Origin: Enterobacter mori LMG 25706
Lineage (GTDB): Bacteria > Pseudomonadota > Gammaproteobacteria > Enterobacterales > Enterobacteriaceae
DNA: 32,243 nucleotides
NCBI RefSeq assembly: GCF_000211415.1
Contig: NZ_GL890775.1
Location: 571,228 to 603,470 of the forward strand
Reading direction: 5' to 3'
Numbering within the stretch: the stretch's first letter is position 1; every line of letters starts with the position of its first letter. A program made the translations under genes and the position numbers. Shown here piece after piece: positions 1 through 32,243 of the stretch. Below the pieces are notes generated by a model, which did no database searches, had not been told where the DNA came from, and saw nothing but the letters and a program-made list of their open reading frames with translations.

Positions 1-411
1 CAGCTCGGAAGGGTAGTGGTGCGCACGTTCGGCCAGGCCGACCTTGGCCAGCAGATCTTTTGCCTGCGCTTCCGCCGCCGCTTTGCTCGCCCCGCGCACG
101 CGCAGCGGGCCAAACATCACGTTTTCCAGCGCCGTGAGGTGCGGGAACAGGTAGAACTGCTGGAACACCATGCCCGCTTCCTGACGAATCAGACGCTCAT
201 CCACTTTCGGGTCATTGACCTTCAGGCCGTCGACGATCAGATCGCCGCTGGTGATCTCTTCCAGCTTGTTGATGCAGCGCAGCAGGGTGGATTTACCGGA
301 GCCGGATGGCCCGATAATCACCACCACTTCGCCCTGTTTGATGCTCAAATCGATATTGTGCAGCACCTGGGTTGGGCCAAAGTGCTTGGAAACGTTTTTA
401 AATTCAATCAC
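1..411 (-). CDS. glnQ: Glutamine ABC transporter ATPase GlnQ (partial, N-terminal 137 codons)
   Basis: This is the ATP-hydrolysing subunit of the high-affinity glutamine importer GlnHPQ, acting on the cytoplasmic face of the inner membrane. Reading leftward, the protein begins (M)[12 protein letters not shown], has a Walker A motif GPSGSGKST at about residues 34-42, a Q-loop region [10 protein letters not shown], and runs off the window edge at [10 protein letters not shown], just before the ABC signature. Start choice: the frame opens with GTG at 411-409, which overlaps the glnP stop (GTGA), so the two are probably translationally coupled. It is the last gene of the glnHPQ operon. The missing part (signature, Walker B, H-loop) lies outside the window and nothing suggests it is broken. 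Confidence 0.95.
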
Positions 412-1067
412 AGGATTTTCATCCTTCTTTCAAGACGACGCAGAACGAAGCTCAGAACCAGAGTGATGATCAGATAGACAACGGCTACCGCACTCCAGAT
501 TTCCAGCGCGCGGAAGTTGCCCGCAATGATCTCCTGCCCCTGACGGGTCAGTTCAGCCACGCCGATAACAATAAACAGCGACGTGTCTTTAATGCTGATA
601 ATCCACTGGTTACCCAGTGGCGGCAGCATACGGCGCAGCGCCAGCGGCAGAATCACGTGGCGGATCGTTTCGCGACGGGAAAGCCCCAGTGCCAGACCGG
701 CTTCACTGAAACCTTTATGAATCGACAGCACCGCACCGCGGGTGATTTCTGCGATGTAAGCACCTGAGTTGATCATAATGGTCACGACGGCGGCGCTGAA
801 CGGGTCAATGCGCAGATCGTTGAAAGCCATTGGCAGGGCGAAGTAGATAAACATGACCTGCACGACAATCGGGGTGCCGCGGATCACTTCGATGAAAACC
901 AGTGCGATGTGGTTTGCAATCCAGCCGCCGTAGGTGCGGGCGAAACCGGCGACAAGACCGATAATCAACCCGCCAACCAGACCCAGGACCGAAATCCACA
1001 GGGTCATTTTAGCGCCTTCAAGCAAGAGAGGAATGGCAGGCCAGATGGCGCTCCAGTCAAACTGCAT
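408..1067 (-). CDS. glnP: Glutamine ABC transporter permease GlnP
   Basis: Inner-membrane permease of the glutamine importer; it pairs with GlnQ and receives glutamine from periplasmic GlnH. The 219-residue product beginning [13 protein letters not shown] matches the E. coli protein in length and nearly throughout. It is strongly hydrophobic with about five membrane spans and carries the polar-amino-acid permease EAA-type loop ([20 protein letters not shown]). The frame could be extended 21 codons upstream, but the ATG at 1067 has an AGGA ribosome site and matches the family start. It is separated from glnH by a REP-type hairpin and overlaps glnQ by four bases. Its level is probably set by read-through from the glnH promoter. 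Confidence 0.97.
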
Positions 1068-1104
1068 GATGTATTCCTGTATACCGTGGTAAAAAACGAA
1101 AAAC

Positions 1105-1135
1105 GCAGGCCCGGCAAGCGTGAGCGCCACCGGGC
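1105..1135. repeat. REP-type palindrome between glnH and glnP
   Basis: Read on the minus strand the element is GCCCGGTGGCGCT, CACG, then CTTGCCGGGCC, an imperfect hairpin with the enterobacterial REP signature. T-rich tracts follow on that strand. Related copies are at 20544-20570 and 32216-32243. Lying inside an operon between the binding-protein gene and the permease gene, it could stabilise the glnH part of the mRNA or lower read-through into glnPQ. That effect is inferred from analogous operons. Confidence 0.75.
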
Positions 1136-1159
1136 GTTACAAACCTGAATTCAGGTAAA

Positions 1160-1975
<816 letters not shown>

Positions 1976-2014
1976 TTACAAGCTGTTGTTTTGCAAAGGG
2001 GATGATGTCACGCA

Positions 2015-2034
2015 TTGCACAAAAAATGGAGCAA
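2015..2034. promoter_or_regulatory. Possible weaker NtrC site upstream of glnH
   Basis: The stretch TTGCACAAAAAATGGAGCAA is an imperfect inverted repeat with TTGC/GCAA ends, resembling the NtrC consensus TGCACC-N5-GGTGCA. It lies about 40 bases upstream of the sigma-54 promoter. The match is partial. Confidence 0.45.
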
Positions 2035-2059
2035 TGATGTCGTGTTGCACCAGCGTGAG

Positions 2060-2074
2060 GCACCATTTTGGTGC
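2060..2074. promoter_or_regulatory. NtrC enhancer site upstream of glnH
   Basis: GCACCATTTTGGTGC is a perfect 6-bp inverted repeat with a 3-bp centre and closely fits the NtrC pattern GCACC-N5-GGTGC. It lies about 90-100 bases upstream of the glnH sigma-54 promoter, a normal distance for a bacterial enhancer. Another half-site (TTGCACCA) precedes it at about 2045-2052. Confidence 0.7.
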
Positions 2075-2217
2075 GACTCATTTGGCGTATCTGACGAGGT
2101 GATATTTAGCGCAGATTCTGACGGAAAAACAATCTTCCGTTAACGGTTGTGTGAGGTGATTATTACATTTCGTTCACTTTTGCAGGTGTGCAATGCAAAA
2201 GTGTGCACCATAAATGT

Positions 2218-2242
2218 GCAAAACCCCCGCCAGAGGCGAGGG
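2218..2242 (-). terminator. Rho-independent terminator of dps
   Basis: On the minus strand the hairpin is CCCTCGCC-TCT-GGCGGGGG (8-bp stem with one T-G wobble), followed by TTTTGC. It starts 22 bases after the dps stop codon. Confidence 0.8.
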
Positions 2243-2264
2243 TGTCATTGGTAATTCGTATGGC

Positions 2265-2804
<540 letters not shown>

Positions 2805-2815
2805 TTACGGAACTA

Positions 2816-2822
2816 AGTATAG
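2816..2822 (-). promoter_or_regulatory. dps promoter -10 element (sigma-S type)
   Basis: The minus strand carries CTATACT about 50 bases upstream of the dps ATG, which is the extended -10 favoured by sigma-S. No good -35 hexamer is visible at the usual distance, as is common for sigma-S or activator-dependent promoters. The following segment, with AATTACCTGGGACACAAAC, resembles the E. coli dps leader. Confidence 0.6.
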
Positions 2823-3027
2823 CACCGGATTTTTTGCCTGCGGTTTGGCTCTGCCTATCGGTTTAATAGCAAGAAGGATGTTGAGTTTGTATCATGATGA
2901 AAATAATAGGTTTTTATGAAATTGATACAGATCAATCTTAATTCTGAACGTACGGTTCGTAGCCCTGTGGATTATTTCGTGACGATGACAGTTTGTGTAA
3001 CGAAATATGATGAGCGTGGAAGGCGCC

Positions 3028-3063
3028 TATATTCTGCATGGCGAGAAAGCCATGCAGAATATA
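3028..3063. repeat. Perfect 15-bp inverted repeat between rhtA and dps
   Basis: TATATTCTGCATGGC, a GAGAAA loop, and GCCATGCAGAATATA form an uninterrupted 15-bp stem, beginning 6 bases after the rhtA stop codon. No U-tract follows in either direction, so it is not a classic terminator. It could be a 3'-end stabilising or processing hairpin for rhtA mRNA. The rest of the 2823-3027 interval shows no convincing gene. Confidence 0.7.
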
Positions 3064-3068
3064 GAGCA

Positions 3069-3956
3069 TTAATTGATGTCAACTTTCTTCACTTTGGGTT
3101 CAGGGCGCATTGTCAGCGTTGATCCCATAGAGGCCGCGATAATGGAGCACAGTGCCAGCGTCTGGGTAAACGTCAGCGTTTCGCCAAGGAAAACCATCCC
3201 CGAGATAGCCGCCAGCGCAGGCTCCATGCTCATTAACGTACCGAAAATGCGTGTCGGCAAACGCGTCAGGGCTATCATCTCCAGAGAATAGGGGAGTGCC
3301 GTAGAAAGAATAGCGACCGCCAGCCCCACGGGCAAAATGGACCATTGCCAGATGGATTCGGTGGCCTGCGCCATACCGAGGGGGACAAAGATGATGGCGG
3401 CAATCAGCGAGCCCAGCGCAACCGTGGCCGGACCGTGCTCCTCCCCGGCGCGTTGGCCGGTGAGGATATAGACAGCCCAGCAGGCACCCGCGCCCAGTGC
3501 CAGCGCGGCACCCGTCAGATCAATCTGCGCGACGCTCTGACCCAACGGCAGCAGGAACCAGAGCCCCAGAACGGCTAACACGACCCAGATGAAATCCACC
3601 GGACGACGTGAAGAGAAGAGGGCAACCGCCAGCGGCCCCGTAAATTCAAGCGCGACGGCAATCCCCAGTGGAATGGTCTGAATAGAGAGGTAGAACATGT
3701 AGTTCATCGCGCCCAGCGCCAGCCCGTATAAAAGAAGCGGCAGTCGCTGCTCTTTTTTGAAACGCAGACGCCAGGGTTTAAAGATAACCACGAGGATCAG
3801 AGTCCCTAATGCGATACGCAGGGCCGTGACGCCCGGCGCGCCCACCAGAGGAAAGAGTGATTTTGCAAGCGACGCGCCACTCTGAATCGACAACATGGCG
3901 ATCAGTATTACAGCGACCGGCATCCAGACCGATGACGTGCGGGATAACCCTGGCAT
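3069..3956 (-). CDS. rhtA: Threonine/homoserine exporter RhtA
   Basis: Inner-membrane exporter of the drug/metabolite transporter superfamily that expels threonine, homoserine and related amino acids. The 295-residue protein equals E. coli RhtA in length and consists of two EamA repeats with about ten membrane helices. Conserved stretches include SLFPLVGAPGVTALR, GIAVALEFTGPLAVALFSSRRP and LMSMEPALAAISGMVFLGE. Start choice: ATG at 3956 (MPGLSRTSS) is preceded by AGGAG; an upstream TTG at 3971 in the same frame is not needed. It is monocistronic, divergent from ompX, with a strong hairpin just after its stop. Confidence 0.95.
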   Translation of the reverse strand: MPGLSRTSSVWMPVAVILIAMLSIQSGASLAKSLFPLVGAPGVTALRIALGTLILVVIFKPWRLRFKKEQRLPLLLYGLALGAMNYMFYLSIQTIPLGIAVALEFTGPLAVALFSSRRPVDFIWVVLAVLGLWFLLPLGQSVAQIDLTGAALALGAGACWAVYILTGQRAGEEHGPATVALGSLIAAIIFVPLGMAQATESIWQWSILPVGLAVAILSTALPYSLEMIALTRLPTRIFGTLMSMEPALAAISGMVFLGETLTFTQTLALCSIIAASMGSTLTMRPEPKVKKVDIN

Positions 3957-4309
3957 CCTTTCTCCTGTCAATTTATGTCAAATAGGGTAAAAGCCGCAGT
4001 GTAATGGAAATATGCGCTCACGGTTGAGCTACTGTTGAAAAAAAACCAGGGAAAATCCGTAAAATAGATAAGCGTTGCTGGTTTTATCGCCTGTCAGATT
4101 AGGAATAATCTGGATGAATGTAACGGCGATGGCGCGCACTATAACTATTTTGCGGCGAAAATTTAACGTAATTTGAATGAGATAGCTGATTCTGGAAACG
4201 TTCTGTTACAGGAAAGACCTCGTTAGACATTACGAATCACAAAGAGTTTCGCAAAATTTTTTGATATATTTAAAACTTACGGACTTACTTGAACACATTT
4301 GAGGTGGTT
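3957..4309. other. Intergenic region with divergent rhtA and ompX promoters
   Basis: This AT-rich interval separates rhtA (leftward) and ompX (rightward) and must hold both promoters. I could not fix -35/-10 pairs with confidence. AT-rich candidates lie at about 4255-4285, just before ompX. No convincing small gene was seen. The ompX ribosome site is GAGGTGG at 4301-4307; in E. coli this part of the mRNA is a target of the sRNA CyaR, but I did not locate a sRNA gene here. Confidence 0.5.
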
Positions 4310-4828
4310 ATGAAAAAAATTGCATGTCTTTCAGCACTGGCCGCAGTTCTGGCTGTTTCCGCAGGTACTGCTGTAGCTGCTACTTCTACCGTTACCGGTG
4401 GTTACGCTCAGAGCGATATGCAGGGCGTGATGAACAAAACTAACGGTTTCAACCTGAAGTATCGTTACGAGCAAGACAACAACCCGCTGGGCGTGATCGG
4501 TTCTTTCACTTACACCGAGAAAGATCGCACTGAAAACGGCACCTATAACAAAGGTCAGTACTACGGTATCACCGCTGGTCCTGCTTACCGCCTGAACGAC
4601 TGGGCTAGCATCTACGGTGTTGTAGGTGTTGGTTACGGTAAATTCCAGCAGACTGAAAACGAAGGTCTGAACCGTACTGCAAGCAACAGCGACTACGGCT
4701 TCTCCTATGGCGCGGGTCTGCAGTTCAACCCAATCGAAAACGTTGCTCTGGACTTCTCCTATGAGCAGAGCCGTATCCGCAACGTTGACGTTGGCACCTG
4801 GATCGCAGGCGTAGGTTACCGCTTCTAA
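4310..4828 (+). CDS. ompX: Outer membrane protein OmpX
   Basis: Small eight-stranded outer-membrane beta-barrel of the OmpX/Ail/PagC family. The product has 172 residues and starts MKKIACLSALAAVLAVSAGTAVA, a signal peptide cleaved after residue 23. The mature N-terminus ATSTVTGGYAQSD is identical to E. coli OmpX, and the protein ends in the aromatic signal VGYRF for BAM-dependent insertion. An in-frame ATG seven codons upstream (4289) is rejected because GAGGTGG lies just before 4310 and the signal peptide begins there. Differences from E. coli cluster in the exposed loops (for example TENEGLNRTASN), as expected. It is monocistronic with a strong terminator. Confidence 0.97.
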   Translation: MKKIACLSALAAVLAVSAGTAVAATSTVTGGYAQSDMQGVMNKTNGFNLKYRYEQDNNPLGVIGSFTYTEKDRTENGTYNKGQYYGITAGPAYRLNDWASIYGVVGVGYGKFQQTENEGLNRTASNSDYGFSYGAGLQFNPIENVALDFSYEQSRIRNVDVGTWIAGVGYRF

Positions 4829-4851
4829 TCACTTCGGTGAGCCAGTAAAAA

Positions 4852-4879
4852 ATCCGCCCATTGTGGCGGATTTTTTTTT
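4852..4879 (+). terminator. Rho-independent terminator of ompX
   Basis: ATCCGCC-CATTGT-GGCGGAT forms a 7-bp stem followed by a run of Ts. The A-tract before the stem makes it potentially bidirectional. It lies 23 bases after the ompX stop. Confidence 0.92.
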
Positions 4880-4891
4880 GGGGGGTTTGTA

Positions 4892-4924
4892 CCCTCTCGC
4901 CAGGGTGAGGGCATCAGACCGCAC
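4892..4924. repeat. Degenerate CCCTCTC...GGGTGAGGGCATCAG repeat
   Basis: This short intergenic element shares the tail GGGTGAGGGCATCAG and the following (A/G)CCGCAC with the copy at 20581-20626, and the tail with 28013-28051. Here the first hairpin is eroded. It lies between the converging ompX and opgE genes. Confidence 0.6.
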
Positions 4925-4937
4925 GAGACGGTAGAGA

Positions 4938-6521
4938 TCACTTACTCTTTATATCAAAAATGTCCGTACCCAGATGGTTATAGTCAACTTTCTGTAACTT
5001 GAAGTTGGTAACGTAAACTGGGGGGGCCTTCTTGTTTGAGACAAACGGGTAAGAAATTTTTATCTGCTCTGCAGCAATCCCCGTCCATTGTGAAAAGAAA
5101 GCCAGGAAATCATTCGCTGAACGACGCGCTTTAATGATGCGATGCTTTTTGTCGTCACTCGACAGCACCATAAAGGGCACCTGGAAGTTCTGCTGAAATG
5201 CATCGTCGTGCGCCAGGTACTGCACCTCTTTACCGCGCTCTTTAAACGCCAGCCCGTGATCGGAGAAATAGACCATCGAGAAACTGTCGCCCGTATTGCG
5301 CAGCTGGGCATAGAGCTTGCTGAGCAGGTCGTCGGTTTGCGTCATGGTGTAGAGATAACATGATGTCTCTTTGGACTGCACAAACTCTGTGTACTTTCCG
5401 TTTGTACGATCGCACGCCTGAGGATGTGACCCCATCAGGTGCAGAACAATCAGCTGTGGCTGGGTGCGCTGAGTGGCAAAGACCTGCGCGGTCATTTTCA
5501 GCAAAGCTTCATCTTTCGTGTTTTTGTCGGCTTCAAAATCACCGCTTTTCAGGAACTGAACCTCATCGGCACGCTTCGCAATACTGGCGATGGCGGTATC
5601 GTATTCGCCAATTTGCCCCTGGTTGGAGAACCACCATGTCTGGAACCCCGCGCGGTTTGCCAGCGTGACAAAGTTATCCTGATACTGCGGTTTGCCGTCG
5701 ACCACACGGTTCAGGGTCAGGCCGAGTGATTTCTGCGTCGAGCCGCTGGCCGCGACGTAATCGGTAAACAGGGCACCGTTAACCGAACTGGCAAACGGCG
5801 TGTTATCCCAGTGACCGCCAAAAGCACCGAGCGCATCGCGGCGCGCACTTTCGCCAATCACCACCACGTAGGTATGGTACTTAGGCTTCACGGCCAGCAC
5901 GTTCCAGGTGTCTTTCATGGTGGAGAGTTCAGCCATACGCGCCTGCTCGTCGAGAACCTCTTTATTATTAACCACGACGTCTTTCACGAAGCGGAAAACC
6001 GGATAGCCGATATTGATGAGCCTTAGCTTACCGTCCCAGGGAATATTCTGGATGGGGGCGACAAACGCCACGGCAATGCTGAACACCAGACAGAGTATTT
6101 CTATCTTACCCCAGGATTTTTTCTCGCCTGACTGACGGCGGATGGCGATAACGCCCAAAGCGAAGATAAAGAGCCCGACAACGTAGCTGTACCACGGGAA
6201 GATCGTCAGGATCTCCGTCGACTCTTCCATATTGGTCGAATGCAGCGCCAGCAGGGTATTGAAGTTTGGCGCGCCGTAGGCCTGGCCAAACGGGAAATAC
6301 ATCGCAGCAACCAGCGAACAGACCCCGACCAATGCTTTCTGCACGCGCGGGGCACTCCGCCACAGCACGTGGAGCACGCAGGTAAATGCCACGGCGTAGA
6401 GCAGGCTAAACGGGTAGCCAAGCGCAAAGTTAATCAGCAGCGATTGCAGAAAGTAGAATCCCGTCCACGGGCTTAAGGCCCGGCTGCGGGTAACAAGTGT
6501 TTCTTTCAGGGTTAAGTTCAT
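4938..6521 (-). CDS. opgE: Phosphoethanolamine transferase OpgE (YbiP)
   Basis: Inner-membrane enzyme that adds phosphoethanolamine to osmoregulated periplasmic glucans. The product has 527 residues, equal to the E. coli protein. The N-terminal part (about residues 20-160) contains roughly five membrane helices; the C-terminal part is a periplasmic sulfatase-fold domain. Expected metal and catalytic residues are visible: E224 in GESARRD, nucleophile T262 in GSTQKSLG, H366 in MGSHP, and D421-H422 in FSDHG. The gene converges with ompX and appears monocistronic. The roughly 250 bases upstream (6522-6772) must contain its promoter, but I see no clear hexamers and no gene there. Confidence 0.93.
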   Translation of the reverse strand: MNLTLKETLVTRSRALSPWTGFYFLQSLLINFALGYPFSLLYAVAFTCVLHVLWRSAPRVQKALVGVCSLVAAMYFPFGQAYGAPNFNTLLALHSTNMEESTEILTIFPWYSYVVGLFIFALGVIAIRRQSGEKKSWGKIEILCLVFSIAVAFVAPIQNIPWDGKLRLINIGYPVFRFVKDVVVNNKEVLDEQARMAELSTMKDTWNVLAVKPKYHTYVVVIGESARRDALGAFGGHWDNTPFASSVNGALFTDYVAASGSTQKSLGLTLNRVVDGKPQYQDNFVTLANRAGFQTWWFSNQGQIGEYDTAIASIAKRADEVQFLKSGDFEADKNTKDEALLKMTAQVFATQRTQPQLIVLHLMGSHPQACDRTNGKYTEFVQSKETSCYLYTMTQTDDLLSKLYAQLRNTGDSFSMVYFSDHGLAFKERGKEVQYLAHDDAFQQNFQVPFMVLSSDDKKHRIIKARRSANDFLAFFSQWTGIAAEQIKISYPFVSNKKAPPVYVTNFKLQKVDYNHLGTDIFDIKSK

Positions 6522-6772
6522 AGATCACTATCATGAAAACGCCATGTGCTCACCCTGGCGCCAAGGGTCAAAGCCTGCCTGACAGTGCGTGGAGAGGGAA
6601 TGAGGGTCCGCTTCAGCGAGCCGCAAATGGTGCAGGGCTGCAAGAAGATAGTGCGAGCGTGAAATAAGGTCAACAGTTGCTAAACAGATGTTTTGCGAGG
6701 GAGACTGCAAATCCGTAAAAAAGATCGGGATTAAGGCGGCCAGAGGCCAGTTTACATGGGGTTTGTGACGGA

Positions 6773-6802
6773 AAAATGAAGCGGCGTACCGCGACGCCGC
6801 TT
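6773..6802 (-). terminator. Rho-independent terminator of mntS
   Basis: On the minus strand the hairpin is AAGCGGCGT-CGCGGT-ACGCCGCTT, a perfect 9-bp stem followed by CATTTTTCC. It starts within the mntS stop codon, so the mntS transcript is very short, as for the E. coli rybA/mntS RNA. Confidence 0.85.
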
Positions 6803-6929
6803 AGTGAGAAGATTTGTCATCCTGCTGCGGTTTGTTGTTAAACATATCGCACAGCATGTTCAACAGCATTAAGCGCACTTTAAAAGGAGAGTGGGTAAAC
6901 ACGTTCATACACCTATTGAATTCATTCAT
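6801..6929 (-). CDS. mntS: Small manganese-homeostasis protein MntS
   Basis: A 42-residue protein made when manganese is scarce. In E. coli it raises intracellular manganese availability, apparently by inhibiting the MntP exporter. The sequence begins MNEFNRCMNVFTHSPFKVR and contains MLLNMLCDM and NNKPQQD, clearly homologous along its whole length to E. coli MntS, also 42 residues. The frame can be extended 22 codons upstream, but ATG at 6929 has a strong AGGAGGT ribosome site (6930-6939 region) and matches the family start. The MntR box at 6987-7004 lies just upstream, predicting repression by MntR-Mn. It is divergent from mntR. Confidence 0.95.
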   Translation of the reverse strand: MNEFNRCMNVFTHSPFKVRLMLLNMLCDMFNNKPQQDDKSSH

Positions 6930-6986
6930 GTGACCTCCTGATTTCTGATCCCTTCGACCCGTGAAGGGTGACTGCATTACATACAG

Positions 6987-7004
6987 ATATAGCACAGGCT
7001 ATAT
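6987..7004. promoter_or_regulatory. MntR box between mntS and mntR
   Basis: ATATAGCACAGGCTATAT contains the perfect inverted repeat ATATAGC-N4-GCTATAT, matching the MntR operator pattern seen at the E. coli mntS promoter (ATAGC-N4-GCTAT core). It lies about 58-75 bases upstream of the mntS start, at the expected mntS promoter. Confidence 0.85.
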
Positions 7005-7033
7005 TGTATAGCTATGGCTAATTCGTTAAATTT

Positions 7034-7061
7034 TTGTGCTTGTAGAGCTATGGTTTACAAT
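7034..7061 (+). promoter_or_regulatory. Probable mntR-ybiR promoter
   Basis: TTGTGC (7034-7039) and TACAAT (7056-7061) are separated by 16 bases and lie about 50 bases upstream of the mntR ATG. The MntR box is 30 bases further upstream, so this promoter may be only partly affected by MntR. Confidence 0.5.
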
Positions 7062-7112
7062 GTGCGCTCCGTTACAGGACGCTGGAAGCGTCACCCCCAT
7101 TGAGGAAGCACA

Positions 7113-7586
7113 ATGAACCGTCGCGCAGGTAAGCCAACTACAAAAAAAACGACGCAACTGGTGAATGTTGAAGAGCACGTAGAAGGGTTCCGTCAGGTGC
7201 GTGAAGCGCATCGCCGGGAGCTGATTGATGACTATGTGGAACTGATCTCCGATTTGATTCGTGAGGTTGGCGAAGCACGTCAGGTCGATATGGCCGCGCG
7301 GCTGGGGGTTTCCCAGCCAACGGTAGCCAAAATGTTAAAGCGTCTGGCGTCAGTGGGTTTGATCGAGATGATCCCATGGCGCGGCGTGTTTCTGACGGCA
7401 GAAGGCGAAAAGCTGGCGCAGGAGAGCCGCGAGCGTCATCAGATCGTGGAGAACTTTTTACTGGTACTGGGCGTCAGCCCGGAAATTGCCCGCCGGGATG
7501 CGGAAGGGATGGAGCACCACGTCAGTGAAGAAACGCTGGTGAAGTTCCGTGAATTTACACTCAAATATGGTTCTTCTGCTGAATGA
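7113..7586 (+). CDS. mntR: Manganese-responsive regulator MntR
   Basis: DtxR-family Mn(II)-dependent transcription factor that controls manganese uptake, efflux and mntS. The 157-residue protein is nearly identical to E. coli MntR (155). It has a winged-helix DNA-binding domain (about residues 30-98, recognition helix in [15 protein letters not shown]) and a metal-binding dimerisation domain with conserved ligands including H109, E131, E134 and H135. ATG at 7113 follows GAGGAAG. It overlaps ybiR by four bases (ATGA), so the two genes form a coupled operon. The divergent mntS promoter carries an MntR box. Confidence 0.97.
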
Positions 7587-8692
7587 ACATCCCCGGCCTG
7601 CAAGCCCTGACGCGTGACCGTTTCTTTCATCTCTTACTGATTATTGGTGCAGGCTTAAGCCTCTTTGTTCCCTTTACCCCTCACGCCTGGCCTGCGGCTA
7701 TTGACTGGCGCACGATTATTACCCTGAGCGGCTTAATGATGCTCACCAAAGGGGTTGAGCTAAGCGGCTACTTTGATGTTCTGGGACGCAAAATGGTGCG
7801 CCGTTTTGCCACCGAGCGCCGGCTGTCTCTGTTCATGGTCTTTTCCGCAGCGGTGCTGTCGACGTTTCTGACCAACGATGTCGCACTGTTTATCATCGTG
7901 CCGCTCACGCTCACGCTGCGTAAGCTCTGTGAAATTCCGGTCAGCCGTCTGATTATCTTTGAAGCACTGGCCGTGAACGCTGGCTCGCTGTTAACGCCCA
8001 TCGGGAATCCACAAAATATCCTGCTCTGGGGCCGTTCGGGCCTGTCGTTTGCCGCCTTTACCTGGCAGATGGCTCCGCTGGCGCTGGTGATGATGCTTTC
8101 CCTGCTGGCGGTCTGCTGGTTTGCCCTCCCGGATAAAAAACTGCAGTACCACAGCGGGACGACGGGCCCGCAGTGGCAGCCGCGGCTGGTCTGGAGCTGT
8201 CTGGCGTTGTATATCGTCTTTTTGGTCGCGCTGGAGATGAAGGTTGAGCTGGCGGGCGTGCTGCTGGTTGCCGCCGGGTTTTTAGTGCTGTCGCGGCGGG
8301 TGCTGGTGAGCGTTGACTGGACGCTGCTGCTGGTCTTCATGGCGATGTTTATCGATGTCTATCTGCTCATCCAGCTGCCTGCACTGCAAAATGTGCTTCA
8401 CGGCGTCAGCGGTCTGTCGCAGCCGGGACTGTGGCTGACGGCGATTGGCCTGTCGCAGTTTATCAGCAACGTGCCGTCGACCATTCTGCTGCTCAACTAT
8501 GTTCCGCCTGACACCCTTCTGGCCTGGGCGGTAAACATCGGCGGGTTTGGGCTATTGCCCGGTTCCCTTGCCAACCTGATTGCCCTGCGCATGGCCAACG
8601 ACCGCCGCATCTGGTGGCGCTTCCATTTATGGTCGGTCCCGATGCTGATGTGGGCAGCCGCGATCGGTTTCGGACTATTCCTTCTCATATAG
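7583..8692 (+). CDS. ybiR: Inner-membrane anion transporter-like protein YbiR
   Basis: Polytopic membrane protein of the ArsB/NhaD (ion transporter) superfamily; its substrate is not established. The 369-residue product has roughly ten to twelve hydrophobic helices and the family-typical stretches [15 protein letters not shown] (about residues 92-106) and [16 protein letters not shown] (about 133-148), the re-entrant helix-breaking motif of this superfamily. Its ATG overlaps the mntR stop (ATGA), implying translational coupling. Constant linkage to mntR suggests a role in manganese or a metal-linked anion, but this is an inference. It is the last backbone gene before the first accessory block. 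Confidence 0.85.
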
Positions 8693-8700
8693 TGCGCTAT

Positions 8701-8729
8701 TTGTCAGTTTATCCTGGCAAATGTATAGC
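8701..8729 (+). promoter_or_regulatory. Probable promoter of the EmrAB-type efflux operon
   Basis: TTGTCA (8701-8706) and TATAGC (8724-8729) are separated by 17 bases; the hexamers match consensus at 5/6 and 4/6. Predicted transcription would begin near 8736, immediately before an inverted repeat that looks like an operator. Confidence 0.5.
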
Positions 8730-8743
8730 AACGTCCTAGCTTT

Positions 8744-8773
8744 AGTGAACGGCATAGTGTGATGCCGCTCACT
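8744..8773. promoter_or_regulatory. 12-bp inverted repeat, candidate repressor operator of efflux operon
   Basis: AGTGAACGGCAT, AGTGTG, ATGCCGCTCACT: the two 12-base arms pair with one mismatch around a 6-base centre. It lies between the putative transcription start and the first ATG, where a repressor would block transcription or a hairpin would affect translation. No regulator gene is adjacent. Confidence 0.55.
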
Positions 8774-8793
8774 GACAGGACCGTTGCTGACCT

Positions 8794-9888
8794 ATGGCTG
8801 AAGATCAAAATCCGCCTGCTGACGAGCAGGAAAACAACAATAATGCGCGCAAGCGCCCGGGCAAAAAACCGTTAATTATCCTCGGCGTTGTCGTGGTGGT
8901 AATGGTCGTCGTGGCGCTGGTCTGGTGGTTTTTAACCCGTAACGAAGAGACGACCGACGACGCCTTTACCGACGGTGACGTGGTGACCATTGCCCCCAAA
9001 ACGGCGGGATACGTCACCGAGCTTCGCGTGCGTGATAACCAGCGCGTGAAGAAAGGGGATCTGCTGGTGGTTATCGATCCTCGCGATACTACGGCTCAGC
9101 GCGATCAGGCTCAGGCGCAGCTTGGGCTGGCGCTTGCTCAGCTCCACCAGGCTCAGGCACAGCTGGCGCTCTCGAAGGTGCAATATCCTGCCCAGCGTGA
9201 CGAAGCCAAAGCGCAGGTGCTAAAAGCGCAGGCCGATATGGCGAACGCCCAGGCGGAGTACCGCCGTCAGCGCGGCGTTGACCCGCGTGCGACCACGCAG
9301 CAAAGTATCGATTCTGCGAATGCCCAATTGCGCAGTGCGCAGGCCGGACTGGCCAGCGCCCAGGCGCAGCTGGAAGTGGCGGAGCAGGTACAGCTACAAA
9401 TTCGTCAGCAGGAAACCAACGTTGAAGCCCGCGAACGTCAGGTCGATCAGGCCAAAGCGCAGCTGGAAAACGCGAACCTGAATCTCTCTTACACCGAAGT
9501 CCGCGCCCCGTTCGACGGCTTCGTCACCAAACGCAACGTACAGCCCGGCACGCTGGTGCAGGCGGGTACGGCGCTGTTCTCGCTGGTTTCCCCGAACGTG
9601 TGGGTGGTGGCGAACTTCAAAGAGTCGCAGCTGGAGCGCATGAAGCCCGGTGACAAGGTCAGCGTCTCTGTGGATGCCTGGCCGGATATGGAACTTGAAG
9701 GCCACATTGACAGCATCCAGCAGGGCAGCGGTTCGCGCTTCTCCGCGTTCCCGTCGGAAAACGCCACCGGTAACTTTGTCAAAATCGTCCAGCGCGTGCC
9801 GGTGAAAATCGTGATTGATAAGGGGTTGGATCCGAACAGGCCGCTGCCGCTGGGGCTGTCGGTCGAACCGAAGGTGACGGTGGAATGA
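8794..9888 (+). CDS. EmrA-like membrane fusion protein (HlyD family)
   Basis: Periplasmic adaptor of a tripartite drug efflux pump. The 364-residue protein has a cytoplasmic polar N-terminus rich in Asn and Lys, one membrane helix (about residues 28-46), a first lipoyl half (TIAPKTAGYVTELRVRDNQRVKKGDLL), a long alanine/glutamine-rich coiled coil with AQAQL repeats (about residues 105-225), the second lipoyl half (VRAPFDGFVTKRNVQPG) and a beta-barrel region. This order is that of EmrA/FarA proteins. It overlaps the following DHA2 gene by four bases (ATGA). It is related to, but not the same locus as, E. coli emrA; the substrates are unknown. Confidence 0.9.
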   Translation: MAEDQNPPADEQENNNNARKRPGKKPLIILGVVVVVMVVVALVWWFLTRNEETTDDAFTDGDVVTIAPKTAGYVTELRVRDNQRVKKGDLLVVIDPRDTTAQRDQAQAQLGLALAQLHQAQAQLALSKVQYPAQRDEAKAQVLKAQADMANAQAEYRRQRGVDPRATTQQSIDSANAQLRSAQAGLASAQAQLEVAEQVQLQIRQQETNVEARERQVDQAKAQLENANLNLSYTEVRAPFDGFVTKRNVQPGTLVQAGTALFSLVSPNVWVVANFKESQLERMKPGDKVSVSVDAWPDMELEGHIDSIQQGSGSRFSAFPSENATGNFVKIVQRVPVKIVIDKGLDPNRPLPLGLSVEPKVTVE

Positions 9889-11456
9889 CGGACCACAGCC
9901 ACGATAGCTGGAAGCCCGCCAGCAACCCGTGGGCGGTGGCAATTGTTGTCACCCTCGCGGTGTTTATGGAAATTCTGGACACCACCATCGTCAACGTGGC
10001 GCTGCCGCACGTGGCCGGGTCGCTCTCGGCCAGCTATGACGAATCCACCTGGGTGCTGACCAGCTACCTGGTGGCGAACGGCATCGTGCTGCCCATCTCT
10101 GCATTCCTCAGTCGCCTGTTTGGCCGCAAGCAGTTCTTCTTAATCTGCATCGTGATGTTCACCATCTGCTCGTTTCTGTGCGGCATCGCCACCGAGCTGT
10201 GGCAAATCATCCTGTTCCGCGTGATGCAGGGCTTCTTTGGCGGCGGGCTGCAGCCCACGCAGCAGTCGGTGCTGCTCGACTACTTCAAGCCGGAGGACAG
10301 GGGCAAGGCCTTTGGCCTCTCGTCCATCGCCATCATCGTTGCGCCGGTGCTTGGCCCGACGCTGGGTGGCTGGATCACCGACAACTACTCCTGGCGCTGG
10401 GTGTTCTTTATCAACATTCCGGTGGGGATTGTGACGGTACTGGCGATCTACCAGCTGCTGGAAGATCCGCCGTGGGAGAGCAAGTCTAAAGAGAAGCTGA
10501 CCGTCGACTGGACGGGGATCGGCCTGATCGCCCTCGGCCTGGGCTGCCTGCAGGTGATGCTTGATCGGGGTGAAGATGACGACTGGTTCTACTCGAACTT
10601 TATCCGCACCTTCGCGGTGCTGACGCTCATCGGCATTATCGGCGCGATTTACTGGCTGCTGTATGCCCAAAAACCGGTTGTGGATCTGCACTGCATGAAG
10701 GACCGCAACTTCGCCATTTCCAGCCTGTTAATGGCAGGGATGGCGATGATCCTGTACGGCAGCTCGGTGGTGATCCCGCAGCTGGCGCAGCAGGACCTGG
10801 GCTACACCGCCACCTGGTCAGGGCTGGTGCTGTCGCCCGGCGCGGTGTTGATTGTGTTAACCATCCCGCTGGTGCTGAAGCTGATGCCGGTGGTGCAGAC
10901 GCGCTGGATCATCGCCTTTGGCTTTACCTGCCTCGCGGTGTCGTTCTTCTGGTCGCGCACGCTGACGCCGGATATCGACTTCGAAACGCTGGTGCTGTTC
11001 CGCAGCGCCCAGTCGATTGGGCTGGGTTTCCTGTTTGTGCCGCTGACCACCATTGCCTTTATCTCGATACCGAGGCGGCTCAACGCCGACGCGGCGGCGC
11101 TGTTTACCATGTTCCGCAACGTGGCAGGCTCGATTGGCATATCGCTCTCGACGGCGGCGATAACCGAACGCGCGCAGGCGCACAGCGCCCATCTGGCATA
11201 CCACGCTTCGCCGTTTAACGAACAGTTTCAGCTGGCGATTCGCGAAAGCGCCCAGGCGATTCAAAACTTCACCACCCAGGTGGGCGACCCTACGGGAATT
11301 GCCACCGGGCGCATGTACCAGACCATGATCGAGCAGTCGCGCTTCCTGGCCTACATCGACGTTTTCACCCTCCTGAGCGCGGTGGCCTTATTACTGATCC
11401 CATTTTGTTTGTTGCTCTCGCCGGTTAAGAGCGAGGGGAGTGCAGGAGCACATTGA
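9885..11456 (+). CDS. EmrB-like MFS drug efflux permease (DHA2 family)
   Basis: Inner-membrane drug:proton antiporter of the 14-helix DHA2 family, partner of the preceding adaptor. The 523-residue length fits EmrB (about 512). Visible motifs are motif D1 with the membrane-embedded Asp (EILDTTIVNVALP, residues 30-41), the antiporter motif C (APVLGPTLGGWI, about 148-159), and SRLFGRKQFF. It begins by overlapping the adaptor stop and ends in TGATG, overlapping the next gene, so all three cistrons appear translationally coupled. Substrates cannot be read from sequence; EmrB relatives export hydrophobic acids, uncouplers and fatty acids. Confidence 0.92.
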   Translation: MTDHSHDSWKPASNPWAVAIVVTLAVFMEILDTTIVNVALPHVAGSLSASYDESTWVLTSYLVANGIVLPISAFLSRLFGRKQFFLICIVMFTICSFLCGIATELWQIILFRVMQGFFGGGLQPTQQSVLLDYFKPEDRGKAFGLSSIAIIVAPVLGPTLGGWITDNYSWRWVFFINIPVGIVTVLAIYQLLEDPPWESKSKEKLTVDWTGIGLIALGLGCLQVMLDRGEDDDWFYSNFIRTFAVLTLIGIIGAIYWLLYAQKPVVDLHCMKDRNFAISSLLMAGMAMILYGSSVVIPQLAQQDLGYTATWSGLVLSPGAVLIVLTIPLVLKLMPVVQTRWIIAFGFTCLAVSFFWSRTLTPDIDFETLVLFRSAQSIGLGFLFVPLTTIAFISIPRRLNADAAALFTMFRNVAGSIGISLSTAAITERAQAHSAHLAYHASPFNEQFQLAIRESAQAIQNFTTQVGDPTGIATGRMYQTMIEQSRFLAYIDVFTLLSAVALLLIPFCLLLSPVKSEGSAGAH

Positions 11457-12980
11457 TGATACACAGACGTTTACACCCCCTGATGATAATGATGCTGCTG
11501 GTGGGCTGTGCCGTCGGGCCGGACTACCAGCAGCCCGCGCCGCCCCGCCGTTACGCACTGGAACGATAAGGGCGACGGCGGGGTGAAATCGCAAACTACC
11601 TCCGCGGCAACCAACCCGCGCTGGTGGAAGACCTTCGGTTCGCCGCAGCTCGACAGCCTGGTTGAACGCGCCATCGCGGGAAACCTGACGCTGCAGCAAA
11701 CGGTGCTGCGCATTGCCGGGGCGCGTGAACAGATTAACCAGGCGGGCGGGGCGTTTTATCCGTCGGTGAATGGTAATCTGCAGGCGACGCGCCAGCAGCT
11801 CGGGCTTGAAGGGGAGCTAAAATCCCACGGCGTGTACGACCAGGTGGATAACGTCGATCCTGAACTCAGAGGCGCGCTGGGGCCGCTGACGCAGCCGGTT
11901 AACCTCTACCAGGGCAGCTTCGACGCCCAGTGGGAAATCGACCTTTGGGGCAAGGTGCGCCGTCAGGTGGAGGCCGCCGAAGCGCAGCAGAAAGCGGCGA
12001 TAGAGCAGCGTAACGACGCGCTGGTGTCGCTGGAGGCCGAAGTGGCCCGCGCGTGGCTCCAGCTGCGCGGGTCGCAGAGCATTATCGCCACGCTGAACAC
12101 ACAGATTGAGAGCGCCCGGCAGACGCTGGATCTGACCGAAAGCCGCCAGCGCGGCGGGCTGTCTCCGCAGATGGATGTGGAAAATGCCCGGGCGCAGCTG
12201 GGGAATCTTGAAGCGCAACTGCCGCAGTACCAGGCACAGGAGCGGCAGGCGATGAACGGCCTGGCGATCCTGCTCGGCAAGCCACCGGGCGCGCTGGATG
12301 CGGAATTGCAAAGCGTGCAGCCGATGCCTGCCCTGCCTGATATCGTGCAAACGGGCATTCCGTCGACGCTGGCGCGCCGTCGTCCGGACGTGCGCGAAGC
12401 GGAGGCGAACCTTCACGCCGCCACGGCGCAAATCGGCGTCTCGGTGGCCGAGCTGTTTCCGAGCTTTACGCTTTCCGGCCAGTTTGGCCTGCGCAACAGC
12501 GAAACTAACTGGCTGACCGACTGGAGCAGCCACTTCTACAGCTTCGGTCCGCAGGTCTCCATTCCCATCTTCCAGGGCGGACGGCTGGTTTCCAGCGTCA
12601 AGGTGGCGCGTGCGCAGCAGGGCGCAGCGGTGCTGGACTATCGCCAGACGGTGCTCACCGCGCTCGGGGATGTGGAAAATGCGCTGGTGAGCTATCGCAC
12701 CGACCAGCAGCGTGAAGCGGGCCTCGCGAAGACCATCGACGCGCTGCAAAACGCGTTCGACCTGGCAAGCGACAGCTACCGACAGGGGATCGCCAGCTTT
12801 ATCGACGTGCTGGACGCCCAGCGTCAGCTTGCGCAGGCCCAGCAGCAGCGCGCACAGGCGCAGGTGCAGAGCGCGCTCGATCTGGTGGCGCTCTACAAAG
12901 CTCTGGGTGGCGGCTGGGAGCCGTATCAGCAGGTGCAATTACCGGACTACAACGTCTTTGGCGACGCCCCGCGCGGATAA
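11456..12980 (+). pseudogene. Outer-membrane efflux channel lipoprotein (OEP/NodT type) with an apparent +1 frameshift
   Basis: Should be the outer-membrane channel of the efflux pump. Translation from ATG at 11456, overlapping the upstream stop, gives MIHRRLHPLMIMMLLVGC, a lipoprotein signal with lipobox LVGC (lipidated C18), then AVGPDYQQPAPP, typical of OEP lipoproteins. The frame then shifts and stops at 11567-11569 after 37 codons. The rest of the protein (AVTHWNDKG... to RG) continues in another frame to 12980, with two intact OEP domains (WWKTFGSPQLDSLV, RRPDVREAEANLHAATAQIG). Removing one C from CCCC at 11543-11546 restores a continuous product of 507 residues. A GTG-initiated frame from 11508 exists but lacks the signal peptide. 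Either a real inactivating mutation or a sequencing error. Confidence 0.85.
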
Positions 12981-13082
12981 ATTCAGAGGATTGGGCAAGA
13001 AACGGACAGGAACGCCACATTCGCGATGGTTGAGGGGCGGGTATAACTATCGGGTACCCAATCGACATGCGAGGAATCACTT

Positions 13083-14123
13083 ATGCGTTATCAAAAACTG
13101 GGCAACACCGGACTGTTTGTTTCTGAACTGTGCCTCGGCACCATGACCTTCGGCGGTGAAGACGGCATGTGGGGCAAGATTGGCCAGCTTAAGCAAAACG
13201 AAGCCGAGCAGCTGGTGGGCCGCGCGCTGGACGCGGGCATCAACTTCATCGATACCGCCGACGTCTATTCGGAAGGGCGCTCGGAGACGATACTCGGGCA
13301 GGCGCTGAAAAACCTGAACGTCCCGCGCGAAAATGTGGTGGTGGCCACCAAGGTGTTTGGCGAAACGGGCACCGCCGGGGTGAACTCGCGCGGCAGCTCG
13401 CGCTATCACATCATCAGCAGCGTGAAGGAGAGCCTGCGCCGCCTGCAGCTCGATCATATCGATCTCTACCAGCTTCACGGCTTTGACCCCGCAACACCGA
13501 TTGAAGAGACGCTCTACGCGCTGGATAACCTGGTGCAGCATGGCCACGTGCGCTACATCGGCGTTTCTAACTGGGCGGCGTGGCAGATAGCCAAAGCGTT
13601 GGGCATTTCGGCGCGTCTGGGGCTGGCGCGTTTTGCGTCATTACAGGCGTACTACACCATCGCCGGGCGCGATCTGGAGCGTGAGCTGGTGCCGATGATG
13701 CAGAGCGAAGGCGTTGGGCTGATGGTCTGGAGCCCGCTGGCGGGCGGCCTGCTGAGCGGAAAATATGGTCGCGACGGGACGAGCGAAACCGGTGGCCGCC
13801 GTCTGGAGTTCGATTTCCCGCCGGTGGATAAAGATCGCGCCTTCGACTGCGTGGACGTGATGCGCACTATCGCCGAAAGCAAGGGTGTCTCCGTCGCGCA
13901 AATCGCGCTGGCGTGGCTGCTGCACCAGAAAGCGGTAACCAGCGTGATTATTGGCGCGAAACGCGTCGATCAGCTGGACGACAACATTGCCGCAACAGGG
14001 ATCCGCTTAAGCGAAGACGAGCTTAAGCAGCTGGATGCTGTGAGCGCGCTGCCGCGCGAGTATCCGGGCTGGATGCTGGAGCGCCAGGGAGAATATCGCC
14101 GTAACCAGCTCGCACAACAGTAA
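13083..14123 (+). CDS. Aldo/keto reductase
   Basis: NAD(P)H-dependent oxidoreductase of the aldo/keto reductase superfamily with a TIM-barrel fold; the substrate is unknown. The 346-residue protein shows the catalytic tetrad D57 and Y62 (FIDTADVYSEG), K90 (VVATKVFG) and H132 (LYQLHGFD), and the cofactor-binding C-terminal part SVIIGAKRVDQLDDN. Length and features resemble the YajO/Tas/Kv-beta-like branch. ATG at 13083 follows GAGGAA. It lies 102 bases after the efflux channel gene and has its own terminator, so it is probably expressed separately, though I see no firm promoter (a TATAAC at 13042-13047 is only a candidate). No link to the efflux pump can be demonstrated. Confidence 0.9.
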   Translation: MRYQKLGNTGLFVSELCLGTMTFGGEDGMWGKIGQLKQNEAEQLVGRALDAGINFIDTADVYSEGRSETILGQALKNLNVPRENVVVATKVFGETGTAGVNSRGSSRYHIISSVKESLRRLQLDHIDLYQLHGFDPATPIEETLYALDNLVQHGHVRYIGVSNWAAWQIAKALGISARLGLARFASLQAYYTIAGRDLERELVPMMQSEGVGLMVWSPLAGGLLSGKYGRDGTSETGGRRLEFDFPPVDKDRAFDCVDVMRTIAESKGVSVAQIALAWLLHQKAVTSVIIGAKRVDQLDDNIAATGIRLSEDELKQLDAVSALPREYPGWMLERQGEYRRNQLAQQ

Positions 14124-14133
14124 CCTTCCTTTT

Positions 14134-14167
14134 CCCCGGCGACGCTTCGCTTGCCGGGGCTTTTTTT
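14134..14167 (+). terminator. Rho-independent terminator of the aldo/keto reductase gene
   Basis: CCCCGGC (14134-14140) and GCCGGGG (14153-14159) form a strong stem followed by C and seven Ts. It lies ten bases after the stop codon and separates this gene from the bgl operon. Confidence 0.92.
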
Positions 14168-14199
14168 CCCGCACTGCTCACAAAAAACGATCCTCCTCT

Positions 14200-14228
14200 T
14201 TGATCCTAATTTAATCTTCGCCTATATG
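14200..14228 (+). promoter_or_regulatory. Probable promoter of the beta-glucoside operon
   Basis: TTGATC (14200-14205) and TATATG (14223-14228) are spaced by 17 bases. The -10 lies inside the left arm of the operator palindrome, so repressor binding would directly block RNA polymerase. Confidence 0.55.
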
Positions 14229-14264
14229 ACTAGTCATGAAATTTTAAATGACTAGTCATATAGG
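14221..14264. promoter_or_regulatory. Double palindromic operator of the bgl-type operon
   Basis: CCTATATGACTAGTCAT (14221-14237) and its exact reverse complement ATGACTAGTCATATAGG (14248-14264) flank a 10-bp AT-rich spacer. Each arm itself contains the 12-bp palindrome ATGACTAGTCAT; the two centres are 22 bp apart, two helical turns. This is the obvious binding site for the GntR/HutC regulator encoded three genes downstream. The right arm ends two bases before the GGAGAG ribosome site of the first gene. Confidence 0.85.
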
Positions 14265-14272
14265 GAGAGACC

Positions 14273-15649
14273 ATGAACAATTCACTGCCAGCCAACTTTT
14301 TATGGGGCAACTCGGTGTCCAGCATGCAGACGGAAGGGGCCTGGAACGAGGGTGGGAAAGGGATGTCGGTGTATGACATTCGCGAAGCCGGGGAAAACAT
14401 CTCCGACTGGAAAGTGGCGACCGACTCCTACCATCGCTATCGGGAAGATTTCGATCTGATGCAGGATCTGGGCATGAACTGCTACCGCTTTCAGATTTCA
14501 TGGAGCCGCGTCTGTCCGCAGGGCGACGGCGATTTTAACGACGAGGGCATCGCGTTTTACGACCGTTTTATCGACGATCTGATCGCACGCGGCATCGAGC
14601 CAATGGTTTGTCTCTACCACTTCGATATGCCGCTGGCGCTGGCGCAGGAGTACAACGGCTTCAATGACCGCCGCGTAATGGACGCCTTTATCCGCTACGG
14701 TAAAAAGATGATCGACTGCTATGGCGACCGCGTGAAGTACTGGCTGACCTTCAACGAGCAGAACATCTTCCATATGCCGGAAGCGTTTCGTATTTCGGGC
14801 TATATGAAAGGCGAGCAAACCCTGCGCGAGCTGTATGAGCTTCAGCACCATACGATGGTGGCGCACATGGCGCTGACCGAGTATCTGCACCAGACCAAAC
14901 CGGGCCAGTTGATGGGCGGCATGCTGGCACACCAGCTCATCTACCCGGCCACCTGCAAACCCCGCGATATCTTCTGCGCCCAGCAGTATGACGAATTCCT
15001 CAACCAGAACTTGCTGCGCGTTTTCGCCGGACAGGGCTACAGCCCGGCGGTGATGGCGGTGGTAGAGCAAGAGGGCTTTGGTGATATCTACCGCGCCGAG
15101 GATTTAGCGCTGCTGGCGCGCACCAGAAACGACTATATGGCCTTCAGCTACTACGCCAGCAAAACGCTGGACAGTGATGCGATCCCGGAAGGCACGCCGG
15201 TGAACTATTACCTGCTTCACGGCGAGAAAAACAACCCGTACCTGAAGGCCACCGAGTGGAACTGGCAGATCGATCCGCTGGGCTTTCGCACCATCATCAC
15301 CCGCTACGCCAACGATTGGCGGATGCCGGTCTTCCCGATTGAGAACGGCATTGGGGTGATTGAATCCTGGGACGGCGTGAACCCGATTGATGACACCTAC
15401 CGCATCGACTACCACCGGGCGCATATCGAGGCGATGAAAGCGGCAATGTTCGAAGACGGAGCAGAGGTGATCGGCTACCTTGGCTGGGGCTTAATCGACA
15501 TTCTGAGTTCCCAGGGCGACATGCGTAAGCGCTATGGCGTGGTCTATGTCAACCGGGAAAACCACGACCTGAAAGACCTGAAGCGCGTGCCGAAGAAGAG
15601 CTATGCGTGGTTAAAACAGGTTATCCATACCAACGGACGCGAGATGTAA
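14273..15649 (+). CDS. 6-phospho-beta-glucosidase (GH1)
   Basis: Cytoplasmic glycoside hydrolase family 1 enzyme that splits phosphorylated beta-glucosides delivered by the PTS into glucose-6-phosphate and aglycone or glucose. The 458-residue protein has the family N-terminal signature (PANFLWGNSVSSMQTEGAWNEGG within residues 6-28), acid/base E162 (LTFNEQN) and nucleophile E357 (PIENGIG). A 6-phosphate-binding trio S412, K419, Y421 (SSQGDMRKRYG) supports a phospho-substrate rather than a free glycoside. It is first in an operon with EIIC and GntR genes; the double operator lies just upstream. The substrate (cellobiose, arbutin, salicin or another) is not defined by sequence. Confidence 0.92.
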   Translation: MNNSLPANFLWGNSVSSMQTEGAWNEGGKGMSVYDIREAGENISDWKVATDSYHRYREDFDLMQDLGMNCYRFQISWSRVCPQGDGDFNDEGIAFYDRFIDDLIARGIEPMVCLYHFDMPLALAQEYNGFNDRRVMDAFIRYGKKMIDCYGDRVKYWLTFNEQNIFHMPEAFRISGYMKGEQTLRELYELQHHTMVAHMALTEYLHQTKPGQLMGGMLAHQLIYPATCKPRDIFCAQQYDEFLNQNLLRVFAGQGYSPAVMAVVEQEGFGDIYRAEDLALLARTRNDYMAFSYYASKTLDSDAIPEGTPVNYYLLHGEKNNPYLKATEWNWQIDPLGFRTIITRYANDWRMPVFPIENGIGVIESWDGVNPIDDTYRIDYHRAHIEAMKAAMFEDGAEVIGYLGWGLIDILSSQGDMRKRYGVVYVNRENHDLKDLKRVPKKSYAWLKQVIHTNGREM

Positions 15650-15700
15650 GCCGTACGCTGCCGGGCCGTTTTTGTGACTGATTGATGGGAACTATCCGCT

Positions 15701-17023
15701 ATGTCTGAAACAAAAATAACACCGCACATGCAGTCCTTTGTCGATAAATTTGTTGAGTTCTCGGCGCGCCTGGCAAACCAGGTGCACCTGCGCTCCCTGC
15801 GCGACGCCTTCGCCACGGTGATGCCGATTTTCATCCTCGCCGGTCTGGCGGTGCTGGTGAACAACGTGGTGTTTCCGTGGATTTTTCACGGTGACACGCT
15901 CGTGCAGTTTAAGGTGTGGGGCGAGGCGATTATCAACGGCACGCTGAACATCGCCGCGCTGCTGCTGGCCCCGATGATTGCCTGGTCGCTGGCGCGCAAC
16001 AAAGATTTCGACAATCCGGTCTCGGCAGTGGTTATCGCCATCAGCAGCTTCATCATCATGATGCCGATGCGCCTGCAGATTACGCCCGTCGGCAGCGACG
16101 CCGCGGTGAACGTGACCCAGGTGCTGACGTTCGCCAATATTGGCTCAACCGGGATTTTCGCCGGGGTGCTGATCGGGTTGCTTTCAACAGAAGTGTTTAT
16201 CGCCATCTCGCGGCTGAAGGCGCTGCACATTTCCCTCGGGGAAAACGTGCCGCCGGCGGTGAGCAAATCCTTTACCGCGCTGATCCCGACCATTCTCACG
16301 CTTTCGCTGTTCGCAGTGCTGGCGGCCATACTGGCAAACGTGCTGCACACGGACCTGATCCATCTTATTACGACCTTTATCCAGCAGCCCCTGCGGCTGA
16401 TCAACACCAGCCTGCCGGGGACGATTTTCATCTACAGCTTTGGTAACTTTCTGTTCACGCTGGGTATTCACCAGTCGGTGGTGAACAGCGTGGTGCTGGA
16501 GCCGTTCCTGCTGATTAACACTAACGAGAACATGCTGGCCTTCGCCAACGGTCAGCCCATCCCGCATATCATCAATAACATCTTTGTGCCGACGTTCGGC
16601 ATGGTGGGCGGCACGGGCAGCACGATATCGCTGCTGATCGCCATCTTTATCTTCTCCCGACAAAAATCGGCGAAGCAGGTGGCGCGTCTGTCGCTGGCGC
16701 CCGGCTTATTCAACATCAACGAGCCGGTGATCTTCGGCCTGCCGATTGTCTTTAACCTGCCGCTGATGATCCCGTTTGTGCTGCTGCCCGCCATCGGCAT
16801 CTATTTCGCCTGGCTCTGTACTACGCTGGGGCTAATGTCGCGCTGCGTGGTGATGATCCCGTGGACCACGCCGCCAATTCTGAGTGCCTGGCTGGCGACG
16901 GCGGGGGACTGGCGGGCGGTGGTGGTGCAGTTGGCAATCATTGTATTTGGTGTATTCTTCTACCTGCCTTTCCTCAAGATTGCCGAGCGAGTGGCGTTGA
17001 AAAACAGCGGGATAGAAAACTAA
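15701..17023 (+). CDS. PTS EIIC permease, lactose/cellobiose type
   Basis: Membrane channel component of a phosphotransferase transporter for a disaccharide or beta-glucoside. The 440-residue protein belongs to the Lac/CelB EIIC family, with about ten hydrophobic helices, the conserved GNFLFTLGIHQSVVNS stretch near the middle and the substrate-site motif FNINEPVIFGLPIVFN around residue 350. There is no EIIA or EIIB domain in the protein and no such gene nearby, so phosphate must come from EIIA/EIIB subunits encoded elsewhere (for instance a chb-type system). It lies 51 bases after the phospho-glucosidase and 15 bases before the regulator gene, in one operon. Confidence 0.92.
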   Translation: MSETKITPHMQSFVDKFVEFSARLANQVHLRSLRDAFATVMPIFILAGLAVLVNNVVFPWIFHGDTLVQFKVWGEAIINGTLNIAALLLAPMIAWSLARNKDFDNPVSAVVIAISSFIIMMPMRLQITPVGSDAAVNVTQVLTFANIGSTGIFAGVLIGLLSTEVFIAISRLKALHISLGENVPPAVSKSFTALIPTILTLSLFAVLAAILANVLHTDLIHLITTFIQQPLRLINTSLPGTIFIYSFGNFLFTLGIHQSVVNSVVLEPFLLINTNENMLAFANGQPIPHIINNIFVPTFGMVGGTGSTISLLIAIFIFSRQKSAKQVARLSLAPGLFNINEPVIFGLPIVFNLPLMIPFVLLPAIGIYFAWLCTTLGLMSRCVVMIPWTTPPILSAWLATAGDWRAVVVQLAIIVFGVFFYLPFLKIAERVALKNSGIEN

Positions 17024-17038
17024 CAGAAAGGAAGGACG

Positions 17039-17755
17039 ATGGCGGCGAAGTACATCACCATAGCGCGGGAAATTAAGAAACGCATTATCAGCCAGCAGTA
17101 CGCCGCCAATGAACCGCTGCCGGACCAGTTTGCGCTGGCGGCGGAGTTCAGCACCAGCCGGATGACCATTCAGCAGGCCATGCGCCAGCTGATTGTCGAA
17201 GGGCTGGTCTACACCCGTCAGGGGCAGGGAACGTTCATCCGTAAAAATTTCCTCCAACTCTCGCAGTGGGATCTCTCCGGCAGCGACTACTTTGGCGCCA
17301 CCAAAACCTGGGAGCATCTTGGAACGGTGACCAGCCAGGTGGTGCATTTCGAACTGCGCTTCCCGAACGAGAAAGAGCAGGCGTCGCTGATGATTAACGC
17401 CGATGCGCCGATCTATGACTTTATTCGTCTGCGTTTGCTGAACGGTGAGCCGATGTCGCTGGATTCCACGGTGATGCCGCTGAATCTGGTGCCCGGCCTG
17501 AACAAAAGCCATCTTGAAAGCTCGGTGTTCCGTTACGTGCAGGAGACGCTGGGGCTGAAAATAATGGGCTCGTATCGCGTCGTGCGCGCGTTAAAACCAA
17601 ATGCGCTGGATATGCAGCACTTAATTTGTGAACAGACGGACCCGGTGCTGGAGGTGGAGCAAGTGATCTATCTTGAAGATGGCACGCCGCTGGAGTATGC
17701 CCACTGTCACTATCGCTACGACCACGGCGGGATTGTGATCGTGAACAACGGATAA
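17039..17755 (+). CDS. GntR/HutC-family transcriptional regulator
   Basis: Likely repressor of the beta-glucoside operon. The 238-residue protein has an N-terminal winged helix of GntR type (about residues 3-70, with DQFALAAEFSTSRMTIQQAM and GLVYTRQGQGTFI) followed by a UTRA effector-binding domain (about 95-235, including YDFIRLRLLNGEPM and HCHYRYD). Such regulators release DNA on binding a phosphorylated sugar. It is the last gene of the operon, so it would be autoregulated. The ribosome site AAGGAAGG precedes ATG at 17039. The tandem ATGACTAGTCAT palindrome upstream of the operon is its probable target; this is inference from location and symmetry. Confidence 0.92.
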   Translation: MAAKYITIAREIKKRIISQQYAANEPLPDQFALAAEFSTSRMTIQQAMRQLIVEGLVYTRQGQGTFIRKNFLQLSQWDLSGSDYFGATKTWEHLGTVTSQVVHFELRFPNEKEQASLMINADAPIYDFIRLRLLNGEPMSLDSTVMPLNLVPGLNKSHLESSVFRYVQETLGLKIMGSYRVVRALKPNALDMQHLICEQTDPVLEVEQVIYLEDGTPLEYAHCHYRYDHGGIVIVNNG

Positions 17756-17786
17756 AAAAAAGCGGGCAACGAGGCCCCCTTTTTTA
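17753..17786. terminator. Bidirectional terminator between the GntR gene and ldtB
   Basis: GCGGGC-AACGAG-GGCCCCC forms a short stem flanked by an A8 tract on the left and a T6 tract on the right, so it can end both converging transcripts. One stem mismatch is present. Confidence 0.7.
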
Positions 17787-17798
17787 TTCGCTTTGCTA

Positions 17799-18719
17799 TC
17801 AGTTCAGACGTACTGGCATACCAGAACGGTTCTGGATCGCCTGGTCAACCACGGTCGTTTCCACGTCAGCCTGAGAGGTCACGGACTGCACCGCGCTGGT
17901 CAGGTTGATTGGCACGATTTCGTTGTTGTTGATCTGATCTTCGCTGGTGGACAGCGGGTTGTGCACTTCGATGTAACGGCTGCCGTCTGGCTCAGAGGTC
18001 GCTTTCACCGGCTCATTGATGAACTGCACGCGGGTACCGACCGGCACGTTTTCGAACAGGAACTTAATGTCGTCGTTACGCAGACGCACGCAGCCGTGGC
18101 TGACGCGCAGGCCGATGCCGAAGTTGGCGTTAGTGCCGTGGATAGCGTACAGGCGGCCAATGTACAGCGCGTACAGACCCATTGGGTTATCCGGGCCTGC
18201 TGGCACAACGGCTGGCAGCGGTTCGCCCGCAGCAATGTATTCCGCGTGCATTTTCGCGGTTGGGGTCCAGGTTGGGCCCGCTTTCTTACGCTCAACTTTG
18301 GTGGTCCAGTTCAGCGGGGTATCTTTACCCAGTTGGCCGATACCGATTGGCAGCACGATAACGGTGTTAGTGCCTTTCGGGTAGTAATACAGACGCATTT
18401 CGGCGCTGTTGATTACGATACCTTCATGAACAGTATCCGGCAGGATCAACTGCTGAGGGATGTTCAGCACGGTACCTGCTTTTGGCAGATACGGGTCAAC
18501 GCCCGGGTTTGCTTCGAGCATGTTAGACAGACCGAGCTGGTATTCAGCGGCAAAATATTCCAGCGGCTGAGCGTTGCCTTCCGGCACAATCACCACCTGG
18601 TTTTGCCCAACCAGACGGCTACCGTCTGTCGGCAGGGGATACGTCACCGCAGAAGCGGTCTTGCAAAAACCTACTACGGCTAACGCTGCCGCAAAAAGCG
18701 TTGTCAATTTCATGTTCAT
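17799..18719 (-). CDS. ldtB: L,D-transpeptidase LdtB (YbiS)
   Basis: Periplasmic enzyme that attaches Braun lipoprotein to the peptidoglycan. The product has 306 residues, equal to E. coli YbiS. It has a signal peptide (cleavage predicted after ASA at residue 24), a LysM-like segment (about 42-89) and a YkuD catalytic domain with the signature HGTN (H194) and SHGCVRL (H208, nucleophile C210). The protein is highly conserved to its C-terminus ([10 protein letters not shown]). It is divergent from ybiT. In E. coli it directly follows ybiR; here nine kilobases of accessory genes separate them. Confidence 0.97.
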
Positions 18720-18784
18720 GTTGTGCGAGGTATCTAAGCCATTCAGGCGATGAGTTGATAAGTCTGAATCTGTGATGGGAGCGC

Positions 18785-18790
18785 ATTATA
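18785..18790 (-). promoter_or_regulatory. ldtB promoter -10 hexamer
   Basis: The minus strand carries a perfect TATAAT about 65 bases upstream of the ldtB start. The region 17 bases further upstream (TTCCCT) is a weak -35. No other good pair was seen in the 222-base gap between ldtB and ybiT. Confidence 0.5.
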
Positions 18791-18941
18791 TGTGCATTCC
18801 CGCTAACAGGGAATTCAGATGTGTACGCAATCACATTTTTTTCGATTTTGTTAAAGTTTAGTGGATTGCCGCAACACGGGATCTCAATTCGGAATTGTGG
18901 CATAATGCCGTGTTTATCACACTTTTCGCAGGAATCTCCCC

Positions 18942-20537
18942 GTGTTAGTTACCAGCAACGTCACTATGCAGTTTGGCAGTAAGCCGCTGTTCGAAAACAT
19001 TTCCGTCAAATTTGGCGGCGGCAACCGTTACGGCCTGATTGGTGCCAACGGTAGCGGAAAATCCACCTTTATGAAAATCCTCGGCGGTGACTTAGAACCG
19101 ACGCTCGGCAACGTGTCGCTCGACCCTAACGAGCGTATCGGTAAGCTGCGTCAGGATCAGTTCGCCTTCGAAGAGTTCACCGTGCTCGACACCGTGATCA
19201 TGGGGCACGCGGAGCTGTGGGAAGTGAAGCAGGAGCGCGATCGCATTTACGCGCTGGCCGAAATGAGTGAAGAAGACGGCTATAAAGTGGCCGATCTGGA
19301 AACGCAGTACGGCGAGATGGACGGTTACTCTGCGGAAGCGCGCGCGGGCGAGCTGCTGCTGGGCGTAGGCATTCCCGTTGAACAGCATTACGGCCCGATG
19401 AGCGAAGTTGCGCCAGGCTGGAAGCTGCGTGTGCTGCTGGCACAGGCGCTGTTCTCTAACCCGGACATCCTGCTGCTCGACGAACCGACGAACAACCTGG
19501 ACATCGATACCATCCGCTGGCTGGAGCAGACGCTGAACGACCGCGACAGCACCATGATCATCATCTCGCACGACCGTCACTTCCTGAACATGGTCTGTAC
19601 GCACATGGCGGATCTGGACTACGGCGAGCTGCGCGTCTACCCGGGCAACTACGACGAATACATGACGGCGGCCACCCAGGCGCGTGAACGTCTGCTGGCG
19701 GATAACGCCAAGAAGAAAGCGCAGATTGCTGACCTGCAGTCCTTCGTCAGCCGCTTTAGCGCCAACGCCTCTAAGTCGCGTCAGGCGACCTCGCGTGCGC
19801 GTCAGATTGACAAAATCAAGCTGGACGAAGTCAAAGCCTCCAGCCGTCAGAACCCGTTCATCCGCTTCGAGCAGGACAAGAAGCTGTTCCGTAACGCGCT
19901 GGAAGTGGAAGCCCTGGCAAAAGGCTTTGAGAACGGCCCGCTGTTTAAAAAATTCAACCTGCTGCTGGAAGTGGGCGAGAAGATTGCCATTCTGGGCGCC
20001 AACGGCGTGGGTAAATCCACCATGCTGAAAACCCTGGTGGGTGAACTGCAGCCGGACAACGGCACCGTGAAGTGGTCTGAAAATGCGCAGATTGGCTACT
20101 ACGCGCAGGACCATGAATACGAGTTCGAAAACGACCTCACCGTCTTTGACTGGATGAGCCAGTGGAAGCAGGAAGGCGACGACGAGCAGGCGGTGCGCAG
20201 CATTCTGGGCCGTCTGCTGTTCAGCCAGGACGACATCAAAAAGCCGGCTAAAGTACTTTCCGGTGGTGAAAAAGGCCGCATGCTGTTCGGTAAGCTGATG
20301 ATGGAAAAACCAAACATCCTGGTGATGGACGAACCGACTAACCACCTGGACATGGAATCTATCGAATCCCTGAACATGGCGCTGGAGATGTATCAGGGTA
20401 CCCTGATCTTCGTCTCTCACGACCGTGAGTTCGTCAGCTCGCTGGCGACCCGCGTGATTGAAATTACGCCAGAGCGCGTGGTGGACTTCACCGGAAACTA
20501 CGAAGACTACCTGCGCAGTAAAGGTATCGACGGCTAA
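18942..20537 (+). CDS. ybiT: ABC-F family ATPase YbiT
   Basis: Soluble ATPase with two ABC domains and no membrane part; ABC-F proteins bind the ribosome E-site and modulate translation. The 531-residue protein is nearly identical to E. coli YbiT (530). Domain 1 has Walker [10 protein letters not shown] (residues 34-42) and Walker [12 protein letters not shown]; its signature is the unusual APGWKLR. The inter-domain linker (about 245-305) is rich in Lys/Arg/Ala. Domain 2 has [17 protein letters not shown] and [10 protein letters not shown]. Start: GTG at 18942 preceded by AGGA with good spacing, giving [12 protein letters not shown]; no in-frame ATG fits better. The specific ribosome condition sensed is unknown. 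Confidence 0.95.
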
Positions 20538-20543
20538 AAAAAA

Positions 20544-20570
20544 GCCCGGTGGCGCTACGCTAACCGGCCC
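20544..20570. repeat. REP-type palindrome downstream of ybiT
   Basis: GCCCGGTGGCGCTACGCTAACCGGCCC begins six bases after the ybiT stop; it is an imperfect hairpin of the REP class, related to those at 1105-1135 and 32216-32243. It lies between the convergent ybiT and GH31 genes. Confidence 0.75.
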
Positions 20571-20580
20571 ACGTTCTGTT

Positions 20581-20626
20581 CCCTCTCCCAGTGGGAGAGG
20601 GTTAGGGTGAGGGCATCAGGCCGCAC
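20581..20626. repeat. CCCTCTCCC hairpin repeat with GGGTGAGGGCATCAG tail
   Basis: CCCTCTCCC-AGT-GGGAGAGGG is a perfect 9-bp stem, followed by GGGTGAGGGCATCAGG and CCGCAC. The same module is at 28013-28051 and, degenerate, at 4892-4924. The tail touches the stop codon of the GH31 gene. It may serve as a terminator-like or mRNA-end structure for both converging genes. Confidence 0.75.
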
Positions 20627-22989
20627 TACATCACCCACTCACTCCCTTCAACCCCGTTCACCAGCAGCTTACGTTTTTCCCCCGCCGGTAACGACACCTT
20701 CAGCGCTTTCCACGCCGGACGGTAATCCCCGCGCGCGTTCACCTTCAGGTTAATGGTTGCGCCGTCACACACCATTTCCCATTCAACCCACAGCGCATTG
20801 CCGTTCTGGTAGCCCCAGCTTTCTCCGTCATCTTCAAACAGTATGCCAGAGGTTGTCCCGACGCCTTTTATCGGGAACAGCTTCAGCTCGCGGGTATTGT
20901 CTTTTTCAGCAGAGACGTGGGTAATGCGCTCGCTTAGCGGCAGACCGGCACCGGCGCGTACCAGCAGCGGCAGTTTTTCCAGCGGCGCATCGAGAACAAT
21001 CGACTGGCCGCCCGCATACCACGCGTGGGTGTAAAAATCGTACCAGCCGGTGGCGTTATCCGGCAGCCAGACGCGGCGCTCGCGCTGCCCGGCTTCGACG
21101 ACGCTGGCCACCAGCAGGTCGCGGCCAAGCAGGAAGTCATCGCACTCCTCAAACGTCTGCGCATCGTGCTCATGATCGAGGAAGGTCGGGCGCAGCATCG
21201 GCTCGTCGTCGGCGTGCGCCTGCCAGAGCAGGGTGTAGAGGTACGGCAGCAGGCGGTAGCGCAGCTCCACCGCGCCACGAATGGCTGGCGTGACGCCCGG
21301 GTACATCCACGGTTCGTCCACGGTGTGGTCATCGTTCCACGAGTGAATGGTAAAGCGCGGATGCATCACGCCGTTCTGCACCCAGCGAACGAACAGCTCG
21401 GCGTCCGGTTTGTCGCCGGAGAAACCGCCGACGTCGTGACCGACGTTGAACAGCCCGGACAGGCTCATGCCCAGCCCCATGCGGATGTTATAGCGCAGGG
21501 TGTCCCAGCTGGTGCGGTTGTCGCCGCTCCAGGTCTGGACGTAGCGCTGCATCCCGGCGCAGCCGGAGCGGGAAATCAGGTACGGACGCTTTTCCGGCGC
21601 GAAACGCTGCTGCGCTTCAAGCGAGGCGCGCATCATCAGCAGCGGCATCACCGGGCGAATGTGCTTGATGGCGATCTCCTTGCCGAAGCCAAAGCAGCGC
21701 GCTTCCCCGTCCCACACTTCGTATTCGTTGTTGTCGTTCCAGGTGGAGTCGATGCCCATCTCCAGCAGCTGCGTGGTGACGCCGTTCTGCCACCACTGCA
21801 CCGTCTGAGGGTTGGTAAAATCGAGGTGCGAGCCTTCGTCATCCCAGAAGCTGGAACGTTCCGGCGCATCGGTTTCTGAATCGCGAATGAACAGGCCGCT
21901 TTCCGCCACTTCGCTATAGCGCGGATGATCCTGCAGCAGGCACGGCTTGATGTTGGCCGCAAGCTTCAGCCCCGCGTCGTGGAACGCCTGGCTCATTACC
22001 TTCGGCTGCGGCACCTTGTCATAGTTCCAGTTGAAGACGTAGCGCTTGCCGTTGATGGAGGTATAGCCGGAGGAGAGCTGGAACGAGTCGCACGGAATGG
22101 CGTGCTCTTCACACAGGCGGATGAAGTTCATCAGCTGGTTTTGCGCGTCCGGCGCGTCGGTGTAGTGCATGGTCGAGCCGCTGTAGCCCAGGGTCCATTT
22201 TGGCCCGAACAGCGTTTTTCCGGTCAGGCGCACGAAGGCCTTGGTGACGTCCAGCACGCGCTTGCCGGTAAAGATGTAGTAATCGATATCGCCCGCTTCC
22301 GCCTGCCAGCGGCGGCAGGCGGTGTGGTAGTTGTCTATCTCGTTGCCCAGATCCAGCCAGCAGCTGCTCAGGTTGTCGTAGAACAGGCCGTAACTCACGT
22401 CATCGCGGCGGGTGAGGGTGAACGGAATGTGCTTGTAGAGCGGGTCGGTGCTGGCCGCGTTGTATCCCATTGCGTCGAGGTTGCGCATCTCGTAGCGTTT
22501 GCCGTTGCGCTGCAGATCGCCCGCTTTCTCGCCCAGACCATAAAAACGCTCATCCTTACGACGGCTCAGGTAATGCGCAACGCCGTCGCCGTGGGCGTTC
22601 AGGAGGTAGGCGCTGGTTGGACGGTCGTTGACCAGCGGCAGCCACTCGCCCGCCTCATTGCGGTAGTGCCACTCCAGCCACAGCGGCTGGTGGACGGTCA
22701 CGCGCAACCGTTCGGTTGCCACGGTTAGCGTCTCACCCTGCTGCGTGAGCGTCCAGGCCGGGCAGGTAAAACCGCTTAAATCGTCACGGCGGCGGCCTTC
22801 CCAGGGCACGTCTTTTTCCGGCGCGATGCTCCAGGTGCGGTCCAGCGCCAGCTCGCCTTTGCGTTTGATCAGCACACGGAACAGGTTCTCTTCCAGCACG
22901 TACAGGCACAGGCGGTGCTGATTATCGACCAGCAGTTCCAGATGGTTTGCTGACTGTTTATCTACGGTCCAGTTTTTCAGGGTTTTCAT
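20626..22989 (-). CDS. Glycoside hydrolase family 31 alpha-glycosidase
   Basis: Probably cytoplasmic alpha-glycosidase (no signal peptide). From ATG at 22989 it has 787 residues: an N-terminal beta-sandwich (to about 230), a TIM barrel, and C-terminal beta domains. The catalytic nucleophile is D419 in GIDSTWNDNNEYE and the acid/base is D490 in TWSGDNRTSW; GHDVGGFSG is also typical. A loop with GKRYVFNWN near residue 315 recalls a group of GH31 enzymes with unusual specificity. The usual NEP of alpha-glucosidases is NEY here, so specificity should not be assumed. GTG at 23004, five codons upstream, is an alternative start. It directly follows the MFS gene (17-base gap), so importer and hydrolase form an operon. 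Confidence 0.88.
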   Translation of the reverse strand: MKTLKNWTVDKQSANHLELLVDNQHRLCLYVLEENLFRVLIKRKGELALDRTWSIAPEKDVPWEGRRRDDLSGFTCPAWTLTQQGETLTVATERLRVTVHQPLWLEWHYRNEAGEWLPLVNDRPTSAYLLNAHGDGVAHYLSRRKDERFYGLGEKAGDLQRNGKRYEMRNLDAMGYNAASTDPLYKHIPFTLTRRDDVSYGLFYDNLSSCWLDLGNEIDNYHTACRRWQAEAGDIDYYIFTGKRVLDVTKAFVRLTGKTLFGPKWTLGYSGSTMHYTDAPDAQNQLMNFIRLCEEHAIPCDSFQLSSGYTSINGKRYVFNWNYDKVPQPKVMSQAFHDAGLKLAANIKPCLLQDHPRYSEVAESGLFIRDSETDAPERSSFWDDEGSHLDFTNPQTVQWWQNGVTTQLLEMGIDSTWNDNNEYEVWDGEARCFGFGKEIAIKHIRPVMPLLMMRASLEAQQRFAPEKRPYLISRSGCAGMQRYVQTWSGDNRTSWDTLRYNIRMGLGMSLSGLFNVGHDVGGFSGDKPDAELFVRWVQNGVMHPRFTIHSWNDDHTVDEPWMYPGVTPAIRGAVELRYRLLPYLYTLLWQAHADDEPMLRPTFLDHEHDAQTFEECDDFLLGRDLLVASVVEAGQRERRVWLPDNATGWYDFYTHAWYAGGQSIVLDAPLEKLPLLVRAGAGLPLSERITHVSAEKDNTRELKLFPIKGVGTTSGILFEDDGESWGYQNGNALWVEWEMVCDGATINLKVNARGDYRPAWKALKVSLPAGEKRKLLVNGVEGSEWVM

Positions 22990-23006
22990 ATGCAATACAT
23001 CCACTA

Positions 23007-24308
23007 TCAGGCGCGCTTGGCGCGACGTTCAGCAATAAATGCTACCAGGAAGACAGCGCCAATCAGGTCAAAGAAGCCCATGGCAATAAAGAGCGGGTTA
23101 AAGCCGATTTTGTCGGCGGTCACACCGATTAACAGCGAGAACAGGAAGCTGGCGATCCACGCCGCCGAGCCACGCATGCCGTTGACGGTCGCCATCTGGC
23201 CTTTGTCGAACGACTCCACGACCAGGGCGCTCAGCATGCAGGAGATGATCTGGTGCCCGAAGCCGCCGATGGAGATCAGCACGATGGTGATATACGGGTC
23301 GCGTGTGATGGCCACGATGCCCAGAGAGATCATCAGGAACGCGCCCGTCACGGAGCTGGCAACGACCGAGTTAACGCGGGAGCAGCCGAACAGACGGGTG
23401 TACAGACGCGTCAGGTAGCCACTCGCCACGCTGCCCAGATCGGCGGCGAGGAACGGCAGCCAGGCAAACATCGCAATCTGCTTCAGATCCATGCCGTGCT
23501 CTTTGGCGAGGTACAGTGGCACCCAGAAGCTCAGCACCGCCCAGGCTGGTTCCGCCATAAAGGCCGGGATGGCGATACCGTAGAAGCGTTTGTTTTTCGA
23601 AACGGTTTTCAGCGCGGTCAGGAAGGGCAGTCTCACCGCAGGCGGTTCGTTATCCTGCTTGATAAACGCCAGCTCGTCCTTGCTCAGGTTCGGGTGCTGC
23701 TCCGGGTTGTGGTAGAACGCCCACCAGAGGATCACCCACAGCAGCGCCAGCACGCCGGTAAACATAAACGCGCCCTGCCAACCGAACGAGACGTGAGCAA
23801 AGTAGATGATAGGCGGGGCCAGCATCGCGCCGATGGAGAAGCCCACGCCCGCCCAGCCGGCGGCAACGGGACGTTCTGATTTCGGGAACCATTCGCCGAT
23901 GGTTTTGGCATTCGCTGGGGTAGCGGCGGCCTCAGAGGCACCCATAAAGAAGCGCAGAATCGCCCGGTGCAGCCAGCTTCCGGCGCCCGCATGGAAAATA
24001 CACATCAACGCCCAGATCCCGGCGCAGACCATAAAGCCAATCTTCAGGCCGATAACGTCAATCAGCCAGCCGCACAGGGGCTGGAAAATGGTGTAGGCGA
24101 TCTGGAACGCGCCGACGATCCAGGAGTATTGCTCGGTGGTGATGCCGAGGCTCTCTTTCAGTTCCGGGGCGAGGATCCCGAGCGAGTTTCGGGTGATGTA
24201 GTTAACGGTGACGCCAAGTAAGAACAGCACCAGCACGTACCAGCGCAGGTTCTTGATGACGCGACGGGTTTTGCTTGTCGCAACGGTGTTATTGATGTCC
24301 TGACTCAT
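23007..24308 (-). CDS. MFS importer of the anion:cation symporter family (hexuronate transporter-like)
   Basis: Twelve-helix inner-membrane symporter, 433 residues from ATG at 24308 (GGAG six bases before; GTG at 24320 is an alternative). Family marks are VNYITRNSLGILAPELKESLGIT in helix 1 region, FMGASEAAATPANAKTIGEWFP after helix 4 and GWQGAFMFTG. These are typical of the ACS family (ExuT, GudP, YjjL), whose substrates are sugar acids and other organic anions. Co-transcription with the GH31 gene suggests that it imports a glycoside, perhaps acidic, for internal cleavage. A UxuR/ExuR-like box lies about 95-105 bases upstream, and a LacI-type regulator is divergent. Confidence 0.88.
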   Translation of the reverse strand: MSQDINNTVATSKTRRVIKNLRWYVLVLFLLGVTVNYITRNSLGILAPELKESLGITTEQYSWIVGAFQIAYTIFQPLCGWLIDVIGLKIGFMVCAGIWALMCIFHAGAGSWLHRAILRFFMGASEAAATPANAKTIGEWFPKSERPVAAGWAGVGFSIGAMLAPPIIYFAHVSFGWQGAFMFTGVLALLWVILWWAFYHNPEQHPNLSKDELAFIKQDNEPPAVRLPFLTALKTVSKNKRFYGIAIPAFMAEPAWAVLSFWVPLYLAKEHGMDLKQIAMFAWLPFLAADLGSVASGYLTRLYTRLFGCSRVNSVVASSVTGAFLMISLGIVAITRDPYITIVLISIGGFGHQIISCMLSALVVESFDKGQMATVNGMRGSAAWIASFLFSLLIGVTADKIGFNPLFIAMGFFDLIGAVFLVAFIAERRAKRA

Positions 24309-24400
24309 TTTACTCTCCACAAGACGGACGGTAAGGGGACGGAGGTTCAGGTGTCACACGGATTGTTATGGCTTTGATTTCTATCCGTTTAAACTGCTTA

Positions 24401-24415
24401 AGTTGGTATACAACT
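24401..24415. promoter_or_regulatory. UxuR/ExuR-like operator upstream of the MFS-GH31 operon
   Basis: AGTTGGTATACAACT is an inverted repeat (AGTTG/CAACT) whose core TTGGTATACAA is close to the hexuronate-regulator consensus TTGGTATACCAA. A possible leftward promoter overlaps it, with TTGTCA at 24436-24431 on the minus strand as -35 and the -10 inside the box. Confidence 0.5.
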
Positions 24416-24492
24416 AGTATGGAAGTTGTGTGACAAGTTCACCTTAAGGGAGAAAATGAGCAGGCAATAGTGGATTTTGTGCAAAATTTCTC

Positions 24493-24538
24493 ATAACTGA
24501 CGAAATGCCTCTGGCATGATGGTGTTTATGTCAGTTAT
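24493..24538. promoter_or_regulatory. Nested inverted repeats upstream of the LacI-family gene
   Basis: ATAACTGAC (24493-24501) and GTCAGTTAT (24530-24538) form an outer 9-bp inverted repeat that encloses ATGCC-TCT-GGCAT (24505-24517). The structure ends about 58 bases before the regulator ATG. It may be a binding site for the LacI-type protein, but it lacks the classic central CG. Confidence 0.45.
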
Positions 24539-24596
24539 TGCCTGACCAATACGCTATGAAAAATTTTTCATTTCGCAAATGGAGCCAGATCACAAA

Positions 24597-25670
24597 ATGG
24601 ACAAAAGGCTAAAAATCACCGAAATTGCCGCCCGTACGCAGCTCTCCATCAGCACCGTGTCGCGGGTGCTGGCGGGGAAAGCGAATACCAGTGAAAAGGC
24701 GCGCGCAAAGGTGCTGGCATGCGCCCGAGAGCTGGGCGTGATGGAAGGTATGGCGGCGGGGCGGTTGCTGCTCAATAGCCTGGTGGTTTTTGCCCCCCAA
24801 CGCGCCTTCGACGAGCGGTCCGACATCTTTTACTACCGTGTGATCCAGAGCGTGAGTAAAGGCCTGGCGTCCCACGATGTGCGACTTCGCTACTGCGCGC
24901 TGGAAGAGAACGATAGCGACGCGCAGCTGTTTCTGGCGCGCATGAATGAAGCGGACACTCAGGCGGCGATTCTGCTCGGTATCGACGATCCGCACATTCA
25001 CGATCTGGCGGTGGACGTGGGGAAACCCTGCATGCTGATTAACTGCCGCGACCGGCACATGCGTCTGCCTGCCGTTGCGCCGGACCACCGCGCCATTGGC
25101 GAGCGGGCGGCGGAATATCTGTTCGAGATGGGACACCGTGAGGTGATGAACGTGCTGTGCCTGCGTCGCTACACCATGGAGCTGCGCCTGTCGGGGATCC
25201 GCGACGCGTGGCAGTCCCATAACCTGACGTTCAGCGATAAACGCGATCTGCTGGTGGTGCCCAGCTTCAGCGCGCGCGAAACGGAACAGGCGGTCAGCAG
25301 CTGGCTCAGCGAAGTGCAGGGGAAAGATTTACCTACCGCATTCCTGGTCGGCGGCGACTTTATGGCGGCGGGCACCATTAGCGCATTACAAAACCACGGT
25401 CTGCGCGTGCCGCAGGACGTGTCGGTGATGAGCATCGACGGGTTTAACCTGGCGGCGATCCAGGATGTTCCATTAACGGCCGTGCACGTTCCCCGCGACG
25501 AACTGGGAACCGAAGCGGTACACATGCTCCAGCAGCGGCTGATGCGCCCGGACGCGCCGGTGGGGACGTTGCTGCTTAACGGCACGCTGACCGTGCGGGG
25601 ATCCGTACGGCGGATACGTCAGGGGAAACGACGCACCGCCGTGGAGCGGGAAGGGCTGTACGACAGTTAG
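24597..25670 (+). CDS. LacI-family transcriptional regulator
   Basis: Sugar-responsive DNA-binding protein, 357 residues from ATG at 24597. That start is preceded by GGAG at a 12-base distance; an ATG six codons upstream at 24579 lacks a ribosome site. The N-terminal helix-turn-helix is LKITEIAARTQLSISTVSRV (recognition helix SISTVSRVLAG), followed by a hinge region that departs from the family pattern (MEGMAAGRLLLN). The periplasmic-binding-protein-like effector domain covers about 65-330, with VMSIDGFNLAAIQDVPLTAVH. It is divergent from the MFS-GH31 operon, which it probably controls. Its TAG stop overlaps the ybiU stop codon on the other strand. Confidence 0.92.
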   Translation: MDKRLKITEIAARTQLSISTVSRVLAGKANTSEKARAKVLACARELGVMEGMAAGRLLLNSLVVFAPQRAFDERSDIFYYRVIQSVSKGLASHDVRLRYCALEENDSDAQLFLARMNEADTQAAILLGIDDPHIHDLAVDVGKPCMLINCRDRHMRLPAVAPDHRAIGERAAEYLFEMGHREVMNVLCLRRYTMELRLSGIRDAWQSHNLTFSDKRDLLVVPSFSARETEQAVSSWLSEVQGKDLPTAFLVGGDFMAAGTISALQNHGLRVPQDVSVMSIDGFNLAAIQDVPLTAVHVPRDELGTEAVHMLQQRLMRPDAPVGTLLLNGTLTVRGSVRRIRQGKRRTAVEREGLYDS

Positions 25671-26923
25671 ACCATGCCCAGCGCGCGCTTGCCGTGGATG
25701 TTGAGATCGTTCACGGTAAAGCGGTCCTGCCAGCTCTTTTCATAATCCTCACGCGGGAAGTCTCCCGGCGACGCACCGGTCTCCAGCGCTTCTTTGACCT
25801 TTTTCGCGTAGGCGAGATTTTTCTCGCACATCGGCGCGGCAGGGATGTACATCACGTTGCCCCAGCCCTGCTGATTCTCCACCGGCGCGACGGAGTGGAT
25901 CACATCGCAGTGCCACCACACGGAATCGCCCGCTTCGAGTGCCGGAATGCTGGTCAGCGCCTCGATGAGCAGCGGGTGCCACTTCTCGGAAATCGGCAGC
26001 ACGCGTCCCGGCGCCACGCCGCACAGCTCGTCCTCCGGCACGTCGTCCAGCAGCGGACGCAGCAGTATATAGGCCATCGCTTCCGGGATCGGCACTACGT
26101 GCAGCAGCCCCTGACCGGGGATCATGTCCGACAGCGCCGTCCAGCCCTGGAAGGTGCGGAACACCGAGCATTTGGTGGTGTTATCGACGGTGTACTCTTC
26201 CACTTCAGTACGGTGCGCGGCGTTCCACGGATCGTACTTATCGACGTTGCCGTCAAACACGCGGGCGAACACCTGTTGATAAGCCGGAAGCAGCCAGCGC
26301 TCCAGCGCGCCGGAGTCGGTATGCGCGCCCAGTCCTTTCGAGGTGGTTCCCGGCGGACGGCGGCGGATACGGTCCGGGTAAATCACGCTCACGTCCGGGT
26401 CGAACCACTGCTTGCCGTTGCTCTCGAATGTCCATAAACGGTTCAGGAACGACTGCACCTGCGCCATCTCTTCGCTCTGGCGCGCCTGCATTTGCGCCTG
26501 AGACCAGTAAATCGGGTAAATCTCAGGACGAGAGGCCGTTAAGGTGCCGAAGAAGTTATCGCCTGGGCCTTTGTACACGTCGTCAAACGTGTTGAGATCG
26601 AGGTAGTCGAGCATCGACTGATCCCATGCCAGCGCCTGCTCGCGTGGGAAATGACCTTTAATCACCGCGCAGCCGCGGCGTTTAACGGCTTCGCGCTGAG
26701 CGTCGGTGAAGGTGCCATTTTTCACATCCGCGAACGGGATCACCGGCCAGACGGTTTCGCCTTTGTTCTTAAGGGCGTTGATTTCCGCCACGCGGGTGGC
26801 AATTTTATCGCTGAGCTTATTAAACACCGCCTGCACGTCGCCGATCTGCGCGCGTAACTCACGTTTTAACTGACGGATTGCCGCTTTGTGATCCGCTGGC
26901 AAAGTTTCACTGGTAAAGGTCAT
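25667..26923 (-). CDS. ybiU: DUF1479 protein YbiU, possible Fe(II)/2-oxoglutarate oxygenase
   Basis: Conserved cytoplasmic protein of unknown function, 418 residues (E. coli YbiU 421). It has a polar helical N-terminus (about residues 10-55), then a region with the features of a cupin-type oxygenase: GAHTDSGALERW (H201-x-D203) and, 140 residues later, WWHCDVIHSVAPV (H343). An HxD...H arrangement is the iron-binding facial triad of 2-oxoglutarate-dependent dioxygenases; assigning it here is inference. ATG at 26923 follows GAGG. The gene is monocistronic; its promoter region carries the CTTTCATTCGAAAG element shared with ybiV and pflE/fsaA. The substrate is unknown. Confidence 0.9.
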   Translation of the reverse strand: MTFTSETLPADHKAAIRQLKRELRAQIGDVQAVFNKLSDKIATRVAEINALKNKGETVWPVIPFADVKNGTFTDAQREAVKRRGCAVIKGHFPREQALAWDQSMLDYLDLNTFDDVYKGPGDNFFGTLTASRPEIYPIYWSQAQMQARQSEEMAQVQSFLNRLWTFESNGKQWFDPDVSVIYPDRIRRRPPGTTSKGLGAHTDSGALERWLLPAYQQVFARVFDGNVDKYDPWNAAHRTEVEEYTVDNTTKCSVFRTFQGWTALSDMIPGQGLLHVVPIPEAMAYILLRPLLDDVPEDELCGVAPGRVLPISEKWHPLLIEALTSIPALEAGDSVWWHCDVIHSVAPVENQQGWGNVMYIPAAPMCEKNLAYAKKVKEALETGASPGDFPREDYEKSWQDRFTVNDLNIHGKRALGMV

Positions 26924-26936
26924 AACTGCCTCGCAT

Positions 26937-26950
26937 CTTTCATTCGAAAG
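26937..26950. promoter_or_regulatory. Shared palindromic element, copy 1 (ybiU)
   Basis: CTTTCATTCGAAAG has 5-bp arms CTTTC/GAAAG around ATTC. It lies 14-27 bases upstream of the ybiU ATG, just before the ribosome site, where a bound protein would block elongation or overlap the transcription start. The identical 14-mer, inverted, is at 31455-31468, and a 13-of-14 copy is at 27956-27968. Confidence 0.7.
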
Positions 26951-26973
26951 TAAAAATATCTACAAGTGATACT

Positions 26974-26993
26974 TTAAGTTAAAATTAAGTTAA
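26974..26993. repeat. Tandem TTAAGTTAA direct repeats upstream of ybiU
   Basis: Two exact copies of TTAAGTTAA start at 26974 and 26985, one helical turn (11 bp) apart. They are about 50-70 bases upstream of the ybiU start and may be an activator site or simply part of an AT-rich promoter. Confidence 0.35.
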
Positions 26994-27029
26994 TGCAAGT
27001 TTAAAAGCTTGACGCAAGCCACAGGACGG

Positions 27030-27062
27030 AAAAAGAGTGAGAGGCCGGAGCAAGGCTCCGGC
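27030..27062 (-). terminator. Terminator downstream of ybiV
   Basis: GCCGGAGC-CTT-GCTCCGGC (minus strand, 27062-27044) is a perfect 8-bp stem starting ten bases after the ybiV stop; a T-rich stretch with TTTTT follows after about ten bases. The delayed T-run makes the call moderate. Confidence 0.6.
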
Positions 27063-27072
27063 GAGGAGAGGA

Positions 27073-27888
27073 TCAGGCGTCGAACGGGGAGTGGTTGTCG
27101 AGCACGGCCTGAATGACGTTCAGCGCGCCCTGGTGGTTGTTGTCGTCGGTACTGTAGCGGCTGATTTCTTTGATGCTTTCTGCCGCGTTGCCCATCGCAA
27201 AGGAATATTTCACCAGCTTTAGCATCTCGGCATCGTTGCCGCTGTCGCCAATGCCCACGCACTCCTGCGGTGAGATTTTCCAGCGTTTCAGCAGGCGGCT
27301 GATGCCGTTGGCTTTGTGCAGGCCGGGGATAATTAAATCCACAAAGCCAAAGCCGCTGGTGACCGGCTTCATGATGCCGTCCAGGGAGACGTGGAGTTTA
27401 TCCACCAGATTAGGAATATCGCTGTCCGGCAGGTTCAGGGAGAATTTAAACAGCACGTCGTCAATCTCGCGGTAATCGCTGATGCGCTTTAAGCGGTGAT
27501 AGTGCTTTGACATCAGCACCACGAACGCTTCAGGAGCCTGGTCGCTGACGTAGGCACTCTCCAGCCCGCAGGCCACGAAGTTCAACCCTTTGTCTTTCAA
27601 CAGTTCGCCAATGACGATTTGTGATTCATGACGCGTCAGTTCGCCGTGGAAAATCTGTTCTCCGTGATCGAACACCAGCGCGCCGTTTTCCGCCACGAAG
27701 GAGAGCCGATCTTTCAGCTCCGGAAAGAAGGAGATGAGCTGGTAATACTGGTTGCCGCTGGCAACAACGAATTCAATGTCACGGGCGTTAAGTTGCTCAA
27801 ACTGTGCCTGGAAGCGGTCACGATCGTACTGCTTGGCATCATCAAGGAAAGTTCCGTCCATATCGGTGACGATAACTTTAACGGTCAT
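27073..27888 (-). CDS. ybiV: HAD-superfamily sugar phosphatase YbiV
   Basis: Cytoplasmic Cof-type HAD phosphatase; the E. coli enzyme hydrolyses sugar phosphates and related compounds. The 271-residue product equals E. coli YbiV in length. Catalytic motifs: D9-x-D11 in [10 protein letters not shown]44 in VVASGN, K192 in LHKANG, and D215/D219 in GIGDSGNDA; the C2-type cap lies between. ATG at 27888 is preceded by CAGGAG; an in-frame start eleven codons upstream (27921) adds residues not seen in the family. Its promoter region has a copy of the shared CTTTCATTCGAAAG-like element, linking it to ybiU, pflEF and fsaA. Confidence 0.95.
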
Positions 27889-27955
27889 ACTGTGCTCCTG
27901 GGTCACTGCGTTTTGAAACATTCTAATAACAAGGTGACGGGGAGCACAAATTTAA

Positions 27956-27968
27956 TTTCATTCGAAAG
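27956..27968. promoter_or_regulatory. Shared palindromic element, copy 2 (ybiV)
   Basis: TTTCATTCGAAAG matches the other copies except for the first base of the 14-mer (A instead of C). It lies 68-80 bases upstream of the ybiV ATG and directly after the T-tract of the pflF terminator, so it sits at the start of the ybiV promoter region. Confidence 0.65.
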
Positions 27969-27969
27969 T

Positions 27970-27997
27970 AAAAGCAAAACGGCAACCGAAGTTGCCG
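27970..27997 (-). terminator. Rho-independent terminator of the pflEF operon
   Basis: On the minus strand the hairpin CGGCAAC-TTCG-GTTGCCG, with a stable UUCG-type loop, is followed by TTTTGCTTTT. It lies about 85 bases after the pflF stop and isolates that operon from ybiV. Confidence 0.88.
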
Positions 27998-28012
27998 CTT
28001 TAAGTCTTTTCT

Positions 28013-28051
28013 CCCTCTCCCGGTGGGAGAGGGCCGGGGTGAGGGCATCAG
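28013..28051. repeat. CCCTCTCCC hairpin repeat, third copy
   Basis: CCCTCTCCC-GGT-GGGAGAGGG forms a perfect 9-bp stem, followed by a GGGGTGAGGGCATCAG tail. It is the same module as at 20581-20626. It lies between pflF and its terminator, within the transcribed 3' region. Confidence 0.75.
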
Positions 28052-28081
28052 CGTGCGCATTTCCCCTTAGGGGATGCACCG

Positions 28082-30514
28082 TTACAGCGTATGCTCAGTA
28101 CGGGCAATAATATCGTCCTGCGCATCCGGCGACAGGGCGGTGAAGAACGCCGAGTAGCCCGCCACGCGCACCACCAGATCACGATACTGGTCAGGATGTT
28201 TCTTCGCTTCCAGCAGCGTATCGCGCGAGACGATGTTGTACTGAATATGCCAGCCTTTGTGCACCTCGAAGAAGGTGCGCAGCAGCACCATCAGCTTCTG
28301 GCGATCGCTGTCGTTTTCCAGCGTCGACGGGTTCAGCTTCTGGTTAAGCAGCACGCCGCCGAGAATCGCCTCGGTAGGCAGTTTACCGACTGAGCCAATC
28401 ACCGCCGTCGGGCCGAGGTGGTCCGTACCGGAGGCCGGGCTTGCCCCTTCCGCCAGCGGGGTGTGCGCCTTACGTCCGTCCGGGGTGGCCATTGTCGCTG
28501 CGCCAAACGGCACGTTTGCGGAAATAGAAGAGGTACCCGCGTAGTAGTTACCGCCAATCGGGCCGCGGCCGTAGCGCGGGTTGTGGTACTGCTTCAGCTC
28601 TTCAATGTAGGTCTGATAGGCGCGCGTCAGTAGCATATCCACGCTGTCGTCGTCGTTGCCGTACTTCGGCGCGCCGTTGATCAGACGCTGGCGCAACTGC
28701 TCGTGAGTCAGCCCCTCGAAGTCATCCGCCAGCGCGGCCGCCAGCTGCTGTTGACCGATAGTGCCCTGCTCGAATACCAGCTTTTTCACCGCCGCCAGGC
28801 TATTGCCGAGGTTGGCGATGCCCACCTGCAGGCCGGAGACCCAGTCATACTTCGCGCCGCCCTGCTTGATGCTTTTCGCGCGCTCGATGCAGTCGTCCAC
28901 CAGCGCCGAGCAGAGAATATCGTGGACGTTCTCTTCCAGCATGGTGTCCACCACGTACTCAATCTCGATGGATTTACGGGTGTAGTAGCGGATCTGGCTG
29001 TCCCACGCCGCCATCACCTCCTCGAAGTTGTCGAAGTTACCGGCAGAGAGGGCTTTCTCCTGCGGGAGGAACACCTTGCCGCTGGTGGCATCGCGCCCGC
29101 CTTCCATCGCCGCCAGCATCACGCGGGCGAAGTTGATAAAGCTCATGCCGGTGCAGCGGTAGCCCCATTTGCCGCCCACCGCGGTTTCGATGCAGCCGAT
29201 GGCCGCGTAGTCGTAGGCGTCGTCTCGTTCTATGCCGAGCTTGATGAATTCCGGAATGACGATTTCATCGTTGTTAAACGCCGGCATGCCGAAGCCGCAG
29301 CGGATCACCTGCACGCAGGCGTCGAGGAAGTCGTTGCTCATGCCCGCGTGGTAACGCACGCTCAGGTTTGGCTGGGTGGAGCGCAGGCGACCGCAGGATT
29401 CCAGAATCGCGTAGGAAAGCGGGTTGACCGCGTCCATCGGCTCGCCGTTGACCAGCTTCTGGCCACCGATGGTGACGTTCTGGTACAGCGGGCTGCCGGC
29501 GGAGGCTTTAGAGTGCGAGCCGGAGCGGATCTTGTTCACTTCCAGCAGCTTCAGCCAGCAGCTGTGCAGCAGCTCAATGGCGTGCTCGCGGTCGAGGCTC
29601 TGGTCAAGCTCCACGTCGCGACGGTAGTACGGATAAAGATACTGGTCCATACGCGCGAAGGAGACGGAGTGGCCGTTGGATTCAATCTGCAGGATCAGCT
29701 GAATGAAGTAGCACAGCTGCAGCGCCTGCCAGAAGGTTTTTGGCGGCTCGTGGGCGATTACGTCACAGTTTTCCGCCATTGCCAGCAGCTCGTCGCGGCG
29801 GCTTGCGCGGGTTTCGGTCGCGGCCATTTCTCGCGCCAGGTCGGCAAAGCGTTTGATGTGCAGGCTCACCGCCTCCAGCACGATATCGATCGCCTTCAGG
29901 AACTGGTCGCCGTGCAGGTCTTCCAGCACTGTCAGGTTGATGCGCGAGCGGCGCTCGGCCACTTTGGCGCGCAGGCCGTCGAGACCTTTCTCCAGCACCA
30001 GTGGGAAGTTCACCGCCAGGTGCGCGTCGCCGGAGGTCATGTTGCCTTCGGCTTTGATAATGCCGGTTTCCAGCAGGCCTTTCTGCTCGTCGGTGAACAT
30101 GCCGTAGCAGCGATCCTGCACCGTCTGGCCGCGCCACCACGGGCAGATGTCATGCAGGACGCGCTTGTTCTCTTCGCTCACCGCAAAGCCCGCGCCCGGG
30201 CGATCCGCCAGATCGTCGATTTCTTTCTCAATCCAGGAGACGGTGTATTCCGGGAAGATCGGCGCGGCGCGCACTTCGCTTGCCTGGTTACCGATGATCA
30301 GCTCGTCGTGTTTGATCCAGATGGTGCGTTCAGCCAGGTGATGCGCCAGCGCCAGGGCGCGACGCACCGGGATCGGCTTGTCCATGTGCTGCTGATACAT
30401 TTCGGTGTAATGCTGCGCGCGCTCGGTACAGACCGGCGGCTTGACGATATGTACGAGGGCCGTTTTGTGCGCTTTAATGCGCTCGCTGAGGGTGTTGAGA
30501 TTCAGGGTCGTCAT
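28082..30514 (-). CDS. pflF: Glycyl-radical enzyme YbiW/PflF (diol-dehydratase-like signature)
   Basis: Oxygen-sensitive glycyl-radical enzyme of 810 residues, the same length as E. coli YbiW, commonly named a pyruvate formate-lyase homologue. The radical glycine is G786 in VRVAGYSAFF. The active-site loop is AAIGCIETAVGG, giving C441 and E443. Pyruvate formate-lyases have two adjacent cysteines here, whereas glycerol/diol dehydratases have Cys-x-Glu, so a dehydratase-type reaction is more likely. The substrate is unknown. It starts four bases after the pflE stop, with its GAGG ribosome site inside pflE, so activase and enzyme are tightly coupled. Expression is probably anaerobic through the FNR box upstream of pflE. 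Confidence 0.93.
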   Translation of the reverse strand: MTTLNLNTLSERIKAHKTALVHIVKPPVCTERAQHYTEMYQQHMDKPIPVRRALALAHHLAERTIWIKHDELIIGNQASEVRAAPIFPEYTVSWIEKEIDDLADRPGAGFAVSEENKRVLHDICPWWRGQTVQDRCYGMFTDEQKGLLETGIIKAEGNMTSGDAHLAVNFPLVLEKGLDGLRAKVAERRSRINLTVLEDLHGDQFLKAIDIVLEAVSLHIKRFADLAREMAATETRASRRDELLAMAENCDVIAHEPPKTFWQALQLCYFIQLILQIESNGHSVSFARMDQYLYPYYRRDVELDQSLDREHAIELLHSCWLKLLEVNKIRSGSHSKASAGSPLYQNVTIGGQKLVNGEPMDAVNPLSYAILESCGRLRSTQPNLSVRYHAGMSNDFLDACVQVIRCGFGMPAFNNDEIVIPEFIKLGIERDDAYDYAAIGCIETAVGGKWGYRCTGMSFINFARVMLAAMEGGRDATSGKVFLPQEKALSAGNFDNFEEVMAAWDSQIRYYTRKSIEIEYVVDTMLEENVHDILCSALVDDCIERAKSIKQGGAKYDWVSGLQVGIANLGNSLAAVKKLVFEQGTIGQQQLAAALADDFEGLTHEQLRQRLINGAPKYGNDDDSVDMLLTRAYQTYIEELKQYHNPRYGRGPIGGNYYAGTSSISANVPFGAATMATPDGRKAHTPLAEGASPASGTDHLGPTAVIGSVGKLPTEAILGGVLLNQKLNPSTLENDSDRQKLMVLLRTFFEVHKGWHIQYNIVSRDTLLEAKKHPDQYRDLVVRVAGYSAFFTALSPDAQDDIIARTEHTL

Positions 30515-30518
30515 AAGT

Positions 30519-31418
30519 TTATCCTCGTAAGGTCGCGGTTAACCCTTTCTGGCAGGCGTACTGCTGCGCGAAGTCCAGCAGGGCAGGGTTATCCAGCGGT
30601 TTGTCAGGGGCAGAGTAGGGTTGGCCGAGCAGGGTGTATTTGTTCATGCCCAGCGTGTGGTACGGCAGAAAATGAATATCCTCGACGCCGAGCTCGTCGG
30701 CAGCGAAATTGGTAATGGCGGTAACAGAGGCTTCATCGGCGTTAAAGCCCTGGATCAGCGGCACGCGGATGGTGATTTTTTTCCCGGCCGCGGCAAGGCG
30801 TTTCAGGTTGTCCAGGATCCGCTTAGCCGAACCGTCCGTCCACTGCTTGAACACCTCACCGTCGACGTGCTTCAGGTCGGCGAGGAACAGATCGACGTAG
30901 GGTAAAGAGGGCTCGATATAGTGCCACGGTACGTGAAGACAGGTTTCGACGGCGGTGTGGATACCCTGTTCGTGGCTGGCTTTAAACAGCGCGTACACCA
31001 GCTCCGGGTTCATAAACGGCTCGCCGCCGGAGAGGGTAATTCCGCCGCCGCTGCGGTCGTAAAAAGGCTTATCGCGCAGTACGGTCGCCATGATCTTCTC
31101 GACCTGCTGTTCTTCACCACAGACGGTCAGCGCCTGCGTCGGGCAGCAGTCGGTGAGGGTGTTGAGCGTGGCGTCATCAAGCTTCTCACGGTGAATGACC
31201 AGCCCGTTCAGCGCGCGTTCGATGCAGCCCGGCGCTGCCTGCTGGCACAGGTCGCAGCCGTCCAGGCACAGGCGCGCATCAAACAGCACGTCCCGGCTGC
31301 GGGAGCGGCTTTCCGGGTTCTGGCACCAGCGACAGCCCAGCGAGCAGCCTTTCAGGAACACCACGGTTCGAATGCCGGGGCCATCGTGGGTAGAGTAACG
31401 CTGAATATTGAAGATCAT
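30519..31418 (-). CDS. pflE: Glycyl-radical enzyme activase YbiY/PflE (radical SAM)
   Basis: Radical SAM enzyme that abstracts hydrogen from the partner's glycine, here PflF G786. From ATG at 31418 ([15 protein letters not shown]) it has 299 residues; GAGAGG lies just upstream. The SAM-cluster motif CSLGCRWC is at residues 25-32 (C25, C29, C32). A ferredoxin-like insert with extra cysteines (C51, C55, C58, C65, C91, C92, C100) probably holds additional 4Fe-4S clusters, as in most activases other than Pfl[12 protein letters not shown] is the glycine-rich SAM-binding stretch. ATG at 31439 is an alternative start. It is first in the pflEF operon and divergent from fsaA; the shared palindrome and an FNR box lie between them. 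Confidence 0.94.
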
Positions 31419-31454
31419 GATTTCGCCTCTCACTTGCATATGAAGATTAAATTA

Positions 31455-31468
31455 CTTTCGAATGAAAG
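31455..31468. promoter_or_regulatory. Shared palindromic element, copy 3 (pflE/fsaA)
   Basis: ACTTTCGAATGAAAGT (31454-31469) is a 6-bp-arm inverted repeat with a GAAT centre; its inner 14 bases are the exact reverse complement of the ybiU copy at 26937-26950. It lies 37-50 bases upstream of pflE and 78-91 bases upstream of fsaA, between the FNR box and a TTTAAT -10 candidate of pflE. Confidence 0.75.
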
Positions 31469-31473
31469 TTATC

Positions 31474-31487
31474 TTGATGCAGGTCAA
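31474..31487. promoter_or_regulatory. FNR box between pflE and fsaA
   Basis: TTGATGCAGGTCAA matches the FNR consensus TTGAT-N4-ATCAA at nine of ten conserved positions. For pflE, a start near 31439 would place its centre at -41.5, with TTTAAT (31451-31446, minus strand) as -10. This is the class II activator layout and fits an oxygen-sensitive glycyl-radical enzyme. Confidence 0.7.
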
Positions 31488-31545
31488 CTCTTGAGCAGGT
31501 TTTGTCGTGATAGGGTAAGTGCAGGCTAATTTTGAGGGTGACATC

Positions 31546-32208
31546 ATGGAACTTTATCTCGACACATCTGACGTTGCGGCAGTCAAAAAGCTGGCGCGTA
31601 TCTTCCCGCTGGCGGGCGTGACCACCAACCCAAGCATTGTGGCAGCCGGTAAAACGCCGCTCGATGTGCTGCTGCCTGAACTGCACGACGCGCTAGGGGG
31701 TAAAGGCCGACTGTTCGCGCAGGTGATGGCGACTACCGCTGAAGGGATGGTGGAGGACGCGCGCAAGCTCCGCGCCATCATTAATGACCTGGTGGTGAAA
31801 GTGCCGGTGACCGCAGAAGGGCTGGCGGCTATCAAGATGCTGAAAGCCGAAGGGATCCCGACGTTGGGTACGGCGGTTTACGGTGCCGCGCAGGGTATGC
31901 TCTCCGCGCTGGCGGGGGCGGAATATGTGGCGCCTTACGTTAACCGCGTGGACGCGCAGGGCGGGGACGGGATCCAGACCGTGGTTGAACTGCAACAGCT
32001 GCTGACGCTGCACGCACCGCAGTCAAAAGTGCTTGCCGCGAGCTTCAAAACGCCGCGTCAGGCGCTGGACTGCCTGCTGGCAGGCTGCGAGTCCATCACG
32101 CTGCCGCTGGACGTGGCGCAGCAGTTTATTACTTCTCCGGCCGTGGATGCGGCGATTGTGAAGTTTGAGCAGGACTGGCAGGGGGCGTTTGGACGGACGT
32201 CTATCTGA
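31546..32208 (+). CDS. fsaA: Fructose-6-phosphate aldolase FsaA
   Basis: Class I aldolase of the transaldolase family that cleaves fructose-6-phosphate to dihydroxyacetone and glyceraldehyde-3-phosphate, and performs aldol additions with dihydroxyacetone or hydroxyacetone. The 220-residue product equals E. coli FsaA in length. The Schiff-base lysine is K85 in [10 protein letters not shown], and [12 protein letters not shown] and [14 protein letters not shown] are conserved. ATG at 31546 follows GAGGGTG; the frame opens nine codons earlier (31519), but the family start is [10 protein letters not shown]. It is divergent from pflEF and shares a 127-base regulatory region with it. A REP follows. 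Confidence 0.97.
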
Positions 32209-32215
32209 TACTGTT

Positions 32216-32243
32216 GCCGGGTGGCGCTCACGCTTACCCGGCC
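32216..32243. repeat. REP-type palindrome downstream of fsaA
   Basis: GCCGGGTGGCGCT, CACG, CTTACCCGGCC forms the classic REP hairpin and reaches the window edge. It starts seven bases after the fsaA stop codon and resembles the copies at 1105-1135 and 20544-20570. Confidence 0.85.

Follow-up and report, generated by a model that had tools for sequence, protein, structure and literature searches.

The closest described system is the YciT regulon of Escherichia coli K-12. According to the YciT passages of PMC8464067, ChIP-exo peaks of this regulator lie upstream of ybiUVWY and fsaA, deletion of yciT alters the expression of ybiV, ybiY and fsaA, and a role in osmolarity was proposed from 49 sites, only 23 of which are in regulatory regions; in those of PMC12132413, the ybiY promoter pulled out YciT. 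RefSeq lists YciT as a dual regulator. The E. coli ybiY start site has been shown by others to be active anaerobically, and an unassigned 'activator near −20' and 'coupling at 0 to +20' have been reported for its promoter. Also in E. coli, others have shown that YbiW turns 1,5-anhydroglucitol-6-phosphate into 1-deoxyfructose-6-phosphate by cleavage, and an excerpt of PMC12441222 cites Ma et al. for the 1,5-anhydroglucitol pathway of YbiW and FsaA. No firm physiological role has so far been assigned to YciT or to YbiU. GlpR and DeoR are DeoR-family sugar regulators with repeated operators.

Here we analyse the corresponding locus of Enterobacter mori, contained in a window of 32,243 nt (the whole stretch of DNA that was searched), and find at its promoters an inverted repeat, ACTTTC-N4-GAAAGT, in three copies. 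These are very probably YciT operators, from which YciT is predicted to repress ybiU, ybiV, ybiY–ybiW and fsaA, with release by a sugar phosphate of their pathway. The genes and elements are as follows.

25667..26923, minus strand: ybiU, Gig2-like/DUF1479 protein (PF07350), predicted iron-dependent oxygenase
26937..26950, minus strand: predicted YciT operator of ybiU, CTTTCGAATGAAAG in gene orientation
27073..27888, minus strand: ybiV, HAD-family sugar phosphatase (PF08282; 80% identical to E. coli YbiV)
27955..27968, minus strand: predicted YciT operator of ybiV, CTTTCGAATGAAAT in gene orientation
28082..30514, minus strand: ybiW (pflF), glycyl-radical enzyme (PF02901 and PF01228; 94% identical to E. 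coli YbiW; PDB 8id7, 8yjn)
30519..31418, minus strand: ybiY (pflE), radical-SAM activating enzyme (PF04055; 81% identical to E. coli)
31455..31468, minus strand: predicted YciT operator common to divergent ybiY and fsaA, CTTTCATTCGAAAG in ybiY orientation
31546..32208, plus strand: fsaA, fructose-6-phosphate aldolase (PF00923; 87% identical to E. coli)

YciT is the candidate because E. coli K-12 carries the same three sites at the corresponding promoters, where YciT binding and expression effects have been published. The likeness thus extends to an orthologous regulator, the same target genes and the same promoter sites, and the regulon that an earlier note on this DNA had called unnamed was already tied to YciT in E. 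coli, as PMC8464067 and PMC12132413 show. The YciT passages of these two papers differ from the present account in giving no operator sequence and a proposed link to osmolarity instead; in them ybiU appears only in the description of the operon and pathway, not as an expression target, and nothing is said of the oxygen split, of the linkage of yciT to the operon or of the FNR-like box and second operator that are described below. E. mori encodes the same enzymes as the 1,5-anhydroglucitol pathway (YbiW and FsaA, at the identities given above), of which YbiU is not part as described in the excerpt of PMC12441222. The comparison links YciT to this glycyl-radical pathway for 1,5-anhydroglucitol breakdown in gut bacteria; among the literature matches listed, none combined yciT with anhydroglucitol. 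With GlpR/DeoR-type regulators the system shares HTH_DeoR and DeoRC domains, TTTC...GAAA half-sites and a second copy 22 bp away, and it differs in that the effector of YciT is a prediction only. A literature search on Gig2 brought nothing of use, and a further paper, PMC6206680, deals with cell division and is unrelated.

The regulator gene lies on another contig than the window (C5:779951-780688), and its product is assigned as the ortholog through 81% identity to E. coli YciT over residues 1–247, the E. coli protein having DeoR HTH (PF08220) and DeoRC sensor (PF00455) domains, both above cut-off. Among 198 genomes of the family, YciT is present in 69 of 69 that carry YbiY (paralog matches with E >1e-80 excluded) and in 69 of 70 that carry YbiU; in the lone exception (G169) the operator does not occur at ≤1 mismatch. 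YbiY occurs in none of the 41 large genomes (≥3 Mb) without YciT. Large genomes with YciT hold 2.72 operator copies on average (control 0.95), versus 0.61 in those without it (control 1.05). YciT was likewise found in 50/50 of the operon-bearing genomes given for 80 loci (the best 80 of 312). The genomes share kinship, so a Fisher value for the co-occurrence overstates their independence.

Gene order points the same way. In 28/69 genomes (tallied by hand, with distances rechecked) yciT lies ≤10 kb from ybiY, often in the order fsaA←operator→ybiY–ybiW–yciT, and six further genomes have a ybiU–yciT pair in place of this linkage. Among 40 loci chosen for closeness or absence of ybiY, ybiW and yciT are neighbours in 19, and ybiU and yciT in 9; two loci (L187 and L188) have an exact operator between divergent neighbours fsaA and yciT. 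The 'orphan' yciT looks like a regulator split off from its operon. Auto-regulation was considered and rejected for E. mori and E. coli, neither yciT promoter having a good operator copy.

That another DeoR-family regulator of E. mori binds the elements instead is unlikely. The genome encodes nine further matches to YciT (27–33% identity), and a two-mismatch copy of the element (C5:395279) lies about 450 bp from one such paralog (C5:394160-394831), so that similar sites may be recognised by regulators of the same family. Against this, the protein detected at these promoters in E. coli was YciT, and it is yciT that adjoins and co-occurs with these genes, the co-occurrence analysis having been run for YciT. 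The earlier proposal of one repressor, encoded elsewhere, controlling five genes as a pathway stands in part: a single protein encoded elsewhere is very likely at all three elements, hence acting on all five genes, and the genes form a pathway. That YciT acts at these promoters as a repressor is likely only, given its RefSeq entry.

The element persists in orthologous promoters of near relatives (about 80 genomes). We compiled 82 sequences, comprising the best 80 of 312 loci, E. coli and the window, and excluded promoters with <120 nt upstream, a match starting past residue 15 or <40% identity, leaving 71 for ybiU, 72 for ybiV, 81 for ybiW, 82 for ybiY and 65 for fsaA. The element is present with ≤1 mismatch at 68/71 ybiU and 56/72 ybiV promoters (66/72 with ≤2), and the shared site with ≤1 mismatch at 79/82 ybiY promoters and 61/65 fsaA upstream regions. 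Upstream of ybiW, the negative control, it was found in 0/81 at <5 mismatches, and the shuffled-pattern control was ≤0.0004. In a more distant YbiU set, 8/24 promoters have no recognisable operator, and 7 of those 8 genomes have YciT.

At ybiY, the operator belongs to a rigidly spaced cassette, 5 nt after an FNR-like box and 3 nt ahead of TTTAAT; its further parts are listed here.

31474..31487, minus strand: FNR-like box of the ybiY promoter, TTGACCTGCATCAA, 5 nt from the operator
31446..31451, minus strand: predicted −10 hexamer TTTAAT of ybiY, 3 nt past the operator
31433..31446, minus strand: second, weaker operator copy at ybiY, 22 bp downstream of the first

Scored against the FNR consensus, the box is present with ≤2/10 mismatches in 80/82 ybiY promoters and with ≤1/10 in 58/82 (shuffles, 15/1640); its distance to the operator is exactly 5 nt in 78/82, and in 22/23 more distant promoters. 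TTTAAT is found in 70/82 near and 9/23 distant promoters, and its spacing from the box would suit an FNR class II promoter, a layout in which the box is centred near −41.5; a consensus promoter scan of 31400–31560 returned no promoter, and FNR binding data were not found among the literature matches listed. The operator fills the gap between box and hexamer. Its second copy, 22 bp or two helical turns further on, averages 1.94/8 arm mismatches in the 82 promoters, versus a mean of 5.76 across offsets.

This layout bears on whether the element acts in RNA as a short leader hairpin, which we consider very improbable. It is an inverted repeat and, at ybiU, lies 13 nt ahead of the start codon, as such a hairpin might. 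However, the ybiY element is upstream of the predicted −10 box and would not be transcribed, one element is common to two divergent genes, and arm changes are uncompensated: at ybiU the left arm has changed to GTTTC in 11/71 sites, with the right arm still GAAAG in 69/71.

Counts in the window and genome address recurrence by other means. The earlier note had reported a 14-mer in three copies, and pattern search bore this out with exact matches at 26937–26950 (+) and 31455–31468 (−) and a one-mismatch match with a changed end base at 27955–27968 (+), the range first given for the latter (27956–27968) having omitted the changed base. All three are intergenic relative to predicted ORFs and, as noted earlier, near gene starts, 13 (ybiU), 66 (ybiV), 36 (ybiY) and 77 (fsaA) bases from the start codons; the window has no further match at ≤3 mismatches. 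Shuffled sequence gives 2.41 matches on average at that threshold; it is how nearly exact the three copies are that goes beyond chance. The suggested genome scan yielded 20 copies at ≤2 mismatches in 4.96 Mb: two exact, two with one mismatch and 16 with two (12 in predicted ORFs, 4 intergenic); a reversed-pattern control gave 0 at ≤1 mismatch. The fourth copy at ≤1 mismatch (C6:45207) sits within a predicted 529-aa ORF. A dispersed repeat or chance recurrence is scarcely credible: the window count at 3 mismatches (3) equals chance, but three of only four ≤1-mismatch copies in the genome are here, and about 80 genomes keep the element at the same promoters, with controls close to zero.

YciT binding at the operator would place the protein across the RNA polymerase site at ybiY, so that ybiYW would require YciT to be lost as well as oxygen (the latter through FNR). 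Either 1,5-anhydroglucitol-6-phosphate or 1-deoxyfructose-6-phosphate may be the inducer. If true, the placement of the box and −10 would account for the activator and coupling positions reported at E. coli ybiY. The result is a concrete operator and promoter layout open to base-by-base mutation.

The ybiU promoter carries two further features.

26959..26972, minus strand: possible weak second operator at ybiU, 22 bp upstream of the first
26978..27003, plus strand: triple direct repeat GTTAA-GTTAA-GTTTA, ArcA-like, in 11- and 10-bp steps over the predicted ybiU promoter

The second operator is a weak assignment, since offset −35 scores as well (mean 2.51/8 arm mismatches) as offset −22 (2.49). 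The triple repeat is present with ≤1/15 mismatches in 64/71 near ybiU promoters and in none of the shuffles, and is missing from 8/8 more distant ones, which confines it to near relatives; the ArcA 15-mer consensus matches most ybiU promoters only at 4 mismatches. YbiU has the HxD...H signature of an Fe(II)/2-oxoglutarate-type oxygenase, kept in 7/7 aligned YbiU proteins and, as H201-x-D203 with H338/H343, in 4/4 related PDB sequences, including fungal Gig2 (6akz); activity and co-substrate are predicted from sequence.

YbiU may be an oxygen-dependent enzyme acting on the same compound class as YbiW, with ArcA holding ybiU down without oxygen, and one YciT switch would then be common to an anaerobic radical enzyme and an aerobic oxygenase. 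We advance only tentatively the full scheme, in which oxygen partitions a catabolic module and YciT acts as its master switch: one and the same intracellular anhydro- or deoxy-sugar phosphate would free both arms of YciT, FNR directing expression to YbiW without oxygen and ArcA release to YbiU with oxygen. The aerobic enzyme still missing for compounds of the 1,5-anhydroglucitol type would then be YbiU. DUF1479/Gig2-like proteins range from bacteria to fungi, and their function becomes testable as that of an oxygen-using counterpart of YbiW.

Two minor observations concern the element in other genomes. Inversion of the ybiV core through local template switching was considered and is not supported by the flanks in Enterobacter, where two core types have different upstream flanks, so that allele replacement fits equally well. 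Separately, 20 regions surrounding recurrent copies were screened for extra targets, and one recurrent site stood out, in six regions (L246–L251): it is intergenic in five and lies within an overlapping ORF prediction in one.

Three copies of a near-palindromic 14-mer, CTTTCATTCGAAAG, lie in the window:

26937-26950, exact copy, before ybiU
27955-27968, copy with a single end base altered, before ybiV
31455-31468, exact copy, between the divergent ybiY and fsaA

Across the whole 4.96-Mb genome there are four copies at no more than one mismatch, the fourth of which is inside a predicted ORF. The genes at these sites are ybiU, ybiV, ybiW (pflF), ybiY (pflE) and fsaA, the products of which are 80–94% identical to E. 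coli proteins. The earlier note had rightly placed these genes in one regulon, which it wrongly called unnamed; it had recovered, from sequence alone, the already known target set of the E. coli DeoR-family regulator YciT. E. coli K-12 carries the three sites too and, in that species, ChIP-exo peaks of YciT are reported upstream of ybiUVWY and fsaA, with altered expression of ybiV, ybiY and fsaA (PMC8464067), as is enrichment of YciT by DNA chromatography on the ybiY promoter, a start site of which is active anaerobically (PMC12132413). The E. mori genome has one close YciT ortholog (81% identical), on a different contig from the window. YciT most likely covers the promoters described here, binding having been shown in E. 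coli by others; what we add is a proposed operon history, a predicted FNR–operator–−10 cassette and a predicted oxygen split.

Conservation was assessed in the best 80 YbiY-bearing loci of 312 (Enterobacter, Lelliottia, Leclercia, Kosakonia, Kluyvera, Citrobacter, Klebsiella and others), together with E. coli K-12 and the window; YciT is present in all 50 genomes listed, out of the 80 loci. The element is kept at ≤1 mismatch in 68/71 ybiU, 56/72 ybiV and 79/82 ybiY promoters (3, 16 and 3 being worse) compared with a shuffled-pattern rate of ≤0.0004, and upstream regions of ybiW (n = 81) gave no match better than five mismatches. Before ybiV, the arms are kept while the four core bases are reversed among genomes (GAAT in 34, ATTC in 28 and other in 10; n = 72), such that the operator is best given as ACTTTC-N4-GAAAGT. 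The core is steady before ybiU (GAAT, 65/71) and ybiY (ATTC, 71/82), unlike at ybiV (27955-27968; loci L033–L112), where its orientation flips often between close relatives, with at least 21 state changes on the ybiW tree versus a mean of 30.6 and a minimum of 25 in shuffles. In Enterobacter, each ybiV core type is accompanied by different upstream terminator-like flanks.

Of 198 family genomes, 83 have YciT, 69 have YbiY (E ≤ 1e-80) and 70 have YbiU; YciT accompanies YbiY in 69/69 and YbiU in 69/70, and the single exception (G169) has no operator copies at ≤1 mismatch. In the 124 large genomes (≥3 Mb), operator copies at ≤1 mismatch average 2.72 with YciT (n = 83; control, 0.95) and 0.61 without it (n = 41; control, 1.05). 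Of the 69 YbiY genomes, 28 have a yciT no more than 10 kb from ybiY. Three of the 28 (G213, G067 and G236) have two YciT proteins each, and there the linked gene is a second copy, 57–59% identical, adjoining ybiY–ybiW (L189, L190). Across 40 loci fetched around yciT, picked for linkage or for absence of ybiY, yciT is adjacent to ybiW in 19 (18 on one strand) and to ybiU in 9, and in two (L187, L188) fsaA and yciT diverge from an intergenic region that contains an exact operator. A ybiU–yciT pair occurs in six of ten YbiU-only genomes (L173, L174, L175, L179, L181 and L183), with an operator at 0 to 2 arm mismatches before ybiU. Many linked clusters adjoin osmB, yciH and pyrF, a place at which E. 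coli has yciT alone. Our reading is that the ybiY operon once included yciT in third place and that yciT was left behind when the enzyme genes joined ybiU and ybiV, a direction that we infer. One genome (G187) with no YbiY, YbiU or operator copy at ≤1 mismatch has a shortened YciT (L182, 198-aa ORF), possibly a decaying regulator.

Scored against the FNR box consensus, 78 of 82 near ybiY promoters have an FNR-like box exactly 5 nt before CTTTC, as do 22 of 23 distant ones (≤2 mismatches; six perfect). At ≤1 mismatch the box is found in 58/82 near promoters versus 15/1,640 shuffles; at two mismatches it is not rare by chance (191/1,640), and the constant 5-nt distance is a stronger argument than match quality. 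A predicted −10 hexamer, TTTAAT, lies 3 nt past the operator in 70/82 near and 9/23 distant promoters; a generic promoter scan of the ybiY/fsaA intergenic region found none. FNR at −41.5 would place the operator between its box and the −10. For E. coli ybiY, one report describes YciT near −5 of the predicted start and also an activator near −20, for which its account gives no candidate (PMC12132413); another describes strong coupling at 0 to +20 and doubts the start site (PMC13228646). The proposed layout would fit both loose ends, provided that the true start is some 17 nt further downstream than predicted. The ybiY operator has a weaker companion copy at a distance of 22 bp (mean 1.94 of 8 arm mismatches versus 5.76), as do the operators of distant ybiU promoters at 21–22 bp; near ybiU promoters score alike at −22 and −35, and the same offset scan found no second copy at ybiV.

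Across the predicted ybiU promoter, a GTTAA-type unit occurs three times at steps of 11 and 10 bp, an arrangement that we take to resemble ArcA sites. It is kept (≤1 of 15 mismatches) in 64/71 near promoters, which no shuffle reaches. ArcA at ybiU is a lead, because the pattern was picked after looking at the sequence, is missing from 8/8 distant promoters and sits where the 15-mer ArcA consensus matches poorly. Among distant YbiU relatives (45–50%), the operator is present at ≤2 of 10 arm mismatches in 16/24 promoters versus 13.5% of shuffles, and absent from 8/24. YbiU is Gig2-like (PF07350), and its H-x-D and distal HxDxxH histidine pair are kept in 4/4 related solved structures.

Most likely, YciT would sit over the promoters until released by a phosphorylated pathway product. 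YbiW is reported to convert 1,5-anhydroglucitol-6-phosphate to 1-deoxyfructose-6-phosphate (Ma et al., cited in PMC12441222), which FsaA would then split. Repression by YciT, the nature of its inducer, the parts played by FNR and ArcA, and the chemistry of YbiU are all put forward as predictions. Among the matches listed in open-licence PMC literature, none joins yciT and anhydroglucitol. Between ybiT and ybiU (20626-25670) lie genes for a GH31 glycosidase, an MFS transporter and a LacI-type regulator, none of which E. coli K-12 has at this position. In six regions of YciT-bearing genomes (L246–L251), a one-mismatch element copy lies between genes for a small lipoprotein and a hydrolase, presumably bsmA and yjfP; it is a possible further target or the site of a related regulator.
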